This document shows positions 1 through 64,000 of a stretch of 64,000 nt of DNA, one piece after another (the first letter of the stretch is position 1; each line of letters starts with the position of its first letter). The notes under the pieces are model-generated. The model was not told where the DNA came from. It made no database searches and saw only the letters and a program-made list of their open reading frames with translations. Origin of the DNA: a virus. Made by a program: the position numbers and the translations under genes. The stretch lies in IMG/VR virus record IMGVR_UViG_3300044612_001981, positions 1-64,000 of that record; one strand, 5' to 3'.

Positions 1-115
1 TGTAGGCTCTGGTGTTGGTTCGTCTGTAGGCTCTGGTGTTGGTTCGTCTGTAGGCTCTGGTGTTGGTTCGTCTGTAGGCTCTGGTGTTGGTTCGTCTGTA
101 GGCTCTGGTGTTGGT
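1..115 (-). repeat. 24-bp tandem repeat coding TDEPTPEP
   Basis: Four complete, identical 24-base units plus a partial unit begin at base 1 and encode an eight-residue Pro/Glu/Thr/Asp repeat on the minus strand. The array runs off the window, so its full copy number is unknown. Perfect identity suggests recent expansion by slippage or unequal crossing-over. Confidence 0.95.
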
Positions 116-1422
116 TCTGGTGTTGGCTGATTTGCTGCAGCGTTTGCTGCAGCTTGTGCAATTGCTGCGTTCAATTCTCTTTCAGACTGCTCAAAATAAT
201 AAGTCCATGCATCTTCAATAGCAGCATTTAAATCAATTATAGATTGATTATATGTGTTGATTCTATTATTCTTTAATTCTAAAGCAGATGTTAGGTTTTG
301 TTGTGCGATTGTTAGGTTTTGGATTGCTGTTGTGAGGTTTGATGTGAGATTTTGTAAGACTTGTACTTCTTGATTGTAAACATTTAGTTTGTCATTATAT
401 ACTGCTAATTTATTATTATAGATTGTTTGTGCTATAGCCTGTGCTTCAACAGCATCATTGTAAGCATTGATCTGTTCCTGTGTTGGTCCTGAGCCAGAAG
501 AAAATGTATTAAGATCACAACTAAAGTTTTGTCCCCATACTCGTGGATCTCCAGCATAGTCGCATCCTGCTCCAGTCCAGCCTCCAGGAATTGCCCATCC
601 AAGATGATAAGATCCTGGGCCTCCTCCGTTATACCACCAAATCTCTACACTCAATGTTTTGTCTTCGCTAACATCATATACTGGTGAATAGTCGCTCCAG
701 GTAGTTCCTTGCTCTATCCATTGATCTATTGCAAGATTTCCGTCTACATACATTCTAAATCCATCATCTGTATATCCTGCAAAATATGTTGATGTGAACC
801 AAGACGGTACTGTTATTTGACCAGTGAACTTAACTATAAAGTTTTCGTATCTGTTACCACAAACTGGTAGTTGCATGTGGCTTGAGTTCCAAGTGCCAGA
901 ACAAAGCACAGATCCTGGAGTAGCGACATTACCTTGTCTAACAAGAGTATAAACAGTGTATGCCAAACCTGTTCCCCCAGCACTCTGCATATTAGATTGT
1001 GTAGTTTGAACATTAATATTGGATATGCTGAGAGCATCCTGTGCATCGTTTCTTTCTTCAAGAGCATTGTCTTTATGTTCAAGGGCCAAGGCTACTGTGG
1101 CTGTCTGCCCATCCACATTTGACTGGGCAAGGTTCTTTGCTTCTAAGGCTGTGGCTTCTGCTTCTACTGCATCTTCGTGTGCATCATAGGCATCATCTTT
1201 AAGTTCCTTCGCATTTGTGGCTGAGGAAAGCTTATTTTCTGCTATGTCTATAAGATCTATAAAATCATCTTGATAAACTAAATTAGATACCTTACTATTA
1301 AGCTCTTCTATTTCTTGAGCCGCTAGGCTAAGTGGATCATCTCCGTGGGCAGGAGTAAGAAATACCCATCCAAACATTAAAATGGTGGCTAATGATAATC
1401 TCCATGCTTTAGTCCTAGTCAA
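1..1422 (-). CDS. secreted PA14-like, coiled-coil protein with TDEPTPEP repeats (3' end outside window)
   Basis: The gene starts at a TTG, with AGGAG six bases upstream, and stays open for 474 codons to the window edge, so its C-terminus is missing. Residues 1-30 form a typical signal peptide: a basic start, a hydrophobic core and a PAHG-like end. Two alanine-rich coiled-coil stretches (about residues 32-110 and 310-430) flank a beta-rich middle that contains YFAGYTDDGFRMYVDG followed by an IDQW. That pattern resembles PA14 carbohydrate-binding domains. The visible end is an eight-residue repeat, TDEPTPEP, which usually acts as a stiff, extended spacer. No function is assigned. A host-surface or virion-associated adhesin, or a lysis-related exported protein, would fit. 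The PA14 call is from memory of the family and unverified. Confidence 0.75.
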   Translation of the reverse strand, partial: MTRTKAWRLSLATILMFGWVFLTPAHGDDPLSLAAQEIEELNSKVSNLVYQDDFIDLIDIAENKLSSATNAKELKDDAYDAHEDAVEAEATALEAKNLAQSNVDGQTATVALALEHKDNALEERNDAQDALSISNINVQTTQSNMQSAGGTGLAYTVYTLVRQGNVATPGSVLCSGTWNSSHMQLPVCGNRYENFIVKFTGQITVPSWFTSTYFAGYTDDGFRMYVDGNLAIDQWIEQGTTWSDYSPVYDVSEDKTLSVEIWWYNGGGPGSYHLGWAIPGGWTGAGCDYAGDPRVWGQNFSCDLNTFSSGSGPTQEQINAYNDAVEAQAIAQTIYNNKLAVYNDKLNVYNQEVQVLQNLTSNLTTAIQNLTIAQQNLTSALELKNNRINTYNQSIIDLNAAIEDAWTYYFEQSERELNAAIAQAAANAAANQPTPEPTPEPTDEPTPEPTDEPTPEPTDEPTPEPTDEPTPEPT

Positions 1423-1459
1423 CTATAACTCCTAAATAAACAATTTGTTTACTTAGTTA

Positions 1460-1468
1460 ATTATACCA
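1460..1468 (-). promoter_or_regulatory. extended -10 promoter for the PA14-like gene
   Basis: TGGTATAAT on the minus strand lies 37 bases before the TTG start of the downstream gene. No good -35 is visible at 16-18 bases, so this would be an extended -10 promoter. The same nine bases occur at 3201-3209, 13176-13184 and 55783-55791. Confidence 0.55.
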
Positions 1469-1474
1469 CTTTAA

Positions 1475-1663
1475 CTATTTAGGATTATCTGTCTTATAAA
1501 ATCCATTACCTTTAAATTGTATACCAAATGGTGTAAAATGTCTTATCATTTCAGAATCACATTCAACACATGTGTAACCTGGATCTGCATCCATGATTGA
1601 TCTATTAACAGAGAGTATTGCATGTGCATCGTCTTCTGAGCATTTATATTCGTATATAGGCAT
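1475..1663 (-). CDS. FmdB-family zinc ribbon protein
   Basis: This 62-residue protein begins MPIYEYKC, the signature start of the FmdB regulatory zinc ribbon family. A CxE...C pair near residues 8-10 and a CVEC at about 32-35 could bind one zinc. A GTG upstream in frame would add five residues. I chose the ATG because its TAATG overlaps the stop of the DUF2061-like gene and GGGGAAG lies just upstream. Family members occur widely in bacteria and phages, and their biochemical role is poorly known. The second cysteine cluster is complete, but the first shows only one clear Cys, so metal binding may be partial. Confidence 0.8.
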   Translation of the reverse strand: MPIYEYKCSEDDAHAILSVNRSIMDADPGYTCVECDSEMIRHFTPFGIQFKGNGFYKTDNPK

Positions 1664-1866
1664 TATTTTCTTCCCCACTTAACTTTATTCCACCCACGCT
1701 CATGGAAGTAATAAAGTATTGTTTTTGTAACTACCTCGAAGCTTGCGATTGCACCTGCCGTAACTGGTTCTTTGGTTATAAGCCAAGCAATAACAAATGT
1801 ATCTGCTGTTCCAATTATACGCCATGTAATAGCCTTTAATGCTGATCTTTGTTTTGATACATTCAT
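1663..1866 (-). CDS. small DUF2061-like membrane protein
   Basis: A 67-residue protein with two hydrophobic segments (about residues 12-29 and 35-52), a basic N-terminus and a C-terminal YFHERGWNKVKWG. That end is characteristic of the DUF2061 family of small predicted inner-membrane proteins. The ATG at 1866 is chosen over a GTG nine bases upstream because GGAG lies eight bases before it. It is coupled by a TAATG overlap to the FmdB gene. In bacteria DUF2061 proteins often neighbour sulfate-assimilation genes. Here the next gene upstream has an APS-kinase-like domain, a suggestive link I cannot test. Function unknown. Confidence 0.75.
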   Translation of the reverse strand: MNVSKQRSALKAITWRIIGTADTFVIAWLITKEPVTAGAIASFEVVTKTILYYFHERGWNKVKWGRK

Positions 1867-1914
1867 GCTGGCCACTCCATATTGTTAGGCCCTTTACTAA
1901 TTGCACTCCAAATT

Positions 1915-2676
1915 TTAGATACCCATTTCTTTACGTTTTTGCGTAGCCGATATAGCATGAATGTCTGCCCCCAGATCTACTTGTTCAATCTTGTACCCTA
2001 CATCTCTTCCGTATACAATATTAGTAATGTTAGGTAGTCTTAATACTAATGCGCCATCCATAAATTCATCCTTGGCAATATACTCTTTTACCTGATCAAA
2101 TTTAAGTGGATCTTTTTCGCTTGTATTGTATGTGTTGCGTACTCCAAGAAGTACCTGATCTGTTCTCTTTCCCGCCTCTTTATATAGTGCGTGGTGTCCT
2201 TCATGCCACGGCTGGTATCGTCCAAGCATAAGAGTTGTTGGGGCTGACCAATCATGCAAGCTGAACTTTTGAATAATGTGAGATGCTTTAGCTTCAGCAT
2301 TAAGGTTATGACTAATAAAAGAAACATCAAAGACTGTTGGTCGCTCAAATATTTTATTGGTATCCTCAAAACGACCCTCTGCCAAAGTATCCATGAACAC
2401 AAGGATATCTGGTTTACCAAATGCTGCACGAGTTATTTCTGTTGGACATACAAAGTCTACAATTACTGGAGCAACGCCTTGCTTGTCAATTAGACGAGCC
2501 ATTTCGCCCATGCGTCTTGCCTGCTCAATTCTATCTTCTGGCGTAAAACTTAAGTCAGAGTTTACAGTTGCTCTTACCTCATCTGCATTAAGATGAATTG
2601 CATTTATTCTTTCTTTAAGTGCTTTTGCTAATTCTGTTTTACCAGATCCTGGTAGTCCAATAATTTGAATAATCAT
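1915..2676 (-). CDS. APS kinase-like / nucleotidylyltransferase fusion
   Basis: This 253-residue, two-domain enzyme has a P-loop, GLPGSGKT (residues 7-14), at its N-terminus. A DLSFTPEDR...RRMGE stretch (41-58) follows and matches the adenylylsulfate kinase pattern. The C-terminal domain starts with GRYQPWHEGH (152-161), the HxGH motif of adenylyl- and cytidylyltransferases, and ends with an ISATQKR block (242-248) equivalent to their ISxTxxR. The closest nucleotidylyltransferase I recognise is the NadM-like NMN adenylyltransferase group. A combined kinase and nucleotidyl transfer activity on a small metabolite is therefore likely, but the substrate cannot be read. AGGAAG lies just before the ATG. 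Its neighbours are a DUF2061-like protein and Hsp20. Confidence 0.8.
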   Translation of the reverse strand: MIIQIIGLPGSGKTELAKALKERINAIHLNADEVRATVNSDLSFTPEDRIEQARRMGEMARLIDKQGVAPVIVDFVCPTEITRAAFGKPDILVFMDTLAEGRFEDTNKIFERPTVFDVSFISHNLNAEAKASHIIQKFSLHDWSAPTTLMLGRYQPWHEGHHALYKEAGKRTDQVLLGVRNTYNTSEKDPLKFDQVKEYIAKDEFMDGALVLRLPNITNIVYGRDVGYKIEQVDLGADIHAISATQKRKEMGI

Positions 2677-2726
2677 ATTAATCTTCCTGTTAGAGGGCAG
2701 TTTTTGGACGTACCCAGGTCTCGATG

Positions 2727-3143
2727 TTATTTAATTTTTAGAATTTTTGGCTGTTTTTCTTTTGGCAGATTTCTAACTACACGGATATTTAACATTCCGT
2801 CTTTTAGCTCTACACTAGAAACTTCCATGTATTCACTTAGTTCAAAGATCCTAGTAAACTTACGTGCAGCAATTCCCTTATGAACAACTTCTGCATCTGT
2901 TACTGATTTAGCGTCACCTGTAATCCAAAGACTTCCGTCTTCGATAGATACAGTTAGATCTTCTCTTGTGAATCCAGCAACTGCCAGTGTTAACTGATAG
3001 TTGTCTTCGTCTAGCTTTAGCAAATCATAGGGCGGAAATGCCGTATTGTTTACCTTACTGAGACTATTGAAACGCTCCAACTCTCTGTTGAAGCCAATAA
3101 AAAATGGATCCTTAAATAGATCCATAGCAAATTGTGTTACCAT
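2727..3143 (-). CDS. Hsp20-family small heat shock protein
   Basis: A 138-residue alpha-crystallin-domain protein. The core from about residue 35 to 125 contains the family's alternating beta strands, a VAGFTREDL turn, and a GMLNIRV strand in place of the usual GVLTI motif. The C-terminal PKILKIK carries the I/L-x-I/L anchor used in oligomer assembly. Small heat shock proteins hold unfolded clients without ATP. Phage copies are thought to help virion assembly or protect host proteins, which is established for the family only as a hypothesis. AAGGAG sits six bases before the ATG. The gene has its own promoter and a hairpin in the leader. Confidence 0.93.
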   Translation of the reverse strand: MVTQFAMDLFKDPFFIGFNRELERFNSLSKVNNTAFPPYDLLKLDEDNYQLTLAVAGFTREDLTVSIEDGSLWITGDAKSVTDAEVVHKGIAARKFTRIFELSEYMEVSSVELKDGMLNIRVVRNLPKEKQPKILKIK

Positions 3144-3167
3144 TTTATTCTCCTTTTAAGCAAGTAA

Positions 3168-3198
3168 TTTAGTCGCCCCCATTTGGCAGGCGACTAAA
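3168..3198 (-). promoter_or_regulatory. 10-bp hairpin in the hsp20 leader
   Basis: A perfect 10-bp inverted repeat (arms TTTAGTCGCC and GGCGACTAAA, 11-base loop) lies between the nuclease gene and hsp20. It falls just downstream of the -10 at 3201-3206, so the transcript would start in or just before the first arm. It lacks a T-run on the minus strand. It could be a 5'-end stabilising hairpin, an operator, or a terminator for the upstream nuclease gene. Confidence 0.6.
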
Positions 3199-3200
3199 CA

Positions 3201-3209
3201 ATTATACCA
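3201..3209 (-). promoter_or_regulatory. extended -10 promoter for hsp20
   Basis: TGGTATAAT on the minus strand, with a weak TTGCGT (3225-3230) 18 bases upstream. The expected start lies near 3194, giving a leader of about 50 bases that contains the hairpin and the ribosome binding site. Confidence 0.6.
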
Positions 3210-3230
3210 TTTGTATTAGCTTCTACGCAA

Positions 3231-3638
3231 CTACTTTTTTGCCTTAGCTCTTTTCTTGGCTAACGCTTCAAAATCTTTTACCTTAGTGTCTCCCATATAT
3301 CCCCAGGCATATCCATCATCTATCATTTTTTGATTAATAGATACATCAGATCCATCTAAAAATACCCAGCCTAAAATTCTTCCATACTTTTCTGACGAGT
3401 CCATCTTCTCTGTTTTAATTACAACAGTCTTGGCAGCTTCAATTGCATTTTTTAAGTATGACTTAGACTCAAGGCCTAAAACTTTTTCCATCTTGTCTGT
3501 AGTTCTAGATTCTGGGGTATCTATCCCAGCTAATCTAACTCTAGAGCTAAAAGATATATCAAACCCAAGGTCGATATCGACATCTATAGTGTCTCCATCA
3601 ACAACTTTACTTACCTTCTTAACGTAATACTCAAACAT
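3231..3638 (-). CDS. staphylococcal-nuclease-like (SNase) endonuclease
   Basis: A 135-residue thermonuclease-family protein. Visible catalytic elements are DGDT (residues 14-17), RLAGIDTPE (Arg35, Asp40, Thr41, Glu43) and YGR (Arg87), which together supply the Ca2+ site and the two catalytic arginines of the family. No signal peptide is present, so it probably acts inside the cell, for example degrading host nucleic acid for nucleotides. The ATG at 3638 is preceded by AAGGAG. A longer frame to 3695 would run into the tRNA-Arg gene and is rejected. It lies directly downstream of the tRNA and may share its transcript. Confidence 0.92.
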   Translation of the reverse strand: MFEYYVKKVSKVVDGDTIDVDIDLGFDISFSSRVRLAGIDTPESRTTDKMEKVLGLESKSYLKNAIEAAKTVVIKTEKMDSSEKYGRILGWVFLDGSDVSINQKMIDDGYAWGYMGDTKVKDFEALAKKRAKAKK

Positions 3639-3665
3639 TTTACATCTCCTTATTTTTTTTATTTG

Positions 3666-3738
3666 TGCCCCTGGAAGGAATCGAACCTCCGACACGCAGG
3701 GTAGAAACCTGCTGCTCTATCCCCTGAGCTACAGGGGC
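3666..3738 (-). tRNA. tRNA-Arg (anticodon TCT)
   Basis: A complete 73-base cloverleaf on the minus strand: 7-bp acceptor stem (GCCCCTG/CAGGGGC), D arm with GCTC/GAGC, anticodon stem GCAGG/CCTGC around the loop TTTCTAC, and T arm with the TTCGATT loop. The anticodon TCT reads AGA. No CCA is encoded. Its first ten bases overlap the last codons and the stop of the upstream oxygenase gene. Supplying an AGA-reading tRNA is plausible for an AT-rich phage in a host that uses AGA less. Confidence 0.95.
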
Positions 3739-4337
3739 ATATTTAGTGGTACCTTCATGTCTACTCCCAAGAAATTTGAATACGAATACCTATATCCCTT
3801 GGTAACTTCTTTTACTCCATGCCTGCATATTTCTTCTGCACTATGCACAACTAAGTCTCCTGGCTTGGGAGAATAAGTTATATTTTGATTTGTATAGAAT
3901 AGCTCCCCTCCAGACTCTACTTCATTAAAATACACAACCAATCCGTATCTTGAGTCCTCTATAACTTCATAAGGGTCTCCATCTTTTAGCAACTTAGACA
4001 TTTCTCTTTTTTCAAGAAAGTCATGTGCATCTATGTGCTCTCCCCAAGAATGTCCCTCAGACAAAACATTTACAGTTAAACCATTTTTAGTTTTATATTC
4101 TTTTGAAAACATATCCCTAATTCTATTGACTAATAGACTAAGATCTTCTATCTCCTCAGTAATTCTATTTTCAAAGTGTGTGCCATCGAATATCTTATGA
4201 TACTTTTTATTTTCCCTGAAAACATCGAATATGCCTACCATCTTTGAAACCTCTTCATCAGATAGAAAATTTTTATACACATAAATGTCTTCGCCTAGCT
4301 TAGTAAATCCTTTTTCTATAAAATATAGATCATTCAT
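3729..4337 (-). CDS. 2OG-Fe(II) oxygenase, prolyl-4-hydroxylase-like (divergent)
   Basis: A 202-residue double-stranded beta-helix dioxygenase. The Fe(II) triad is visible as HID (His101, Asp103) and the distal His173 in CRHGVKEV. Arg183 in KGYRYS should bind the 2-oxoglutarate carboxylate. It lacks the NDDYEGG strand shared by the six other oxygenases in the window and has FNEVESGGELFY instead, so it is a more distant relative. The start follows AGGGGG by about six bases. Its stop codon lies inside the tRNA-Arg gene. It sits between two tRNA genes and was probably co-transcribed with them from the promoter at 4436-4463. Substrate unknown. Confidence 0.85.
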   Translation of the reverse strand: MNDLYFIEKGFTKLGEDIYVYKNFLSDEEVSKMVGIFDVFRENKKYHKIFDGTHFENRITEEIEDLSLLVNRIRDMFSKEYKTKNGLTVNVLSEGHSWGEHIDAHDFLEKREMSKLLKDGDPYEVIEDSRYGLVVYFNEVESGGELFYTNQNITYSPKPGDLVVHSAEEICRHGVKEVTKGYRYSYSNFLGVDMKVPLNMPL

Positions 4338-4352
4338 TATTGCCCCCTTGTG

Positions 4353-4426
4353 TGTGCCAGGTAGGACTTGAACCTACGATTACCGAATTATGAGTTCGGG
4401 GCTTTAACCAACTAAGCTACTGGCAC
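4353..4426 (-). tRNA. tRNA-Met-type (anticodon CAT), elongator or Ile2
   Basis: A complete 74-base cloverleaf: acceptor stem GTGCCAG/CTGGCAC, D arm GCTTAGTTGGTTAAAGC, anticodon stem CCGAA/TTCGG around CTCATAA, and T loop TTCAAGT. The anticodon is CAT. The first acceptor pair is a normal G-C, so this is not an initiator tRNA. It could be elongator Met or an Ile tRNA whose CAT is converted to lysidine-AT. No CCA is encoded. Confidence 0.93.
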
Positions 4427-4435
4427 CTAAGCTTA

Positions 4436-4463
4436 ATTGTACTATATTACTGCTGACTGTCAA
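4436..4463 (-). promoter_or_regulatory. sigma70-type promoter for the tRNA/oxygenase unit
   Basis: TTGACA (4458-4463), a 16-base spacer and TACAAT (4436-4441) on the minus strand, ending ten bases before the mature 5' end of the CAT tRNA. It has the same hexamers and spacer as the promoter at 24077-24104. Confidence 0.8.
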
Positions 4464-4520
4464 TAGATAAACTTGTTATTTCTAAATTTCTTTTTATTTT
4501 TTTTAATCCAAATATAAAGT

Positions 4521-5372
4521 TTAGCTTTTTTTATTATGCATTTGATCATAGAATTCCTCCGCCCAATAGTTATGCCAAGCCTTGCCTCTATGTCCGTCTG
4601 TTTTATGCAACTGAGACCCTAGATCTTCTTTTGGGTTTATGTATTTATCCAAATACTTTGCAGTTGAATAGTCATTGGCTCTCATATTTAATGTAAAAAA
4701 ATTTTTAAATGGTAATTTGACAAAAATATCTTCATCTTGATTACTCCATGTAGACCACACAATTTTAATTTTTAGAAGATCACAAATTTTTTCAAACATA
4801 TTCATATGTATAACGTTAGAGCTAAATGAATTAACTAACCTCTCATGATTTTCTTCTCCATGCAAAAAAAATGATTTATGCTCTATGGTTTTATTATCAG
4901 CTGAATATAATAAATTCCTATCTGATCCAGGCGCCAAAAAATATATCTCGTCTGGGATGCCAAATAAATCTATGTAATTTAAAAATATTGAAATCTGTAA
5001 ATATATACTAGAGCCACATTTAGCTATGTTAAAGTATCCACTTGTCTTTTCAGATAAAGATATCTTCTTGTATAGAATATATGCCCAAGTATCTTCAAGC
5101 CCATCGTTGCATCCTTGTGTTTCAGAACAACCCATAAAAAGTATATGCTTACCATTATGATTTTTTGTAAATTCATCGGATCTAAATAAATGACTATTAA
5201 ATTCATATTGATATTTTTTTATATAGGCATTCCTGTCGTCCCAAATATCCCAGTGGTAATTTAATGGATTAAAAATAAGATTGTCTACTGCTAAAAAATT
5301 TTTTTCTATTATCTTATTTCTTTCATCGATGTATTGCGCTTCTTGCTTATCAGACCAAAATTTTTGAACCAT
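4521..5372 (-). CDS. SGNH/GDSL hydrolase-like protein, paralogue 1
   Basis: A 283-residue protein. FMGCSETQG near residues 79-87 resembles the block I nucleophile-serine motif of SGNH hydrolases, and DGHRGKAWHNYW near the C-terminus could supply the catalytic Asp/His. It is clearly a paralogue of the protein at 6844-7794: both share an FNSH/FNAH-x-FRS segment, the GCS-x-T-x-G motif, a following I-x-x-YI-x-x-FG-x-P stretch and a VWSTW near the middle. SGNH enzymes remove or transfer acyl groups on glycans and lipids. Together with the adjoining carbamoyltransferase (23-base overlap) this suggests modification of a sugar or nucleotide, but the substrate is not visible. No signal peptide. Confidence 0.65.
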   Translation of the reverse strand: MVQKFWSDKQEAQYIDERNKIIEKNFLAVDNLIFNPLNYHWDIWDDRNAYIKKYQYEFNSHLFRSDEFTKNHNGKHILFMGCSETQGCNDGLEDTWAYILYKKISLSEKTSGYFNIAKCGSSIYLQISIFLNYIDLFGIPDEIYFLAPGSDRNLLYSADNKTIEHKSFFLHGEENHERLVNSFSSNVIHMNMFEKICDLLKIKIVWSTWSNQDEDIFVKLPFKNFFTLNMRANDYSTAKYLDKYINPKEDLGSQLHKTDGHRGKAWHNYWAEEFYDQMHNKKS

Positions 5373-6774
5373 ATTGTAATTCCCACCCCTCTATATCCAT
5401 TATATCATTTAGCAATGGCTGCCCTTTTATATTTAAGCTGGTATTAAGCAAAACTGGGCATCCTGTTTCCGAATACCATTTTTTTAATGTCATATGAAGT
5501 CCTGGATGCTGATCCCTACCAACTGTTTGAACTCTTGATGTGCCATCTTTATGTACTACAGATGGTATCTTGTCTGGCTGTATGCACTTTACAGTGTATT
5601 GCATATATGGAGACTTAAAGTCCATATCAAACCATTCAGATGCGAATTCTTCTAAAACTATGGGAGCAAACGGTCTAAATTGCTCTCTTTGCTTTATCAA
5701 ATTAACCTTGTCTTTAATATCTGGATCTCTTGGATCCGCCAAAATACTTCTATTGCCCAGCGCTCTTGGCCCATACTCGGCACGTCCAGATGCAACTGCA
5801 ACTATTTTATCTTTCTTTAATCCATCTATAATTTTATCAATTGGATATTCGTTGCCTAAATTATGCCCCAAGTAAGGTGATTCCCAATTTAAATGCTTTC
5901 CATACATTGCTGCAGCTGCACCTAATGAAGATCCTGCATCACCTGGATTTGGCATTATCCAAATATCTTTAAAAATTTTCCATAGTAATGTGTTGGCAGA
6001 TGAGTTAAGGGCGCATCCACCCATAAAAACAAGATTATTCTTGCCAGTTATTTGCTTTGCCATACTCATAAACTCAATCAATCTTTGCTCGTATACAACT
6101 TGAACTGCTGCTGCTATATCAAACTTATCTTGATCATTGATTACAGGACCCCAGTCTGTTATACCTTGGTGAAAATTATATGACTGTTCGTAATACTTTG
6201 GGAAATATGAATCTATCTCCTTGTAGTATTTTTTCCAGTCACCATAAGCTGCCATACCCATCATAATATACTCTTCTTGATTTGGCATAAGACCTATCAA
6301 TTTAGTAAATGCAGAGTAAAAAAGCCCAAAGCTCACTGGATAGTTTTGCTTAAACTTTAATTTAATTTTTTCGCCTTCTCCAACCCATATCGTGGAAGTG
6401 TTATATTCTCCTATAGCGTCTAGAACAACTATTGCGGCTTCTGTAAATTTGCTGGTATAGTAACCAGCGCAAGCGTGTGAGTAGTGATGCTTAAATAATT
6501 TTCTAGGAACACCATCTAAATTAAACCTTGGCTTCCAGTCTCCAGAACCACCTCTTAAAAATATTCTAGAGGCCTTTAGAAGCGGTTTTTCATAGTAGGC
6601 TATTGCATCAGGCAACCCATACGATAAAGCGTCTTCAATAAGCCCATCGTTTATATACCAATCATTTTTTTTCTTACTGTATCTTTCTGAATGCCCAGCA
6701 AACAATATCTCTCCGTTTTTAATTAAAGAAACTGAGGCATCATGAGATGTTTCATTTACTCCCAATATAATCAT
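5350..6774 (-). CDS. NodU/CmcH/TobZ-family O-carbamoyltransferase
   Basis: A 474-residue carbamoyltransferase. The N-terminal Kae1-like domain begins GVNETSHDAS (residues 5-14). The metal-binding HHYSHA lies near residues 96-101, and GGCALNSSAN near 255. The YrdC-like C-terminal part has EYGPRALGNRS, FRPFAP and LNTSLNIKGQP. Family members use carbamoyl phosphate and ATP to form a carbamoyl-adenylate and carbamoylate hydroxyls on antibiotics, Nod factors or sugars. At 474 residues it is shorter than the usual 550-600 and stops soon after the last conserved block, so a small C-terminal trim is likely. It is flanked on both sides by paralogous SGNH-like genes. Phage homologues exist, but their substrates are generally unknown. 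Confidence 0.9.
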   Translation of the reverse strand: MIILGVNETSHDASVSLIKNGEILFAGHSERYSKKKNDWYINDGLIEDALSYGLPDAIAYYEKPLLKASRIFLRGGSGDWKPRFNLDGVPRKLFKHHYSHACAGYYTSKFTEAAIVVLDAIGEYNTSTIWVGEGEKIKLKFKQNYPVSFGLFYSAFTKLIGLMPNQEEYIMMGMAAYGDWKKYYKEIDSYFPKYYEQSYNFHQGITDWGPVINDQDKFDIAAAVQVVYEQRLIEFMSMAKQITGKNNLVFMGGCALNSSANTLLWKIFKDIWIMPNPGDAGSSLGAAAAMYGKHLNWESPYLGHNLGNEYPIDKIIDGLKKDKIVAVASGRAEYGPRALGNRSILADPRDPDIKDKVNLIKQREQFRPFAPIVLEEFASEWFDMDFKSPYMQYTVKCIQPDKIPSVVHKDGTSRVQTVGRDQHPGLHMTLKKWYSETGCPVLLNTSLNIKGQPLLNDIMDIEGWELQYGSKILV

Positions 6775-6843
6775 TAATATATAAACCTATTCCCCTTTTT
6801 TTTCTTAAATTTATTTAACAATCTATGTATGTGATACATTATC

Positions 6844-7794
6844 TTAATTTTCATTTTTGCTCCATGACTTAATTTGATTAAGAAATTTATCTGCATAGTG
6901 CATGTGTCTATGGCTACCAAAATGTGCATGCTCTATGCCATGCTCTAAATCAGAAGCATTATGAAAAAATAAATCGTCTTCATGCTCTGTGTGACAGATT
7001 TCAGAATATTCATCTTTCATTAACTCTAAATTATAATTCCATTTATCAGTTTCCATAGATATAAAATCTGGGTACGGATTCAATATTGTATTTATTAGGT
7101 TTTCCGTACTTACATCCCATGTGCTCCATACAAAATTAATTCCATTAGACTTACAGTACTGCGATAAAATATGTATGCTGTTAGAAGAATACATACTTGA
7201 TATCTCTGATGTGATTATTTGCTCTAAATTTAATGGTCTTTTAAGATAGCGATTTCTATCCTGATATTCTTCTGGAGATATACTTTCTATATATAAAACG
7301 TGTGGTGGAGTAATTTCTGGGTTCTTTACCTTAAAAGCTTTTGAAGACATAAGGCTTTTATTATTAAAAGCCAAAAAACGATTAAAGTCTGGAAATAAAG
7401 CAATAATGTTTTTTGGATTTCCAAACTCATTTATATACTTAAATATTTTATTGACTTGACCAGTAATTGAATCCCCGCTGGCAGATATGTTGACGTATGA
7501 GGCCTTTAATTCTTTAATAATTAGCTCTGGCCATATTTTTTCTAATGGCAACCCAATGCCAAAAGTAATGGAGCATCCAGAAAAAATATAATCTGGATTG
7601 CTAATAAAGTCTGGCGACCTAAAGCTATGAGCATTAAATGAATGCACATTACCATGTATTATCTGGTCGTGTTTTTCATGTCTTATTGGCAATATGCTTG
7701 AATACAAATCTTCAAGCACAAATTTTTTAAAGCGTTGATCTGCTAATTCCGATGAAATTATTTTAATTATTGGGTAGTGATCATGTATTTTCAA
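6844..7794 (-). CDS. SGNH/GDSL hydrolase-like protein, paralogue 2
   Basis: A 316-residue paralogue of the protein at 4521-5372. FSGCSITFG (about residues 71-79) is the likely nucleophile block, and HFGSHRHMHYADKF near the C-terminus the likely acid/His block. Shared features with paralogue 1 include FNAH-x-FRSPDF, YINEFGNPKNI and FVWSTWD. The start is a TTG three bases after the stop of the upstream small gene, with GGAA about 11 bases before it. The frame has no nearby in-frame ATG. A probable enzyme of acyl or ester chemistry working with the carbamoyltransferase. The 69-base gap downstream holds only an AT-rich stretch. Confidence 0.62.
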   Translation of the reverse strand: MKIHDHYPIIKIISSELADQRFKKFVLEDLYSSILPIRHEKHDQIIHGNVHSFNAHSFRSPDFISNPDYIFSGCSITFGIGLPLEKIWPELIIKELKASYVNISASGDSITGQVNKIFKYINEFGNPKNIIALFPDFNRFLAFNNKSLMSSKAFKVKNPEITPPHVLYIESISPEEYQDRNRYLKRPLNLEQIITSEISSMYSSNSIHILSQYCKSNGINFVWSTWDVSTENLINTILNPYPDFISMETDKWNYNLELMKDEYSEICHTEHEDDLFFHNASDLEHGIEHAHFGSHRHMHYADKFLNQIKSWSKNEN

Positions 7795-7797
7795 TTG

Positions 7798-8028
7798 TTA
7801 TTCAGTTCCTAAGCTAAAAACAATCTCCTGAACATACTCTGAAAAATGCTTTCTAACACTTCCTGGTGGCCTTCCGCCATAATTATTCCAGATCCTCTTA
7901 TATTCAATTACATTGTAGTATGTAGTTGGGCAAAGTGTGAGTCCGTTATAAGACTTAAGGGTTGTTGGCAATGGCACATGCTTGGTGCAGCACTTGCATT
8001 GTTTTGCTCTTTCTTGATATTCGCTCAT
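7798..8028 (-). CDS. small Cys-rich protein next to terminase
   Basis: A 76-residue basic protein with a CKCC cluster (residues 11-14) and another Cys near residue 33, consistent with a small zinc-binding fold, and an SVRKHF segment. The start ATG overlaps the terminase stop (ATGA). Phages often place an HNH endonuclease beside the terminase, but no HNH histidines are visible here. I do not recognise a family. Confidence 0.6.
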   Translation of the reverse strand: MSEYQERAKQCKCCTKHVPLPTTLKSYNGLTLCPTTYYNVIEYKRIWNNYGGRPPGSVRKHFSEYVQEIVFSLGTE

Positions 8029-9830
8029 ATTATCTCCATGCTTTCTATAGATCTAGCTAAATTTTCTGGCATTCTTGGTGCACGAATCATATTTTGAACA
8101 TATTCGACTTCGCCATCATTACCATTTGCAAAGTCATTGTCATAGCTCATTGACTCATAATCATGAATTTTTATTTCTTCATCTCTTTTTATTCTACTTC
8201 TGCTTATAGAATTATAAACGGCTCCACATACAGCATCAGCTAAATCTTTAGAGCCTTTTCTTGGGTGATCAACCTTATCTCTCATAATTCTAAGCTGAAG
8301 CAATTCATCAATTAATAACGGTATGTGTGGCCCAGATAATCTTTCTTCTAGGACAACCATAGCCATGTCGTCATAATGTTTTTTTGCAACTGAAAGTATC
8401 TCTGTATTAATTCCGTATGTTTTGAGCTGCTGCATCATATCGTGAGAGTTCCATCTATCGAATGTACACACCCTTATGTTAAACCCTCTAGTTTTTAAAG
8501 AAAGAATATAGTCCTTTACCTCTGTAAAGTCTACAGATTTATCTGGGGTAGGAGTCCAAAATCTAACGGCATCTATTTCTACAATAGGTGCTGGCTGATT
8601 ATATGTGTCTGTTACCTTTATGTCTACCCATTTACTTACATGTCCCATCGCTACTGCACAATGGTCATGCTTCTGAGCTAAGTCTACATGAATAAAGTAA
8701 TCTTTGCCTTCTTCTGGCTTAAACCATTCCTCAAGCCTTCCAAAATTATCTACTGCTAGGTTAGCTTTATTAAATGCCTTTTCAATTTTTTCTCTAGATT
8801 TAAAAAATGCATCTACAGCATCCGAAGGCATACATGCAAATCTTCCGAGTGCGTCCTGCGGATTTTTGTGAAATGCAACTGTAAAATCTGTTATTTTTTT
8901 TGTAGGATTAACTTCCCATGTTGGTCTTTTAAGTGCAAATACTCTTGGGTATACATAGGAAACTATATGGTCCTCTTCCCATGCGACCTCAAACTCATTT
9001 CCAGGAGTTCCATCTGGAAGATCTTTGTCTAACTTTAATAGCTCTGTTCTCATAACAGTTTCTTTTTCGGCTATAACCGATTCATAAAATTTTTGGATTG
9101 GATCATTTTTAAATCGGGGAAAAGATAGCAAAATTACCTTACCTACATCTGGGAAACGTGAATCAACAGATGCTCTATACATATCGTATATAGCATCTGC
9201 AGTCTTTGCTTGATCATGTCCGCTGGTATTTTCTGTTGCAAAACCAGAAATTTCATCTAAGATAACAACCAGTACGTTATAACCTTCCCAAGCCTCTCTT
9301 TCTGAGTGGCCAGAATGAACTGTAATTGATTTATCAAACTTAATTTCTGATGCTTTATCAGTATATTTACCAGCAAACCACGGAGAAACTTCAATTCTCA
9401 TTTTAAAACCTTTAAAAAAAACATTGTTGGCCTGCTGAGAGTTGATAGCAATATTTAAAATATCTATCGCATCTCTTGGCGGTTTACCATAGTATGCTGC
9501 TGGATCTTTTAAGCATAACAAAAGATAAACTATATATGCAACTGCAATTGTTGAAGAGTAATCTTTACCAGATCCTTTCCCTAACTGTGCAATAACTTCA
9601 ACACAGGTTTGTTTAAATAGTTTTTTGCCCAGCTCTTCGCCATAAAGTTTTATTAATGTAGACTCTTTATATATCTGAGAACTTCTTTCTATAAGAGTGT
9701 ACTGGTTTTCAGATAGTGGAGGCAAGCCAAGATAGTCTGGGCTTGTTACAAAAGTTTGAAGGTCTACTGGACGCTCTTCAAACTCTTCCCCGTCTAGTAT
9801 CTCTATTAGGTCTGAAAAATCAAACGACAT
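8025..9830 (-). CDS. terL: terminase large subunit (TerL)
   Basis: A 601-residue packaging motor. The N-terminal ATPase has a Walker A QLGKGSGKD (residues 82-90) and a Walker B VVILDE with the catalytic Glu at 193. The C-terminal RNase H-like nuclease shows HVDLAQ (Asp383), FDRW (Asp458) and KDLADA (Asp529/532). TerL translocates DNA into the prohead and cuts the concatemer. I chose the ATG at 9830, which overlaps the small terminase by 11 bases. A TTG four codons upstream is possible. Unlike in most siphoviruses, the portal gene is more than 40 kb away in this window. Confidence 0.95.
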   Translation of the reverse strand: MSFDFSDLIEILDGEEFEERPVDLQTFVTSPDYLGLPPLSENQYTLIERSSQIYKESTLIKLYGEELGKKLFKQTCVEVIAQLGKGSGKDYSSTIAVAYIVYLLLCLKDPAAYYGKPPRDAIDILNIAINSQQANNVFFKGFKMRIEVSPWFAGKYTDKASEIKFDKSITVHSGHSEREAWEGYNVLVVILDEISGFATENTSGHDQAKTADAIYDMYRASVDSRFPDVGKVILLSFPRFKNDPIQKFYESVIAEKETVMRTELLKLDKDLPDGTPGNEFEVAWEEDHIVSYVYPRVFALKRPTWEVNPTKKITDFTVAFHKNPQDALGRFACMPSDAVDAFFKSREKIEKAFNKANLAVDNFGRLEEWFKPEEGKDYFIHVDLAQKHDHCAVAMGHVSKWVDIKVTDTYNQPAPIVEIDAVRFWTPTPDKSVDFTEVKDYILSLKTRGFNIRVCTFDRWNSHDMMQQLKTYGINTEILSVAKKHYDDMAMVVLEERLSGPHIPLLIDELLQLRIMRDKVDHPRKGSKDLADAVCGAVYNSISRSRIKRDEEIKIHDYESMSYDNDFANGNDGEVEYVQNMIRAPRMPENLARSIESMEII

Positions 9831-10359
9831 CTGACTCTTCAATTATATTAATAGACTGGACAATACCAGTTATTTGAGATAATCTTTTTGCTACCTCTAT
9901 CTTGCAGTGGTTGCATCCAGAAGTTACCTCTTTTAGTATACCAACAAGCATCTCTTGTTTTCTTTCTGTCTCAAGTATCTGAGAAGCTATCTCGCTATTT
10001 TCTAAAACCCCGATAGACTGAAGCATGGCAATTCTTTTTGTCTCTATGTCTGCTATAAGCTTTAGTGTTCCAGACTTAACATTAAGCTGACCTTGTGTGT
10101 CAGCATCTTCTACTGTTTTCCATGCTTCTTTAATTAGCATATCGTAATGTTGATCTGCCCCAAGCAACGCCTCTTTGGCTCTATCTCTAATATTTGTATC
10201 ATTATGTACAATAGACTTCCACTCATCTACATACTCAAGGACTTCTTTTCTTGTGAACCCAGTTATGGTGGCTATTTGTGTAGCAGAATTTCCCTTTAGT
10301 AGTTCAGAAACTACCCTATTCATCTTGTCAAAGTGGACTGCTGGCTCTATTTCGCTCAT
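9820..10359 (-). CDS. terS: terminase small subunit-like protein
   Basis: A 179-residue helical protein directly before TerL. A helix-turn-helix (SATQIATITGFTRKEVLEYV, about residues 25-44) is followed by a long amphipathic helical region. Its position and architecture match small terminases, which bind the packaging site and assemble into a ring. A CxxC lies near residues 148-151. The -10 TATAAT is exactly six bases from the ATG and there is no Shine-Dalgarno sequence, so this mRNA is probably leaderless. Assignment rests on position and HTH rather than recognised homology. Confidence 0.75.
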   Translation of the reverse strand: MSEIEPAVHFDKMNRVVSELLKGNSATQIATITGFTRKEVLEYVDEWKSIVHNDTNIRDRAKEALLGADQHYDMLIKEAWKTVEDADTQGQLNVKSGTLKLIADIETKRIAMLQSIGVLENSEIASQILETERKQEMLVGILKEVTSGCNHCKIEVAKRLSQITGIVQSINIIEESDVV

Positions 10360-10365
10360 AAAATA

Positions 10366-10394
10366 ATTATACTTCTAGTCAACTAAAAAGTCAA
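10366..10394 (-). promoter_or_regulatory. strong leaderless promoter for terS-terL
   Basis: TTGACT (10389-10394), a 17-base spacer and TATAAT (10366-10371) on the minus strand. Only six bases separate the -10 from the ATG at 10359, so transcription should begin at or next to the start codon. Confidence 0.8.
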
Positions 10395-10541
10395 TTAGCG
10401 TTTTACTTTTAATTTAAATTTATCTACATACCTTTGGATAGTCATGTGAGAAACTGAGCACTCATTTGCTATATCCATTATTGTTTTCTTTTGAACTATA
10501 TACCTATTATATAACCAATCTTTGTTTTGATATAACTTCAT
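10395..10541 (-). CDS. 48-residue helix-turn-helix protein
   Basis: A short basic protein. Residues 20-38 (TIMDIANECSVSHMTIQRY) form a clear homeodomain-like helix-turn-helix of the resolvase or sigma-region type. The ATG overlaps the RuvC-like gene's stop (ATGA), and the stop codon lies one base from the -35 of the terS promoter. A small DNA-binding regulator, possibly acting on that promoter, is an inference from position. Confidence 0.75.
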   Translation of the reverse strand: MKLYQNKDWLYNRYIVQKKTIMDIANECSVSHMTIQRYVDKFKLKVKR

Positions 10542-11104
10542 CTTTTTGTGAGTACCTGATTAGAGTAATGAGCTATTCCAAAAGCATCTGCCACATCGAA
10601 GTCTTCCAGGGATATTGAATATTTTTTATTAAAGTAATCCGCAGTTCTTTGCTTTCTCATATTCCTTAGCTGATTTTTGTACCATGAGTCTGCGTATCCT
10701 GGATTTGCTATCCTTATAGCCGACTTTTCTTCTTTGCTTGGATTCTTGTTCCCTATATAAGCTTGCCATGCAGTTGGGGATATAGTTATAACTTCAGCTC
10801 CAGTAGACATAAGTTCTGCGATAACAACGCCATAAACATAAGACAGTTTAATTACAGCATCTGCTGATCTGACAAGGACTGCTCCTTCTACTACTATGTA
10901 GTCTGCCTTAAGTTCATCTAACATTGCAGATGTTTTTACCTTAGCGTCATATATTTTTTCATAAATATTGTTTCCAACAATATTAAATTTACCCCATTTT
11001 AGTGGCACATTATTTTCCATCAAGCAGAAAGCAACAGAATTTGTAGATGCATCTATACCAAGCACCCTGCTAGCTTTTGTTTTTATAAGGCTAGCCAATG
11101 TCAT
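10538..11104 (-). CDS. RuvC-like Holliday junction resolvase
   Basis: A 188-residue RNase H-fold nuclease. GIDASTNSVAF carries the first acidic residue (Asp18), VVEGAVLVRSADAV the second (Glu73), and EDFDVADA the last pair (Asp170, Asp173). This spacing is typical of RuvC-family and phage resolvases, which cut four-way junctions left by replication and recombination before packaging. It overlaps the zinc-finger gene upstream and the HTH gene downstream by a few bases. Confidence 0.88.
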   Translation of the reverse strand: MTLASLIKTKASRVLGIDASTNSVAFCLMENNVPLKWGKFNIVGNNIYEKIYDAKVKTSAMLDELKADYIVVEGAVLVRSADAVIKLSYVYGVVIAELMSTGAEVITISPTAWQAYIGNKNPSKEEKSAIRIANPGYADSWYKNQLRNMRKQRTADYFNKKYSISLEDFDVADAFGIAHYSNQVLTKR

Positions 11105-11369
11105 CTATTATGCCCATCAAATCTTTTTTAAACTTAGAGTCCTTGGTTTTTATACATCTAGCGCAGTAAACCTGATCATTATATCTACTTAAAAGACTAC
11201 TACAACCTTTGCATTTTCTAGGAGCTCCATTTTTAATTGCTTTTTTTTCATAATACTTTTCCATAATCCTTTTGTTAGTTGAAACTCTGCAGCATTCATC
11301 TGAACAATATTTTTGATTATGTGTCTTGGCAACAAAATCTTTATCGCATTCTGAATTTAAACACAGCAT
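11091..11369 (-). CDS. small protein with two zinc-binding motifs
   Basis: A 92-residue protein starting MLCLNSECDKDF. Cysteine pairs occur at CLNSEC (3-8), YCSDEC (about 22-26), CKGC (about 53-56) and CARC (about 70-73), enough for two zinc sites. An upstream in-frame start would add 21 residues, but the TAATG overlap with the Cas4-like gene and AAGG before the ATG favour this start. Such proteins are common beside phage nucleases, with unknown roles. Confidence 0.75.
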   Translation of the reverse strand: MLCLNSECDKDFVAKTHNQKYCSDECCRVSTNKRIMEKYYEKKAIKNGAPRKCKGCSSLLSRYNDQVYCARCIKTKDSKFKKDLMGIIDDIG

Positions 11370-12157
11370 TATTTTACGACCTTCATTAAATCTATTGTTA
11401 TGTTTCCAGGGTCTGACCCTTTTGCCCAGCATTCTTTTTTAACAGGGCAATAAGTACAGGGTAGCCTGTACTTAGTTGCACCTTCTGGTCTAGTCGGCAG
11501 AGATCCGTTTTGAAAATTATCCCAGACATCTCTCATCCATTGAAATGCATCCTCAATAATCTTTTTGTTTTTATCGTTCATAGAAATTGGTATTATCAAT
11601 ATTTCTTGTGTATTTTTATTTTCATACAAAAAGAAGCCTTCTTTAGCATTTTTTAACTTCATGTATGTCAATAGCTGTAGCATATGATTTGGCGAAGACT
11701 TCATTTCTGCTTGTCTTGTATCCCATACCTCTTGCTTAGCCGTTTTAATTTCGCCTATAACGGTTTCGCCATCATACTCCATGATTAAGTCTATAAAGCC
11801 ACGAATTGGAGGATAATCATTGATTATTTCTTCTTCTTCTGACCGCCACTCTGGCATAGTCTTAATAAGATTTTGCAATCTCTCGTGAGCCTGGGTTCCC
11901 TGTGCCATATTGGCAACAGCAACAGCATCATTATCATCAATAAATATTGCACCAGTAAATGCCATGTACCAATATCTTGGGCATGTACCATGACCATAGC
12001 CAAGTAAGCTTGGGCTAAATGATTTTTTTTGCGTGTCTCCGTCTGGCCTTTTAGTATTTCTATAAGACTGATCCAAAAGAGAGGCAAACTTTTCTGGATC
12101 AAAGAAGTTGCCAGTATGTTTTTTAAATTTAAGGTTTCTTACTATCTCACGAGACAA
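11369..12157 (-). CDS. Cas4/RecB-like PD-(D/E)XK exonuclease
   Basis: A 262-residue nuclease with the Cas4-like layout. A first cysteine at CPRYW (Cys59) is followed by AHERL (His91), GFIDLI (Asp123), GEIKTAK (Glu136, Lys138), LQLLTY (Gln161) and a C-terminal CTYCPVKKEC triad (Cys234, 237, 243). The four cysteines would hold an iron-sulfur cluster. Related phage enzymes resect DNA ends for recombination. It lies between an oxygenase gene and the RuvC-like module, so a recombination or repair role fits. Confidence 0.88.
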   Translation of the reverse strand: MSREIVRNLKFKKHTGNFFDPEKFASLLDQSYRNTKRPDGDTQKKSFSPSLLGYGHGTCPRYWYMAFTGAIFIDDNDAVAVANMAQGTQAHERLQNLIKTMPEWRSEEEEIINDYPPIRGFIDLIMEYDGETVIGEIKTAKQEVWDTRQAEMKSSPNHMLQLLTYMKLKNAKEGFFLYENKNTQEILIIPISMNDKNKKIIEDAFQWMRDVWDNFQNGSLPTRPEGATKYRLPCTYCPVKKECWAKGSDPGNITIDLMKVVK

Positions 12158-12159
12158 AA

Positions 12160-13146
12160 TTATCTCATTTCGATAATTTTAGTAGCAAAGAACGGTAGCC
12201 CATGCCTTGATGCGTTTGGATCTCTTTTTTCTCCATCAATGTGTACATCTTTTGCATAGAATCCCATTGCAGCTTCTGCAGCATAAATCTGCGTTCTTAT
12301 TTCTAGCCATGCATCCACACCATACTTTTCTATACCATCAAACCAAGCTTGTCCGCCTCCGTGTTTCCAGGTAAGGAAATGTCTGATAAAGTATTTGCTT
12401 GCGTCGCCGCTTAGAGGAAGTGCTGCATGAAAAAATGGTTTAGCAGATGGGAATATAATAAGGTCTCCAGGAGAAGGCTTATAGTTTACAATAGTTGAAT
12501 CAAACTCATTTAAAAACGACACTCCTCCACCTTCATAGTCATTATTTAAATAAATTGTAGATGTAAGGATAGCCTTTGGGCCTGGATGTATTATTTCTCC
12601 ATTTGAATCTAAATGATATCCAATAGCATACTCCCTATTTGTATTTGACTTATGCTTAGCAATGTCGATTGCCGTACCTAACCATCCAGACTCTTTACTA
12701 TAATTCATGACTGTTTTACAGTCTGCTCCCATATCAACAAGCTCAGCCCTATGATTTTTATAGTCCCAGTTATCTACTATGCCACCAAAAACTTCTTTCC
12801 AATGATCTTCATTTGGGCTTCTGTAAGATGAAACTTTTTCTTTAACTGTCCATTCAGGAATATAATCATCATAGGCATCGTTTATTATTGACTGTACTTC
12901 TCTGTAAATCTTTAATTCATTTTGATACTCTTCTGAATTAAATTCTTCAGAATTTGGCTCGAACATGCTGCTGCCCATTCTAGACTTTGTTCCAAAATCA
13001 TACCAGTCTTCCCAGACTGAAATTACTCCGTCTTTTTCTTTAGACTCTGATTTCTTAATAACATCTAAAATTTCTTTATGATTAGCCAACGCATTTTTAT
13101 AAACTACTACGAAAGGCATCAACACTAACTTTTCTATTTTGTCCAA
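12160..13146 (-). CDS. 2OG-Fe(II) oxygenase, prolyl-4-hydroxylase-like
   Basis: A 328-residue dioxygenase with YHLD (His178, Asp180), NNDYEGGG (201-208), FFHAALPL (His240) and KYFIRHF (Arg255), a complete Fe(II) and 2-oxoglutarate site. The long N-terminal part (1-165) has no visible known domain, and a 70-residue C-terminal extension follows the catalytic core. The start is a TTG with GGAGG six bases upstream. It has its own extended -10 promoter at 13176-13184 and lies inside the replication region rather than with the fibre-linked oxygenases. Substrate unknown. Confidence 0.88.
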   Translation of the reverse strand: MDKIEKLVLMPFVVVYKNALANHKEILDVIKKSESKEKDGVISVWEDWYDFGTKSRMGSSMFEPNSEEFNSEEYQNELKIYREVQSIINDAYDDYIPEWTVKEKVSSYRSPNEDHWKEVFGGIVDNWDYKNHRAELVDMGADCKTVMNYSKESGWLGTAIDIAKHKSNTNREYAIGYHLDSNGEIIHPGPKAILTSTIYLNNDYEGGGVSFLNEFDSTIVNYKPSPGDLIIFPSAKPFFHAALPLSGDASKYFIRHFLTWKHGGGQAWFDGIEKYGVDAWLEIRTQIYAAEAAMGFYAKDVHIDGEKRDPNASRHGLPFFATKIIEMR

Positions 13147-13175
13147 GGTGTTCCTCCTATAAATTATATACTACT

Positions 13176-13184
13176 ATTATACCA
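13176..13184 (-). promoter_or_regulatory. extended -10 promoter for the oxygenase
   Basis: TGGTATAAT on the minus strand. The preceding bases form a short inverted repeat (ACCAA...TTGGT) overlapping the extended element, a possible operator. No good -35 is visible. The leader is about 25 bases long and holds GGAGG. Confidence 0.6.
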
Positions 13185-13210
13185 AATTTATTGGTATTCT
13201 GCTTTTCTTA

Positions 13211-13543
13211 CTAGTTAAACCTTACCACATACTTAAGGGCATCTACAAGCTTATCTATAGACTCCTTTACAGAATAATATATATTCTTTTTATTATTATT
13301 TTCTGTGCCTGCTTTATCTTTAGCTATTGTAGAGTAAACAGATGCGAGTACTGCAAATTTTGTTGACATTGCTTGTAGCTCCATAATTAGATGAGGTGCT
13401 TTTGCAGATGGAACGTCAGGGTTCATCAAAAGCTTTACCACAATAGCAAGAGCCTTATCTAGGTGTTCGTCCTGCATGAATTCATGAAGGTCATTAAACT
13501 CTGTTATATCGCTTATTAGCTCTAAAGTATTTTTATCCTGCAT
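13211..13543 (-). CDS. hypothetical helical protein
   Basis: A 110-residue acidic-to-neutral, predominantly helical protein with no motif I recognise and no cysteines, signal peptide or membrane segment. It overlaps the upstream gene by 11 bases and lies in a tight run of small genes downstream of recA. This implies a role in replication or early takeover, but nothing in the sequence fixes it. Confidence 0.7.
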   Translation of the reverse strand: MQDKNTLELISDITEFNDLHEFMQDEHLDKALAIVVKLLMNPDVPSAKAPHLIMELQAMSTKFAVLASVYSTIAKDKAGTENNNKKNIYYSVKESIDKLVDALKYVVRFN

Positions 13544-13844
13544 TACTATTCTCCCAAAATTCTACCAGTTCCTCTAAAACTGACCACTCTATGATTCCAA
13601 GACGTACCTTTGAATCATTTCCTATGATTATTTTAAGCGCTGGGTGCATATCTCTATTTACCTTAAATGTGTCTGTGCATATCTTAGCCCAAACATCTTT
13701 ATTTAAATTAAAAGATGACGAAGCTTCTTTGTAATCAACTAAAAATTGTTTCCATTGTGCGTCACCTTTTTGATAGTCGCCTCTACCAGAATTTTTTTGA
13801 GCCTTAGCCCCATCTCTTTTTACTTCTGATCTTTCTGACATCAT
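13533..13844 (-). CDS. hypothetical protein
   Basis: A 103-residue protein with a charged, Ser/Lys-rich N-terminal 25 residues and a compact, aromatic-rich remainder ending in an EWSVLEELVEFWE helix. ATG-level overlaps with both neighbours indicate translational coupling in the recA-downstream gene run. No family recognised. Confidence 0.68.
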   Translation of the reverse strand: MMSERSEVKRDGAKAQKNSGRGDYQKGDAQWKQFLVDYKEASSSFNLNKDVWAKICTDTFKVNRDMHPALKIIIGNDSKVRLGIIEWSVLEELVEFWENSNAG

Positions 13845-14029
13845 CCCACCTTAATTTCATTAGAATGCCCATCTGGACATTCCCAAGAAAGCACCATAGA
13901 CTCTGAATCCCAAAACGACTCTTTAGAATCTTTATCGCATTTGAAACATGGCTTAGAGCCAACTATTACCTCTAAATTATTTTTTTTAGACTGCTCTGGC
14001 TTATTAAAAAATTCATTAAGATTTGGCAT
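13841..14029 (-). CDS. small zinc-ribbon-like protein
   Basis: A 62-residue protein with CFKC (about residues 28-31) and a later WECPDGH, a CxxC...C/H arrangement that could bind zinc. The first 20 residues look disordered. It overlaps the recA end by 14 bases and the next gene by four, so it is expressed with recA. Confidence 0.7.
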   Translation of the reverse strand: MPNLNEFFNKPEQSKKNNLEVIVGSKPCFKCDKDSKESFWDSESMVLSWECPDGHSNEIKVG

Positions 14030-15020
14030 TTATTTCCTGAATAAGCTTTCCAGATACTTCTGGATTTTCTCTAAGGTATGCAACTGCTTTTGCTCTACCC
14101 TGAAATCTTTCACCATTAATTGTATACCATGCTCCGCCCTTTTCTATTAGGCCATACATCTCTGCAACATCTAAAGTTTCTCCTATGCGATCAACGCCTA
14201 GGTTCTCTCCTTGGTAATAGAAGTCGTATTGTCCTGAAAGATTAGGGGGGCCGAGCTTGTTGTAATCAATAATCCAATTGACTGGCCTGCCAACTCTTTG
14301 TTCAATGATTTTGTCACCAACCGCAACACCAGCTTTAATAGCATTAGCTTCAGCTTCCGAAGACCATAACTTAATGACTGTGGAAGAGAAGAACTTAACT
14401 GCCATTCCTCCTGTCGGAATGTGGGAGGCATGCATAGATCCAAACTGATTTCTTTGCTGTGAGATGAGAACCAATAGTGTATTTTTGTTTGCATAGTTTA
14501 ACATTTTGACTGCATGAGTCATATCCTTTGCTTCTGCTCCGATTTGCTTTGTGTCTTGCAAATCTTTCATTTCATTTCCGTCTTTTTCAAAATATATTCC
14601 AGGAAGTAAGGCTGAGATAGAATCTACAACAATAACATCCACTCCTGCTTCCATTAATTTAACGCCAACGTCTACCATATCATTAACAGTCTTAGCCTGA
14701 GAATAAATAAGAGAAGATGAATCTACTCCAAGCTGCTCTGCCCACTTCTGATCATAAGATGCTTCTGCATCAATCCAGGCACACGTCTTTCCTTCTTGTT
14801 GAGCCAATGCTATCATTTGTAGACAGAATGAAGATTTACCAGCAGACTTGTTTCCCCATACAAGGACCTGTCTACCGTACCCAAGACCACCTTTTAGTGC
14901 TACGTTTAGACCGATGCTTGGTGTCAATTGTTTGTGTACTTTTACATTTTGAGCCGATTGAACTCTTGCACGGGTCTTTGGGTCTAGCTTTGCCATTATA
15001 TCTTCTAATGAAATAGTCAT
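14016..15020 (-). CDS. recA: RecA-like recombinase
   Basis: A 334-residue RecA-family protein with Walker A GNKSAGKSS (56-64), Walker B VIVVDS (129-134), an IDAEASYD catalytic-Glu strand (83-90), and the ISQQRNQFG region (186-194) before the DNA-binding loop. The acidic C-terminal tail of bacterial RecA is absent. The protein should form filaments on single-stranded DNA for strand exchange in phage recombination and repair. It has a good promoter (TTCACA-17-TATACT) giving a leader of about 20 bases. Confidence 0.95.
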   Translation of the reverse strand: MTISLEDIMAKLDPKTRARVQSAQNVKVHKQLTPSIGLNVALKGGLGYGRQVLVWGNKSAGKSSFCLQMIALAQQEGKTCAWIDAEASYDQKWAEQLGVDSSSLIYSQAKTVNDMVDVGVKLMEAGVDVIVVDSISALLPGIYFEKDGNEMKDLQDTKQIGAEAKDMTHAVKMLNYANKNTLLVLISQQRNQFGSMHASHIPTGGMAVKFFSSTVIKLWSSEAEANAIKAGVAVGDKIIEQRVGRPVNWIIDYNKLGPPNLSGQYDFYYQGENLGVDRIGETLDVAEMYGLIEKGGAWYTINGERFQGRAKAVAYLRENPEVSGKLIQEINAKS

Positions 15021-15043
15021 ATTTAATCTTTCTTCTCTCTAAT

Positions 15044-15072
15044 AGTATAGCATTAAAATAAAGCTTTGTGAA
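15044..15072 (-). promoter_or_regulatory. promoter for recA
   Basis: TTCACA (15067-15072), a 17-base spacer and TATACT (15044-15049) preceded by TGC, an extended -10, on the minus strand. Confidence 0.75.
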
Positions 15073-15077
15073 TCCTT

Positions 15078-15275
15078 TTAATCTTTTATTTTTAACTTAA
15101 ATGTGAATGATTGATTTTTTTCGTCATAATCAACTTGCAATTCTTTGTCTTCATTTTCTGCGTTTACTACTGTCATTATTGGAATAGATATCTCTCCTAG
15201 TGTTTCAAGTGCTGCTACAAGAATTCTTGAAACATTTAGCTGTGCAAATACATCTTCGATTTTTGCTTCTGTCAT
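15078..15275 (-). CDS. small hypothetical protein after DnaE
   Basis: A 65-residue acidic protein: a helical first half and a beta-like second half with a Lys/Asp-rich end. It overlaps the polymerase stop by four bases (translational coupling) and is the last gene before the recA promoter. A polymerase accessory factor is possible from position only. No family recognised. Confidence 0.7.
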   Translation of the reverse strand: MTEAKIEDVFAQLNVSRILVAALETLGEISIPIMTVVNAENEDKELQVDYDEKNQSFTFKLKIKD

Positions 15276-18200
15276 TTTATTTCCTTTACGTTTAACGTTC
15301 CATCATCTAATTTTGATAGAACCACCTTACATTTCATTCCCTCACGCATTTTTGCTAAGGTCATTTTATACATTGTTGGGAAAGCAATGGCTCTTGTTAA
15401 AGTTTTATTTTTATCTGATAGAACTATGTGGCTCATAGTCTTGCCAGCTTTTGTTGTATATGGAGTAAAGTTTACAACGATATACTCATCATCTTCTAAG
15501 TCATACTCTTTTCTATAAAGATAATCTACGAACATGTCATTTGAAGATGGGTCAATATCTGAAACCTTAATGTACCTAGCAATTCTATTATCTCCTACTA
15601 GGATAAAGTACATCTGGCCAACTTCAATTTGAGTCTGCTCATTGTGGAATAGACCAATAGATCCAGTCTCATCGACAATCTCTACTCGTGCCCATCCAGT
15701 ACCACGCTTGATACCCTTTACCATTCCAAACATAACAAATGAACCAAGGTCGTCAAACTCTTCAATCGGTCTAGCCTGAGCCTTTACTCTTGGTGGGATC
15801 CCCTCTAAGTTAAATGTAGGTATGCCCAGATACTCATAGTAGTTATCTTTTTCATTTCCGTTTCTTAAGTTATCTTTAAATGCTGCTGCTCCAATTGCAT
15901 TTAGTGAACTTATTGCTCTGCTATTTATACCACTGCCTTTAGCAGAAGCAATTGAAATAAAGTGTTCATAGCTCTTATAAGGCCTATGATCAATAATCTT
16001 ATTTGAAATATTATCTGATATAAATTTAACTTCAGAAAGCCCAAAGCGTATAGCGTTGTCTTGAAGAGAAAAATAAAGCTCTGATTCATTGATGTGCGGC
16101 AATAAAACTTTTAATCCAAGTCTCTTCGACTCAATTAAATATTCCGTCCTAGCATCCTTATCGTTTTCGTTTTTAAGAATCGAAAACATAAACTCAAGTG
16201 GGTAATAAAACTTAAGCCAAGCAGTATAATAACTAAGCATAGAGTAAGCAACAGCATGGGAACGGTTAAAAGAATAACCAGCATGCGCTTCAAAATCGTG
16301 CCATAGCGCTTCTGCTTTTTTCTTAGTAATATGCTCTGAAGCCCCAGTAACAAACCTATCTTTGAACTGGTCAAACTCTTTTGCATCTTTCTTCTTTCCA
16401 ATAATCTTGCGGACCTTATCAGCCTCTGCCCAAGTCATTCCACCCAAGTGTACGCATGCCTGCATAACTTGCTCTTGATATATAATAACACCATAAGTAT
16501 TCTCGGTAAAAGGCTTCATGATTGTGTGCATATAATCTACTGCTTCATTGCCTTGCTTACGCTTGATATAGGCAGCCCCTACAGTATTCATGGCACCTGG
16601 CCTTACTAGTGCATTAGATGCAACTAGATCTTCAAACTTGTCTGTTCCCATCTTAATAAGAAGGTTAGTGTATGGCGTTGCTTCAGCTTGAAATACTCCC
16701 TTAGTAAAGCCTTCGCTAAGCATCTTGTAAACCTCTGGATCATCAAGAGTTAAATCAGACAGCACTATATCCTTGCCAGTTCTAGATTTTATTGATTTAA
16801 GTGTATCTGAAATAACGGATAGAGTTTTTAGTCCCAACGCATCTAGTTTGATAAGACCAATATCTGCAACAGTATCCATATCATAGGCAACTACAGGAAT
16901 TCTTCCTGAAACTTTATCCTGTGCATCTTCTCTTGATTCAACGGGAGCAAACTTTCTAAGGTCATCTTTAGCTACAACAACTCCAGCTGCATGCACTCCA
17001 ACAGATCTGATTCTTCCACGCAATCTATCTGCAAGCCAAACAACTTCTGGGTACTTGGCTCTAAACTCTTTTGTGTTTGGTGAAGAAACAAAGTCTTCAA
17101 AGGTGTCAATTGATTTCATTGCACGATTAACTTCTTGCAGTGGAACCATAAAAATTCGTGCTGCATCTCGGATTACACCTTTATCTTTAAAATAAGTGTA
17201 AGTTGAAATAGAAGCAACGTGTTTAAATTTTTTCTTAAGGTATTCCTTTACCTCTTTACGACGACGATCTTCAAAGTCTGTATCGATATCTGGAAAGTCG
17301 TTGCGCTCTGGGTTAATAAATCTAAAAAACAAAAGGTCGTATTTAATTGGATCTACATCAGTGATGCCTAATGCATAACAAACTAAAGAACCTGCGGCAG
17401 AGCCACGACCTGGACCAACACGAATATTATTTGTTTTGGCCCAATCAATCATGTCTGCAATCACTAAAAAGTACGATGCAAAACTTTTAGAAGCAATAAC
17501 CGAAAGCTCTTCTTCTACTCTGTCGATATAAGTCTGATTGTTTGAGAATCCAAGTCTATCTATTCCAGCATACGCCATCTCACGAAGCTTGTCATCCGCA
17601 TCTGTTTTTGGAACTGGAAGCAGATCAAGTCCTTGATGGAAGTCGTAGTCTTCAATCTTATCTGCAATCTCCATTGTGTTTTCATATATGTCTGTGCGAG
17701 AAATTCCAGCAGCATTAAAGTCTGCTTCAATCTCTTCTCTAGACTGAATGAAAAGGTTGTAGTCCTGAAAAGAAATTCTGCGGTCTGGATATAGATAATT
17801 AAATCTTTCCATCATGTCTTTAATGTTACGAGACATTTCAAAGTCTGATTCCTTATCAATCTTTGGAGATGTAGAAAGGATAAGTAGCGCTTCTTCTAAC
17901 ACCCTATCTTCTTTTTTAGCAAAGTGGGCATCTCCTGTTGCCACCGCCTTAATTTTTAATTCATCTGCCAACTCTAAGAGCTTGGCGTTTATTTCTGACG
18001 GGTTGTGAGATTGAACCTCAATATAAAAATCTTCATTAAAAGTTTGTTTAAAATCTTTGAGTACAAGTTTTGCTTCTGAGAATTCTCCACGCTCAATAGC
18101 TTTGCTAATAAGGCCGTTGAGGCATCCAGACAAAACGATAACACCTTCAGCATATTCTTTTAAAACCTCTCTGTCGATACGTGGCTTGTGATAAAATCCT

Positions 18201-18541
18201 TCATTCCAAGCAAGCTCCTGAAGAATATTAATATTCTCCAACCCCTTTTTATTTTTCGCTAGCAAAATAATATGGTTATAGGCTTGGATAGATTTATCTG
18301 TTTTTGAAGATCTATCAAACCTATCGGTTGGAGAAATGTACGCCTCAACACCAAGAATCGGCTTAATGCCAATTTCCTTTGCGGCAATCTGCATATCTCT
18401 GTGTGACGAGAGAGTACCATGGTCTGTGATTGCAATCGCAGTCTGCCCAGCATCTAACGCTGCTTGACATAATTCTTTAGGTGAATTTAGTCCATCCATT
18501 AATGAATAATAGGAGTGAACATGTAGGTGTGTAAAACTCAT
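15272..18541 (-). CDS. dnaE: DNA polymerase III alpha subunit (DnaE-type)
   Basis: A 1089-residue C-family replicative polymerase. The PHP domain starts at once with HLHVHS (residues 5-10). The palm has GPGRGSAAGS followed by FPDIDTDFEDRR near residue 415, which carries catalytic aspartates. A C-terminal OB-fold-like region ends the protein. The in-frame codons upstream of 18541 are excluded because the ATG there overlaps the previous gene's stop as TAATG. With primase, helicase and SSB nearby, the phage brings most of its own replisome. No clamp, clamp loader or proofreading exonuclease is seen in this window; proofreading might come from the PHP domain. Confidence 0.96.
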   Translation of the reverse strand: MSFTHLHVHSYYSLMDGLNSPKELCQAALDAGQTAIAITDHGTLSSHRDMQIAAKEIGIKPILGVEAYISPTDRFDRSSKTDKSIQAYNHIILLAKNKKGLENINILQELAWNEGFYHKPRIDREVLKEYAEGVIVLSGCLNGLISKAIERGEFSEAKLVLKDFKQTFNEDFYIEVQSHNPSEINAKLLELADELKIKAVATGDAHFAKKEDRVLEEALLILSTSPKIDKESDFEMSRNIKDMMERFNYLYPDRRISFQDYNLFIQSREEIEADFNAAGISRTDIYENTMEIADKIEDYDFHQGLDLLPVPKTDADDKLREMAYAGIDRLGFSNNQTYIDRVEEELSVIASKSFASYFLVIADMIDWAKTNNIRVGPGRGSAAGSLVCYALGITDVDPIKYDLLFFRFINPERNDFPDIDTDFEDRRRKEVKEYLKKKFKHVASISTYTYFKDKGVIRDAARIFMVPLQEVNRAMKSIDTFEDFVSSPNTKEFRAKYPEVVWLADRLRGRIRSVGVHAAGVVVAKDDLRKFAPVESREDAQDKVSGRIPVVAYDMDTVADIGLIKLDALGLKTLSVISDTLKSIKSRTGKDIVLSDLTLDDPEVYKMLSEGFTKGVFQAEATPYTNLLIKMGTDKFEDLVASNALVRPGAMNTVGAAYIKRKQGNEAVDYMHTIMKPFTENTYGVIIYQEQVMQACVHLGGMTWAEADKVRKIIGKKKDAKEFDQFKDRFVTGASEHITKKKAEALWHDFEAHAGYSFNRSHAVAYSMLSYYTAWLKFYYPLEFMFSILKNENDKDARTEYLIESKRLGLKVLLPHINESELYFSLQDNAIRFGLSEVKFISDNISNKIIDHRPYKSYEHFISIASAKGSGINSRAISSLNAIGAAAFKDNLRNGNEKDNYYEYLGIPTFNLEGIPPRVKAQARPIEEFDDLGSFVMFGMVKGIKRGTGWARVEIVDETGSIGLFHNEQTQIEVGQMYFILVGDNRIARYIKVSDIDPSSNDMFVDYLYRKEYDLEDDEYIVVNFTPYTTKAGKTMSHIVLSDKNKTLTRAIAFPTMYKMTLAKMREGMKCKVVLSKLDDGTLNVKEIK

Positions 18542-18747
18542 TAGTATCCGCCACAACATTCATTTCTAGTATGATAAAGTCTAATCTTTGTCAATGTTTT
18601 TTTATTTGGTGCGTAAAGATCTTCTTTGCAACAACCACATTTCATATGCCATTCTTTAGCAAAGAAATCGTAGACAGCGCCTACATAATTTTTGTACTTG
18701 TTATATACAAAAGTTTCAAACGGGTCTGGTATTTCGTAAGAAATCAT
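18541..18747 (-). CDS. small Cys-rich protein upstream of dnaE
   Basis: A 68-residue protein with CGCC (about residues 37-40) and an H...CC near the C-terminus, consistent with one zinc site. No Shine-Dalgarno sequence is present. The -10 TAAAAT ends six bases before the ATG, so this is a second probable leaderless gene. It is translationally coupled to dnaE through a TAATG. Confidence 0.72.
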   Translation of the reverse strand: MISYEIPDPFETFVYNKYKNYVGAVYDFFAKEWHMKCGCCKEDLYAPNKKTLTKIRLYHTRNECCGGY

Positions 18748-18753
18748 ATTGCT

Positions 18754-18782
18754 ATTTTACTAAATAATGCAGGGGCAGTCAA
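18754..18782 (-). promoter_or_regulatory. leaderless promoter for the dnaE unit
   Basis: TTGACT (18777-18782), a 17-base spacer and TAAAAT (18754-18759), six bases from the ATG at 18747. The -35 sits inside the terminator hairpin of the upstream SSB gene. Confidence 0.75.
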
Positions 18783-18795
18783 TAGACTACCCCTG
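18770..18795 (-). terminator. hairpin terminator after ssb
   Basis: An 11-position stem with a four-base loop between ssb and the dnaE unit. One position is a G-U pair only in RNA made from the minus strand (it would be C-A on the other), which fits minus-strand transcripts. No T-run follows, so it may act as a weak or intrinsic-like terminator. Confidence 0.65.
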
Positions 18796-18806
18796 ACAAT
18801 AAATAG

Positions 18807-19484
18807 TTACCAGACTAGGCTGCTGTCTGAATCTGAAGTAGACGAAGATTCTTGGCTTCCGCTTTCTCCGTTAAAAAACGCTTCTTGTTCAGTGTATGGC
18901 AGGTCGCGGATTGCAGTTGTTTCTAGATCATACAACTCAAGTGCTGACGAGTCAAATGGTGTTTCATCCTTAGCTAAAGGGATGATCGTGTAGCTTGTGT
19001 CTGTCTTAGTTCCAGTGCGCTTAATGCGCCACATAAGATTTGTAATTGAGCCCATTTCTCCAGCGTACTCAATTAGAGTTGGAGTAATAGTTTTTCCACT
19101 TGAACCTTGAGAAAGAATAGCTACGTAAGGCTCTTCTTTTCCGTCATCGATTAAAACATTCATGTAAAGTCGTGAACGGCCCTTCCAGCCCGCCTTATAA
19201 TCTTTGCGGTGTTGTTCGCAACCGTAGCATTTGCCTTGATCTTCCATTGAGCAAAGTGCCTTGCGCTTGTAATCTTTAGGGTTAGTGTGCTCTACGGCAA
19301 TAAATCCCAAACCTTTTGACTCGTCATATGTAGGTGAGTCTGGGTCAAGCTCTTGCAAGAAACGAACCTTTACGCTCTCTGCATCTTCTAGCTTTGCCCA
19401 ACGTGCTTTTGTTCCATCGCTTTCGCTATACGAAGGCTTATCCATTACTTGATTTAATCCTTTTAGTCCTTTTACAATACCCAC
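18807..19484 (-). CDS. ssb: single-stranded DNA-binding protein with zinc site
   Basis: A 225-residue protein with an OB-like core and a possible zinc site (Cys78, Cys86, Cys89, His92), followed by a Ser/Asp/Glu-rich disordered tail. Such acidic, aromatic-capped tails in SSB proteins, here ending in LVW, recruit replication partners. The arrangement resembles T4 gp32-type phage SSBs more than bacterial SSB. It has its own promoter and a terminator, so it is expressed as a separate, probably abundant, product. Confidence 0.78.
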   Translation of the reverse strand: MGIVKGLKGLNQVMDKPSYSESDGTKARWAKLEDAESVKVRFLQELDPDSPTYDESKGLGFIAVEHTNPKDYKRKALCSMEDQGKCYGCEQHRKDYKAGWKGRSRLYMNVLIDDGKEEPYVAILSQGSSGKTITPTLIEYAGEMGSITNLMWRIKRTGTKTDTSYTIIPLAKDETPFDSSALELYDLETTAIRDLPYTEQEAFFNGESGSQESSSTSDSDSSLVW

Positions 19485-19533
19485 TTGTATCCTCTTTTCT
19501 TATAGTTGATGGTATAGATCCATCTGTCTGTTT

Positions 19534-19562
19534 AGTATATCATATCCAAGAACGATATTCAA
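19534..19562 (-). promoter_or_regulatory. promoter for ssb
   Basis: TTGAAT (19557-19562), a 17-base spacer and TATACT (19534-19539) preceded by TGA. The -35 lies in the last codons of the primase gene. The leader contains a small GATGG/CCATC hairpin and AAGAGGA before the start. Confidence 0.72.
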
Positions 19563-20535
19563 TATCTGATACTGAATTTTTTACGCATGCTTTTATTTCT
19601 TCTTCAGTTAAATCGCCAGCATCTTTGGCTTTATTAGGATAAATTTCTTTATACCCAAATGAGGCCCAAGAAATATCTTTATTACGTAACTTGGATGAGA
19701 TAGAACTTCCTAGTTCTCTTCCAGCCTCATCTGCATCTGTCATTATAATTATCTTGTTAAAGTATCTATTTAACAAAGACTGCTGTTCATTTGAGAGAAA
19801 CCCTCCTAGCGTAGCAACAACGTTAGGAAATCCAGCCTGATGAATTCTTATTGCATCAAAATTAGATTCACATACTATTACCTGCTGGCCAATTTTTTTA
19901 GCCCTATGAATATTAAAAAGTGTTTTGCTCTTTGGCAAGTTAGTACTATTTTTAAAAGTCTTTCCCTCAATAGATCTTCCAACTATACCAATAGGGATTG
20001 CATCTGGGCTATGAACAGGAGTGACTACCATATTCATTGATGAAGAATATCCAAGATTAAAATGTTTCATAGAGTCTATGTTAATTCCTCTAGACTCAAG
20101 GTAGCTTCTAGCAATAGAACTGGATCCGAGATCTGAGTGAAGTCTATCTAGTGTCTCTTGAGAAAATTCTTGAAACACTGGCTTGTCAGAAAGTATATCT
20201 TCCATCATCTCGTCAAAATTATTAAGTGCTTCTGTTTCTTTATTTGCAATTAACCTTAGTGATTGAAAATCATTCTTGTGCATAGTTCTTTTAATTAATT
20301 CAATTAGTGTTCCAGTTTCTCCGCATGCTGGATTAAAGCAAATAAAGGCGCCAGATGTTTGACTTACGCTAAAACTAGATGTATGCCTATTGGAATGAAA
20401 TGGGCAGTAGCATAGGAAGTCATTACCTGTCTCACCAACAATGTTCAATCCAATTTCTTTTAGGATTGATTTGATGTGACTTGGGGCATATTCCGTGGAA
20501 TCAACTTGCTTTGAGTTATACCCTCTGATTGCCAT
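19540..20535 (-). CDS. dnaG: DnaG-like primase
   Basis: A 331-residue primase. The N-terminal zinc-binding domain has CPFH (44-47) with a partner Cys66/Cys71 pair. The TOPRIM core shows CESNFDAIR (Glu223) and MTDADEAG (Asp267, Asp269). At 331 residues it lacks the C-terminal helicase-binding domain of bacterial DnaG. The start at 20535 follows GAGGAAGG. A 17-residue longer frame is possible but lacks a comparable site. Its first 25 codons overlap the end of the upstream gene in another frame. Confidence 0.92.
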   Translation of the reverse strand: MAIRGYNSKQVDSTEYAPSHIKSILKEIGLNIVGETGNDFLCYCPFHSNRHTSSFSVSQTSGAFICFNPACGETGTLIELIKRTMHKNDFQSLRLIANKETEALNNFDEMMEDILSDKPVFQEFSQETLDRLHSDLGSSSIARSYLESRGINIDSMKHFNLGYSSSMNMVVTPVHSPDAIPIGIVGRSIEGKTFKNSTNLPKSKTLFNIHRAKKIGQQVIVCESNFDAIRIHQAGFPNVVATLGGFLSNEQQSLLNRYFNKIIIMTDADEAGRELGSSISSKLRNKDISWASFGYKEIYPNKAKDAGDLTEEEIKACVKNSVSDIEYRSWI

Positions 20536-20762
20536 GCCTTCCTCTTTCCTACATATACACCATGAAGTGTCATTAAGAATCTCCATGTCTCGCCAGTGAA
20601 CTCAATTGAAAATGCTGTATCGATATCTAAAACTCTTACATATCCTTTGCCACGCATGTCCTGCACTAACAGGTTTTCATACTGCGGCTTCAAACTTATA
20701 AGCTGTGCATTATCATAAAACTCTACTTCTATTTGAAATCTTTTAATTCTTTTGTGCGTCAT
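20460..20762 (-). CDS. hypothetical protein overlapping primase
   Basis: A 100-residue basic protein with alternating strands and a conserved-looking SIEFTGETWRF segment. It starts at an ATG inside the helicase gene's end (20-base overlap) and its last 25 codons overlap the primase start. Such overlap in two frames is unusual but both frames read like real protein. No family recognised. Confidence 0.65.
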   Translation of the reverse strand: MTHKRIKRFQIEVEFYDNAQLISLKPQYENLLVQDMRGKGYVRVLDIDTAFSIEFTGETWRFLMTLHGVYVGKRKAWQSEGITQSKLIPRNMPQVTSNQS

Positions 20763-21990
20763 TTTCAAATGGATTTTCGTAAATCTCTTTCACGATACCT
20801 CTGTTGATATCCCAATCTAAGAATACTCCGAAGTCATGACCATGTCTATTCTTTCTAGATACGATCTCAATCATATCTGTTCCCTTATACTTATGAATAG
20901 CCATAGCCATATCAGCATCATATTCAATTGCTTTTGACCATGCAACCTGACTCATCATTGGTGGGTTATCCTGATCTGTAATATCATCTGCAGTTGCAGC
21001 AGTAATATCAATAATAGGAATATTATTTCTGACCGCCAAGTTTTTAAACTCACGAGAGATATTCATATTACGCTCAGTAGGAGCTTTTGAATTATTATTG
21101 TCTGTAAACAACTGGTGATAATCTAAGATAACAATGTCTGGCTTATGCTGATCAATCTTTGCCTGAATAGCATTGGGAGTTACATTACCAGAGCCTTCAT
21201 TAGAAACTAGAATAAACTTGTTCTTGTCCGCAAACTTTTTGCCAGACCAACTTCTGAAATCATCAATGTTAATATCTCCCTTTGCAAAGTCACTGGCTTT
21301 AAATAAACCAGACCCAAGCATAGTATAAATTCTGTCACGCATATTTTCTGGTGTCATTTCAAGAGAGACAATCATGGGCTTAAATCCCTGCTCCCAGGCC
21401 TTACAGGCTAGGTAAGAGGTGAACCATGTCTTACCCTTTCCTGGCCAGCCAATAGCGACTATAAGGTGCCCTGGAGCCATTCCAGTGGGGTATGCAAGGT
21501 CGATTGACTGAAAGCCAGTCTTAATCCCTGGAGATCCCCCCATCTCGGCTGTACGGGCCTTCAGGGCCTCTAAATGCTTAATTGCGTTATCAGCATCTGT
21601 CACATCTAAGTCACGGACATTATTAGTATATTTATTTAAGCTAGCAAGCTGTGACTGCAATTCGTTAATAACTCTGGAAGCAACATCTTCTTTTAGCATT
21701 GATCCACCACGAATTAAAATGCTCTTTAGCTTGCTAGATAAAAATTCATTCTTAAGATTATCTAAATAGTAGGCAGTTTCAGCTGTTACATTTAGGTCTG
21801 GCTCGAAGTCTTTGAACTTCTCTTGCAGTATTCCTACTTCTGGAATACCCTTAAATTTGCTGTAATATGACTTTAAGCCTTCCCAAACATCTCCGTGTGA
21901 AGTAAATAGCTCATCTACATTTTCAGCCATAACAACGCTGATGTCTTTATTCTTACAGATAGCAGAAATTAATGTTGCTTCGGTATTCAT
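20743..21990 (-). CDS. dnaB: DnaB-like replicative helicase
   Basis: A 415-residue RecA-fold helicase with Walker A GWPGKGKT (181-188), Walker B DIVILDY (285-291), and an N-terminal helical domain (1-130) for ring assembly. The core also has an SLEMTPENMRDR segment (209-220) typical of DnaB/T7 gp4-like helicases. It unwinds the fork for the phage polymerase. It overlaps the next gene upstream by four bases. Confidence 0.93.
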   Translation of the reverse strand: MNTEATLISAICKNKDISVVMAENVDELFTSHGDVWEGLKSYYSKFKGIPEVGILQEKFKDFEPDLNVTAETAYYLDNLKNEFLSSKLKSILIRGGSMLKEDVASRVINELQSQLASLNKYTNNVRDLDVTDADNAIKHLEALKARTAEMGGSPGIKTGFQSIDLAYPTGMAPGHLIVAIGWPGKGKTWFTSYLACKAWEQGFKPMIVSLEMTPENMRDRIYTMLGSGLFKASDFAKGDINIDDFRSWSGKKFADKNKFILVSNEGSGNVTPNAIQAKIDQHKPDIVILDYHQLFTDNNNSKAPTERNMNISREFKNLAVRNNIPIIDITAATADDITDQDNPPMMSQVAWSKAIEYDADMAMAIHKYKGTDMIEIVSRKNRHGHDFGVFLDWDINRGIVKEIYENPFENDAQKN

Positions 21991-22307
21991 AGTCCGCCTT
22001 CCTCCACCATTTTCTTGGTATTCTCTCTCAATAAACGACGTGTCTCGATATCTTTTTGCAATTCAATTCTGGTCTGTTCCATTTTGTCAAAGTTATAATA
22101 GAAGAACTGCAATGGGTGACCAAACTTTTCTAAAGAAAAATAATAGTTCATTAGATCAATTGCCTTATCCATTCCAACGCTATCTATGACATCTTGCATG
22201 GCCCACTTTTCTCTAAACTTATTTATGGTTGCAGGCTTCTTATACTTTTCAGTGTAAAGGTTTTGGTAAAGACTCATCAAAACATATGGCTCTTTATTAT
22301 TTGCCAT
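21987..22307 (-). CDS. hypothetical protein upstream of helicase (possible loader)
   Basis: A 106-residue charged, all-helical protein, coupled to the helicase start by a four-base overlap. Phage helicase loaders and adaptors often occupy this place. The sequence itself has no recognisable motif, so loader function is only a positional guess. Confidence 0.68.
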   Translation of the reverse strand: MANNKEPYVLMSLYQNLYTEKYKKPATINKFREKWAMQDVIDSVGMDKAIDLMNYYFSLEKFGHPLQFFYYNFDKMEQTRIELQKDIETRRLLRENTKKMVEEGGL

Positions 22308-22500
22308 TCTTAAGCTCTTCTTCTACCTCAGCAGTTTTTTGAATTAACTTTCCCTCAACAAATGCGTAAACTCTTTCTGTGGCAGCATCGACTGTCTCTC
22401 CCTGCCTAACATCATCTTCAACCCCTACGCCAATTTTAATGCTCTCGTAGTTACCTAGATTTCTGGTAAAAGAAAGATCCACCTTGACTCTTGTTGTCAT
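22297..22500 (-). CDS. small hypothetical beta-type protein
   Basis: A 67-residue protein with a short beta-like region (RVKVDLSFTRNLGNYESI), an acidic loop and a C-terminal helix rich in Glu/Lys. GGAG occurs eight bases before the ATG. Similar small proteins occur in phage replication operons to my recollection, but I cannot name the family. Confidence 0.65.
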   Translation of the reverse strand: MTTRVKVDLSFTRNLGNYESIKIGVGVEDDVRQGETVDAATERVYAFVEGKLIQKTAEVEEELKNGK

Positions 22501-22607
22501 TTGTTGTGCTCCTTAATATGTCTATTCAATGTAAAGTGTGCAAAACCAGATCTTACCTCTATGTCTTTTTTACATATAGGACAAAAAATAGTTCTGTTGC
22601 TTGCCAT
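22497..22607 (-). CDS. 36-residue C2H2-like zinc finger
   Basis: A tiny reading frame between two coupled genes: the ATG overlaps the upstream stop (TAATG) and its TGA overlaps the downstream ATG (ATGA). It encodes FCPICKKDI...HFTLNRHIKEH, a Cx2C...Hx4H pattern matching a single C2H2 zinc finger. Tight coupling on both sides supports it as a real gene. Possible DNA- or RNA-binding regulator. Confidence 0.7.
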   Translation of the reverse strand: MASNRTIFCPICKKDIEVRSGFAHFTLNRHIKEHNK

Positions 22608-23089
22608 TAATCCGCCTTCCAAACTGGTACGAACCCGCTACTTGTCTTAGTATACAATACAAAGCTGTGTTTGAGAAGAGCCAATAATTCTGCCTTTGAT
22701 GGCATATTATTAGAATGGCCAGAATCTAAAATATATTGATGTAAATCTAATATATCTTCTTCGCTAAACATATACTTAGACCAGCCTTCTTTAGAAAGTC
22801 TTCCTATTGGATATATCTTTTGAGGTGTCTTAATCTTTTCCTCTAGTATATAATCCTGTATTGTCACTCTGTGCTTATTCAACATCTCTGCAACTTGCAC
22901 AACGCTGTATGCGTTGCCCATATGTTTATTGACTTCTGAGTAAGGATACAGAACCCTTTTTGCATCTGGATAGCACCAAGCAATTACTTGGTCTTTGGCT
23001 CTTGATGAGCTAATGACCTTATGTATTTTCCCGTTTAAGAAGAAATACCGTATCGCTTTAATTGATCTTCCTCTATCTTTTCCAGCCAT
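22607..23089 (-). CDS. MerR/excisionase-like HTH protein
   Basis: A 160-residue basic protein. The middle (about residues 62-85, YSVVQVAEMLNKHRVTIQDY) is a clear winged HTH of the MerR/excisionase sort used to read DNA. The N-terminal half is beta-rich with a GKIHKV motif. It may be a replication or transcription factor. It overlaps the upstream gene by 55 bases, mostly that gene's charged C-terminus. Confidence 0.72.
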   Translation of the reverse strand: MAGKDRGRSIKAIRYFFLNGKIHKVISSSRAKDQVIAWCYPDAKRVLYPYSEVNKHMGNAYSVVQVAEMLNKHRVTIQDYILEEKIKTPQKIYPIGRLSKEGWSKYMFSEEDILDLHQYILDSGHSNNMPSKAELLALLKHSFVLYTKTSSGFVPVWKAD

Positions 23090-23223
23090 TTGCCCAACTT
23101 GTTTGTATTTTTATTCATCATCCAGCGCTTGCCGCACATGATGCAAAACAATTCCATATGTAGCTTCTGAGAAAACACTCTATCTACAAATACTCTTCCA
23201 TTACATTTATTACATGTTATCAT
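23035..23223 (-). CDS. small zinc-ribbon protein
   Basis: A 62-residue protein with CNKC (4-7) and CIMC (about 27-30), a typical two-CxxC ribbon, and a basic C-terminus. The ATG at 23223 overlaps the phosphoesterase stop as ATGA, so the ten extra upstream codons are not used. Confidence 0.72.
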   Translation of the reverse strand: MITCNKCNGRVFVDRVFSQKLHMELFCIMCGKRWMMNKNTNKLGKWLEKIEEDQLKRYGISS

Positions 23224-24020
23224 ACTTGGAAAAACTTTCCATCCACAACGCATGAGTAATCTGGTGAAACATGTATCATTTGAATATGGGGATAATCATT
23301 TACGATGTGTGCTACCGCAAACCCCTTTTGCCAGTCGTGATGTTGAGTGTACTTCATTCCTGGACCTTTTTCATCACACATGTGACCAATCTCATATCCT
23401 CTAAGAGTTTCTCCTGCACCATTATTTCTCAATTCATATGTAACCATATGTGAAGCAATTCTGTGCGAGTGACCTCTAATCAAAGATACCTGCATATCTT
23501 CCATGTCTTTTCTTGCAGACCCAGTTGCTGCAATTGAAAGACCATGATGAACGTGAATATCTCCGAAGCGGCGTTTAGGAAGCTCGTCATAATAAATGTA
23601 TTCATATCCAAGTGAGTCTAGAGACCACAAAGCCTCTGGAGTTACTTCATTAATATAATCTGGAAGCTTGGCATCAACATAATTGAAGATACGTATATCG
23701 TGATTACCTAAAGCAGAAAATAGCTGTGCATTAGGAAGCATCTCTCTAGTCTTTGCATAGAAATCTCTTGCACCCTTTGCTTCATGTCGCATCATTGGAA
23801 CGATTAAGTCCCTGCTATCATTTTTGTGAAGCTGCATAAATTCTGCTGAGCGGCCTTCTGTATACTTGCTATAACATGCCTGATCATCTGTATCACCAAG
23901 GTAGTCAACGACATCTGGCTTAAACCATTTCATTACCTTAAACCAAAGCTCAATCATTTTGTCATCTTGATAAGGGAATTGCTGATCCGAAGATAGCATC
24001 CACTTTAAATCATTTGTCAT
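23220..24020 (-). CDS. calcineurin-like metallophosphoesterase
   Basis: A 266-residue enzyme with the family's metal ligands: SDQQ (Asp12), GDTDD (42-46), GNHD (105-108), HVHHG (156-160) and GHSH (183-186). These form a two-metal site for phosphodiesters, as in Mre11/SbcD and many phage phosphatases. Phage copies may process DNA ends or degrade nucleotide messengers. It is the first gene of the replication unit, behind a strong promoter, so it is probably made early. Confidence 0.88.
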   Translation of the reverse strand: MTNDLKWMLSSDQQFPYQDDKMIELWFKVMKWFKPDVVDYLGDTDDQACYSKYTEGRSAEFMQLHKNDSRDLIVPMMRHEAKGARDFYAKTREMLPNAQLFSALGNHDIRIFNYVDAKLPDYINEVTPEALWSLDSLGYEYIYYDELPKRRFGDIHVHHGLSIAATGSARKDMEDMQVSLIRGHSHRIASHMVTYELRNNGAGETLRGYEIGHMCDEKGPGMKYTQHHDWQKGFAVAHIVNDYPHIQMIHVSPDYSCVVDGKFFQV

Positions 24021-24038
24021 TGTTTACCCTAATGTTAG

Positions 24039-24062
24039 CAGGCCATGAATATTCATGGCCTG
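24039..24062. promoter_or_regulatory. perfect 24-bp palindrome in the early-gene leader
   Basis: A fully symmetric 24-base sequence with half-site CAGGCCATGAAT, lying between the promoter at 24077-24104 and the first replication gene. With no spacer between the arms it looks more like a protein-binding operator than a hairpin terminator. A regulator binding it could control the replication unit. Confidence 0.6.
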
Positions 24063-24076
24063 AAGCGCTACATCAA

Positions 24077-24104
24077 ATTGTAGCATTATGTGTTATATTG
24101 TCAA
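24077..24104 (-). promoter_or_regulatory. promoter for the replication unit
   Basis: TTGACA (24099-24104), a 16-base spacer and TACAAT (24077-24082) with an upstream TGC. A six-base inverted repeat (TGTAGC, 24067-24084) overlaps the -10. Expected start near 24070, before the palindrome. Confidence 0.8.
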
Positions 24105-24107
24105 TAC

Positions 24108-24569
24108 TTATTGTATTAGTGATGTACCGCCGCCGCCGCCTTTATAGACTGCAGAGGATTGAGTTTCTGATGGGCTAACGGCAATCCACTGAACATACAC
24201 ATTGCCATTTCTTGTTGCACCTATATTTTGCATTCTTACAGTAAACTCTGTTGCAGATGCGCTTGTTACAATTGGCAGATATTTTTGAGTTGTAAAATTT
24301 TCTCCACTTGTCTGCCATATTGTGCATACTATGTTAGGTCTTACGGCAAAAGTCTTGTTGAATTTAATAGTAGCTTTGCCACTATTATCCATCTTGCATT
24401 CAACTGATGGTCTGCCAGAATCAATTACCTGAGTACTAGGAGTATTTGCATCTCCACTAGTAGTCTTTACCATGCTGTTAAGTAGGTTAATGTTTGTAAC
24501 TATGTTACCCAAAAGCTCGGATGTGATTGGATCACCTTCGTTAACCAGCATTTGTTTAAAATCTGCCAT
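24108..24569 (-). CDS. lectin-like tail protein
   Basis: A 153-residue protein. A helical N-terminus precedes a compact beta domain (residues 50-135) with TIKFNKTFAVRPNIVCTIWQT, a pattern seen in H-type lectin-like phage fibre domains. A glycine tract (GGGGG) near the C-terminus is encoded by repeated CCG on the plus strand. As the last structural gene and next to a tail fibre it could be a receptor-binding tip. The lectin call is from memory and unverified. Confidence 0.7.
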   Translation of the reverse strand: MADFKQMLVNEGDPITSELLGNIVTNINLLNSMVKTTSGDANTPSTQVIDSGRPSVECKMDNSGKATIKFNKTFAVRPNIVCTIWQTSGENFTTQKYLPIVTSASATEFTVRMQNIGATRNGNVYVQWIAVSPSETQSSAVYKGGGGGTSLIQ

Positions 24570-24570
24570 T

Positions 24571-24717
24571 TTACTTCTCCTCTGACTCCTCAGTCATTTG
24601 TTCTTTTTGAAGCTGTGTTATTTCTGCACGAAGAATTGCAATATGCGTCTCATATTGTGAGACTAGGTCTCCAATTCTTTGCTGTAGTGCTGCTATTACT
24701 AATTCTGCTTTTTCCAT
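24571..24717 (-). CDS. 48-residue coiled-coil protein
   Basis: A short frame between the fibre and the lectin-like gene with AAAGGA before its ATG and one base before the next gene. It is a single amphipathic, Glu/Gln-rich helix with leucine spacing suitable for a coiled coil (MEKAELVIAALQQRIGDL and so on). It could be a fibre-assembly helper. Confidence 0.65.
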   Translation of the reverse strand: MEKAELVIAALQQRIGDLVSQYETHIAILRAEITQLQKEQMTEESEEK

Positions 24718-24750
24718 TATATTCCTTTTCTACTCATAATAAGGATACCA

Positions 24751-27561
24751 TTATACTTCAAGTGCGTCAAGTCTTTGGATTAGAAGATCTATCTGACGAC
24801 TCTGTTTTTGTATCAGCGCCAACATACCTGGTACTATCATATTGGTATTCCATCTTTCTGGAAGACCATCATCGTTGTAGTCTACGGCTGATGGATAGAC
24901 TAATTCAACTTCTTCTGCTATAAATCCAGGTATTAAAGCACCAAATCTTTGGTCAGATTCTGAAAGATGATCGGAATTATATTTAAATGCTCTTACTGGA
25001 ATATCTAATAAGTTTTCTGGTTTAAGCAAATCTACAGAATCTATATCAACAATGTCAGTCTTGTATCTTCTACTTGAAGATGTATTTACTCTTAAAAATC
25101 CACTTGATTGAGTTATAAAGTTTGAAGTAGATGCTGTTCCTAATGCATTGGCATATATGTTTCCACCAGGCAATAACTTTATTTTTACAGTTGTTCCGTT
25201 ATCATCATTATTTGATCCATCATGACCAACCATTAAGTTTCCACTAATTCTTACGTCATTCCATCTAAATGATCGTGTTCCCAAATCAATGTTTGGGGTT
25301 CCTGGCATGTAAGGATAGCAGTGTGTAGTCCATCCACCAACAGATGTGTTTTTAAATCCAATGGCTCCTACAGATATTCCTCCAGTAGACACACCACCTA
25401 GCGTTGATCCAGTCTCAAAAAAGTTAGAGGTATTGTCTGTTCCGAAAGTAACCTTACCAATTGTTCCAGTAGCTGCAGAAAGATTTCCAGAAAAAGAGGC
25501 ACTACCAGATGAAGAAATTGCAAAAGTTGTTTTTGTGCCATCATATGCTGTAAGTCCTGCTGAATTTAATACAACATATGACCCACTGGATGGTATTGAT
25601 CCTTGAGACGTATTGATAGTAAAATTGCCTGGTGTTATTACTATACCATTAGATGTTATATTTGTGATTTGATTGTTAGCAGTTGCAATTGCAAAGCCGC
25701 CAGCCTCTAGCTTTGTATCTAAAGCTACTTTGGTGGCATAAGTTGTATCTGTTCTTTGTGTCCATGATGACCCAGTCCAAGTTTTAAGGGCATTCCCAGC
25801 ATTAGTCTGTATCCATATATCTCCAACTTTTGTGGCAGTAGGCTGACCATCCTGAACAAAGATAGCATTCTTTGTACCAATAGCAGTATTTAGTGTTGTG
25901 TATCCACCTTCAACAGTTATAAGTCTGCTGTTGATTCCTGCTGTTACCGCTGTTGTAGTATATCCATCAATCGTTGATCCAGCGCCCAATCCAATCACTG
26001 CATTTGTTGCGTATAATGTACCGTCTGCTCCTACTCTAAATTTAGCATTAGCATCTGGAGTATTGTTTCCAGCCCACATAACGAAGCTTCCAGAAGACTT
26101 TAAATAAACACTTTGAGCTGCTGTTGATCCAACTTGAATTTGTCCAGCACTATCTAGGATTATATTGTTTTTAGATAAGGTTGTATTTGTTATATTCCAG
26201 CTACCTATGCTTCCTGCATTTGCTGTAATTGTTCCATTTGCTGCAGACAAAGTCACTGAGTTGCTGCCATTTGCAACTTTAAGACCAGTTGAGTTTAGTG
26301 CAAATCCGTTGCCAGTTAGATTACCAGTGGCCGCATCAATTGTTCCGCTATATATTGCTGAGCCTTTTCCTCCACTTGGATTAGACATAAATATGTTTCC
26401 GCTAAATGTTCCGCCTTTTGCATTAATATCTCCATCTATAGTTAGCTTAGCCCCGTCCCACAAAAGATAATTTGAAGTTGGTCCACCAACTTTAAATAAA
26501 GCAGATTGGTTAGAGTCTATGTGCCAGTAGTTACTTGCATTAAATAATAGTCCTCGTTTGCCAGTTTCTATTCCATATCCAAATTTAAAGGCAGTTGAAT
26601 CTGCATCGCCAGCATTTGCCTTTGCTCTAAAAAATCCACTGACATCTACTGTGCTTGCAATATAAGGGGTTCCACCAACAGTAACATTTGTTCCAGCAAC
26701 ATAGCTAGACGATGTGTTGTTGTATTCATCATATGTTGCAACTGCTATTTCATAAACCAAACCTGCACCTAATCCCGCAAGCCTGTATGAAGTTCCAGTT
26801 CCAGGAGAGTCCGCATATGAGTAGCTTGACTCTGGAGTAGTTATTGGCCTAAATCTTATTCTATATCCACGGATTCCACCTCCAGTAACTGCTGGCCATG
26901 ATATGTTTGCGTATCCGTTAAACCCTACAATTCCTGTGGTGTCTAGTCCGCCAGATGTGTTTACAGAATCAACGTTTCCTGGACCAGTTACATCTACTAC
27001 AATTGGGTCAGTTGCCTTAAATGGACCAGATATTACACTTTTTTTATGAAAATCTTGATCTCTAGTATCTACACGTATCCATCTATTATTTGTATCAGAC
27101 ACCAAGATTGTTGCAGAGTTTCCAGTACCATTCCAAACTAAATACTCTTCTCCCGCAAAAGCTCCAGTTAGGCTTTCATAAATTTGTGCATCTATAAACC
27201 ACTTGTTCTCTGGTAAATTTTTGTCTATCAGATCCCACTTAACTCCATATGAAAGCAATCCAGGAGTTACGACTAAATTTGTAACTGGCCTAGTTAAATC
27301 TGGGGTGTCTAGCGTAAAAGTAAAGTTTGGAGAGCGAGGACCTACTAATGTTTCTGAAGGATTTTCTGGGTCTTCATATAGATAGGCAAAAGCAAATTGA
27401 TACTTACCTCCTTGTACAACATTGAGTCTCAATCTTTGTACAGTAAAAGATCCTGGAGTTTTTTTGCTTGCATTCGCAGCAGCCTCAGTTGCTGTTGGCT
27501 CTTGGTCTGGTGGGATAACTTCTCCTCCACCGTCTATAACCTGAATCCATCTGAATGACAT
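24751..27561 (-). CDS. tail fibre with fibronectin III and S74 chaperone domain
   Basis: A 936-residue fibre. The N-terminal third includes a fibronectin type III domain (about residues 200-290, with YANISWPAVTGGGIRGYRIRF). A long Gly/Ser/Thr/Asn-rich beta-helical stalk follows. The C-terminal part has SRRYKTDI, a match to S74 intramolecular chaperones, followed by a helical tail. In S74 proteins this domain trimerises the fibre and cleaves itself off. Here the key Ser/Asp pair is less canonical than in the 54664-55776 fibre, so cleavage is uncertain. Confidence 0.85.
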   Translation of the reverse strand: MSFRWIQVIDGGGEVIPPDQEPTATEAAANASKKTPGSFTVQRLRLNVVQGGKYQFAFAYLYEDPENPSETLVGPRSPNFTFTLDTPDLTRPVTNLVVTPGLLSYGVKWDLIDKNLPENKWFIDAQIYESLTGAFAGEEYLVWNGTGNSATILVSDTNNRWIRVDTRDQDFHKKSVISGPFKATDPIVVDVTGPGNVDSVNTSGGLDTTGIVGFNGYANISWPAVTGGGIRGYRIRFRPITTPESSYSYADSPGTGTSYRLAGLGAGLVYEIAVATYDEYNNTSSSYVAGTNVTVGGTPYIASTVDVSGFFRAKANAGDADSTAFKFGYGIETGKRGLLFNASNYWHIDSNQSALFKVGGPTSNYLLWDGAKLTIDGDINAKGGTFSGNIFMSNPSGGKGSAIYSGTIDAATGNLTGNGFALNSTGLKVANGSNSVTLSAANGTITANAGSIGSWNITNTTLSKNNIILDSAGQIQVGSTAAQSVYLKSSGSFVMWAGNNTPDANAKFRVGADGTLYATNAVIGLGAGSTIDGYTTTAVTAGINSRLITVEGGYTTLNTAIGTKNAIFVQDGQPTATKVGDIWIQTNAGNALKTWTGSSWTQRTDTTYATKVALDTKLEAGGFAIATANNQITNITSNGIVITPGNFTINTSQGSIPSSGSYVVLNSAGLTAYDGTKTTFAISSSGSASFSGNLSAATGTIGKVTFGTDNTSNFFETGSTLGGVSTGGISVGAIGFKNTSVGGWTTHCYPYMPGTPNIDLGTRSFRWNDVRISGNLMVGHDGSNNDDNGTTVKIKLLPGGNIYANALGTASTSNFITQSSGFLRVNTSSSRRYKTDIVDIDSVDLLKPENLLDIPVRAFKYNSDHLSESDQRFGALIPGFIAEEVELVYPSAVDYNDDGLPERWNTNMIVPGMLALIQKQSRQIDLLIQRLDALEV

Positions 27562-28448
27562 TATAAGAATCCTAAATTAATTTTATATTCTATGTCCATT
27601 TCTACGCCAAGTACTTTTACTATAGGTGTAGACAAAACAGATCTACTTATGAGACCATACTGTGGATTGTATCTGTCATCATCATTAAGTCTTAATCCAT
27701 CTAAAAGCACTGTTGTAGACAGAGATGGTTTAGCTTTTGCTCCGACCTCTATTTTTGTTATTTTGGAAAAGTCGGTATCTCCTGATGACGTAAATGATGA
27801 ATTAAAAAGATTGGACAGCTTATTAGTTAACACTTTATGACCAATAGATGTACCTCCAAAAAATCTAACTTCTTTGTAGTTAGAGGCTGAACTATAAAAT
27901 CTTGCATAAACATAGTCTAAGTTTAAATCAGATTGATAAAATGCAAAGCTTATGCTGTCCTCTACACCATACCCAGAAATATCAAATATAGTTTCTAAGC
28001 TATATGATTTAGAGCCACCATTTACAGCAGATATAGAAAAAAATGAAGATCCTATTTTTGGAGATGGGGAAAAAGCTTTTTCTGGCTGATTACCATTACT
28101 GTCTAGCCAAAATGAAGTGTCTTCAAATGAAGATACATATTTCGAAGAGTAGTCAGTATTTTGAGCAAAGGCTGTTGGGAAAATTCCAATCTCTGAAATA
28201 ATTCCTTCCACATCCGTTGGGAGTATAGCTTTATATACTACAGCATAAGTTGTTTGTCCAGTAGAAGTATTTGTCTGAATGTCTATGCTTCCTAAGCTTA
28301 CTCCAGATCTGTAAAATTCAAACTGTAAGTCTGTGTCATTGACGGTTGGCGCTAATGAGCCTATACCTACTGCAATATCTTTGCTATTGAAGTTAAGACC
28401 ATTTGCTAGATAAGAGGTAATAAACCTTTTACCAAATTTTGTTATCAT
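27561..28448 (-). CDS. tail or baseplate protein
   Basis: A 295-residue protein, rich in Ser/Gly/Asn and beta strands, with an N-terminal tail-protein-like part (1-100) and a lectin-like later part with FAFYQSDLNLDYVYARFY. It joins the neighbouring fibre by a TAATG overlap. Position between the baseplate protein and the S74 fibre suggests an adaptor or fibre attachment role. Confidence 0.7.
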   Translation of the reverse strand: MITKFGKRFITSYLANGLNFNSKDIAVGIGSLAPTVNDTDLQFEFYRSGVSLGSIDIQTNTSTGQTTYAVVYKAILPTDVEGIISEIGIFPTAFAQNTDYSSKYVSSFEDTSFWLDSNGNQPEKAFSPSPKIGSSFFSISAVNGGSKSYSLETIFDISGYGVEDSISFAFYQSDLNLDYVYARFYSSASNYKEVRFFGGTSIGHKVLTNKLSNLFNSSFTSSGDTDFSKITKIEVGAKAKPSLSTTVLLDGLRLNDDDRYNPQYGLISRSVLSTPIVKVLGVEMDIEYKINLGFL

Positions 28449-28834
28449 ATTATTATAGCTCCTTTTACTATGTCGCCTACGCTGTTTTTTACTTCAAAGG
28501 TAACTTTTAATAACCTGTTATTATTTGAGTCGTAGTATATTTCTGGATCAGTAATTACTTCTCCAGAAGAATATCTTTTACCTGTTGCTCCTATCAAAAC
28601 TATATCTTCTAGGTTGGGTGCAATTGCTGGCTCTGGTGGAGGATTCGGTGGCTCAAACGGATCTTCTTCTCCATCTCCTGGGAGCATAGGAAGGGTTACT
28701 CGATTAGTGTATAAATTAACAACATCATATTGATCTGTTTTTAATACACCAATTAAAGGAGAGTCTAAGGGAAGCTGAACCTTAATTCCACCCGCTATTT
28801 GAGATTTTCCTATTTTAGGATTTTTTCTAGCCAT
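28445..28834 (-). CDS. small tail protein with proline-rich linker
   Basis: A 129-residue protein. Residues 55-70 are a Pro/Glu stretch (EEDPFEPPNPPPEP), separating an N-terminal part from a C-terminal beta domain ending GDIVKGAIII. A -10 (TAGAAT) lies exactly six bases before its ATG with no Shine-Dalgarno sequence, another probable leaderless gene. Its proline tract is another possible hydroxylase target, but that is speculation. Confidence 0.7.
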   Translation of the reverse strand: MARKNPKIGKSQIAGGIKVQLPLDSPLIGVLKTDQYDVVNLYTNRVTLPMLPGDGEEDPFEPPNPPPEPAIAPNLEDIVLIGATGKRYSSGEVITDPEIYYDSNNNRLLKVTFEVKNSVGDIVKGAIII

Positions 28835-28840
28835 ATAAAG

Positions 28841-28849
28841 ATTCTACCA
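28841..28849 (-). promoter_or_regulatory. extended -10 promoter, leaderless, inside tail operon
   Basis: TGGTAGAAT on the minus strand, six bases before the ATG at 28834, in the 20-base gap after the baseplate gene. No good -35. It would re-start transcription of the fibre genes. Confidence 0.55.
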
Positions 28850-28854
28850 TTTCA

Positions 28855-31800
28855 TTAAACATAAATCGACCTGCAGGTTATTCTTGTGGCTGGATCAGAG
28901 CTATAAGACTGGTCTATATCTAATACTATATATTTGCCTGCCGTCTTACCTGCATCTTCTGTAGAATACACTAAATTGCCTGGATAAGATATCTCTACAA
29001 CATCTCCTATTTCGATAATGGGATTTGGGAAAATATCAAGGGTTAGAACAGTCTGTTGTTTTGACCATTGAGTTCTCATCCATTCAGATAATTTTTTTGC
29101 CTCTTCTTCTCTTTGTATCCAAGTTGATTCAAATGCTACTTGCTCTTCATTTTTTGTTGAAGACAGTGCTGGGTCTAAGTACTCAAAAGGGTCTAGAGTA
29201 GTTATTGTTTCGCCAACAACAATAAAACTTTTTTCTCCACCGTCTGCTATATCAACAAATGCACCAGTGTTGTTTAGTATATAGGCATCAATCCCAAAAG
29301 AATTCATATCGTAACCTAATAGTGATACGTTAGGGTTTAAAATTATTTGGGGATACTTAACAATGCCAGGTCTTGTTGAGTATTTAGTAGAGATTTTTTT
29401 TATTTCTCTTGCAACTGGACCAAACTCTTTTATCCATGGAGCTTTGGTATCTGAATTAGATCCAGTAAAAACAAAATCTCCAAATAGGTTTTGCAAAGAG
29501 TTTGAAGATGAAATATACGAGCCATAATTATCATATGATGTATTTGAGTCAAACTCATCTTTAGTTAAAGCAGAAGCATATGCATAATCAAAGGCGGACT
29601 CTCCTTCAATTCCAATTAAAGAAATGTTATTGCTTATTGCTACAGGGTCGGTATCTGTTATTATGATAGTCTGATTGTTAAATTTAATTTTAAACTTTAA
29701 AGAGCCAGCTGTTTCTCTAGAAACTCTAACATCTATTCTATAAAATTTGCCTCCAGAAACTCCAGTAATCGAATTGTCTTCAGCTGTTTGTGAATCTTTA
29801 AGCGGTGTTTGTTTTCCATTGACTATTTTAAACATCTGAACATCTCTATGATTAATTCCCTTATTAGCTACATTTTGAGATGTTGACATTCTTAATACAT
29901 AGCCATTGAGGCTAGAAGAAGAAAGTCCTATTCCTAAGCCAGCTGAAACTGCTTGCTCTCCAGTCACTCTTCCAAATTTATCTTTAATAAATTTAAAAAA
30001 CAATGCTGTTCCAACAGAGAAATATTTTTCTGTAGAAAGATTTACAGTTGATGCAGTTGGAGTAATTGATGCAGCATAGTATTCTGGAGATTTTGGAGGT
30101 GGGACAATTGTAAGAAGTGATCTTGATACTTCTATATTTTCACCGTCTGGCATCTTTTCGGTCTGCTTTAATGAGAATACTGATTGATCTCCAACGTTAG
30201 TATTTGCACTAAAATTCATTCTGGATCCAGTCCATTCGTCCCTTAGATCGTTTATGTTTACTTCATGAAGTTCTCCAACCCCCACACCCTTGCCAGTGGC
30301 GTTGAATGAATTTCTTTCTTTAATTCTGTATTTTAATGTTGATTTAAAACTTCCTATTTTACTTTCTCCCAACCACTTTGCTATATCTGAATCAGAAGTT
30401 ATCCATTTATAATCTATTGCAGGTGTTCCGCTTATTGGAGCATACATAAATTGAATTGCATCATATTTAATAATTTCGTTATTAAGTAAAAGATATCCAG
30501 ACTTATTATAGAAAGATGTATCTGCTAGGCTGCTGTATGCACTAATTGGTGCAAGGGAAACGGTGCCTAGTGGTGCATCTTTTTCTGGTGGCTGGGTTGG
30601 CAGTAATTTTTTTTGTAGAGCTGCTGCTCCTATTGCGGACGGAGGAGAAACATAAAGATTATCAGACGAACCTGAATAGTTCGTGCTTATTATTGGGGAG
30701 TATATTACTTTAACTGCTTTAACAGAAGGAACAGTTTCTTTGCTAAAAGATATTATATTGGGAAGATTTAATAATTTCTTTTCGCTTCTAAATTTAAAAA
30801 TAGACGCTCTAGTTTTATCAAACAAGTAGTCTCTAGGGTAAAACTGAAGAACATCGTTATTGTCAAATGTTGCTATCATTTGGGTGTCTCTGCATAAATC
30901 TTGTATATGCTGCCAAACTGTTTTTGTATCTTCTGTATACCAAAATAGGGGGACTATGGTAGCAGTATCTGCTAAGTCTGTGCTATCTTTGTTATAGGTA
31001 TTAAATTTGTATGAAGTAAACCCTATTCCATCTAACAGCCTTCTAATAATAGCTTGAGATGGAGCATTCTGAATAACAATATTTGGAGCTAATATTTCTT
31101 GTAAAAACTTTGCCCCATCTAAACCTTGTATATCAATTTCTCCAAATTCGGATATAGTAAATGAATCAATATAGAATACTCCCTGGTAAATTGTGTCCGC
31201 ACCTATTTTATGAAATGGTAGCATCTTTACATTTTTATATAAGTTAATATTAGACTTATTAAACGCTATAGTTTTATCGTACTCTATTCCCTTTTTATCA
31301 AATCCTTCTAAAGATAAAGACATTGCGTTTGCTGTAACTGATCCAACTGGGACAATTCCAGATGAATCATCCGAAGACATTTTTGAAATTTGAAAAGAAG
31401 TTACTCTATCAGAAACATCTTGTATATACCTTGCTCCAACTTCAATAACTCCAAGGTAGGAGTTTGCTTTGTTAATTGTGCTTACAGACACAGTAATATT
31501 TTTAATATCTATTGGGGCTGATGGTGTTGTAAACTTTGTAGTTGACCATGAGGATGCACTTGACCATAGCCCACCATTGTAATAAAGCTGAACTAATCCA
31601 TCCTGTGGAACAACTGCATTTGTAGATATTGTTGCTTCTACATCAGCATAATTTTTTATTTTAATAGACCATGTGACTGGTTTAGAATATGAGGTTTCAA
31701 ATTTAACTACTATTGTATTTGTAACGGCTGTCTGTGATGCTGGATACTCTACGTTAATATTGCAATTGACTAAAGAAAGGTTCTCGGCTGGTCCAGCTAG

Positions 31801-32181
31801 GAAATACTTATATTGGTTTTTTGCGCTAGCAAAATAAAGTCTTGTAGAAAGCTCTTTTGAAACATTATATTTAGGTACAGGAACTGGAACCATTTTATTT
31901 AATAAGAAATAACTTATTCCTGCAGACGAAGGTCTTCTTGGATCTATTATATTAGTTAATGGGAATAGTTTTTTATATGGATAGTATTGCTTACCAGTGG
32001 AAGAAATAGTTTGTGTTATTTGAAGGTCGCCTTCTGGATTTGCATCTGTTCCATTTGGCCCTCTTACTTTAGCGCCATTAATTAAATCATTCATATTATA
32101 TTCTAGCCAGCATCCGCCTAACATTGAATATGCTTCAGATGTATTTATTTTATCTTTAGTTGCTTGACTTACTTCTATCAT
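28855..32181 (-). CDS. large baseplate/minor tail protein
   Basis: A 1108-residue protein from the ATG at 32181 (TAATG overlap with the previous gene; the eleven upstream codons are unlikely). Two main regions: an N-terminal beta-rich part that looks like tail-hub proteins, with a QEILAPNIVIQNAPSQAIIRRLL segment, and a C-terminal part with a concanavalin-like stretch around residues 690-880. Its size and place, second after the tape measure, fit the baseplate hub/Tal-like protein. No peptidase motif is visible. Confidence 0.75.
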   Translation of the reverse strand: MIEVSQATKDKINTSEAYSMLGGCWLEYNMNDLINGAKVRGPNGTDANPEGDLQITQTISSTGKQYYPYKKLFPLTNIIDPRRPSSAGISYFLLNKMVPVPVPKYNVSKELSTRLYFASAKNQYKYFLAGPAENLSLVNCNINVEYPASQTAVTNTIVVKFETSYSKPVTWSIKIKNYADVEATISTNAVVPQDGLVQLYYNGGLWSSASSWSTTKFTTPSAPIDIKNITVSVSTINKANSYLGVIEVGARYIQDVSDRVTSFQISKMSSDDSSGIVPVGSVTANAMSLSLEGFDKKGIEYDKTIAFNKSNINLYKNVKMLPFHKIGADTIYQGVFYIDSFTISEFGEIDIQGLDGAKFLQEILAPNIVIQNAPSQAIIRRLLDGIGFTSYKFNTYNKDSTDLADTATIVPLFWYTEDTKTVWQHIQDLCRDTQMIATFDNNDVLQFYPRDYLFDKTRASIFKFRSEKKLLNLPNIISFSKETVPSVKAVKVIYSPIISTNYSGSSDNLYVSPPSAIGAAALQKKLLPTQPPEKDAPLGTVSLAPISAYSSLADTSFYNKSGYLLLNNEIIKYDAIQFMYAPISGTPAIDYKWITSDSDIAKWLGESKIGSFKSTLKYRIKERNSFNATGKGVGVGELHEVNINDLRDEWTGSRMNFSANTNVGDQSVFSLKQTEKMPDGENIEVSRSLLTIVPPPKSPEYYAASITPTASTVNLSTEKYFSVGTALFFKFIKDKFGRVTGEQAVSAGLGIGLSSSSLNGYVLRMSTSQNVANKGINHRDVQMFKIVNGKQTPLKDSQTAEDNSITGVSGGKFYRIDVRVSRETAGSLKFKIKFNNQTIIITDTDPVAISNNISLIGIEGESAFDYAYASALTKDEFDSNTSYDNYGSYISSSNSLQNLFGDFVFTGSNSDTKAPWIKEFGPVAREIKKISTKYSTRPGIVKYPQIILNPNVSLLGYDMNSFGIDAYILNNTGAFVDIADGGEKSFIVVGETITTLDPFEYLDPALSSTKNEEQVAFESTWIQREEEAKKLSEWMRTQWSKQQTVLTLDIFPNPIIEIGDVVEISYPGNLVYSTEDAGKTAGKYIVLDIDQSYSSDPATRITCRSIYV

Positions 32182-32630
32182 TATACTTCTTCCAGTGCTA
32201 TAGATACATCCCAAAATACTTGTTTCCCGCTTGCTGGACCATCTGTTATATTTCTTCTAACCATGGTTGATGAAAATGATGTAAATGCGGCAAGGAATGT
32301 CTCTGATCTTGTATCATTGTATGCAATTTTTACATTAAATGTTCCCTGTCCTTTAGCGCTTAAATAAAAAGCCTTTAGGTTTTCCGCCCCCCAGTATCCA
32401 TCTACCGTCATGGTGGTGTATGAAGGAAGCATGCTCCAGGAGGTGGACACTATCTTCTTGTCGGCTATAAAGAGCTTTCTAAGGCTTCCATTGGCCATTC
32501 TAGCGGTCTTCTCAAACCTTTCGGTATCGACTGATATTGGAGACCTATTATGCTCACTTAGGGCATGGAAGACTCCAGCATCGTCTTGTAAAAACAGTGC
32601 TGCTCCTACTGGCAAAACTAAAGATGGCAT
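32181..32630 (-). CDS. distal tail-like protein
   Basis: A 149-residue beta-rich protein directly downstream of the tape measure, the place of Dit-like distal tail proteins in siphoviruses. SISVDTERFEKTARMANGSLRK-like residues near 30-55 resemble tail-tube or distal-tail folds. GGGGAAG lies before the ATG. It would cap the tail tube and carry the baseplate hub. Confidence 0.65.
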   Translation of the reverse strand: MPSLVLPVGAALFLQDDAGVFHALSEHNRSPISVDTERFEKTARMANGSLRKLFIADKKIVSTSWSMLPSYTTMTVDGYWGAENLKAFYLSAKGQGTFNVKIAYNDTRSETFLAAFTSFSSTMVRRNITDGPASGKQVFWDVSIALEEV

Positions 32631-35600
32631 TATATATTCTTCCCCTGTCCTACCATTTTAACATTAACCTTGGCCTTTTGTCCAATAACAACTTCAGCCT
32701 TTTTAACAATCATATTGGATAGGGCTTCTACATCCATTCCTTCAGATGCATATATGTTTTGGTTAACAGTATAAGATGCTCCAGATGAGCCTTCTCCTCT
32801 TATGCCAAATGAAGGTCTATCAAAATTATATCTAGGCATTGCCGCTTCTGGATTAAATGGATTCATTGAGGCAGGAATTATAGATTCATTCTTGTGTATC
32901 ATTGCCAACATATCTTGTGGTACTACATTTATTCCAGATTCAAATTTAGGAACATTTACAAGTCCGCCAAGTTTCATTTTTACTGCTCTTAATACATATT
33001 CGTCTAAAGTTTCAGTAATAATTTTTCCTTGACCAGGAACAATATTCATCATATGAACACCAGCTTGATTTTCATATCTTGAAGATTGTGCGCCGCCTCT
33101 AATTATTTGTTCTAATATAAATCTTGTGTTTGGGCCTATTAATCCTTCGTGAGATAATCCCTGTGCTTCTCCTAATACACCAATATCTGATATTCCTTTA
33201 ACGTTAGGACCAAATATAATTCTTGCTATGGCACCAGATCTTCCGCCACCTGTTCCTCCAAAAGCACCTATTGCTGCAGCGGCAATTTTATTATCAGTAA
33301 TTGATCTTACAGTAGGAGCAACAAATGATTCTCCTATACCAATTTTAGATAAGGCCTCCATGTCTATATCACTAAGACCTCGGTATGAAACAGTTCCTTC
33401 TGGTATGGTAAACCGTGATACTAGTTGCTCTATACCGCTCTTTCTGTAATCAAGGTGTCCTGTTAGAGGCATCTCCAGAAATTCTCTTAAAGCGAGTACT
33501 TCACTAGGGGTAATATTATATTTTTCTGCTCTTGATATTCTATCTAACTCAATTTCATTTTTGTATTTTTGTTGGTGATATTTCCAGAAATCGTCGTTTT
33601 TACTATGTTTGTCAAAAAGCTGCTTGTCTGGTGAACCTGGGGTTTCATGTACAGATTTATATATTGGCCCTCTAGTCTCATTCCAGTATCTGCCACCAGC
33701 CATCTTAAGTGCGTGTGTTTCTTCATCAATTGCCACCAACAATTTATGAAGCTGTAAATAATCTGGATTAGCTTCCTCTATTGCTTTAAATTCATTTTCT
33801 CTAAACGTGTTCCATTTTTTAGCTTCGTCAATAGCATCCTGAACTTCTTTGGTTCTAGGGAATGGTGCAGTTTCTCGTGTAGGAGGAACTATTTCATCTG
33901 CAGACGCCGCTACTTTTGGCCTTACTGTAGATGCAATTCTGCTTTCAAGAATAGATTTAGATGAGGTAGCGGCTACGTTAGCTGCAACTCCAGTTAGAGC
34001 TTTTGTACCATATGTTAGGGACCCTGTTGGCAGAAGAGTTTCTAGTCCTACTACTCCTAATCTATTAATACCATACGCACCGACTGCGCCTCTTACTGCT
34101 GCACTGCCAACTGCGCCTCCAAGAAATAGTGAACCAACGTTTAATGAGCTTAATCCATGATTAATGAGCAGTGCTTTTTTAGCCTCTGCATCTAAGCCTG
34201 CATTTTTTAGATCTTGAATTTGTTGAAATTTAGCTCTATTGTTTTGACTTAAAAAGAAAGGGTTTCTGCTGCCCTGGCCGCTTTGGTACATTGCGTATAA
34301 CCAGTCAGCAGATCTTCCAGTTTCTTTAACTGCTTCTTTTAAGAAATCCCAAGTCTTTGAAAGATTGCTTCTTTTGTCGGTTGGGGGAGCATTTCTACCG
34401 TGTCTGTGCCCAACTGGCCCACCTGCGTGGAACATAAGTGGGCCAAACCCATAAGCACCATTTCCAATACCGCCCATAGAGGCTCCAGAGCCTGCTAAGC
34501 GCATTGGATCTTTATCGATACCCATTCCTGGACCACGTGATTTGCCTGGCTGCTCTTGCATTTGATGCCAGTAATCTGATTGTTGTGGTGTTTTTCCAGT
34601 AAACTTAAGACCTGGAATTTCTGTTCCGCCCCAAATGTCTCTACCACTTGAAGGGTTGTATCTTAGCTCTCCCCATCTTCCAGTGTATGGACTTCCAGTT
34701 GGCTTTCCATCACTCCAGTAATTTGGTAGATCTGGTCGCCATGGGAAAAATGGAAGTTGCTGACGAATGCCACGTCTTACTGGTCCGCCATCTGCAAACT
34801 TTTCTGCATTTAATGCATCGAAGGTCTCTACGCCATATTTTCTTACAGCCTTTTCTTTAATTACATATTCGCCGTTTGAAAGGTAAGCTGGAATAGAATC
34901 AGATGTTCCTGTTCCTGCTCCTCTTATATGTCCACCAGCTGCTAGGGCAGGTGTTTTTGGAGCTGGCCCCATCCAGATTGGAGTTCCGCCAGTAGTGTTC
35001 TGTTTATACCTTTGTCCATCTACTATAAATGTTTCTCCTGGCTGTAGATCAAGTCTCTTTCTAATAGCATCACGAGCTTCTGCGTTTAAAACCTGTACCT
35101 TTTTGCCGTCGTATTCTTTAGTCTCTTTACTATCAGAATAATCTCCAGTTACCTTAATGTTTTCTCTTAGTGCTGGCTTTCCGTTTATACCCTTTACTGC
35201 GTCCACCACGTCTTTAAGAGTTTTACCATTTTTACCGCCCTTGATACTATCTGCAAGGGCTTCGTTTACTCCTGCACCCGCACCAGCTTTTGCTAAAGCC
35301 TCTAAAGCATTTTCCCATGGGGCAACTGGAACCTTTTCAGTAACTAATTGACTTCCGTTGTAATATGTTCTTTCCTTATATCTTGGCATTGCTGCACCAG
35401 TTGCAGCTTCCATGGCAGCTACAAAACCTGCTGCTGCTTCTTTATTTTTCTTCATATAATCTTTAACTGATAGACCTGCTGCTGCTGCATTACCATAAAG
35501 AGCAGTCATTGAATCATTTACTTTTTTGATTGCCGCTTCTTGTTTAGAGTATTTATCTTTTAATTTATCTAAACTTTCAGCCGCAATGGCCGCAGCGTCG

Positions 35601-38600
35601 CCAAGCTTTTCTTGCTTATTAGCAATAGCGTCTGCTGCAGCCTTTAATGGCTTTGTTGCAGCCTCTGCTGCTTTATCAATTGCATTCATCTGAGCTTCTG
35701 TTTGCTGTTGCGAAGTTAATGACTCTAAATCAATTCTTAAGCTTTGTGCCTTTTCTGTATCGCCAACAGCCATAGCATTTTGCATTTCAAGTCTTGTTTT
35801 TTCAATTTGTCTTCCAATATCTGCGTCTGCTTGCTGTTGAGCCAGAGCCTTCTTTCTTGCTTCTGCAAGTTTATTAATTGCATCTATTTGTTTATTTAAA
35901 GCCTTTAATCTATCCCTATCAGATATTTGCTCCGCAACAGATTGACCCTTAAGAGATTTTGTATACTTTTTGATCTGCTCATCTAGCTTTCCTAAAGCGG
36001 TATATTGATCTTTTAATATTCCAACTTTATTTTTTGCAATTACGGCATCAGATATTGCTGCAAACGCGTCCGCAATAAGTTTTGTTTGAGCAGCATTTAA
36101 TTGAGAGAGATCTCCATTAAATCCTTGTGCCTGTAATCTAATCTTTTGCCATACGCTTACTACAGTATCAGATCCATTAATCATTTTTCTTACTTCAGGA
36201 TTTGTTTTAGCCATCTCATCAACTGTTGCTTGAGTAATTGCTGTGCCAGATTCTTTAGATCTATTAATCTTATCTAGCATTATCTTTTCAGCTTCTGCGT
36301 ATGTAAGTGACTTTGTCTTTCCAGTTAAATCTTTTGCTACAAGACGTTCTCTCTTAGCTATTAAATCATTTATTCCAGTTTCAGTTGCCATTAAAGCTGT
36401 GTTTAATGATGCTGCTTTTTCTTTGCTTCCCTGGTCTCTTGTGTCCGCACCAAAGCTTGTTACTGCAGAAACTGCAGCACTTTGTGGATCTGTAATATTT
36501 TTAAACTTTGCATTACCAATTGTTGCAGTAATTGATTGATCTTTTTTATTTGAAAGCTGAAGCATTGTAAATACTTTTTTAGTTGCTTCGTCTGCAGACA
36601 TGCCAGCAGCAATTAGCTGCTCTTTAATTCTACGAACAGCATCTGGAACTTTTTCTGAAGGCTGTCTATCTAGAACTGCTATTTGCTCTGCAAATGTTTC
36701 TTTGACTTCCTTCTTAAGCTTTTTATACTCTGCAATTGTCATCTGGAATGGGGTTCCGCCATCCTTCATGCTTTCATATACAAGCTTATTTGCAGCAGCT
36801 AGATCTTCTGAGTCCTGAATAGTATCTTTTATCTTTGATCCGAAATCAGTAAATCTAAGACCAGCTTTTTTAGCAGCCTCTGCGGTTAAACCAAAACTTT
36901 GTATGTTAAGTTCTTGTCCTCGTTTATAGTGTCCCCACATTTTGTATGCAGCATATCCTGCTGCAGCAACTGCAGCTAATGGCGCAACTATGCCTGCTAC
37001 TCCAGCGGCTGTTGCTGCAAGTCCTGCTTTTACAGCTCCTGCTGCAACTGCTTTCCCAGCCATTGATGTAACTATTTTTCCAGCGCCTTGCATAATAGCT
37101 GGACCAGCCATCGACCCAACCATTGAGCCCATCATCATTCCATTTTGTCCACCAACAGCATTTCCTATTGCTCCACCTGCTGCCATTCCGCCAATTGTTC
37201 CAACTAGCATTCCGCCAGCGCCACTACCAAAAGGTCTATCTGGATCTGCTCCCATTCCCTTGCTCTTTAGGAATTGCAATGGGTGCATCATTGCTGCAGT
37301 TGTATATTTTGCATTTGTTGAAAATGCTGTGCCTGCTCGTTTTGCTTTGCTTACACCTGAATCTTCTCCGAACGCAGCTGGTCCATATGATTGCCCAACT
37401 CCAGCTGCGAGTGAGCCAGGAACACCATATGCTAATATTTGAGATCCGCCAGGGCTGTAAGTAGAAGTAAATCTTCTTACTGTCGAAGCAATTGAAGTTG
37501 AAGCTGCTGTAGATGTTGTTTTAATTGATGTTCCAAGCTTTTGAATACTTCCAGTTAATGCCATCATTGATGAATTAATTTCTGAGCCCATCATTCTGGC
37601 TCTAACAACTAATTTGTCGGATGAAATCTTTAGCCTACTAGCAATAGATCCTATTGCAGAATCTATAGCCTGGTTTGCTCTTTGAAGAGGCACTGATGGG
37701 ACATAAGGCAATGATCCTTGAATAGTTGGAACGTTTGTTCTTACCCCTCCATTTCCAATTACTGTTGTTGTTCCAACAGATAGTGGGCCAGGCTTAGGTG
37801 GTGTTCCAACAACTGGCATTGGAGTTCTAGATGCAGCAAGGTTATTTAAATAAAGCTGTCCCATAGCTCTTTGGCTTGGGTCTCCTGATTTTAAAAGACG
37901 CTTTGCATGCTCTTTAGATGTAATCTGACTAACATCAGTAATCTTTTCACCATAAAAATCTTTACTTCGCTTAATTAATCCACCAAGTGCAAACTGTGGG
38001 ATTATGTTGCCGCTTTGTAGCGGACTAAATATTTCTGGACCCTTTTCTCCAACTAAATAACTTTGACCTGGAGATACTGGTCCGCCCATTTCTCTTTCTC
38101 CGTCAATGCCGAATATCTTTTTCTTAAGCTCAGCTGTGATTGGAGTATCTTTTTTAGAGTCCCAATTTAAATATCTTCTTTTAAGTATGTCTCTATCAAT
38201 TGGTGACAGCTGCTTAAAAGCAGATCTGTCTGAAATTAAGTCGCTTGCGGCTTTTCTAATAACAGCATCTAGTGAACTTGGCTCAAGCGCATTTCTTAAA
38301 GATCCGTCTGGACCCTTAACATATCCGTAAGGCTTTTCTTTAGCTAATGCTGCAGCGAATTTGTCATATAGAAGTTTTTGTGAATACGGTCTTAGTCCAG
38401 TACTTGCAAATAAAGTCTCTGCTGCTTTAATAGATAAAGAGCTAACTCCCCATGGAGCTGACTCATACATGCTAGGCTTTGGTGCACCTGTTGGCCCAAA
38501 CCCTGCACCAATTCTTCTCATTGCTAATGACTTTAGAACATTTATTATTCCTCCGCCATTAAATCCATTAAGCGGAGTTTTAAATGAATTGTCGCTAAGA

Positions 38601-41600
38601 GATATAGCATGACCTCTCTGGCGTATTCTTAGCTCTGCTTCGTCTTTTAATTTCTTTAATGCTGCTGGTGTTAGTGCTTTAGGAGGAGAAACTTTTACAG
38701 CAGAGTGAATTCCATGAAACTCTTCCCAATTTACTCTTCTTCCTTCCTCTAATCTTTTTATCATTGCAGCATAAACTGCTGCCTCTGTTGGATTTAGGTC
38801 GCCAAACTTAGCAATTGTTTCTTTTAGTTTTGGAAGTACTTCATCAATTTCATCAATCATTTTTTGATGATACTGTTGTGGCGTCATGCCTTTTGGAATA
38901 TTAAGAGTTGCTTCTGCAAAGAATCTCTTAGCTCCGCCTTTTACTCCAAGTAAATTGATCCGTGCCATCTCTTGCATAGACGGCATCTTGTCGATCCATT
39001 CTCCATCTTTCCATTCTCCATGGAATCTTCTCTTTCCAGAAGCTCTATCGTATACTCCATCTGTTCCTGTATCATTAACGTTTCTTCCAGATATGTTGTC
39101 TCTACTTAAATCTTTATCTCCTCTTAGGTTGGCAGCAACCAATTGTTTAAAGTAAGCTTTTTCATCAAACACCCCACTTTGAGTAGCAAAGGCTTTATCG
39201 TAAGGAGATTCAAGAACAATAAGTTTTCTTCTGCCAGCTGGATCTGTAGGGTCAATCATTGTTCTAATTTCTTGTGTAGGAGAGTGCATTTCATGCCCAC
39301 CCCTTACAATCATTGTCGCACGTTGTTGTGAAAGGGCTGCGTCTTCATCCATTACTGGCTTAACAAATACTTTTGATCCGTCTGGCTTTATATATACTCC
39401 ACCAATTCCTTCTACTGGGAAACTATGTCCAGTTGTAGGAGTATCAAGCTTACCGAAATTAGTTGGTGGCATTGTTGAATATTTACCAGCTCTAACTCCA
39501 GCATCAATTTCTTCCATAGTAAGTCTAGCTTGTCTTTGTTTTTCTACCTGCTTAATACTTCTAGGCATTCCGAGGAATAATCTTCCGTAGTTAAACTTTC
39601 CAGGCTTTACTTTTCCTCCGACAATTCCGCCTGAATTTTTTCTCTCTACTACATTTCTTTGTAATTCTTTTAGTTTCGCAGCAGATCCTCCTGCTGAAAC
39701 TATACTTGAATCAATAAGCGGTATAAATGAATCAAAGGTTATGTCTCCCTTTTCATCTCCAATTTTCTTTGACTCTTTGCCCCTAAGAATAGCTTTAATC
39801 TTTTGGTCAATTTCTTTTTCTGTATCTGCCCATTTTTCTTGAGGAACTCCAGATTTACGCATCAGCCTATCGTACTTGCCAGTTCGACCCATGTTTCTAT
39901 CTAAAAAGTCTTTAGCTAAAAGTGTGCCTTGGTTTGCCTGCAAGTTAGATTGAGCGTCATAGTCAACAGTGTATTTGCTAACATATCTCTTTCCATTTAT
40001 TACAACCGCTCTTGTTAAATGTGTTGCATGTATAATCTTGTTAAGGTCAAGAGGAGGTAATTCATTCTCAGCTAGTTTTTTAGCTAGTGCTCCTTTATTA
40101 GCCTCTAGGTGTCCTGCTTCTATTGCAAATGCGTCCCTTCCTCTTGGTGCACCTCTTTCAGCAGCTCTTTTTGTAGTTTCTATAGAAGCAGAAAATTCTT
40201 CTATAACTTTTGCTGCTTTTCTTCTTTCAGATGGAGGTAATGATCTCATGTAGTCATCTATAGCTGCATTTGTTGATGCGCCTCTAGTGACCCAAGTTCT
40301 TCCTCCATATGATCCTATGATTTGCGTATCTCTTCCACGTGGATCTATTCTTGTTTTATTTTTTTGCTCTGCAAGTTCAGCTACTCGTTTTCTATATTCA
40401 GATATCTTATTTTTAAAAAGTGATTTTATAGTAAGTGCAGGAAGTCCATAACTAGACCTAGACAGCTTAATTTTTCCTCCAGCTGCATGCTGTGGAAGAG
40501 GAACTCCATTATTTGCTGCATCTACTGCTCTGAAAAGTTCTGGGTTATCTTGAATGCCTGGACCAAATACTGTTTCTTTTGGTGTAAGTAAAGCAGTTAT
40601 ATTGCTTCCAGAATTATCATATGTAGATGGTGCAGCTGCAACCAGTGGAGCATTTCTTGGATCCATTGATGCAGATTGGTTTAATACATATCCTCCTAGT
40701 GGAACATCTCCCATTCTGTCATCATATGTTATAGATGCTGGACCAGTAACCTGAGTTTTATTTGGGCCAAACGATTCTATTTTTCCGCCAGTATTAAATC
40801 TAGGCTTTGTTGTATGAATACTATATCCAGCACCAGAAGTTCTAACTCCCAAACCTCTTGCAATTGCATCCACCATTTTTGCAGTTTCTGTTTTGTGGAA
40901 AAGCTCTTTCATATTAGACTTTCCAGTTGCGCTTACAACTGGCTGGCTAGTTAATGGTACTGTAGTTAAGCTAATAGTTCTTGCTTGAGCGGCGGCAACA
41001 CCTTGTGCTGTTTGAACCATCATTGCTTCAACCTGAGCGTTTAATGCAAATATTTTAGCTCTTGCGGCTTCTACAGTAATCTTTCCAGCCTGCAGTTGTT
41101 GAACTATCAATGCTGTTTCATCTGCAGCAAGGGTAGTTATTCTTGTCATTTGTGGTAGAAGTGCCTGGTAAGAATCTGCAAGCGATGCTGTTATTGTTCC
41201 TGTTGCAGCAACTTCTGTCTTAAGTATTGCTAATTCTGCCTTTGATTGCATAGCAATTGCTGCAGTCATTGAGTGCCACTTGGCAGCTTCTGATGCAACT
41301 ATTCCATTAGAAACTCCATTGACTGCAGTAACTCCATGAATTCTTGGAAGATCCTCGTGCATATATGTTTGTGGTGAATTTGAAAGTCTTAGATTTACTG
41401 GCTTAGGACCAGGAACTGTAGAGAATATTGTTTCATCTGCTCTTTGTTGAGGAGTCTTAGATCCAGTTGGGATAACATGTGACATGTCTCTTGAGTATGG
41501 CCTACCTACAAGAGGATTGTCTTTGTCTACAATTCTTCCGCCGCCCGCAAGCACTGTGCTTCCTCCAACTGTAGAAATTCCATTAGATGTCGCAACTGTT

Positions 41601-43504
41601 GCGCTCATAGCACTTGCTTTTAATCTATCAAATGAAGCTGCTAAAGTAAGTACTGCATCTGAGAATGTAGCGGCCGCCTTAGTATCGCTATAGAATGACT
41701 GCTCTACAGTTTTAGCAGCAGCAGATGCTGCCATTAATTCTGGTGTTAATAATTTAAATCCAGTTCCGCCCTTACCAATATTTTTAAGAGCTAATACTCC
41801 CTTAATTATGTATCCAAAGAAGTTTGCAAGCACACCAGTAAGCATGATGATAGGACCAGCAATTGCTGTAAGCCCGCCAATAAATCCTAGTACTGCTTTA
41901 ATTGGTGCTGGTAGATTCCCAATAAACTTTAAAATGCCATCAATAGCATTTAATACAAATGCACCAATTTTTAAGAACTGATCTCCAACTACAGCCAGTT
42001 CTGCCTTAACAGATTCGAGTGCTCTTCTGTATTTACCAGATGCAGACTCTGTAAGCGCTGTTAATTCTCGTGCTGAAATTGCAGCTAAGTCTTGTGTACT
42101 TGCTTTCATCAAGTCTAAGACTTGAAGAGTCTGGCTTCCTTCTTTACCTAAGTTTTCGAATAAAGCATTTATTCTAGCAAACTGGAACTTTCCAAATAGC
42201 TGCTCAATTGCTCTTGCTCTTTGTAATGGCTCAAGGGAATCTAATGAATCCTTTAATGCCATTATTGTGCCAGTTAAATTTCCAGCATTTTTATTTACAA
42301 TGCCAGATAAGTCTATACCAAACCCCATGAACATTTCTTTTGCAACCTTTGTGGGGTTGATAACAGATGCTAAAGCAGACTTTAATGCGTTAGCACCTTC
42401 TGATGCATTAATTCCACCTTCACGCATAGCAGTTAAATAAAGTGCAAGGTCTTGTACATCTCCGCCCAAAGCCTGAACAACTGGTCCTGCTTTTGGAATA
42501 GCAGTTACTAAGTCATCTAGAGTAGTAGACGTCTGGTTTTCAACTGCGTTCAAGAAGTCAATAGACTCAGCAAGCTCCATCGTATTTTGACCGAAGGCTG
42601 TCTGAATTGCAAGTGTGGCCTTCATGGCTTCTTGTCTATCTACTTCACCAAGAATTGCAAGTCTAGTTGTTTGTCTTGTAGAGTCTATAAGATCTGCGCC
42701 TTGTTTTCCAGTTGCAGCAATATCTGCTGCTAAAGCGATAGTCTCTGTAAAGTTTGCTCCTAGTCCAGAAGCTAATTCTCTAGAAACTGCCATAACATCT
42801 TTGCGAACTTGAAGAAGATCAGCGCTTGATGTTGCAGTTAATCCTCCGTAAACTTTTGTTAAGCGAGTTAATTCTTGATCTGCTTCTTTAAATGCTTTTG
42901 CTGCAGCCATACCAAATGCTGCTAAAGGAACTGTAAGACCAACTGTTAGCTGTCTACCAGCCCACTGTGTATTCTTACCCCAGTTAATTAGCTGATTAGA
43001 TCCATCCATCATAACCTTATTCATGATGGCTAGCTCTTGTCTTAGAAGCGCTGACTTATTCTTTGTAACGTCTAGTCCAGATTGAACCATTACGTTGTAT
43101 TGCATTAATCCTTGTGCATTTTTACCAATAGGCTGAATTATTGCATTCTCAAGCATAACCTGCTGCTTGGCTAAATCTCTAACTAGTGAGCTAGTCTTTT
43201 GTGTATGACCTTGCCAAGTTCTAAAGTATTGGCCAAGCTTCATTCTTCCGCTATCTAGGTTTTGACCAAACTTAGATACGTCTGAAGTTAATGTTACAAA
43301 GTGTCTAGAGAACTGACCAGTGGAGCGCATGGTTTCGTCAAACTGACGATTCATGACTCCAACCTGGCTAGTCAGATTCTTATTTAAACCAATTGTTGTA
43401 GCTTGGAGCTTTAAGAGTTGCTGAGTAACCGCTTGTAACTGCGCTGTTAGGCTAGAAAAATTAGCCGTCGCAGTTATGTTGGTTACTATATTTTGATCTG
43501 CCAA
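32630..43504 (-). CDS. tape measure protein with extra domains
   Basis: A 3624-residue tail length ruler. Starts at a TTG with AAGGAG upstream. The first third has the PhageMin_Tail core and a hydrophobic segment near residues 538-565. A second Gly/Ala-rich membrane-like segment lies around 2100-2190. Motifs typical of tape measures recur, such as LVGEKGPEIF and IPAYLSNGEYVI. Two enzyme-like inserts stand out: a possible kinase-fold stretch near residues 1340-1620 and, near the C-terminus, an ADP-ribosyltransferase-like region (VSYRG at 3372-3376, SFVAPTVRS at 3393-3401, HEG with Glu3453). Taking about 0.15 nm per residue, an upper estimate of the tail is roughly half a micrometre, less for the globular inserts. 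Confidence 0.93.
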   Translation of the reverse strand: MADQNIVTNITATANFSSLTAQLQAVTQQLLKLQATTIGLNKNLTSQVGVMNRQFDETMRSTGQFSRHFVTLTSDVSKFGQNLDSGRMKLGQYFRTWQGHTQKTSSLVRDLAKQQVMLENAIIQPIGKNAQGLMQYNVMVQSGLDVTKNKSALLRQELAIMNKVMMDGSNQLINWGKNTQWAGRQLTVGLTVPLAAFGMAAAKAFKEADQELTRLTKVYGGLTATSSADLLQVRKDVMAVSRELASGLGANFTETIALAADIAATGKQGADLIDSTRQTTRLAILGEVDRQEAMKATLAIQTAFGQNTMELAESIDFLNAVENQTSTTLDDLVTAIPKAGPVVQALGGDVQDLALYLTAMREGGINASEGANALKSALASVINPTKVAKEMFMGFGIDLSGIVNKNAGNLTGTIMALKDSLDSLEPLQRARAIEQLFGKFQFARINALFENLGKEGSQTLQVLDLMKASTQDLAAISARELTALTESASGKYRRALESVKAELAVVGDQFLKIGAFVLNAIDGILKFIGNLPAPIKAVLGFIGGLTAIAGPIIMLTGVLANFFGYIIKGVLALKNIGKGGTGFKLLTPELMAASAAAKTVEQSFYSDTKAAATFSDAVLTLAASFDRLKASAMSATVATSNGISTVGGSTVLAGGGRIVDKDNPLVGRPYSRDMSHVIPTGSKTPQQRADETIFSTVPGPKPVNLRLSNSPQTYMHEDLPRIHGVTAVNGVSNGIVASEAAKWHSMTAAIAMQSKAELAILKTEVAATGTITASLADSYQALLPQMTRITTLAADETALIVQQLQAGKITVEAARAKIFALNAQVEAMMVQTAQGVAAAQARTISLTTVPLTSQPVVSATGKSNMKELFHKTETAKMVDAIARGLGVRTSGAGYSIHTTKPRFNTGGKIESFGPNKTQVTGPASITYDDRMGDVPLGGYVLNQSASMDPRNAPLVAAAPSTYDNSGSNITALLTPKETVFGPGIQDNPELFRAVDAANNGVPLPQHAAGGKIKLSRSSYGLPALTIKSLFKNKISEYRKRVAELAEQKNKTRIDPRGRDTQIIGSYGGRTWVTRGASTNAAIDDYMRSLPPSERRKAAKVIEEFSASIETTKRAAERGAPRGRDAFAIEAGHLEANKGALAKKLAENELPPLDLNKIIHATHLTRAVVINGKRYVSKYTVDYDAQSNLQANQGTLLAKDFLDRNMGRTGKYDRLMRKSGVPQEKWADTEKEIDQKIKAILRGKESKKIGDEKGDITFDSFIPLIDSSIVSAGGSAAKLKELQRNVVERKNSGGIVGGKVKPGKFNYGRLFLGMPRSIKQVEKQRQARLTMEEIDAGVRAGKYSTMPPTNFGKLDTPTTGHSFPVEGIGGVYIKPDGSKVFVKPVMDEDAALSQQRATMIVRGGHEMHSPTQEIRTMIDPTDPAGRRKLIVLESPYDKAFATQSGVFDEKAYFKQLVAANLRGDKDLSRDNISGRNVNDTGTDGVYDRASGKRRFHGEWKDGEWIDKMPSMQEMARINLLGVKGGAKRFFAEATLNIPKGMTPQQYHQKMIDEIDEVLPKLKETIAKFGDLNPTEAAVYAAMIKRLEEGRRVNWEEFHGIHSAVKVSPPKALTPAALKKLKDEAELRIRQRGHAISLSDNSFKTPLNGFNGGGIINVLKSLAMRRIGAGFGPTGAPKPSMYESAPWGVSSLSIKAAETLFASTGLRPYSQKLLYDKFAAALAKEKPYGYVKGPDGSLRNALEPSSLDAVIRKAASDLISDRSAFKQLSPIDRDILKRRYLNWDSKKDTPITAELKKKIFGIDGEREMGGPVSPGQSYLVGEKGPEIFSPLQSGNIIPQFALGGLIKRSKDFYGEKITDVSQITSKEHAKRLLKSGDPSQRAMGQLYLNNLAASRTPMPVVGTPPKPGPLSVGTTTVIGNGGVRTNVPTIQGSLPYVPSVPLQRANQAIDSAIGSIASRLKISSDKLVVRARMMGSEINSSMMALTGSIQKLGTSIKTTSTAASTSIASTVRRFTSTYSPGGSQILAYGVPGSLAAGVGQSYGPAAFGEDSGVSKAKRAGTAFSTNAKYTTAAMMHPLQFLKSKGMGADPDRPFGSGAGGMLVGTIGGMAAGGAIGNAVGGQNGMMMGSMVGSMAGPAIMQGAGKIVTSMAGKAVAAGAVKAGLAATAAGVAGIVAPLAAVAAAGYAAYKMWGHYKRGQELNIQSFGLTAEAAKKAGLRFTDFGSKIKDTIQDSEDLAAANKLVYESMKDGGTPFQMTIAEYKKLKKEVKETFAEQIAVLDRQPSEKVPDAVRRIKEQLIAAGMSADEATKKVFTMLQLSNKKDQSITATIGNAKFKNITDPQSAAVSAVTSFGADTRDQGSKEKAASLNTALMATETGINDLIAKRERLVAKDLTGKTKSLTYAEAEKIMLDKINRSKESGTAITQATVDEMAKTNPEVRKMINGSDTVVSVWQKIRLQAQGFNGDLSQLNAAQTKLIADAFAAISDAVIAKNKVGILKDQYTALGKLDEQIKKYTKSLKGQSVAEQISDRDRLKALNKQIDAINKLAEARKKALAQQQADADIGRQIEKTRLEMQNAMAVGDTEKAQSLRIDLESLTSQQQTEAQMNAIDKAAEAATKPLKAAADAIANKQEKLGDAAAIAAESLDKLKDKYSKQEAAIKKVNDSMTALYGNAAAAGLSVKDYMKKNKEAAAGFVAAMEAATGAAMPRYKERTYYNGSQLVTEKVPVAPWENALEALAKAGAGAGVNEALADSIKGGKNGKTLKDVVDAVKGINGKPALRENIKVTGDYSDSKETKEYDGKKVQVLNAEARDAIRKRLDLQPGETFIVDGQRYKQNTTGGTPIWMGPAPKTPALAAGGHIRGAGTGTSDSIPAYLSNGEYVIKEKAVRKYGVETFDALNAEKFADGGPVRRGIRQQLPFFPWRPDLPNYWSDGKPTGSPYTGRWGELRYNPSSGRDIWGGTEIPGLKFTGKTPQQSDYWHQMQEQPGKSRGPGMGIDKDPMRLAGSGASMGGIGNGAYGFGPLMFHAGGPVGHRHGRNAPPTDKRSNLSKTWDFLKEAVKETGRSADWLYAMYQSGQGSRNPFFLSQNNRAKFQQIQDLKNAGLDAEAKKALLINHGLSSLNVGSLFLGGAVGSAAVRGAVGAYGINRLGVVGLETLLPTGSLTYGTKALTGVAANVAATSSKSILESRIASTVRPKVAASADEIVPPTRETAPFPRTKEVQDAIDEAKKWNTFRENEFKAIEEANPDYLQLHKLLVAIDEETHALKMAGGRYWNETRGPIYKSVHETPGSPDKQLFDKHSKNDDFWKYHQQKYKNEIELDRISRAEKYNITPSEVLALREFLEMPLTGHLDYRKSGIEQLVSRFTIPEGTVSYRGLSDIDMEALSKIGIGESFVAPTVRSITDNKIAAAAIGAFGGTGGGRSGAIARIIFGPNVKGISDIGVLGEAQGLSHEGLIGPNTRFILEQIIRGGAQSSRYENQAGVHMMNIVPGQGKIITETLDEYVLRAVKMKLGGLVNVPKFESGINVVPQDMLAMIHKNESIIPASMNPFNPEAAMPRYNFDRPSFGIRGEGSSGASYTVNQNIYASEGMDVEALSNMIVKKAEVVIGQKAKVNVKMVGQGKNI

Positions 43505-43507
43505 CTC

Positions 43508-43870
43508 TTACTCCTTTTTGTATCCGAGGCCAGCTCCGATACCAAATCCTGCGTCTGATGCAAACTGACCTTGTAGCGAAACAACATCTGATGCATCTGC
43601 AGTAATTCCAAGTGCTTTTCTTTTTACATCTTCAAAGCTCTTGGGTCTTTCTTCTTCTTCGCCGCCATCAAGGTCTACACCTTGTATTGCAGCTAAGAAC
43701 TTTCTTTTTTCTGACTCAGACTTTTGCATAGATGTAAAAGTCTGGATCAGTTCTGGCATTGAAAGATTATCTTCCAATTCCTCGTAATTCTTATAGTTTC
43801 CTATTAGAAATACTTCTCCTTCTAAGGCAGCTAGATCTAGTTCTGACCAGCTAGAACCGCTGCTGCTAGC
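43508..43870 (-). CDS. tail assembly chaperone, T part (frameshift extension)
   Basis: This frame has no upstream ribosome binding site of its own but is open back to the slippery site at 43870-43876. It adds 120 residues to the first 100 of the G part, including an acidic EEEER stretch and ending GLGYKKE. The GT form binds the tape measure and recruits tail-tube subunits in related phages. A TTG at 43777 could also start the shorter form. Confidence 0.85.
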   Translation of the reverse strand, partial: ASSSGSSWSELDLAALEGEVFLIGNYKNYEELEDNLSMPELIQTFTSMQKSESEKRKFLAAIQGVDLDGGEEEERPKSFEDVKRKALGITADASDVVSLQGQFASDAGFGIGAGLGYKKE

Positions 43871-44169
43871 AAATTTGGATCGTCCATCTTAATGCCGCCG
43901 CATACTTCAAGGATACGATTAATTGTTGGTACATCTAATACGTCCTCGAATGCGTCTCTATCTGCAACTAATTCTGGAAGCTGCTTTTCTAGTGCTACTG
44001 CACAAGCATCAATAAGAATTGTTAAAGTTTCATCTTCTGTAGTTACTTCTGCTGTCTTACTAATAGCAGCCATAAACTTTCTAAGCTCTTTAATTGTTAA
44101 AGGCTTTAGCTTTACGGTTGCCCCGTTTTGTAGCTGAATTTCTTCTACATCATATACTGTTGTTGCCAA
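43837..44169 (-). CDS. tail assembly chaperone, G part
   Basis: A 110-residue protein with a TTG start and AGGAGG upstream, between the major tail protein and the tape measure. It has the usual features of siphovirus tail assembly chaperones: a beta-hairpin N-terminus (VYDVEEIQLQNGATVKL) then helices. It ends shortly after the slippery heptamer, and a -1 slip joins it to the T part. Made alone it is the abundant G form. Confidence 0.85.
   Translation of the reverse strand: MATTVYDVEEIQLQNGATVKLKPLTIKELRKFMAAISKTAEVTTEDETLTILIDACAVALEKQLPELVADRDAFEDVLDVPTINRILEVCGGIKMDDPNLLAAAVLAGQN
43870..43876 (-). promoter_or_regulatory. -1 programmed frameshift slippery site AAATTTG
   Basis: In the G frame the codons read A-AAT-TTG, the canonical X-XXY-YYZ pattern. 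A slip of -1 continues in the T frame with no stop until 43508. The site lies ten codons before the G stop, the typical arrangement of G/GT frameshifting. Confidence 0.9.
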
Positions 44170-44199
44170 TTTAAATCCTCCTAGGATCTCGTCTTAATT

Positions 44200-44228
44200 A
44201 TTGTATCATATCAGAAATACCAATACAA
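44200..44228 (-). promoter_or_regulatory. promoter for tail chaperone/tape measure
   Basis: TTGTAT (44223-44228), a 17-base spacer and TACAAT (44200-44205) preceded by TGA, just after the tail-tube terminator. It reads the tail chaperone and tape measure unit. Confidence 0.7.
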
Positions 44229-44231
44229 TAG

Positions 44232-44261
44232 CAAAACCCCCTAATTTCTTAGGGGGTTTTG
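44232..44261 (-). terminator. strong terminator after major tail protein
   Basis: A perfect 13-bp stem (CAAAACCCCCTAA and its complement) with a four-base loop, with TTTTG in the right arm. It limits read-through from the highly expressed tail-tube gene. Confidence 0.9.
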
Positions 44262-44278
44262 TAATTAATTATTATTAA

Positions 44279-45043
44279 TTATACTGCTAGAACGCGGTCT
44301 ACGATGAAGCCGTATTCTTGACCGACCTTTGAACCGTCTGGAAGCAAACGGAATGTAACTGGGAATGTTGATGCTGCGTTACGAGCCAAAGAGAACTGTG
44401 ACTGTTGTACAGAAAGAACACGACGTGCATAGTATACACGCTCAGTTAGAGTTGCTTCAGATGTTGGTGCCTGACCTACTGCAATAAGCTGACGCTCTGT
44501 TGGCTGCTCACCAAGAGCTCCACCTGCAAGTCCAAGCTTATCTTCTGCTGCTAAACCAGTAGCAACAGTCTGTCCTGTCATCTTAGGTGCTAATGTGCTT
44601 GAGCGCTGACCGAATACTGCTAGAACGTTCTCAAGAGTACCTTCAGCCATTTCTGTAGCGATCATAACTTCCATTGACTCCTTGAAAAGCTTTGCTGTAT
44701 CAAGAAGCTGATCCACTGTTACTGAACCGTATGATGGGTTGTATGTAACCTGAAGACCGTTATTTGTGTAACCTACGTTACGATAAAATGCACCCTTGTC
44801 ATCAAGAGCTGGTGCTGTAGCTGCAGTTGTTCCTGTTGCTACGTCTACTGCATTCAAAGAATCAGTGTATGATGTTGCTGACTTAAATGCTGGTACTGTC
44901 TTATTCTTTCCTGATGCAAATGCATTAAGAACTCCTGCTTCAGCATTTGGAACGTAATCTGAATCGGTAACATCTGTCACTGAAAGAAACAGTGGTGATG
45001 CACCAACAAGTATGTTTTTTGCATTACCTGTAATTTGTGCCAT
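44279..45043 (-). CDS. major tail (tube) protein
   Basis: A 254-residue beta-rich protein of the usual size and place for siphovirus tail-tube subunits, between neck genes and the tail chaperone. A strong ribosome binding site (GGAGG), its own promoter and a terminator on its downstream side indicate high-level expression, as expected of a subunit needed in hundreds of copies. The sequence has no motif I would call diagnostic; the assignment is from order, length and expression signals. Confidence 0.85.
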   Translation of the reverse strand: MAQITGNAKNILVGASPLFLSVTDVTDSDYVPNAEAGVLNAFASGKNKTVPAFKSATSYTDSLNAVDVATGTTAATAPALDDKGAFYRNVGYTNNGLQVTYNPSYGSVTVDQLLDTAKLFKESMEVMIATEMAEGTLENVLAVFGQRSSTLAPKMTGQTVATGLAAEDKLGLAGGALGEQPTERQLIAVGQAPTSEATLTERVYYARRVLSVQQSQFSLARNAASTFPVTFRLLPDGSKVGQEYGFIVDRVLAV

Positions 45044-45131
45044 GTTGTAAAACCTCCATTAAATAAATATATATATTGACTTACTGTAAAACTTTAAATT
45101 AAGCTGGCTAGGCTCTTTTCCTCTTGGTATA

Positions 45132-45160
45132 ATTTTATCTTACAATCAACTAAAAGGCAA
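45132..45160 (-). promoter_or_regulatory. promoter for major tail protein
   Basis: TTGCCT (45155-45160), a 17-base spacer and TAAAAT (45132-45137). Identical hexamers and spacing to the promoter at 50808-50836, so probably the same late-gene class. The leader is about 85 bases. Confidence 0.7.
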
Positions 45161-45161
45161 A

Positions 45162-45668
45162 CTAGTCAAATCTGCCCTTTGGGCCAACTGTCCTAGAGTA
45201 TTTAACTTCTATTATTACATCTGCCGCCAAGAATCCTGCTAGCTCTGTAGATGGCTCTGTTGGGGACATCTCTAGTATAAGGGTGTTGTGGAATATGATC
45301 TTGTCTGTTGATCTTGATTTATTTAGGTCTCTGGCTGAATCGTCCATTCTTCTAAACACATCCATCATCATGTTTCTGATTATATTGATTTCGGCAAAGT
45401 CCACTGAGTATATTGTAAAGGATATCTTCTCACAGCATATAAGCCAATTTTCTTCATAGGTGCTTCCAATCTTGTCATAAACAATATGGGTCTTGCCGCT
45501 TAAGAATTGATTCATTTCTGGAGCCTGCTGAACTGGAATAATTGGAATTATAGATTCGCCAAGATTATCGCTATAGTAAGCATTTTGATCAATTATGTTA
45601 TTTGACAAAAGCTCCTGCCAAAGATGTTTTCTTATCTCGTACATGGCGTCTATTCCATAATTAGTCAT
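45162..45668 (-). CDS. tail terminator-like protein
   Basis: A 168-residue protein between the neck protein and the major tail protein, the expected slot for the tail-terminator that caps the tail tube. An alternating alpha/beta pattern with LICCEKISFTIYSVD and a long internal helix is consistent with that fold. No diagnostic motif; called by position and length. Its start codon shares one base with the previous gene's stop. Confidence 0.7.
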   Translation of the reverse strand: MTNYGIDAMYEIRKHLWQELLSNNIIDQNAYYSDNLGESIIPIIPVQQAPEMNQFLSGKTHIVYDKIGSTYEENWLICCEKISFTIYSVDFAEINIIRNMMMDVFRRMDDSARDLNKSRSTDKIIFHNTLILEMSPTEPSTELAGFLAADVIIEVKYSRTVGPKGRFD

Positions 45669-46462
45669 TAAAATACTCCTCCGAATTTTTCTGTTAGTGC
45701 CGCCTCAGCCTGTAGTCTAATTGTACCTGGACTAAAGGAATAACGCACCTTGGCAATAGATGAAGGAACTTTCATCGCTCTTTCAAATTTAGCTCCGAAT
45801 AGGTTCTGAAATCCAGACATCTTTATTGAGTTGCTAACCATTGGTCCGCTAAAATATCTACTATATGTTAAATCGAATTGATTTGTTGATGCTCTGCCTC
45901 CAGGGCTCTTTACTGTAACTGACTTACCCTTTGGCATAAAAACCTTTTCTCCATCAATTTCAAAAACTAATCTCTCAGCAGATTTTGGTCTAATTACAAC
46001 TGGCATTCCTTTTTCCATAACAGCTGCTTTTCTTTCAAAAACATATCTACTTGTCTGCTCTCTATTTTTAGATGGGACCGAAGACTTTGAAATCTTAAAC
46101 TCATAGTTAATTCTAAATGATAGCCCAACTCCGTCTAGCTGGTTTAATTTAAAAAGACGAGCAGTTGCTTGCCCTGTCTTATTCCACTCATATACATGAT
46201 GTAATGACTTTGGCTTTGTTCTGGCTTGCGAATCAATAAACAAACCAAAATCTTTTTCTATCTGATTAAATATTGTTGTCTTAAATAGTCTTTGAAATGC
46301 CTTATTAGATTCTAGTCTGGCTGCAACATTAGCCTGATAGTAAAGAAATGCAGATATCTGTGCCACATTGCTATCTTTTAAAACTCCTGCTTGAGATGCA
46401 CCTACCATCAATCTCTCTAGACCAGAAGAAGCTTGAAGTAATGCTACTCCACTAGTCTCCAA
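45668..46462 (-). CDS. neck/tail completion protein
   Basis: A 264-residue basic protein between the head-closure and tail-terminator genes. This place is usually held by HK97 gp10-like tail-completion proteins, and it has their helical N-terminus with later beta strands. At 264 residues it is larger than most. No motif supports a more exact call. Confidence 0.65.
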   Translation of the reverse strand: METSGVALLQASSGLERLMVGASQAGVLKDSNVAQISAFLYYQANVAARLESNKAFQRLFKTTIFNQIEKDFGLFIDSQARTKPKSLHHVYEWNKTGQATARLFKLNQLDGVGLSFRINYEFKISKSSVPSKNREQTSRYVFERKAAVMEKGMPVVIRPKSAERLVFEIDGEKVFMPKGKSVTVKSPGGRASTNQFDLTYSRYFSGPMVSNSIKMSGFQNLFGAKFERAMKVPSSIAKVRYSFSPGTIRLQAEAALTEKFGGVF

Positions 46463-46880
46463 TTAACTGGCTCTCTGATCTTTTAGCAATTGAGTTGTAA
46501 GCCATTAAATTACCAAATGGGTCTGTTATTGGTGTTGAGCTTGTTATTTCAAATACTGTTGGAGTGTCGTTTGGATAGTTTAGCTCTATCCAAATTGGAT
46601 TATTTGAATTGTCTCTAATATTGGTTACCTTTTCTCTGTATGTCAATCTTGTTTCTGTTCTAATCTCAATAGTTTGATTGTCTACATATTTAACAGAGAT
46701 TGCTCTATTGTCCCCGCCTCTGCTTGTAGCAGAGTTTGTTATTATTCCTTTTGCAAAACAAGGTATAGTTCTTTGATATATCCAAGACTTTTTAATTGCA
46801 CCAGTGTTTGGATCCTGATAATCATCTTGAGCATAAACATCTATTTTCATGCTAAGAATAGAGTCTACGAGTCTGTTCAT
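46452..46880 (-). CDS. head closure (stopper)-like protein
   Basis: A 142-residue, beta-rich protein. The fragment IDVYAQDDYQDPNTGAI, then a beta-barrel with TETRLTYREKVTNIRD and PTVFEIT, matches the SPP1 gp16/HK97 stopper-like proteins that close the portal after packaging. It follows the connector and overlaps it by one base. Confidence 0.75.
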   Translation of the reverse strand: MNRLVDSILSMKIDVYAQDDYQDPNTGAIKKSWIYQRTIPCFAKGIITNSATSRGGDNRAISVKYVDNQTIEIRTETRLTYREKVTNIRDNSNNPIWIELNYPNDTPTVFEITSSTPITDPFGNLMAYNSIAKRSESQLIGD

Positions 46881-47860
46881 TATATCAAAACCATAGTGCT
46901 TAAGACATACTCAGACAGAAGCTGATCAGCGTAATTGTTTCCAGTTCCGCTAAATGTTGCAGTGTCATATTCAAACTGCCAGTCAAATGTCTGTATACTC
47001 TTTAAGTACTTGTTTCTCCAGTCTTTATCTTTAGAAAAGAAATCTTTCATTAACTCTATGGTAGCTAACTCAACTTCGTGTGGTACTTGATCCCAACCAT
47101 ATCTTCCTTCAACTCTATAAGCTCCGCCATTTACAAAAGACCCATTATTGTAGTCATTAATACTTGGAGGTACCATTCCGTTTGCTGTGTAAACTACATT
47201 ATCTAATAAGCCAGACTTATTTACTTTTATTCCAAATCCACTAGAAGATATTTCAACTGGGACATTCCAATTATCAATATTGTTTATTCTATCAATAAGA
47301 AGTATGTCGTTTAGATGTATGGAATGTATCTCATTTATTTTGTGGGGCAATGGGAGAATTTCTGATCCAGTTGCGTATATCACATTTACATCATCATATA
47401 GATAAAACTCTTGTCCCGTGTAGCTTTCAATAAGTTTTCTTGCATATCTTTCTGCTGCTGCTAAATCTACAAATGTTTTGTAGTTAGGATCAGATTGATC
47501 AAAGCCAAACCCTAAAGCATCTGCAGCATTTGTTAAATCAACATATGGTTTTACAACATCAAGAAGGTGCTCTTTAACTACACTTTCTTCATCTACTTCA
47601 TATTCCCAAACTAGCCTCAATGTCCTTGGTCTATTCGTTAAGGATATTGGAGGGTATACCAAATATACGCCTCTATCTGTTTCTGCCTCTTCGGCAGTTT
47701 GGGTTAGAAGTAAAGTGTTTGGATTTATAGGAGGCTCTATTGATGGATCATTTGTTACATCATAAAATTTAACAGTAGGCAAAGAGTCTGCTTGGGCTAT
47801 CCCGCCCTTCCAAAATACTCTTTGCTTTACTGGTGAGTTTGTTCCTACTATAATTTCCAT
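46880..47860 (-). CDS. head-tail connector (adaptor)
   Basis: A 326-residue protein. The C-terminal half has the helical gp6-like adaptor features: AERYARKLIESYTGQEFY, a middle beta hairpin and VPHEVELATIELMKDFF. The first 110 residues are an extra beta-rich domain not found in small adaptors. It links portal to neck. Confidence 0.8.
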   Translation of the reverse strand: MEIIVGTNSPVKQRVFWKGGIAQADSLPTVKFYDVTNDPSIEPPINPNTLLLTQTAEEAETDRGVYLVYPPISLTNRPRTLRLVWEYEVDEESVVKEHLLDVVKPYVDLTNAADALGFGFDQSDPNYKTFVDLAAAERYARKLIESYTGQEFYLYDDVNVIYATGSEILPLPHKINEIHSIHLNDILLIDRINNIDNWNVPVEISSSGFGIKVNKSGLLDNVVYTANGMVPPSINDYNNGSFVNGGAYRVEGRYGWDQVPHEVELATIELMKDFFSKDKDWRNKYLKSIQTFDWQFEYDTATFSGTGNNYADQLLSEYVLSTMVLI

Positions 47861-47875
47861 TTGTTGTGTTTAAGC

Positions 47876-48271
47876 TTAGCCGTAATATTCCTGAACTTCC
47901 TTTGGTGTGGCTAAACGAAAACCCTCCTCTTTATCAAAAATTTGTTGAGCTGAATCTTTGTGCATTGCTACAAACGGATGGGTCTGAGTAAATGTATGTC
48001 CCATAATATCATATCTATGGTTTGCTCTTGTCATCATAACTAATACTGTATCCTCTGTGCGCTCTGCCTTTGGATCAAATACTGGTAGGACCTCAACCTC
48101 TTCTTTTGCATCTTCTACATCCTTAAGTGTTTTTTCATATACTGCATATGTAACACCTTCTTCTGCTAGTGCTGCAATTATATCCTGCTTGTTCTTAAGC
48201 CCGTCTGTTTCAACTGCAAACTCTTCTGCAATTGCCTTTAGATCCGCGACCTTTAATGTGTCAAAAGACAT
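47876..48271 (-). CDS. SAP-like head protein
   Basis: A 131-residue protein. The first 35 residues (LKVADLKAIAEEF, then NKQDIIAALAEE) resemble SAP/HeH-type helix-extension-helix nucleic-acid binding motifs common in capsid-adjacent phage proteins. An acidic linker and a C-terminal beta part follow. It has its own promoter and a Shine-Dalgarno AAAGGAG. Possibly a minor capsid or head-completion protein. Confidence 0.7.
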   Translation of the reverse strand: MSFDTLKVADLKAIAEEFAVETDGLKNKQDIIAALAEEGVTYAVYEKTLKDVEDAKEEVEVLPVFDPKAERTEDTVLVMMTRANHRYDIMGHTFTQTHPFVAMHKDSAQQIFDKEEGFRLATPKEVQEYYG

Positions 48272-48298
48272 TTAATACTCCTTTTTCTAGGTAAAACC

Positions 48299-48327
48299 AT
48301 TATAGCATTGTATAATTAAAATGAAAA
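48299..48327 (-). promoter_or_regulatory. promoter for SAP-like gene and neck genes
   Basis: TTTTCA (48322-48327), a 17-base spacer and TATAAT (48299-48304) with TGC before it. The -35 overlaps the capsid terminator. Confidence 0.65.
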
Positions 48328-48353
48328 GCCCCCAAATTTAATTGGGGGCTTTT
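48324..48353 (-). terminator. strong terminator after major capsid gene
   Basis: A perfect 12-bp stem (AAAAGCCCCCAA and complement) with a six-base loop and a T-run on both strands, so bidirectional. It ends the capsid message. Confidence 0.92.
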
Positions 48354-48370
48354 CTGTGATTAATTCCTAA

Positions 48371-49420
48371 TTAGGAAGCAACCTTAACGTTCTTTACAAC
48401 GACCCAAGCGTCTGCCTGCTCGATTTGAACGCCAACACGAGTATACATTGTGTACTCGATTGAGTCCTTACGTGGCCAGAAGAATCGGTAAACAGTTACG
48501 TCACGCTTAACACCAACAACAACGTTGTTAGGGAATGTTAAGTGAACATCTCCGTGTGATCCTGCAGCCTGTGCGTAATCGCCAGCTTGTGTCTCTGGAA
48601 GAAGTGGAACTTCAACGATTGGAATACCAAATGCGTATGGAGCTACATATCCTGCTGGACCTCCAAGAACTGGAACATCACCACGGATGATGCCTGAAGC
48701 AATGTCCTGTGGAGTAGTGTTCTGAATGTTCTGTGAGTTTGAGTATAGGTAATCCTGGATCAAGTTTGATCCTGCAAGGAAGCGTAGGTCTGTACGACGT
48801 TGCTTGTACTTGCGTGGGAGTGCCTTAAGTGCTGAGTTAAATACAGCACGGGAAAGTCCTGCACCTGCTGCGTCTACGACGTGTGCATTTGCCTTGGCCT
48901 TCTTTACAACACCGTCAAATGCCTTGTAAAGAGCATCTGATGAAAGTGCTGTGTTACCGTTAAGTAGAACGTCTTCAATATCGTTACCAGCCTGAGTTGC
49001 CATCATACGTGCGATGTGGTCTTCTAGATCTGGACCTTCGATATTGTCTTCTAGTGACTCTGTTGAGAGCTCCCAGTCAAGACGTAGCTTCTTTGTTGTG
49101 AGAGAGATCTTTGAGAATGTGACTGCTGCGTTTGTACCAGTGTTGTCACCTTCTGAAGCGAGCTTCATAAGCTTCTCGCCTACTCCGATTCTGTCAATTT
49201 CTGTTGTGTCAGACTTCATTCTGACTGTACGTGCGACTTTTCCAATTACGGTTGCGTCGAACATATAGTCTAGGAAACGAGCTGACTGCTCTGGGTTGAG
49301 AAGACCACCATTGCCATTTTCAGACGCAGTGTGAATTCCATCTCCACCAGTTGTTGATGCGAAAGTACCTGTAGCTGTTGTACCAGCTGCGATTGCTTTC
49401 TCTAATGTTTCATTACTCAT
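48371..49420 (-). CDS. major capsid protein, HK97 fold
   Basis: A 349-residue capsid protein with an N-terminal flexible arm and the usual HK97-like order of long E-loop and P-domain elements, including a NIEDVLLNGNTA segment and a C-terminal VYRFFWPRKDSIEYTMYTRVGVQIEQADA typical of major capsid proteins. AGGTGA precedes the ATG by six bases. Downstream of the protease-scaffold gene and closed by a strong terminator, as expected for the most abundant virion protein. Confidence 0.9.
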   Translation of the reverse strand: MSNETLEKAIAAGTTATGTFASTTGGDGIHTASENGNGGLLNPEQSARFLDYMFDATVIGKVARTVRMKSDTTEIDRIGVGEKLMKLASEGDNTGTNAAVTFSKISLTTKKLRLDWELSTESLEDNIEGPDLEDHIARMMATQAGNDIEDVLLNGNTALSSDALYKAFDGVVKKAKANAHVVDAAGAGLSRAVFNSALKALPRKYKQRRTDLRFLAGSNLIQDYLYSNSQNIQNTTPQDIASGIIRGDVPVLGGPAGYVAPYAFGIPIVEVPLLPETQAGDYAQAAGSHGDVHLTFPNNVVVGVKRDVTVYRFFWPRKDSIEYTMYTRVGVQIEQADAWVVVKNVKVAS

Positions 49421-49435
49421 ATTATTTCACCTACC

Positions 49436-50800
49436 CTAGTTAAATATTTCGTTTACGGAACCGAGGAAAGAACCGTTCCATTTTGATTTGTTTGTTGCTA
49501 CTACCGCAGACCCGCCGAGGTCTGAGGACTTCTTGATTGCTGTATCGCCTTCTACGGCATCTACACGCTTTTGAACACCATCAATGGTGCCCTTTATTTC
49601 TGTTACAGCTGCACTAAGTGCGCTGTGCTTTTCTGCTAATTCTGTAATTTGAGCATTTAAACCCTTGCTAAAAGTCTCTACAGTTTCTTTGATTTCAGAA
49701 ACCTGTAATGCATTTGCCTCTGTAGCCTTGCTAAGAGTATCTGCAAAGAATCCCTTTAGGTCTACTAACATTTTTGCAAAATCAGGCTCTTGTACTTCAA
49801 CTGCAGCTGACGCATCTGCGTCTACTGACTTAAAGACATCTACAGAAGCAGAGTCTGCATCTTCTGCTTTAGCAGCTGGTGCATCTTCGACGGCCTCGAC
49901 GTTAGTCTCAACCATGGTCTCTTCAACGATTGCTTCGACAGCTGGTGCTTCTGCAACTGGTGTTGCTTCTACAACTGCTGAATTTTCAGCTTTTACGTTT
50001 AGTTTTTCCACTTCATTACCTCCTTGTACGTTTGCCTGTTTTGCGATTGTTTGTGTTGCAGGCAACGGAACTCTTGACTTCTTAAATGAAGCAAGAACTT
50101 TATCTATCTCTTTTGATTTGTTTATGTCTGAGCTTTCAACCCATCCAATTAGCGTAGCCTCTTTACCAGTAACTGGAGATGAGTATGTCTTGTCTGTAGA
50201 GATGAAAACAGAGTCGCTATCTTCGCAATAAAAAATATTTTCTGTGACAACATCTGCTGCCATTCCTTTAAAAATAAGTTGACCATTCATTTTTTCTATT
50301 GAAATAATGTTACACATTTCATTTGCTGGTGAGTCTACAATTGAAAGTTCTACTAAGTCGTAATCTTTAATAAATCGTACAGACTCTCCTGTTGCTTTAT
50401 TTATTTCGTTGTCTGAGTCTTTAATTTTCCCGCCAATTGAAAATCCAGAAAGTGTTCCGTCAAGAACTTTTTCCCATGTATCTTGTGCGCCTTTTGAGAT
50501 GTATGAAGTTACATAAACTCCGTTGTAAAATTCTTTTGATTTTTGATCGTAGTAAGTCTCTGGCTTAAATGAAACTACTTTGCCAACTGCAAGTGGCTGA
50601 TGCATCTCTCTAAGATTTCCTCTAAATGCTTCAAATGCCTTTAGGCTTGCTTCTGCTGTTACGACGTCACCAGTTTGATCTACATTATCTAGAGTTGCAA
50701 ATCCAGACACGGTTCTATTCTCCCTGTTTACTTTTGTAAAAGGAACAGATAAATGAAGGTTTTGGCCGTCAGAAGACCACTGACTTTTTTCTATGTTCAT
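49436..50800 (-). CDS. prohead protease fused to scaffold
   Basis: A 454-residue protein. The first 170 residues are an XkdF/HK97-type prohead protease: MHQP (His67), LSGFSIGG (118-124) and ELSIVDSPAN (151-160). The rest, about 190 onward, is Ala/Glu/Val-rich and then coiled coil, typical of a scaffold, so protease and scaffold are one polypeptide that the protease would later degrade. A TAAAAT -10 lies seven bases from its ATG without a Shine-Dalgarno sequence, so the mRNA is nearly leaderless. Confidence 0.9.
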   Translation of the reverse strand: MNIEKSQWSSDGQNLHLSVPFTKVNRENRTVSGFATLDNVDQTGDVVTAEASLKAFEAFRGNLREMHQPLAVGKVVSFKPETYYDQKSKEFYNGVYVTSYISKGAQDTWEKVLDGTLSGFSIGGKIKDSDNEINKATGESVRFIKDYDLVELSIVDSPANEMCNIISIEKMNGQLIFKGMAADVVTENIFYCEDSDSVFISTDKTYSSPVTGKEATLIGWVESSDINKSKEIDKVLASFKKSRVPLPATQTIAKQANVQGGNEVEKLNVKAENSAVVEATPVAEAPAVEAIVEETMVETNVEAVEDAPAAKAEDADSASVDVFKSVDADASAAVEVQEPDFAKMLVDLKGFFADTLSKATEANALQVSEIKETVETFSKGLNAQITELAEKHSALSAAVTEIKGTIDGVQKRVDAVEGDTAIKKSSDLGGSAVVATNKSKWNGSFLGSVNEIFN

Positions 50801-50807
50801 ATGCTTA

Positions 50808-50836
50808 ATTTTATACTTATCTATCTAAAAAGGCAA
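50808..50836 (-). promoter_or_regulatory. promoter for protease-capsid unit
   Basis: TTGCCT (50831-50836), a 17-base spacer and TAAAAT (50808-50813), seven bases before the ATG. Same hexamers as at 45132-45160. Confidence 0.72.
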
Positions 50837-50853
50837 ATCGTAGTTGATTGGAT

Positions 50854-52437
50854 TTAGTCAACTCTGCTTCCGTCGCCTTTTGCATTTCTTCCTTCTCCGA
50901 CTTTATCGGAAGAGGCGGCGGATCTTTCTGAATCCCTGGCTCTAGTTTTCCCAGCGGTTGCTTTTTGATCGGCTGCCTGTTGTGGCTTTAATTCAACCAT
51001 CTCGTCTCCGCCTTCGACTGGAATCATACCTTTTCTAATTCTAACTTCATTAGGGGTAATTACCTGCATTCTAAGATATCTTTCATCTATTTGAGATTGT
51101 GTGTCTTCATCAGTTAATGTGAGCTCTTCGAATTTAATTTTTAGGGCGTCAGTCTTTTCTTCAATTATTGCATTAATTCTTTTTTCTAGTCTCATTTGTG
51201 CTGGACGGCAAACCTGCTCTTTAAATGTTTTGTCTGCGTCTCTTGCAACCGCTAAATTAACTCCTTCTGGAGTTCCAATTTTATTAATTGGCACACGGTG
51301 AGCCAATAGTATTTCATCTCTATTAGATTGTCGATAAATATTAAATGATGATTCTTGAGCTCCAGCCTCAACTGGCTCCATTTTAAATTCAACCTTGTTG
51401 TCTGGAGTATCCGCTGGAAGTGGTATATAAAGTGATCTATGGTTTTTGCCCTTTAGTCCAACCTGGAAAAATTCTAGCAACTTTCTTTCTGACTCTGGGG
51501 AAAGCTTTGCTCCCTTTACAGTGATTATATATCTTGGTACCGCTTTGTTTTCAAAGTAATCAAGGTTATATCTTCCAGCAAACTCGTTACCAGCTAATGA
51601 CATTTGTGCTGCAACTATGTCTGGGATTCCATAATAGTTATTCATTGGGGTATATTTTTTTAAGTGAATAATTTCATTTGGTCTGTCTTCAACATCACCA
51701 ATTGGATTAGGAGTTTCTAGATCACCAAAGTTTCTAAAGAATACAGCCTTGCCGTAAAGCAACTGCATGAAACCATCACGAAGTCTTCTTACTCTCATTG
51801 TCTTTGCTGGGATATGTCCTATATAACCTATATCTCCTGCTGTTGTTCTACCAATTTCAATATAGCCGTTTCCTGTAGCTTCTAAATCAGTATAAACTTT
51901 TATTAATGTTTCAGTAAATGTATCTTCATCGTTAGTGGTATCAAGCCACTCTTGAAGGTCCTGCTTTAGTTTATTGAGCTTTCTTCTGGCTCTATCTAAT
52001 TGCTTAGTGTCCGTTATCGCATCTATAGCGTCATTAGTTTTTCTTGTCTCAGTGAATGAATAGCCTAGACCAACAATGTTTGCAACCTTTGCATTTATTG
52101 CAGCGTAGTTGTATGTTGAAACTTCATAGATTTGAGATAGATATTCTAGATTGTATACTGGCTGAACAAGGTCAAACATTGCATAGCCAGTTACTGCCTG
52201 CTGTAATAAATTCTGCTGTGTTGCCGCCCCATCTTTTCCAGTAAATGATTTTGCAAAATCTCTGTTTACTTTTCTTTTAAAATTGGTGCCGAGCCCTCTT
52301 ACTTTTTTAAGTTCATCTATTCCAATTGCAAACGGGTCAACATGCTCTTTTTCTTTTTTAAAGGAAAAAAGATCTGAGCTGTTTTTTACAGAAACTTCGT
52401 ATGTGTCTTCTGGACCGTCTTCTAAGAATTGTGTCAT
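50854..52437 (-). CDS. portal protein
   Basis: A 527-residue portal of the HK97/PBSX kind. The core includes an EATGNGYIEIGR segment, an HIPAKTMRVRR strand, a YGIPDIVAAQMSLAGNEFAGRYNLDYFEN helix region and the helical hairpin that makes the crown. The Asp/Ser/Lys-rich C-terminus is disordered. It forms the packaging and tail-attachment ring. Confidence 0.9.
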   Translation of the reverse strand: MTQFLEDGPEDTYEVSVKNSSDLFSFKKEKEHVDPFAIGIDELKKVRGLGTNFKRKVNRDFAKSFTGKDGAATQQNLLQQAVTGYAMFDLVQPVYNLEYLSQIYEVSTYNYAAINAKVANIVGLGYSFTETRKTNDAIDAITDTKQLDRARRKLNKLKQDLQEWLDTTNDEDTFTETLIKVYTDLEATGNGYIEIGRTTAGDIGYIGHIPAKTMRVRRLRDGFMQLLYGKAVFFRNFGDLETPNPIGDVEDRPNEIIHLKKYTPMNNYYGIPDIVAAQMSLAGNEFAGRYNLDYFENKAVPRYIITVKGAKLSPESERKLLEFFQVGLKGKNHRSLYIPLPADTPDNKVEFKMEPVEAGAQESSFNIYRQSNRDEILLAHRVPINKIGTPEGVNLAVARDADKTFKEQVCRPAQMRLEKRINAIIEEKTDALKIKFEELTLTDEDTQSQIDERYLRMQVITPNEVRIRKGMIPVEGGDEMVELKPQQAADQKATAGKTRARDSERSAASSDKVGEGRNAKGDGSRVD

Positions 52438-52772
52438 GTTACTGATCCTCCTCGCAATACTGAATCTTTGTATTCGCCTATGTCAAGCGGGTCTGGTGTA
52501 AGTCCCCACTTAAGTCTTTGGTTTTGATATTCAAACTCTTCATCATCAATTTTTCTTCTTCCAGACAAAAACTTAGGCTGTCCCTCATAAATTCCATAGT
52601 GTCTTACTGCATCCGCCAGCAAAGCCATGCGGGCACGATTTCCTTTTTTAGAAGTTATTGAAAGAAAGTTTCCATCGTCGTCACCAATCCAGCGTCCGTC
52701 TGGCATTTCCCATACGTATATTCCGAGAGTGGTTTCCTCGATTACTTGGCTTTTTTGGTTTAAGATGTCCAT
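52434..52772 (-). CDS. small protein upstream of portal
   Basis: A 112-residue protein with a short beta-rich start (TLGIYVWEMPDGRWIGDDDGNF) and a charged C-terminus, overlapping the portal start by four bases. It is probably translated with the portal. A place often held by small head-assembly proteins. Function unknown. Confidence 0.7.
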   Translation of the reverse strand: MDILNQKSQVIEETTLGIYVWEMPDGRWIGDDDGNFLSITSKKGNRARMALLADAVRHYGIYEGQPKFLSGRRKIDDEEFEYQNQRLKWGLTPDPLDIGEYKDSVLRGGSVT

Positions 52773-52781
52773 ATGTTAAAC

Positions 52782-52810
52782 AGTTTATCATTATTCCTAG
52801 CAAAAGTCCA
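52782..52810 (-). promoter_or_regulatory. possible promoter for portal unit
   Basis: TGGACT (52805-52810), a 17-base spacer and TAAACT (52782-52787) with a TGA before it, nine bases before the ATG. Weaker match than the other promoters. Confidence 0.45.
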
Positions 52811-52854
52811 GCCTGTGTGCCATGGCAATGCACTTTTTTTAATAATTATGCAGG

Positions 52855-54660
52855 CTATTCGCCAAATGACCTTACGAAATAGGAGGTTCCGTCAAGACCC
52901 TGACTGCTTTCAGATACAGTTAGCCCTGGATCAACCACAATCTTTGAGTTATCCGAGCAATACAGTCTATAATTATTGGCTGCCTCTGTAGGGGTAAATG
53001 CCTTTTCATAAAAAGCTATATTATTGTATAAGTTTGAAGTTCCATACTCTGTGTCTAATTGATTTTGATTAAACTTAATATTTAAAGCAGGCTGGCTCAA
53101 CACTATTAGTATGTGGTGTGATACGTCGTTTAGAAAAAATGTAGATGTGTTTGCCTCAGATGTCCTATCTATACCATTTACATATATGGCAGAAATTCCA
53201 GCTTTTGTTATTGCTCCATTTGCCCCCCACTTAATTGATGAAGACGCTGAAGAGAATAATACATTCTGCCCCGCCCGTGGTGTAAAGAACATCTCTATTG
53301 TACGTGGCTCAATAGAAAGGTCTACCGAGAATCCATGTCCAGAATACATAGATATACCATTATATTTATTTTGCATTCTTACTGGATAATTATATTGACC
53401 TAGAGCGTAGTCGTATTCCGAATATATCTTTGAGCCAGAGTTATCTGAATAGAAATCTTTATTGGAATACATATCAATTTCTAGCTTATTAAAATACGGA
53501 AGATCAAAGGATGCGTCATCTGTGGTCATAGTCACTCTTATATCAAATATCGGGCTCTCTGAGTTTTGGTTTTTGTTATAATAAGGCATAGGTGAATTAT
53601 TCTTGCATATTTCCCATGGCTGATCTGGTATCTTTATTTCAACTAAAACATTGTCTACGTCTTGACCATAGGAAAGTCTAGAAGAAACAATATCTTCAGG
53701 GTTTGAAATATATAGCCTATCTTCAAATACAAAAGACTTTGGTTCTGCGATATCTGTTTTTTCAAACTCAATCCTATTGTAAACAGAATTATAATATCCG
53801 TCTCCAGAAGCAATTTCTTCTAAGCTTTTTATTCCAGGATATGTGTATGAAATGTCTGGTCTTATTGATGTTGAATTTAATGAGAAAAATATTCCATTGT
53901 TTGAATAAACAATTTGTGAATACTTAGTTTCTTTATACCCAGACACATAGTGATTTAATATTTTTTGTTCAGTTAGCTCGTAAGCATAAATTGCTGCTGA
54001 ATCAACAATAAACTTTTTTCCTACATTAGCTGGGCCTAAAGATAAATTTAAACTTGTATTAGTAAATTTAAAGCCACTGTTAACTGGGCTTTCAGAAGCT
54101 ATTTTGCCATTTACATACAAAGATATTTTATCCTTGGAAAATATTCCAACGACATGCATGGCCTCATTTTTTTTGACTTTGTGCCAAACAAATTGTGTAG
54201 CGCTGCATTTAAAAATAATGTTTTCATTTTTATAGAATAGGCCAATTGAGTTCTCTGAATCTCCCATAATAAGATATTCTTCGTTGTCATCTTTGTCTGG
54301 ACTAAACCATATTTCGAATGCAAATGCGCCGTCTGGATTTCTATTCATTCCAAGACCCAGTGCTTTTAGGCTTATTTGAGCATTTTCATTTATCTCAGTT
54401 CCTCTAATTCCCGCCCCAATAATAGGAAGTACTTCCATGCTTGAAGTATTAATTGCATACCCTTCCATGGAGTTTCCAGTGTAATCAATTATTGGCAACC
54501 CGCTAACGGCAGCATATGAAACTCCGTTATCTCTTAGGTCTGCGTATGTTGAATATAGTGTAGTTAGATTGCTGTATACTCCAGCCTCACCAGAACGAAC
54601 TTCATCCAATAAGAAAAATGCAACTGGATTATCTTTTAAGACAGTGTATTTATATGACAT
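52855..54660 (-). CDS. concanavalin/LamG-like tail protein
   Basis: A 601-residue protein with two LamG/concanavalin-like beta sandwiches: one at about residues 100-230 (EIWFSPDKDDNEEYLIMG, SLYVNGKIASE) and a degenerate one near 440-580 (IEMFFTPRAGQNVLFSS, SAIYVNGIDRTSE). Such domains bind sugars. Between capsid genes and the collagen-like fibre it could be a capsid decoration or host-binding protein. Confidence 0.72.
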   Translation of the reverse strand: MSYKYTVLKDNPVAFFLLDEVRSGEAGVYSNLTTLYSTYADLRDNGVSYAAVSGLPIIDYTGNSMEGYAINTSSMEVLPIIGAGIRGTEINENAQISLKALGLGMNRNPDGAFAFEIWFSPDKDDNEEYLIMGDSENSIGLFYKNENIIFKCSATQFVWHKVKKNEAMHVVGIFSKDKISLYVNGKIASESPVNSGFKFTNTSLNLSLGPANVGKKFIVDSAAIYAYELTEQKILNHYVSGYKETKYSQIVYSNNGIFFSLNSTSIRPDISYTYPGIKSLEEIASGDGYYNSVYNRIEFEKTDIAEPKSFVFEDRLYISNPEDIVSSRLSYGQDVDNVLVEIKIPDQPWEICKNNSPMPYYNKNQNSESPIFDIRVTMTTDDASFDLPYFNKLEIDMYSNKDFYSDNSGSKIYSEYDYALGQYNYPVRMQNKYNGISMYSGHGFSVDLSIEPRTIEMFFTPRAGQNVLFSSASSSIKWGANGAITKAGISAIYVNGIDRTSEANTSTFFLNDVSHHILIVLSQPALNIKFNQNQLDTEYGTSNLYNNIAFYEKAFTPTEAANNYRLYCSDNSKIVVDPGLTVSESSQGLDGTSYFVRSFGE

Positions 54661-54663
54661 GTC

Positions 54664-55776
54664 TTAATTCTCTTCTAAGGCTTTAACTCTCGCTGTAAGC
54701 TCTTGAACTGCTTTTATTAAGGGTGAAATAAATTGATCGTATCTTAATCCCTGCATTGAGTCTTCTTGAGACATGTCTATTTTTACCCATCCCGCAAAGT
54801 CTTCTACTCCAGACTGATCTAAAACCTCTTTAACTTCTTGTGCTATTAATCCGTAATGAGTTCTTGTTCCAGGAACTGAAACTATGTCTCCGTCAACTAC
54901 TTCTTTACTGCCTTCAATAAACTTATAGCTTACTGGACGTAAAGAATTAACAAAATCTAAACCAAGAAGTGAGTCGGCAACTCCTGTTTTTAATCTTTCA
55001 TCAGAAGTATTTATTGTTCCAGTGTTAGAGTATATAGTTTTCCAAAATCTATTTGATGCTACACCAGCACCCGCATCTATTGGCTGTCCTATTGAGTACA
55101 AGTTATTTGCAAGTGGGTACCAGTTTGAGTTTACTCCATATCCAGACGTTGTTGGAATATTTAATGAAATAGTTGTAGGTACTGGATCAATAGTTGCACT
55201 AGATCCAGGGATTCCTTGTGGGCCTTGTGCTCCAGTTAATCCAGTTGCGCCTCTAGGTATTGTAAAAGCAAATACAGCATTCGTAGCGGTTCCAGTATTT
55301 GTGACAGAAGCATTTGTTCCAGCTGCACCAGTTGTTGTTGTTCCAATTGCTAGTGTAGTTGGCCCTGGTATTCCTTGTGGTCCTGCTGGGCCAACAGGCC
55401 CTTGTGGTAAAACAAGATTTAAAGTTTGTGAGGGACTTGTGCCAGATATAGTTGCAGCTGCATTTACACCAGACTCAACAGTTCCTATTGAAAGAACATT
55501 AGATGGTCCTGGGCCTCCAATTATTCCATCCACACCTCTAGGTAATGTTAAATTTAATATTGCTGCTTCTGGTGTTCCTACATTTACTACTGACGCTGGA
55601 GTTGATGCGCTAACAGTTGTTACAGAGCCTATCGTTAAAGTACCTGAAGGCCCTTGTGGGCCAGGATGGTCGTCAAGATAGGCATCTACGTCGGCAGCAA
55701 GGTAACCAAGGTCTCTAGGGACGTCTGGCGTGTCTGTATACTGCGGGTATCTAAACCCTTTTCCTGTTGTGCTCAT
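54664..55776 (-). CDS. collagen-like tail fibre with S74 chaperone domain
   Basis: A 370-residue fibre. Three or four short Gly-x-Pro-rich collagen-like blocks (about residues 38-45, 80-93, 124-140 and 174-193) alternate with beta modules of about 47 residues ending LPRG or IPRG. The C-terminus is a peptidase S74 intramolecular chaperone: TSDERLK (Ser258, Asp259) then RYDQFISPLIKAVQEL. The pattern implies a trimeric fibre that cleaves itself. Downstream of the oxygenase block; its proline-containing GPQG/GIPG triplets are candidate hydroxylation sites. TATAAT is six bases before the ATG (leaderless). Confidence 0.88.
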   Translation of the reverse strand: MSTTGKGFRYPQYTDTPDVPRDLGYLAADVDAYLDDHPGPQGPSGTLTIGSVTTVSASTPASVVNVGTPEAAILNLTLPRGVDGIIGGPGPSNVLSIGTVESGVNAAATISGTSPSQTLNLVLPQGPVGPAGPQGIPGPTTLAIGTTTTGAAGTNASVTNTGTATNAVFAFTIPRGATGLTGAQGPQGIPGSSATIDPVPTTISLNIPTTSGYGVNSNWYPLANNLYSIGQPIDAGAGVASNRFWKTIYSNTGTINTSDERLKTGVADSLLGLDFVNSLRPVSYKFIEGSKEVVDGDIVSVPGTRTHYGLIAQEVKEVLDQSGVEDFAGWVKIDMSQEDSMQGLRYDQFISPLIKAVQELTARVKALEEN

Positions 55777-55782
55777 TTTTTT

Positions 55783-55791
55783 ATTATACCA
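55783..55791 (-). promoter_or_regulatory. extended -10 promoter, leaderless, for the collagen-like fibre
   Basis: TGGTATAAT on the minus strand with six bases (all A on the minus strand) before the ATG. No clear -35. Confidence 0.6.
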
Positions 55792-55796
55792 CCTAT

Positions 55797-56447
55797 TTAC
55801 TTAATATATACATGTGAAGGACTCATGTATCTTGTGCCAGAAATAATTGGCTTTACCTCATGGAGATATGGAAGTTGTGAAGGAAACATTATTAGGCTTC
55901 CAGATTTTGGCTTTATTGTAATATTTTGATTAGGAAAATGTATTTCTCCGCCTTCATAATCATCGTTTATATAGGCAACAAGAGAGAATGCAAGCGAGGA
56001 GTCACCATCTTGACCATCAAAATGTGGTCCCATAGATTGTCCTTGGTTCCATTTTTTAATTGGCACACGACTTAACTCTAAATTATATTTGTCTTTGTCT
56101 AATCCATGTCCAGATAAATATTTATCTGTACACATTTCAAAGGCCATTAAAAAGCTATTAGCAATATAAAGAGTTTTTTTATCTGTTGAGTCTGAACCAG
56201 TAGCTTCTTTTAATTTATTTGGGAATATGTTTTTTGTAGCCCCGTAAATCAATGACTCATCATTACTGGCATTCCAATTTTCCCACTTAGAAATCCTATT
56301 GTATGAAAGAGGGTCTGAGTCTATCTCTTCAATAAATTCCTTTAGGTGCTCTGGAAAGCTAAGAGCATTTTCCCAGTACCATATTTGAGGATCTAATACC
56401 TTCAGATCAAACATTATAAACTGCTTAAAGATTGGCTCTGATTGCAT
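55797..56447 (-). CDS. 2OG-Fe(II) oxygenase, prolyl-4-hydroxylase-like (1 of 5)
   Basis: A 216-residue dioxygenase with HFD (His142, Asp144), NDDYEGGEIHF (161-171), YLHEVKP (His196) and GTRY (Arg206), a complete iron and 2-oxoglutarate site. GAGGGA precedes the ATG. Directly before the collagen-like fibre promoter. Closest catalytic-core relatives in the window are the neighbouring oxygenases, so the group probably arose by duplication. Confidence 0.9.
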   Translation of the reverse strand: MQSEPIFKQFIMFDLKVLDPQIWYWENALSFPEHLKEFIEEIDSDPLSYNRISKWENWNASNDESLIYGATKNIFPNKLKEATGSDSTDKKTLYIANSFLMAFEMCTDKYLSGHGLDKDKYNLELSRVPIKKWNQGQSMGPHFDGQDGDSSLAFSLVAYINDDYEGGEIHFPNQNITIKPKSGSLIMFPSQLPYLHEVKPIISGTRYMSPSHVYIK

Positions 56448-56448
56448 T

Positions 56449-57201
56449 TTATCCCTCTACTTCTGATGCTGGATACACTTCTCCACGTGGAGTTATTCTT
56501 AATCCCTTATTTCGATAATCTTCCCACTCAATAGCTTCATCTGCTTGTATGGCTCTAACCTGCCTAAGCTCTTCAGCCCATGCATCTCTTACTTCTTGTG
56601 GGTAATCTTCTTCTTCTCTATCATCCCAAAATGATCCAAGAGTGTAGCGTATTGATTTTTTAACTGTGGTGACTTCGTGCATATTATGGAAGCCTCCAGC
56701 AAATGTAACAAGTGTGCCAGTTTTGGGAACAATAGTTAATCCATGCTTGAAGTTTAACACTCCATCTTCAAAGTCATCATTCAGATAAAGAAATGTTGCG
56801 TATCTACTTCTGGTAAATGCACCAGCTACACCATCATTTGAAGTGTTATCTGAGTGCATATTGGCAAAAGCTCCTGGGGCCCATCTTTGTGAATGCCAGC
56901 TTATTTGAGACATTTGTTCTGGGTTTTTACCAGCCATATCTGCTGTTGCATCAATAACTCTTTGTCTTAATACTTGAAAAAAATCTCCTGGAAGTCCACA
57001 ATCAATTGTGTCTGGATCATTTACTTCTGGCATTCCAGACGAATATGATTCATAGAAAGAAATAGGCATCCACTTTAATTGCTCTTTTTCCATTTTAATA
57101 GCAAGCACTTTAATTACTGATTGACATTCTTCTGGTGTCAAAAAGTTTTCATAAGTTACAATATCTGGCTGGTGCTTAGTTATAATCATGCTTCTTTCCA
57201 T
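56449..57201 (-). CDS. 2OG-Fe(II) oxygenase, prolyl-4-hydroxylase-like (2 of 5)
   Basis: A 250-residue dioxygenase with HSD (His116, Asp118), a variant NDDFEDG strand (141-147), NMHEVTT (His175) and SIRYT (Arg185). A charged, helical 50-residue C-terminal extension rich in Glu/Arg follows the core. One base separates its stop from the next gene. A second start, four codons in, is possible. Confidence 0.88.
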   Translation of the reverse strand: MERSMIITKHQPDIVTYENFLTPEECQSVIKVLAIKMEKEQLKWMPISFYESYSSGMPEVNDPDTIDCGLPGDFFQVLRQRVIDATADMAGKNPEQMSQISWHSQRWAPGAFANMHSDNTSNDGVAGAFTRSRYATFLYLNDDFEDGVLNFKHGLTIVPKTGTLVTFAGGFHNMHEVTTVKKSIRYTLGSFWDDREEEDYPQEVRDAWAEELRQVRAIQADEAIEWEDYRNKGLRITPRGEVYPASEVEG

Positions 57202-57204
57202 GTT

Positions 57205-58020
57205 TTATTTTACTCCTGTGTCTTCTGGGGCGTACTCTTCATATGGAACTATTAATCCATCTTTAAAGTAGATCATGTTTCTCTTATCTTCATAATCTAT
57301 TCTTTCTGATTCCATTTTAGCCCATCGATATGCTCCAAATTTTCTTTGATTTGCAAGCCACTCTTCTGTGCCATTATGTGGTGTCATTATAAAGTTTCTA
57401 ACAAAAAACTTTTCGTTAGTATTAATTGTTTTTACACCATGAAAATAAGGCTCTGTTGATGGGAAAACTAGAATGTCTCCAGCTTTTGGCTTATGATTAA
57501 TAAGATCACCATTAATATAAAATTCAATATCGCCGCCATCATAGTCATCATTAATATACATTGTACATGTAAGGAAAAATTTATCTCCAGGCATATCTCT
57601 TTGTGAGGTTATATGGTCTGTATGATATTGCATTGTCATGTTATTTTGCAATGAATCTATCTTTGCGTTGTATTTAGAATAGGAACATCCGCTAAATCTC
57701 CAGCCTTCTGGAAGCACTATTCCGTGTCTTTCAACATAATCTAATAAAACCTTATTATATGCCTCTTCAACTTCTTCTACAAATTTTTTTTCTTTCAAAA
57801 ACATTTCTTCCTTTTGAATATCTAAAGAAACTTGGCTCATATCCTTTTTTTGTGAATAAGTTCCAAAATGAGCCCAAGGGTCCCAATTAGTTAAAAAATA
57901 TTTGCCCTCTGAAGTTTTTTCTGATTCATTCATTATTGAATACATCTCAGATGGATTTTTTAAAACATTTCTATATACATCAACTTTTGGGTAAAGCTCT
58001 ACATACTCTAAGTTATTCAT
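57205..58020 (-). CDS. 2OG-Fe(II) oxygenase, prolyl-4-hydroxylase-like (3 of 5)
   Basis: A 271-residue dioxygenase with HTD (His133, Asp135), INDDYDGGDIEF (156-167), FHGVKT (His194) and FFVRNF (Arg208). I chose the ATG at 58020, which overlaps the upstream stop as ATGA and follows AGGAGAG, not the longer frame that starts 12 codons earlier. The C-terminal extension is charged. Most like the 12160-13146 protein in having a long helical N-terminal part. Confidence 0.88.
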   Translation of the reverse strand: MNNLEYVELYPKVDVYRNVLKNPSEMYSIMNESEKTSEGKYFLTNWDPWAHFGTYSQKKDMSQVSLDIQKEEMFLKEKKFVEEVEEAYNKVLLDYVERHGIVLPEGWRFSGCSYSKYNAKIDSLQNNMTMQYHTDHITSQRDMPGDKFFLTCTMYINDDYDGGDIEFYINGDLINHKPKAGDILVFPSTEPYFHGVKTINTNEKFFVRNFIMTPHNGTEEWLANQRKFGAYRWAKMESERIDYEDKRNMIYFKDGLIVPYEEYAPEDTGVK

Positions 58021-58691
58021 GGCTGTCTCTCTCCTGTGTGTTTGTTTATTGTCCAAAAAAATGGTGAAGTAAATCTATTGCCAGATTTAACTGGTCTAAC
58101 TCCATGCGTATAGTTCATGTCGCCTGGGAAAAAATATGCTGCTCCAGCAACTGGCTGGAATTCAATTCCATGTTGTGGGAAGTATAACTCGCCGCCTTCA
58201 TAGTCGTCGTTAAAATAAAAAAGACCAGCTAGATCATACCAAGGAAAGTCATTTGGCCTTCCTTTTTCTGGTCCAGAATGAAATTCTTTATCGGCATGAG
58301 GCTCTTGTCTTGCTCCTACTGGCCACCTAACAATTGCTGGTCCTGTTTCTTTTGCATCTACCTCAAAAAATTTATCTACTTCTATTTTTAATCTAGCTAT
58401 CATGCTATAAATTAACTCAAGTATCGAAGGGTCTGATGCCATTAAAGAATTATATGTGCAAACTCTGTCTTCCCAGACTTTGTGGTCATACAAAACTAGC
58501 CCATCTTCATCTACATGAGTTTCTGTTATGTCCCAAATTTTATTATTTAATGCAAAGTCCATAAGCCTAGTACGTTCTTCTATAGATAAAAAGTCTTTAA
58601 TTTCTACAATATTGCTTGATGAGTTACCAAAAAATCCAGATGGTGTTATGGACTTAGGTGCATTTCCGTTCCAGCTATTTGCCATTTTCAT
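58017..58691 (-). CDS. 2OG-Fe(II) oxygenase, prolyl-4-hydroxylase-like (4 of 5)
   Basis: A 224-residue dioxygenase with PHAD (His132, Asp134), FNDDYEGGELYFP (160-172), YTHGVRP (His196) and GNRFTSP (Arg206). GGAG lies six bases before the chosen ATG; an earlier ATG four codons upstream is inside the ribosome site. Complete catalytic set. Confidence 0.88.
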   Translation of the reverse strand: MKMANSWNGNAPKSITPSGFFGNSSSNIVEIKDFLSIEERTRLMDFALNNKIWDITETHVDEDGLVLYDHKVWEDRVCTYNSLMASDPSILELIYSMIARLKIEVDKFFEVDAKETGPAIVRWPVGARQEPHADKEFHSGPEKGRPNDFPWYDLAGLFYFNDDYEGGELYFPQHGIEFQPVAGAAYFFPGDMNYTHGVRPVKSGNRFTSPFFWTINKHTGERQP

Positions 58692-59409
58692 TTTTATCTC
58701 CATGATTCATTATATCATTATTTACCTTAAGCCTTATTGCTTTTACTTGATGAGAGCCAATTTTTCTCTTTAAATGATCTACGGCGTCCCTATAAAAATT
58801 AGACCATATCGCTTGTCTATTTAATTCGTATATTACATTAGAATACTCGTTTGGGTCAAATGATGGACTTTGCAAAGAGCCTACCGACTCAAAGTTTATT
58901 TCAGAGTTTTGTAAGTCTTCTAGGTTAATTGGTAATATTGCAATTACTGGTGTTCCTGCTTTTATTGTTATTACTTCATTTGGTTTAGTTACCATCCATG
59001 CACATGGTAATTCTCCTCTAAAAAAAGATGTACTAATTAAAGTTGTAAATGGAACAGCACCATCAATAAATAAATTAGGAACTGGCATGGACAATAAGCT
59101 AGAGTTTTTTTCTGTAGAAAACATTAGTCCTGTATTAAAACTAACAGTACCATTGGCTCTTCCAGAATATGCGTACTTTTCACCAGATAATATTTTTACG
59201 TGATCTGGTGAGCTATCTGATACTCCATCCCATATAAAAGAAATGTCTTCTGGAAAAGATATACCCCAGCCCATTTGGTTTGTTAGACCAACTGGGAAAC
59301 ACTTATATGCATGAGCTTCCCAAGTATTGTCCATCCAATCTCTTTTAATCGAAAGTGGATTAACTTCACCAAAACCCTCTCTTATAACATAAGCCTTAAT
59401 TTTATGCAT
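58675..59409 (-). CDS. unknown protein inside the oxygenase cluster
   Basis: A 244-residue protein with a beta-rich N-terminal half (GWGISFPEDISFIWDG, about residues 47-62) and a helical, basic C-terminus. It lacks the HxD...H iron triad, so it is not another oxygenase. I have a weak impression of a cupin-like barrel or a DUF6065-type protein, unverified. Its tight overlaps with both oxygenase neighbours (29 and 8 bases) suggest a shared function, possibly substrate binding or delivery. Confidence 0.6.
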   Translation of the reverse strand: MHKIKAYVIREGFGEVNPLSIKRDWMDNTWEAHAYKCFPVGLTNQMGWGISFPEDISFIWDGVSDSSPDHVKILSGEKYAYSGRANGTVSFNTGLMFSTEKNSSLLSMPVPNLFIDGAVPFTTLISTSFFRGELPCAWMVTKPNEVITIKAGTPVIAILPINLEDLQNSEINFESVGSLQSPSFDPNEYSNVIYELNRQAIWSNFYRDAVDHLKRKIGSHQVKAIRLKVNNDIMNHGDKNENGK

Positions 59410-60115
59410 TTTGATTTTTACCAGTTTTGGCGTCTTCTTCTACCCATTTGGCTCTCATTTGCATAAACTCTTGTCTATGAGCATGATCATTGTAGTCTAA
59501 CATTGTTACTATAGAAAATTTCATTCCAGATTCAACTGGCATTGCTCTATGTGAAAATAAATATGTAGATGGGAATATATATAGGTCACCAGCTTTTGGC
59601 TTAATATCTAGGTTTAACTTAGGAAAATAAAGATTTCCACCTTCATAGTCATCATTGACATATGCTACAAGAGATACAGTAGCACTATAAGAAAATCCAT
59701 GGTCAGCATGCTCTTGAAAATGTTGTCCCTTACCGTATCTAATGCAATTCATAACTTCCCAGTAATTCATTTTTACATTATACATTCCGCAATAATCATC
59801 TACAGCTGGAGACTGATATTGCTTTAAGTCTGACCATAATTCTGAAACAAGCTTCTCTGTATTGGAATGAGGGTAAAGAATTTCACCTACCTTAATATCT
59901 TCACAATCTCTATAGGAGGGCCTTTTTTCACTATACCCTACAAATCCAAAAGTCCAAGCATATCTTGAATCTCCATCATTAACTGCAGACTGACCAATTG
60001 CATCTAAACGGTTAATAACGTCAATTTCTTTTTTAATTACATCTCTATAAACCCAGACTCCTGGTGCAAGCTGCTCTTTTGAAGAAAAAGAATAATTGTT
60101 GTTTAAATTTGTCAT
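59402..60115 (-). CDS. 2OG-Fe(II) oxygenase, prolyl-4-hydroxylase-like (5 of 5)
   Basis: A 237-residue dioxygenase with HAD (His136, Asp138), VNDDYEGGNLYFP (153-165) and FSHRAMP (His189). The residue that should contact 2-oxoglutarate is Lys199 (GMKFS) rather than Arg. Human collagen prolyl 4-hydroxylases also use Lys there, so activity is expected. TACAAT lies six bases before the ATG and there is no Shine-Dalgarno sequence, so this first gene of the oxygenase block is probably leaderless. Confidence 0.88.
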   Translation of the reverse strand: MTNLNNNYSFSSKEQLAPGVWVYRDVIKKEIDVINRLDAIGQSAVNDGDSRYAWTFGFVGYSEKRPSYRDCEDIKVGEILYPHSNTEKLVSELWSDLKQYQSPAVDDYCGMYNVKMNYWEVMNCIRYGKGQHFQEHADHGFSYSATVSLVAYVNDDYEGGNLYFPKLNLDIKPKAGDLYIFPSTYLFSHRAMPVESGMKFSIVTMLDYNDHAHRQEFMQMRAKWVEEDAKTGKNQNA

Positions 60116-60121
60116 AAATAC

Positions 60122-60150
60122 ATTGTATCATTTCTATTTATACAGCACAA
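60122..60150 (-). promoter_or_regulatory. leaderless promoter for the oxygenase block
   Basis: TTGTGC (60145-60150), a 17-base spacer and TACAAT (60122-60127) with TGA before it, six bases from the ATG at 60115. The -35 overlaps the terminator of the upstream gene. Confidence 0.65.
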
Positions 60151-60175
60151 TAGCAGGGGTTTCCCCCTGCTATTG
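60148..60175 (-). terminator. terminator after the Phe/Pro-repeat fibre
   Basis: A perfect 12-bp stem (CAATAGCAGGGG and complement) with a four-base loop (GAAA on the minus strand). The T-run follows on the plus strand; on the minus strand there is none, so it may be a hairpin-only terminator. Confidence 0.75.
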
Positions 60176-60186
60176 TTTTTTTATTA

Positions 60187-61077
60187 TTAGTAGAACCTGA
60201 GTCCGAAAGCGCCACCAAATGCTGGTGGGGAAAAGAACCCTGGTGGGGCAAAGAATCCTGGTGGTGAGAAGAATCCTGGTGGTGCGAAGAATCCTGGTGG
60301 TGAGAAGAATCCTGGTGGGAAAAACGGCGGTGCGAAGAAGCTTGGTGGGAAGAACGGTGGGAAGAACGGTGGTGCGAAGAACACTGGTGGGAAGAACGGT
60401 GGGAAAAACGGTGGTGCGAAGAAGCTTGGTGGGAAGAACGGTGGGAAGAACGGTGGCGAAAAGAAGCTTGGTGCAAGAGTAGTAACTGTGTTAGAGTTAC
60501 TAGATGCAACTGATCTTCCATTAGCATTATCTGCATATACGTTGTAATACTGAGATGTTCCAGCAGTATCTGCAATTGATACAGATAGTCCAGTTGAATT
60601 TCCAGTTGTTCCGTCATTACCAGCAATATAATAGTTGGTAATTGCAGTTCCACCATTTGATGGAGCTGCCCAGCTTACTGTGTTAGCATTTACTCCAGCT
60701 GTTGCAGAAACGCTTGTTGGAGCGGCTGGAACAGTTGTTGCAGTTGCTGAGGCTGAGTTTGAATCTGCAGAAGTATTAAAAGAGTCTACTGCTTTTACGG
60801 TATATGAATAAGATGTTCCACCAGCTAATCCAGTATCAGAATATGTAACAGTTGGAGCATTTACTGTTGCTATCTCTGTTCCATTTCTGAATACCTTATA
60901 CTGAGTTGGAGTGTTACCTGCAGCGGGAGCTGTCCATGCAAGGTTAATCATACCATTGTTAAATGGTCTTTGATTATTAACACCATTTAAATGATTTGTT
61001 GCTGTAAGGCCTGTTGGTGCATTTGGGCCAATGAAGTTGTCTTGAGCTGATGCTCTTCTACCTATATTTTTTGACAT
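60187..61077 (-). CDS. fibronectin-type protein with FFxPP repeat tail
   Basis: A 296-residue protein. Two fibronectin type III-like domains (about residues 19-115 and 117-202) end in a C-terminal tail (205-290) built almost wholly from Phe-Phe-Ser/Ala/Pro-Pro-Pro and Gly-Phe-Phe-Ser/Ala-Pro-Pro units, then AFGGAFGLRFY. This composition is unusual. GGAG occurs before the ATG. It could attach to other tail proteins through its FN3 part and use the Phe/Pro tail for membrane or surface contact. The prolines are candidate hydroxylation sites for the adjoining oxygenases. Confidence 0.85.
   Translation of the reverse strand: MSKNIGRRASAQDNFIGPNAPTGLTATNHLNGVNNQRPFNNGMINLAWTAPAAGNTPTQYKVFRNGTEIATVNAPTVTYSDTGLAGGTSYSYTVKAVDSFNTSADSNSASATATTVPAAPTSVSATAGVNANTVSWAAPSNGGTAITNYYIAGNDGTTGNSTGLSVSIADTAGTSQYYNVYADNANGRSVASSNSNTVTTLAPSFFSPPFFPPFFPPSFFAPPFFPPFFPPVFFAPPFFPPFFPPSFFAPPFFPPGFFSPPGFFAPPGFFSPPGFFAPPGFFSPPAFGGAFGLRFY
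60226..60480 (-). repeat. short DNA repeats coding FFxPP
   Basis: A roughly 250-base stretch of near-identical units, 12 to 24 bases long, around GGTGGTGCGAAGAA and GGTGGGAAGAACGG (plus strand). They encode the Phe/Pro tail, and the low divergence suggests recent expansion. Confidence 0.9.
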
Positions 61078-61097
61078 TTTATTCTCCTATTTCCCAA

Positions 61098-64000
61098 TTA
61101 TGCTTTCAAGTCTCCAGCAAGTAACCATGTATCTGTTGCTACCTTGGTTATTGTTGCTGATGAATGTAAGGCTCTTAGCTTTAGTCCTGGAGTTCTTAAT
61201 ATTGTAACTCCAGCTGCTTCTGCAAATACTGCGTCTGCTCCAGCTGATTGGTAGAAGCTTATTGAAGTTCCTACTGGATAAGCTGTAGTTGCATTTGCAG
61301 GAACTGTAATTGTGTGTGCTCCAGAAACTGGAATTAACTGATCTCTTAGACCTAACCCACCTGTTGATAGATTGTATGCTCCAGCAATTGCTGTTCCAAT
61401 TACAGTCCGTGAAGGAACTCCTTCTCTTGTCTGTGTTCCGTCTGTAAATGCTATTCCAGATGCTGCAACCGTTACTGTTCCAGTAAATGTTGGTGCGTTA
61501 AGTGGAGCAAATCCTGAAATGCTTGCGCCTGCTGGTATTGTGACTGTTCCTGTAAATGTTGGTGAATCTGTTGGTGCTATTACAGAATAATTTGTTCCAT
61601 CATTTGTAAATTCCCACTTATCAGTAGATTCGTTCCAACGTAGTTGAACAGCGTTAGAATCTCCACGAACAATTCTTATTCCTGAGTTCTCTGTTGGAGA
61701 TCCAGTAGTAAAATTGCTGTTTAGGTCAATAATGTTATCGGCCAAAGAAATTGTTTCTGTGTTAACGCTTGTAGTTGTTCCGCTTACTGTTAGGTTTCCA
61801 CCAACAACAAGGTTTCCATTTACTTCTGCATTATCATTAAGATAAACTTTTCCTGTACCGTTTCCAGATAGTGATAGGTCTGTGTTTAATGTTTTGCTTG
61901 CTATTAAGTCAGACTTGATGCCGTTGCTAAATGCAATTCCATTTCCGTCTGCGCTTGAGAAGTTTGCTCCCGCTTCAACAACTAGAGGTCCCTTGATATT
62001 AACAGAACCAGTTCCTGTTGGATCTAGTTCTATGTTACCGCTTCCGCTTGTTCTTAGTCCAAGATTTTCATCAACATCAGCAGAAACAACGATTGCTCCT
62101 GATTCATCTTGAAGAACCTTCTGGCCATTAACATAAAGTGATCCTGGACCTACGTAGATATCTTTCCACATCTTTGTAGGAGAACCTAGGTCGTATGTGT
62201 TGTCTGTAGAAGGAATAACACTTCCACCTGCAGTAACTGCTGGAAGAACTACTGTTCCTGTAAATGTTGGATCTGCAAGAGGTGCCTTTAGAGCAAGAGC
62301 ATCTGTTGCAGTTGTTCCAATTGCATCTGCATAAGACTTTGTTGCAAGAAGTGATGTGTCTGCAATTCCATGAACATCTGTAGTATCTGCACTGTGTGTT
62401 GAAAGAGCGGTAGCTGCTGACCCAAACTGTGTTTGAATGCTAGATGTAACACCATTCAAATAAGATATTTCTGTAGCATCAACATCTCCTATTGTTGTTG
62501 AAGAAGGCAAAACTACTAATCCTGTAAATGTTGGGCCTTCTTTAGTAGCAAGTAAATCTAGATCTTCTGCAAGTCCTGCTATCTTAGATTGTGCAATTTC
62601 AGCTGTAGGACTAATTTTTGCATTAGTAATAGAATCATCTGAAATTTTATCGACTGTTATTGCTTGGCTTGATACCTTGGCTGTAACTATAGATCCGTCT
62701 TCAATTTTATCTGAATTTACAGATCCGTCTGCAATCTTAGCTGTAGTAACAGCTTCATCTGCAATCTTATTAGTGCTTACAGAAAGATTTGCAATTTTAT
62801 TTTCTGTTACGGCAGAATCTTCAATTTTGGCTGTAGTTACAGAGTTATTTGCAATCTTAGCTGTATTTACAGCATTAGCTGCAATTTTGTTGTTAGTTAC
62901 AGCGGAGTCTGCAATCTTATTTTCACTTACAGCAGAATCTGCGATTTTGTTTGTTGATACAGAATCATTAGCGATTTTAGCAGATGTAACTGCATCTGGT
63001 GCAATCTTTGCTGTTGTTATAGATTCAGCAATTATTTTATCAGTTGATACTGATGAGTCTGCAAGTTTAACTGTAGTAACAGATGCATCTGGGACTACAT
63101 TAAGCTTTGTATCGATTTGAGCTTGAATGTTTGATGTAACATCAGAAAGCATCTGAATTTGCTGTGGGCTAACTGCTCCTATTTGAGCTCCGCTAGCAAA
63201 TATTTGACCAACTTCAAGTGGTGCTCTGGTGTATGTAGTAAAGTCTACTGTTGTGGTAGGCTCAGCAACTACTCCTGAGAAAAGCTTCCAAATTCCGTCT
63301 GAAGCATCACGGACAAGACCAGTATGCTGATATGTTCCATTATTAAATGCTCCTACAACACCAACATCAAGTACGTTTGATTGATTGCCATCACCAATAT
63401 AAATCATTGGGTCATCATATGAAACATTTGTTGAGTTAACAGTAGTTGATGTTCCACTAACAGTTAAATTACCGTTAATATTTACATCGTTTGCTGTTAA
63501 AAGATTTTCTGCAACTAAATTTACTCCTGTTATAGTGTCTCCAGAAATATTTGCAGTTGTGTGAATAGCAGAAGTAAAGTTATTTAATGCAATTTGTGCT
63601 ACTGGAATTTTAGTATTTGCATCAAGTGAGGCAACTCCATTTTGAGCTCCTCTATCTGAAACTGGAATATAATCTTCCAAGGAGTTATTTACTCCACTAA
63701 TTGCTGCATCTGTATAATCTTCTGCTGCTGCAATTGCTGCTGCCTGTGCCGCTGCAGACTTTGTATTTGCCTCTGATGTAGCAAATGTTTTTGTTGAAAT
63801 AACATCTGTATCTACAGTTATTGTAATTGTATTGGTGCCATCGTTGTATGTCTTTGTAAGACCTGCACCCATTGAAAGAGCTTGATCTATGGCATCTTGT
63901 GATATTTCGCCAATTGCTGCTGTATCAGCAGCGGCGTATGAAAGGGCTGTCCATGTAGAAGAGCCATTTCCAAATTTAAATTTATTAGTGTTTGTTTCAA
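61098..64000 (-). CDS. tail fibre with NKIAD-type repeats (5' end outside window)
   Basis: The frame is open to the window end: upstream of an internal ATG at 63872 it continues as FKFGNGSSTWTALSY, typical of tail-fibre N-terminal modules, so the true start lies outside. About 966 codons are visible. The middle (62641-63090) is a run of about fifteen ten-residue repeats such as SAVTTAKIAD, which in fibres form a narrow triple-stranded stalk. The rest is Gly/Ser/Thr/Asn-rich and beta-helical, with repeated GTVTIPAG-like fibre units. No S74 domain is visible. Receptor-binding or stalk role. Confidence 0.85.
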   Translation of the reverse strand, partial: ETNTNKFKFGNGSSTWTALSYAAADTAAIGEISQDAIDQALSMGAGLTKTYNDGTNTITITVDTDVISTKTFATSEANTKSAAAQAAAIAAAEDYTDAAISGVNNSLEDYIPVSDRGAQNGVASLDANTKIPVAQIALNNFTSAIHTTANISGDTITGVNLVAENLLTANDVNINGNLTVSGTSTTVNSTNVSYDDPMIYIGDGNQSNVLDVGVVGAFNNGTYQHTGLVRDASDGIWKLFSGVVAEPTTTVDFTTYTRAPLEVGQIFASGAQIGAVSPQQIQMLSDVTSNIQAQIDTKLNVVPDASVTTVKLADSSVSTDKIIAESITTAKIAPDAVTSAKIANDSVSTNKIADSAVSENKIADSAVTNNKIAANAVNTAKIANNSVTTAKIEDSAVTENKIANLSVSTNKIADEAVTTAKIADGSVNSDKIEDGSIVTAKVSSQAITVDKISDDSITNAKISPTAEIAQSKIAGLAEDLDLLATKEGPTFTGLVVLPSSTTIGDVDATEISYLNGVTSSIQTQFGSAATALSTHSADTTDVHGIADTSLLATKSYADAIGTTATDALALKAPLADPTFTGTVVLPAVTAGGSVIPSTDNTYDLGSPTKMWKDIYVGPGSLYVNGQKVLQDESGAIVVSADVDENLGLRTSGSGNIELDPTGTGSVNIKGPLVVEAGANFSSADGNGIAFSNGIKSDLIASKTLNTDLSLSGNGTGKVYLNDNAEVNGNLVVGGNLTVSGTTTSVNTETISLADNIIDLNSNFTTGSPTENSGIRIVRGDSNAVQLRWNESTDKWEFTNDGTNYSVIAPTDSPTFTGTVTIPAGASISGFAPLNAPTFTGTVTVAASGIAFTDGTQTREGVPSRTVIGTAIAGAYNLSTGGLGLRDQLIPVSGAHTITVPANATTAYPVGTSISFYQSAGADAVFAEAAGVTILRTPGLKLRALHSSATITKVATDTWLLAGDLKA
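62641..63090 (-). repeat. 30-bp repeats coding NKIAD-type fibre units
   Basis: About fifteen imperfect 30-base units, each encoding ten residues around (T/S)(N/T/A)KIA(D/N)(S/G/E)(A/S)V. The divergence between copies shows that this array is older than the FFxPP array. Confidence 0.9.

What the first reader, a model, noticed from the sequence alone, without database searches (positions are those of the whole stretch)
4521..7794. SGNH-carbamoyltransferase-SGNH cassette with paralogous flanks
Two SGNH-like proteins that share several segments (FNSH/FNAH-x-FRS, GCS-x-T-x-G, VWSTW) flank a NodU/TobZ-type carbamoyltransferase. This looks like a modification pathway for a sugar, lipid or modified nucleotide. 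Possible targets are host capsule or O-antigen, phage virion glycans, or phage DNA bases.
Basis: partly seen in the sequence, partly recalled or inferred. Interest (0 to 1): 0.75.

Follow-up and report, generated by a model that had tools for sequence, protein, structure and literature searches.

The report
Phage carbamoyltransferase with obligate variable partners
A family of freshwater phages carries a very conserved carbamoyl-attaching enzyme that is inherited only together with fast-changing serine-enzyme partners, which points to a shared chemical decoration pathway that is probably not aimed at phage DNA and whose target is still unknown.

Summary
On the minus strand, SG2 (6844-7794), a NodU/TobZ-type O-carbamoyltransferase CT (5350-6774) and SG1 (4521-5372) form one block. 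SG1 and SG2 are true but ancient paralogues (25% identity). No Pfam, PHROG or NCBIfam model names them; AlphaFold2/Foldseek gives an SGNH/TesA-like fold with an invariant Ser-Asp-His. The canonical block-III Asn is missing.

New result: across 23 related phage records, SG genes are the only gene family perfectly tied to CT (13/13 CT+ versus 0/10 CT-, p=9e-7). Anchoring on the terminase gives the same picture (12/13 versus 0/19). CT is under strong purifying selection (78-88% identity at saturated synonymous sites, even where TerL is 55-57% identical). SGs are hypervariable, 1-5 per genome, often translationally coupled to CT. The unit is a gain/loss cassette behind terminase.

A protective cytosine modification is disfavoured. 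Thymidylate-synthase homologues are absent, and CCGG is absent from CT+ (0/652 expected) and CT- (0/353) phages alike. Best reading: a two-enzyme tailoring module that carbamoylates and (de)acylates one non-DNA hydroxyl acceptor, most likely a glycan. The substrate is inferred, not shown.

Side finds: complete CCGG avoidance; tandem 2OG-Fe(II) oxygenase arrays beside (FFPP)n-repeat proteins.

The parts
4521..5372 (-). SG1: SGNH-fold protein, 283 aa, partner downstream of CT; predicted Ser83 / Asp259 / His261
   Evidence: ORF; alignment A2 with G81, S83, G87, H261 invariant; AF2 pLDDT 87.8, Foldseek best PDB hit TesA E=1e-4, prob 1.0
5350..6774 (-). CT: NodU/TobZ-type O-carbamoyltransferase, 474 aa, Kae1-like N-terminal plus YrdC-like C-terminal domain
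   Evidence: PF02543 / PF16861 / phrog_1601; PDB sequence matches novobiocin carbamoyltransferase, GdmN, TobZ; H96, H97, H100, D279, E333, G335-R337, R342 invariant in 24 relatives
6844..7794 (-). SG2: SGNH-fold protein, 316 aa (TTG start), partner upstream of CT; predicted Ser75 / Asp282 / His291
   Evidence: ORF; S75, D282, H291 invariant in 52 relatives; AF2 pLDDT 89.9, Foldseek best hit TesA
5350..5372 (-). 23-nt overlap of CT end and SG1 start (ATG of SG1 inside CT), with GAGGGG upstream of the SG1 ATG: translational coupling
   Evidence: sequence; the same -20 to -23 overlap recurs in L003, L008, L009, L010
7798..8028 (-). HYP76: conserved 76-aa protein fixed behind TerL; border of the variable slot that holds the SG-CT cassette
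   Evidence: follows TerL with 4-nt overlap in all 32 terminase-anchored loci with at least 5 kb downstream, with or without the cassette
8025..9842 (-). Terminase large subunit (anchor gene; nearest named relatives are Streptomyces phages, about 64%)
   Evidence: phrog_2 and related; tblastn
3729..4337 (-). 2OG-Fe(II) oxygenase next to the cassette (between the two tRNA genes); possible but unproven accessory
   Evidence: PF13640 E=3e-7; this family is present in 13/13 CT+ and 7/10 CT- records, so not specifically linked

Best explanation
The block is a co-inherited tailoring module of a lineage of (probably actinobacterial, freshwater) tailed phages. CT activates carbamoyl phosphate with ATP and puts a carbamoyl group on a hydroxyl of an acceptor that is the same in all these phages. 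The SG proteins, intracellular serine enzymes of SGNH-like fold, act on the same product as O-acyl (de)esterases or acyl transferases, and they diversify quickly, so they carry the phage-specific part of the chemistry. The acceptor is most likely a sugar (host envelope glycan or a glycan on the virion) and not the phage DNA. Shown here: gene content, fold class, intact active-site residues, obligate co-inheritance, conserved CT versus variable SG. Inferred: the shared substrate, the direction of the SG reaction, the glycan nature of the acceptor and any benefit in adsorption or superinfection exclusion.
For: CT family and active-site residues. SG fold and invariant Ser/Asp/His. Genome-wide association: SG 13/13 CT+ versus 0/10 CT-, p=8.7e-7, next best family p=0.0016. 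Terminase-anchored sample: SG within 5 kb in 12 of 13 CT+ and 0 of 19 CT-, p=6e-8, hand-deduplicated 3e-6. Profile search of 12 records: SG only in the two CT+ ones. 19 of 30 SG genes lie within 3 kb of CT, 2.0 expected. SG directly upstream of CT in 27 and downstream in 15 of 54 distinct loci, 17 and 13 of them coupled. CT 78-88% identical at saturated fourfold sites while TerL falls to 55-57%. No PF00303 and no PF12851 above cut-off; CCGG avoidance the same with and without CT.
Against: No glycosyltransferase of family GT2 or PF11397 was found in the 80.9-kb record itself, so a glycan acceptor would have to be the host's or its genes lie on the missing part. PF11397 is not clearly linked to CT (5 of 15 CT+ records, 1 of 10 CT-). 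The canonical SGNH block-III Asn is missing, so catalysis by SG is not assured. No biochemical data; the substrate is guessed from exclusion and from NodU/TobZ chemistry.
Confidence: 0.42

Rival explanations
1. Virion-protein decoration: 2OG-Fe(II) oxygenases hydroxylate Pro/Lys of collagen-like or (FFPP)n tail proteins, GlcNAc transferases add sugar, CT carbamoylates and SG trims the result.
For: 8 PF13640 oxygenases in this record, five in tandem (with a DUF6065 gene between) next to a collagen-like tail fibre and an (FFPP)n protein; a 2OG gene is ATGA-coupled to CT in 4 distinct loci, PF11397 or Trp halogenase genes lie near CT in others; S-MS29 has CT next to 2OG genes and tail fibres.
Against: 2OG genes and CT assort independently: CT- record G016 has 14, CT+ record G020 has one; (FFPP)n proteins occur in CT- records; CT is far more constrained than a tail-protein acceptor would lead one to expect.
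Confidence: 0.22
2. Nucleic-acid modification: CT makes 5-carbamoyloxymethylcytosine or a similar base, and SG edits it.
For: A phage-type carbamoyltransferase was shown to act on 5hmC in DNA, RNA and nucleotides (PMC8670742); the cassette lies behind the terminase.
Against: The proven enzyme co-occurs with a thymidylate-synthase homologue, absent from G000-G007 including five records of 111-118 kb; no TET/JBP hit above cut-off; CCGG 0/652 expected in CT+ and 0/353 in CT-, so CT relieves no avoidance; the residue at the position that should match TobZ W408, one of that study's three discriminating positions, is an invariant Val here (correspondence by motif only).
Confidence: 0.1
3. Peptide or small-molecule tailoring of the crocagin type: 2OG oxygenase, SGNH-fold hydrolase and NodU-type carbamoyltransferase process one peptide or metabolite, with Trp halogenase and DUF6065 as variants.
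For: Foldseek lists CgnD (hydrolase of crocagin biosynthesis) for both SGs; the crocagin cluster also has a 2-oxoglutarate-dependent dioxygenase and carbamoyltransferase CgnI (PMC10070186); Trp halogenase and DUF6065 beside CT in L036 and L065.
Against: CgnD is only one of many SGNH-fold hits (rank 15-17, TM-score about 0.4); no precursor-peptide gene was identified; other SGNH esterases match as well.
Confidence: 0.1
4. Passenger genes: SG and CT are linked only because they sit in one mobile slot and travel together without a shared pathway.
For: The slot behind HYP76 is a gain/loss island with other variable genes; CT shows mosaicism (L036 versus L012).
Against: SG follows CT also when they are not adjacent (11 of 30 SG genes lie more than 3 kb away, none in CT- records), in loci with other gene orders and in two TerL lineages; a Pelagibacter phage with a divergent CT has an SG homologue two genes upstream.
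Confidence: 0.1

Closest known systems
NodU/TobZ/novobiocin-type O-carbamoyltransferases (PF02543+PF16861)
   Same: Both domains, metal-site histidines and aspartate, and the GPRALGxRSILADPR motif are present
   Different: 474 aa against 576-702 aa for the solved TobZ and GdmN chains, short variable C-terminus; phage-borne; obligate SG partners
Phage 'Nol-like' carbamoyltransferases of cyanophages and pelagiphages (phrog_1601)
   Same: Same family, 29-43% identity; often near 2OG-Fe(II) oxygenases, glycosyltransferases or tail fibres
   Different: Of five such neighbourhoods examined, only Pelagibacter phage Mosig has an SG-like gene; one cyanophage paper reads the enzyme as the first step of pyrimidine synthesis (PMC9146016), which does not fit a NodU-type enzyme
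5-hydroxymethylcytosine carbamoyltransferase (MetaGPA, eLife 2021, PMC8670742)
   Same: Phage-associated NodU/TobZ-type carbamoyltransferase
   Different: That enzyme is 63 kDa and linked to thymidylate synthase; here no thymidylate synthase homologue, and CCGG is still avoided
TesA / GDSL-SGNH esterases and carbohydrate esterases
   Same: Predicted fold; Ser in GxSxTxG after the first core strand and Asp-x(n)-His before the last helix
   Different: GCS in place of GDS; no conserved block-III Asn, instead near-invariant Pro and Arg; no Pfam or PHROG model matches SG1 or SG2
Crocagin biosynthesis (CgnC, CgnD, CgnI)
   Same: Enzyme kit of dioxygenase, hydrolase with a Ser-His-Asp triad and carbamoyltransferase
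   Different: Cellular peptide pathway; only fold-level resemblance of SG to CgnD

Membership tests
NodU/TobZ O-carbamoyltransferase | Carbam_trans_N and Carbam_trans_C domains in one chain | tested here: met
   PF02543 125.6 bits and PF16861 179.7 bits, both over the curated cut-off
NodU/TobZ O-carbamoyltransferase | Conserved metal-site His-x3-His and Asp of the Kae1-like domain and YrdC-like motif | tested here: met
   H96/H97, H100, D279 and GPRALGNRSILADPR invariant in 24 relatives; aligned with the same motifs of PDB 9s2t
NodU/TobZ O-carbamoyltransferase | ATP- and carbamoyl-phosphate-dependent O-carbamoylation | not testable with these tools
   needs purified enzyme
5hmC carbamoyltransferase (PMC8670742) | Co-occurrence with a thymidylate-synthase homologue making 5hmC | tested here: not met
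   PF00303 absent from 8 of 8 records
5hmC carbamoyltransferase (PMC8670742) | Modified cytosine in phage DNA | tested here: inconclusive
   Not measured; CCGG 0/652 expected in CT+ phages argues against protection
SGNH/GDSL hydrolase superfamily | SGNH fold | tested here: met
   AF2 pLDDT 88-90; Foldseek TesA E=1e-4, prob 1.0 for both
SGNH/GDSL hydrolase superfamily | Block I nucleophile Ser (GxSxTxG) and block V Asp...His | tested here: met
   Ser, Asp and His 52/52
SGNH/GDSL hydrolase superfamily | Block II Gly | tested here: met
   G107 in 45/52, small residue in the rest; the column was assigned from sequence position
SGNH/GDSL hydrolase superfamily | Block III Asn after the third core strand | tested here: not met
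   N138 in 4/52; the loop has near-invariant P135 and R139. Hence 'SGNH-like fold', strict membership not claimed
SGNH/GDSL hydrolase superfamily | Catalytic Ser-His distance in the model | not testable with these tools
Crocagin-type (CgnD) hydrolase | Leader-peptide cleavage next to a precursor peptide gene | not tested
   no systematic search for a precursor peptide gene

The most novel reading that the evidence does not exclude
A two-stage decoration system: the constant carbamoyltransferase loads a carbamoyl (or prepares an acceptor) on one fixed small molecule, and the hypervariable serine enzymes pass it on to, or trim it from, phage-specific targets, so that one core enzyme serves an evolving set of transferases that remodel the virion or host surface.
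Probability: 0.08. Interest if true: 0.8.

Novelty: new variant of a known kind. Interest (0 to 1): 0.52.

Why it matters
Carbamoyltransferases are common in aquatic phages and are usually filed as auxiliary metabolic genes, in one paper as pyrimidine synthesis. The perfect co-inheritance with an unnamed, fast-evolving serine-enzyme family gives a concrete partner and a testable pathway. The comparison of phages with and without the cassette in the same genomic slot is a natural experiment for finding the substrate.

Tried and rejected
Searches of SG1, SG2 and two distant SG members in 50,697 phage records gave nothing; Pfam, PHROG and NCBIfam models do not name SG1 or SG2. Considered and rejected: a recent tandem duplication of SG (distant clades); CT as a recently transferred gene (fourfold sites saturated); an obligate link of CT with the 2OG arrays; known routes to modified cytosine or thymine. 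The host was approached through PstS: best match 35% to an Actinomycetota MAG, suggestive only. Literature search for phage carbamoyltransferase plus SGNH gave one unrelated paper.

Full report
1. What is there. The window is bases 1-64000 of an 80,899-base virus record (G000, IMG/VR, a linear fragment). Terminase, portal, head protease, tail and replication genes mark it as a tailed phage. On the minus strand the order is TerS (putative), TerL, a 76-aa protein (HYP76), SG2, CT, SG1, tRNA-Met, a 2OG-Fe(II) oxygenase, tRNA-Arg, a nuclease, an HSP20-like and an NMN-adenylyltransferase-like gene (the last two names are my reading of the sequences). CT carries both carbamoyltransferase domains and keeps the motifs of the solved NodU/TobZ-type enzymes. 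SG1 and SG2 are paralogues with E=2e-17. No curated family names them.

2. Fold of the flanking proteins. With 45-52 relatives from other contigs as alignment, AlphaFold2 gave pLDDT 87.8 and 89.9. Foldseek against the PDB puts E. coli TesA first for both, followed by other SGNH esterases. Ser75, Asp282 and His291 of SG2 are identical in all 52 relatives; block-I Gly residues too. The Ser follows the first core strand and the His precedes the last helix, as in SGNH enzymes. The Asn that should follow the third core strand is not conserved; Pro135 and Arg139 are. I therefore speak of an SGNH-like fold and a probable Ser-Asp-His triad, not of strict SGNH membership. I saw no signal peptide at either N-terminus (reading of the sequence, not a prediction run), so the proteins probably act inside the cell.

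3. CT is a constant core. IMG/VR holds at least 562 relatives of CT; the best 80 are 77-85% identical, apart from one exact copy. Between six long records CT is 78-89% identical although fourfold-degenerate sites agree only 37-53%, that is, near saturation; TerL between the two groups of these records is only 55-58% identical. CT is thus more constrained than the terminase in this comparison. One CT (L036) is 97% identical to L012 over its middle and about 53-80% elsewhere, which suggests recombination or an assembly chimera.

4. SG is tied to CT. Around 54 distinct CT genes an SG lies immediately upstream in 27 and immediately downstream in 15, coupled (gap under 20 nt or overlap) in 17 and 13. 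This sample was picked by CT, so I also anchored on the terminase. Of 32 terminase loci with at least 5 kb behind TerL, 13 have CT and 12 of these have SG within 5 kb; of 19 without CT none has SG (Fisher p=6e-8, and 3e-6 after removing near-duplicates by eye). Searching 12 whole records of that set with profiles gave SG only in the two CT+ records. Clustering all ORFs of 23 records, SG is the only family with perfect association (13/13 versus 0/10, p=8.7e-7; next best 0.0016). Of 30 SG genes 19 lie within 3 kb of CT, 2.0 expected; the others lie elsewhere in CT+ records, which speaks against mere hitch-hiking. Loci found by SG queries all have CT beside them, but they are few and partly redundant. 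A Pelagibacter phage (Mosig) with a divergent CT has a weak SG match (E=9e-9) two genes upstream. Limits: records are fragments, the CT+ and CT- groups were chosen differently, and the tests do not correct for relatedness.

5. Position and variation. The cassette sits in a slot between HYP76 and the nuclease/HSP20 genes; in CT- relatives the slot is short or holds other genes. Other occupants next to CT in some phages are 2OG-Fe(II) oxygenases (ATGA-coupled in four loci), PF11397 GlcNAc transferases, tryptophan halogenase, DUF6065 and a zinc alcohol dehydrogenase. A tree places SG1 with SGs of other phages in the same coupled downstream position and SG2 with upstream ones.

6. What it acts on. 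The one characterised phage carbamoyltransferase of nucleic acids makes 5-carbamoyloxymethylcytosine and co-occurs with a thymidylate-synthase homologue (PMC8670742); that family is absent from eight records including five of 111-118 kb, and no TET/JBP match reaches the cut-off. CCGG is absent from all 23 records: 0 of 652 expected with CT and 0 of 353 without. A cytosine modification that protected the genome should have relaxed this. A modification of another kind, or of RNA, is not excluded. The 2OG oxygenases are not tied to CT (G016 without CT has 14, G020 with CT has one), so the protein-hydroxylation scenario is possible but not obligatory. The constancy of CT suggests a constant acceptor and the variability of SG a variable task; from NodU/TobZ chemistry a sugar hydroxyl is the natural guess. 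This step is inference.

7. Novelty. Both enzyme classes are known. The obligate pairing, and the SG family itself, were not found in the libraries and papers searched. I rate it a new variant of a known kind. The functional claim is moderate; the co-inheritance claim is strong for the records examined.

Noticed in passing
whole record G000; 22 further related records (L092-L122, L206-L262): The tetranucleotide CCGG is completely absent: 0 of 50 expected here and 0 of about 1005 expected over 23 related phage records; CGCG is 38 of 645. One record (G004) also lacks TCGA (0 of 78.5). This points to a strong, shared host restriction pressure (single CCGG in 1.07 Mb of CT loci).
   Followed up: partly
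window 55797-60115 (-), with 54664-55776 and 60187-61077: A tandem array of five 2OG-Fe(II) oxygenases with a DUF6065 gene, set between a collagen-like tail fibre and an fn3 protein ending in (FFPPFFPPSFFAPP)n. The same neighbourhood recurs in G001, G004, G014 and G016; (FFPP)n proteins occur in 5 of 8 records with five or more oxygenases and 1 of 15 others, p=0.009. Looks like prolyl-hydroxylase arrays next to their substrate.
   Followed up: partly
L089:4356-6827 (record 67355-69826): Second (FFxPP)n-repeat protein, 823 aa, with Cys-rich C-terminus.
   Followed up: no
L036 7317-8756 versus L012 8001-9446: CT genes that are 97% identical in the middle and 53-80% at both ends: intragenic recombination or assembly chimera.
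   Followed up: partly
L065:2281-3897 and L036: Tryptophan halogenase genes (PF04820) with DUF6065 genes next to SG and CT in phage contigs.
   Followed up: no
L052:8100-8558 and relatives: TipAS antibiotic-recognition domain protein directly behind CT in 10 of 54 distinct loci.
   Followed up: no
window 1663-1875; G001:25449-25679 and relatives: A short membrane protein family (DUF2061-like by eye) is found in 9 of 13 CT+ and 0 of 10 CT- records (p=0.0016, uncorrected).
   Followed up: no
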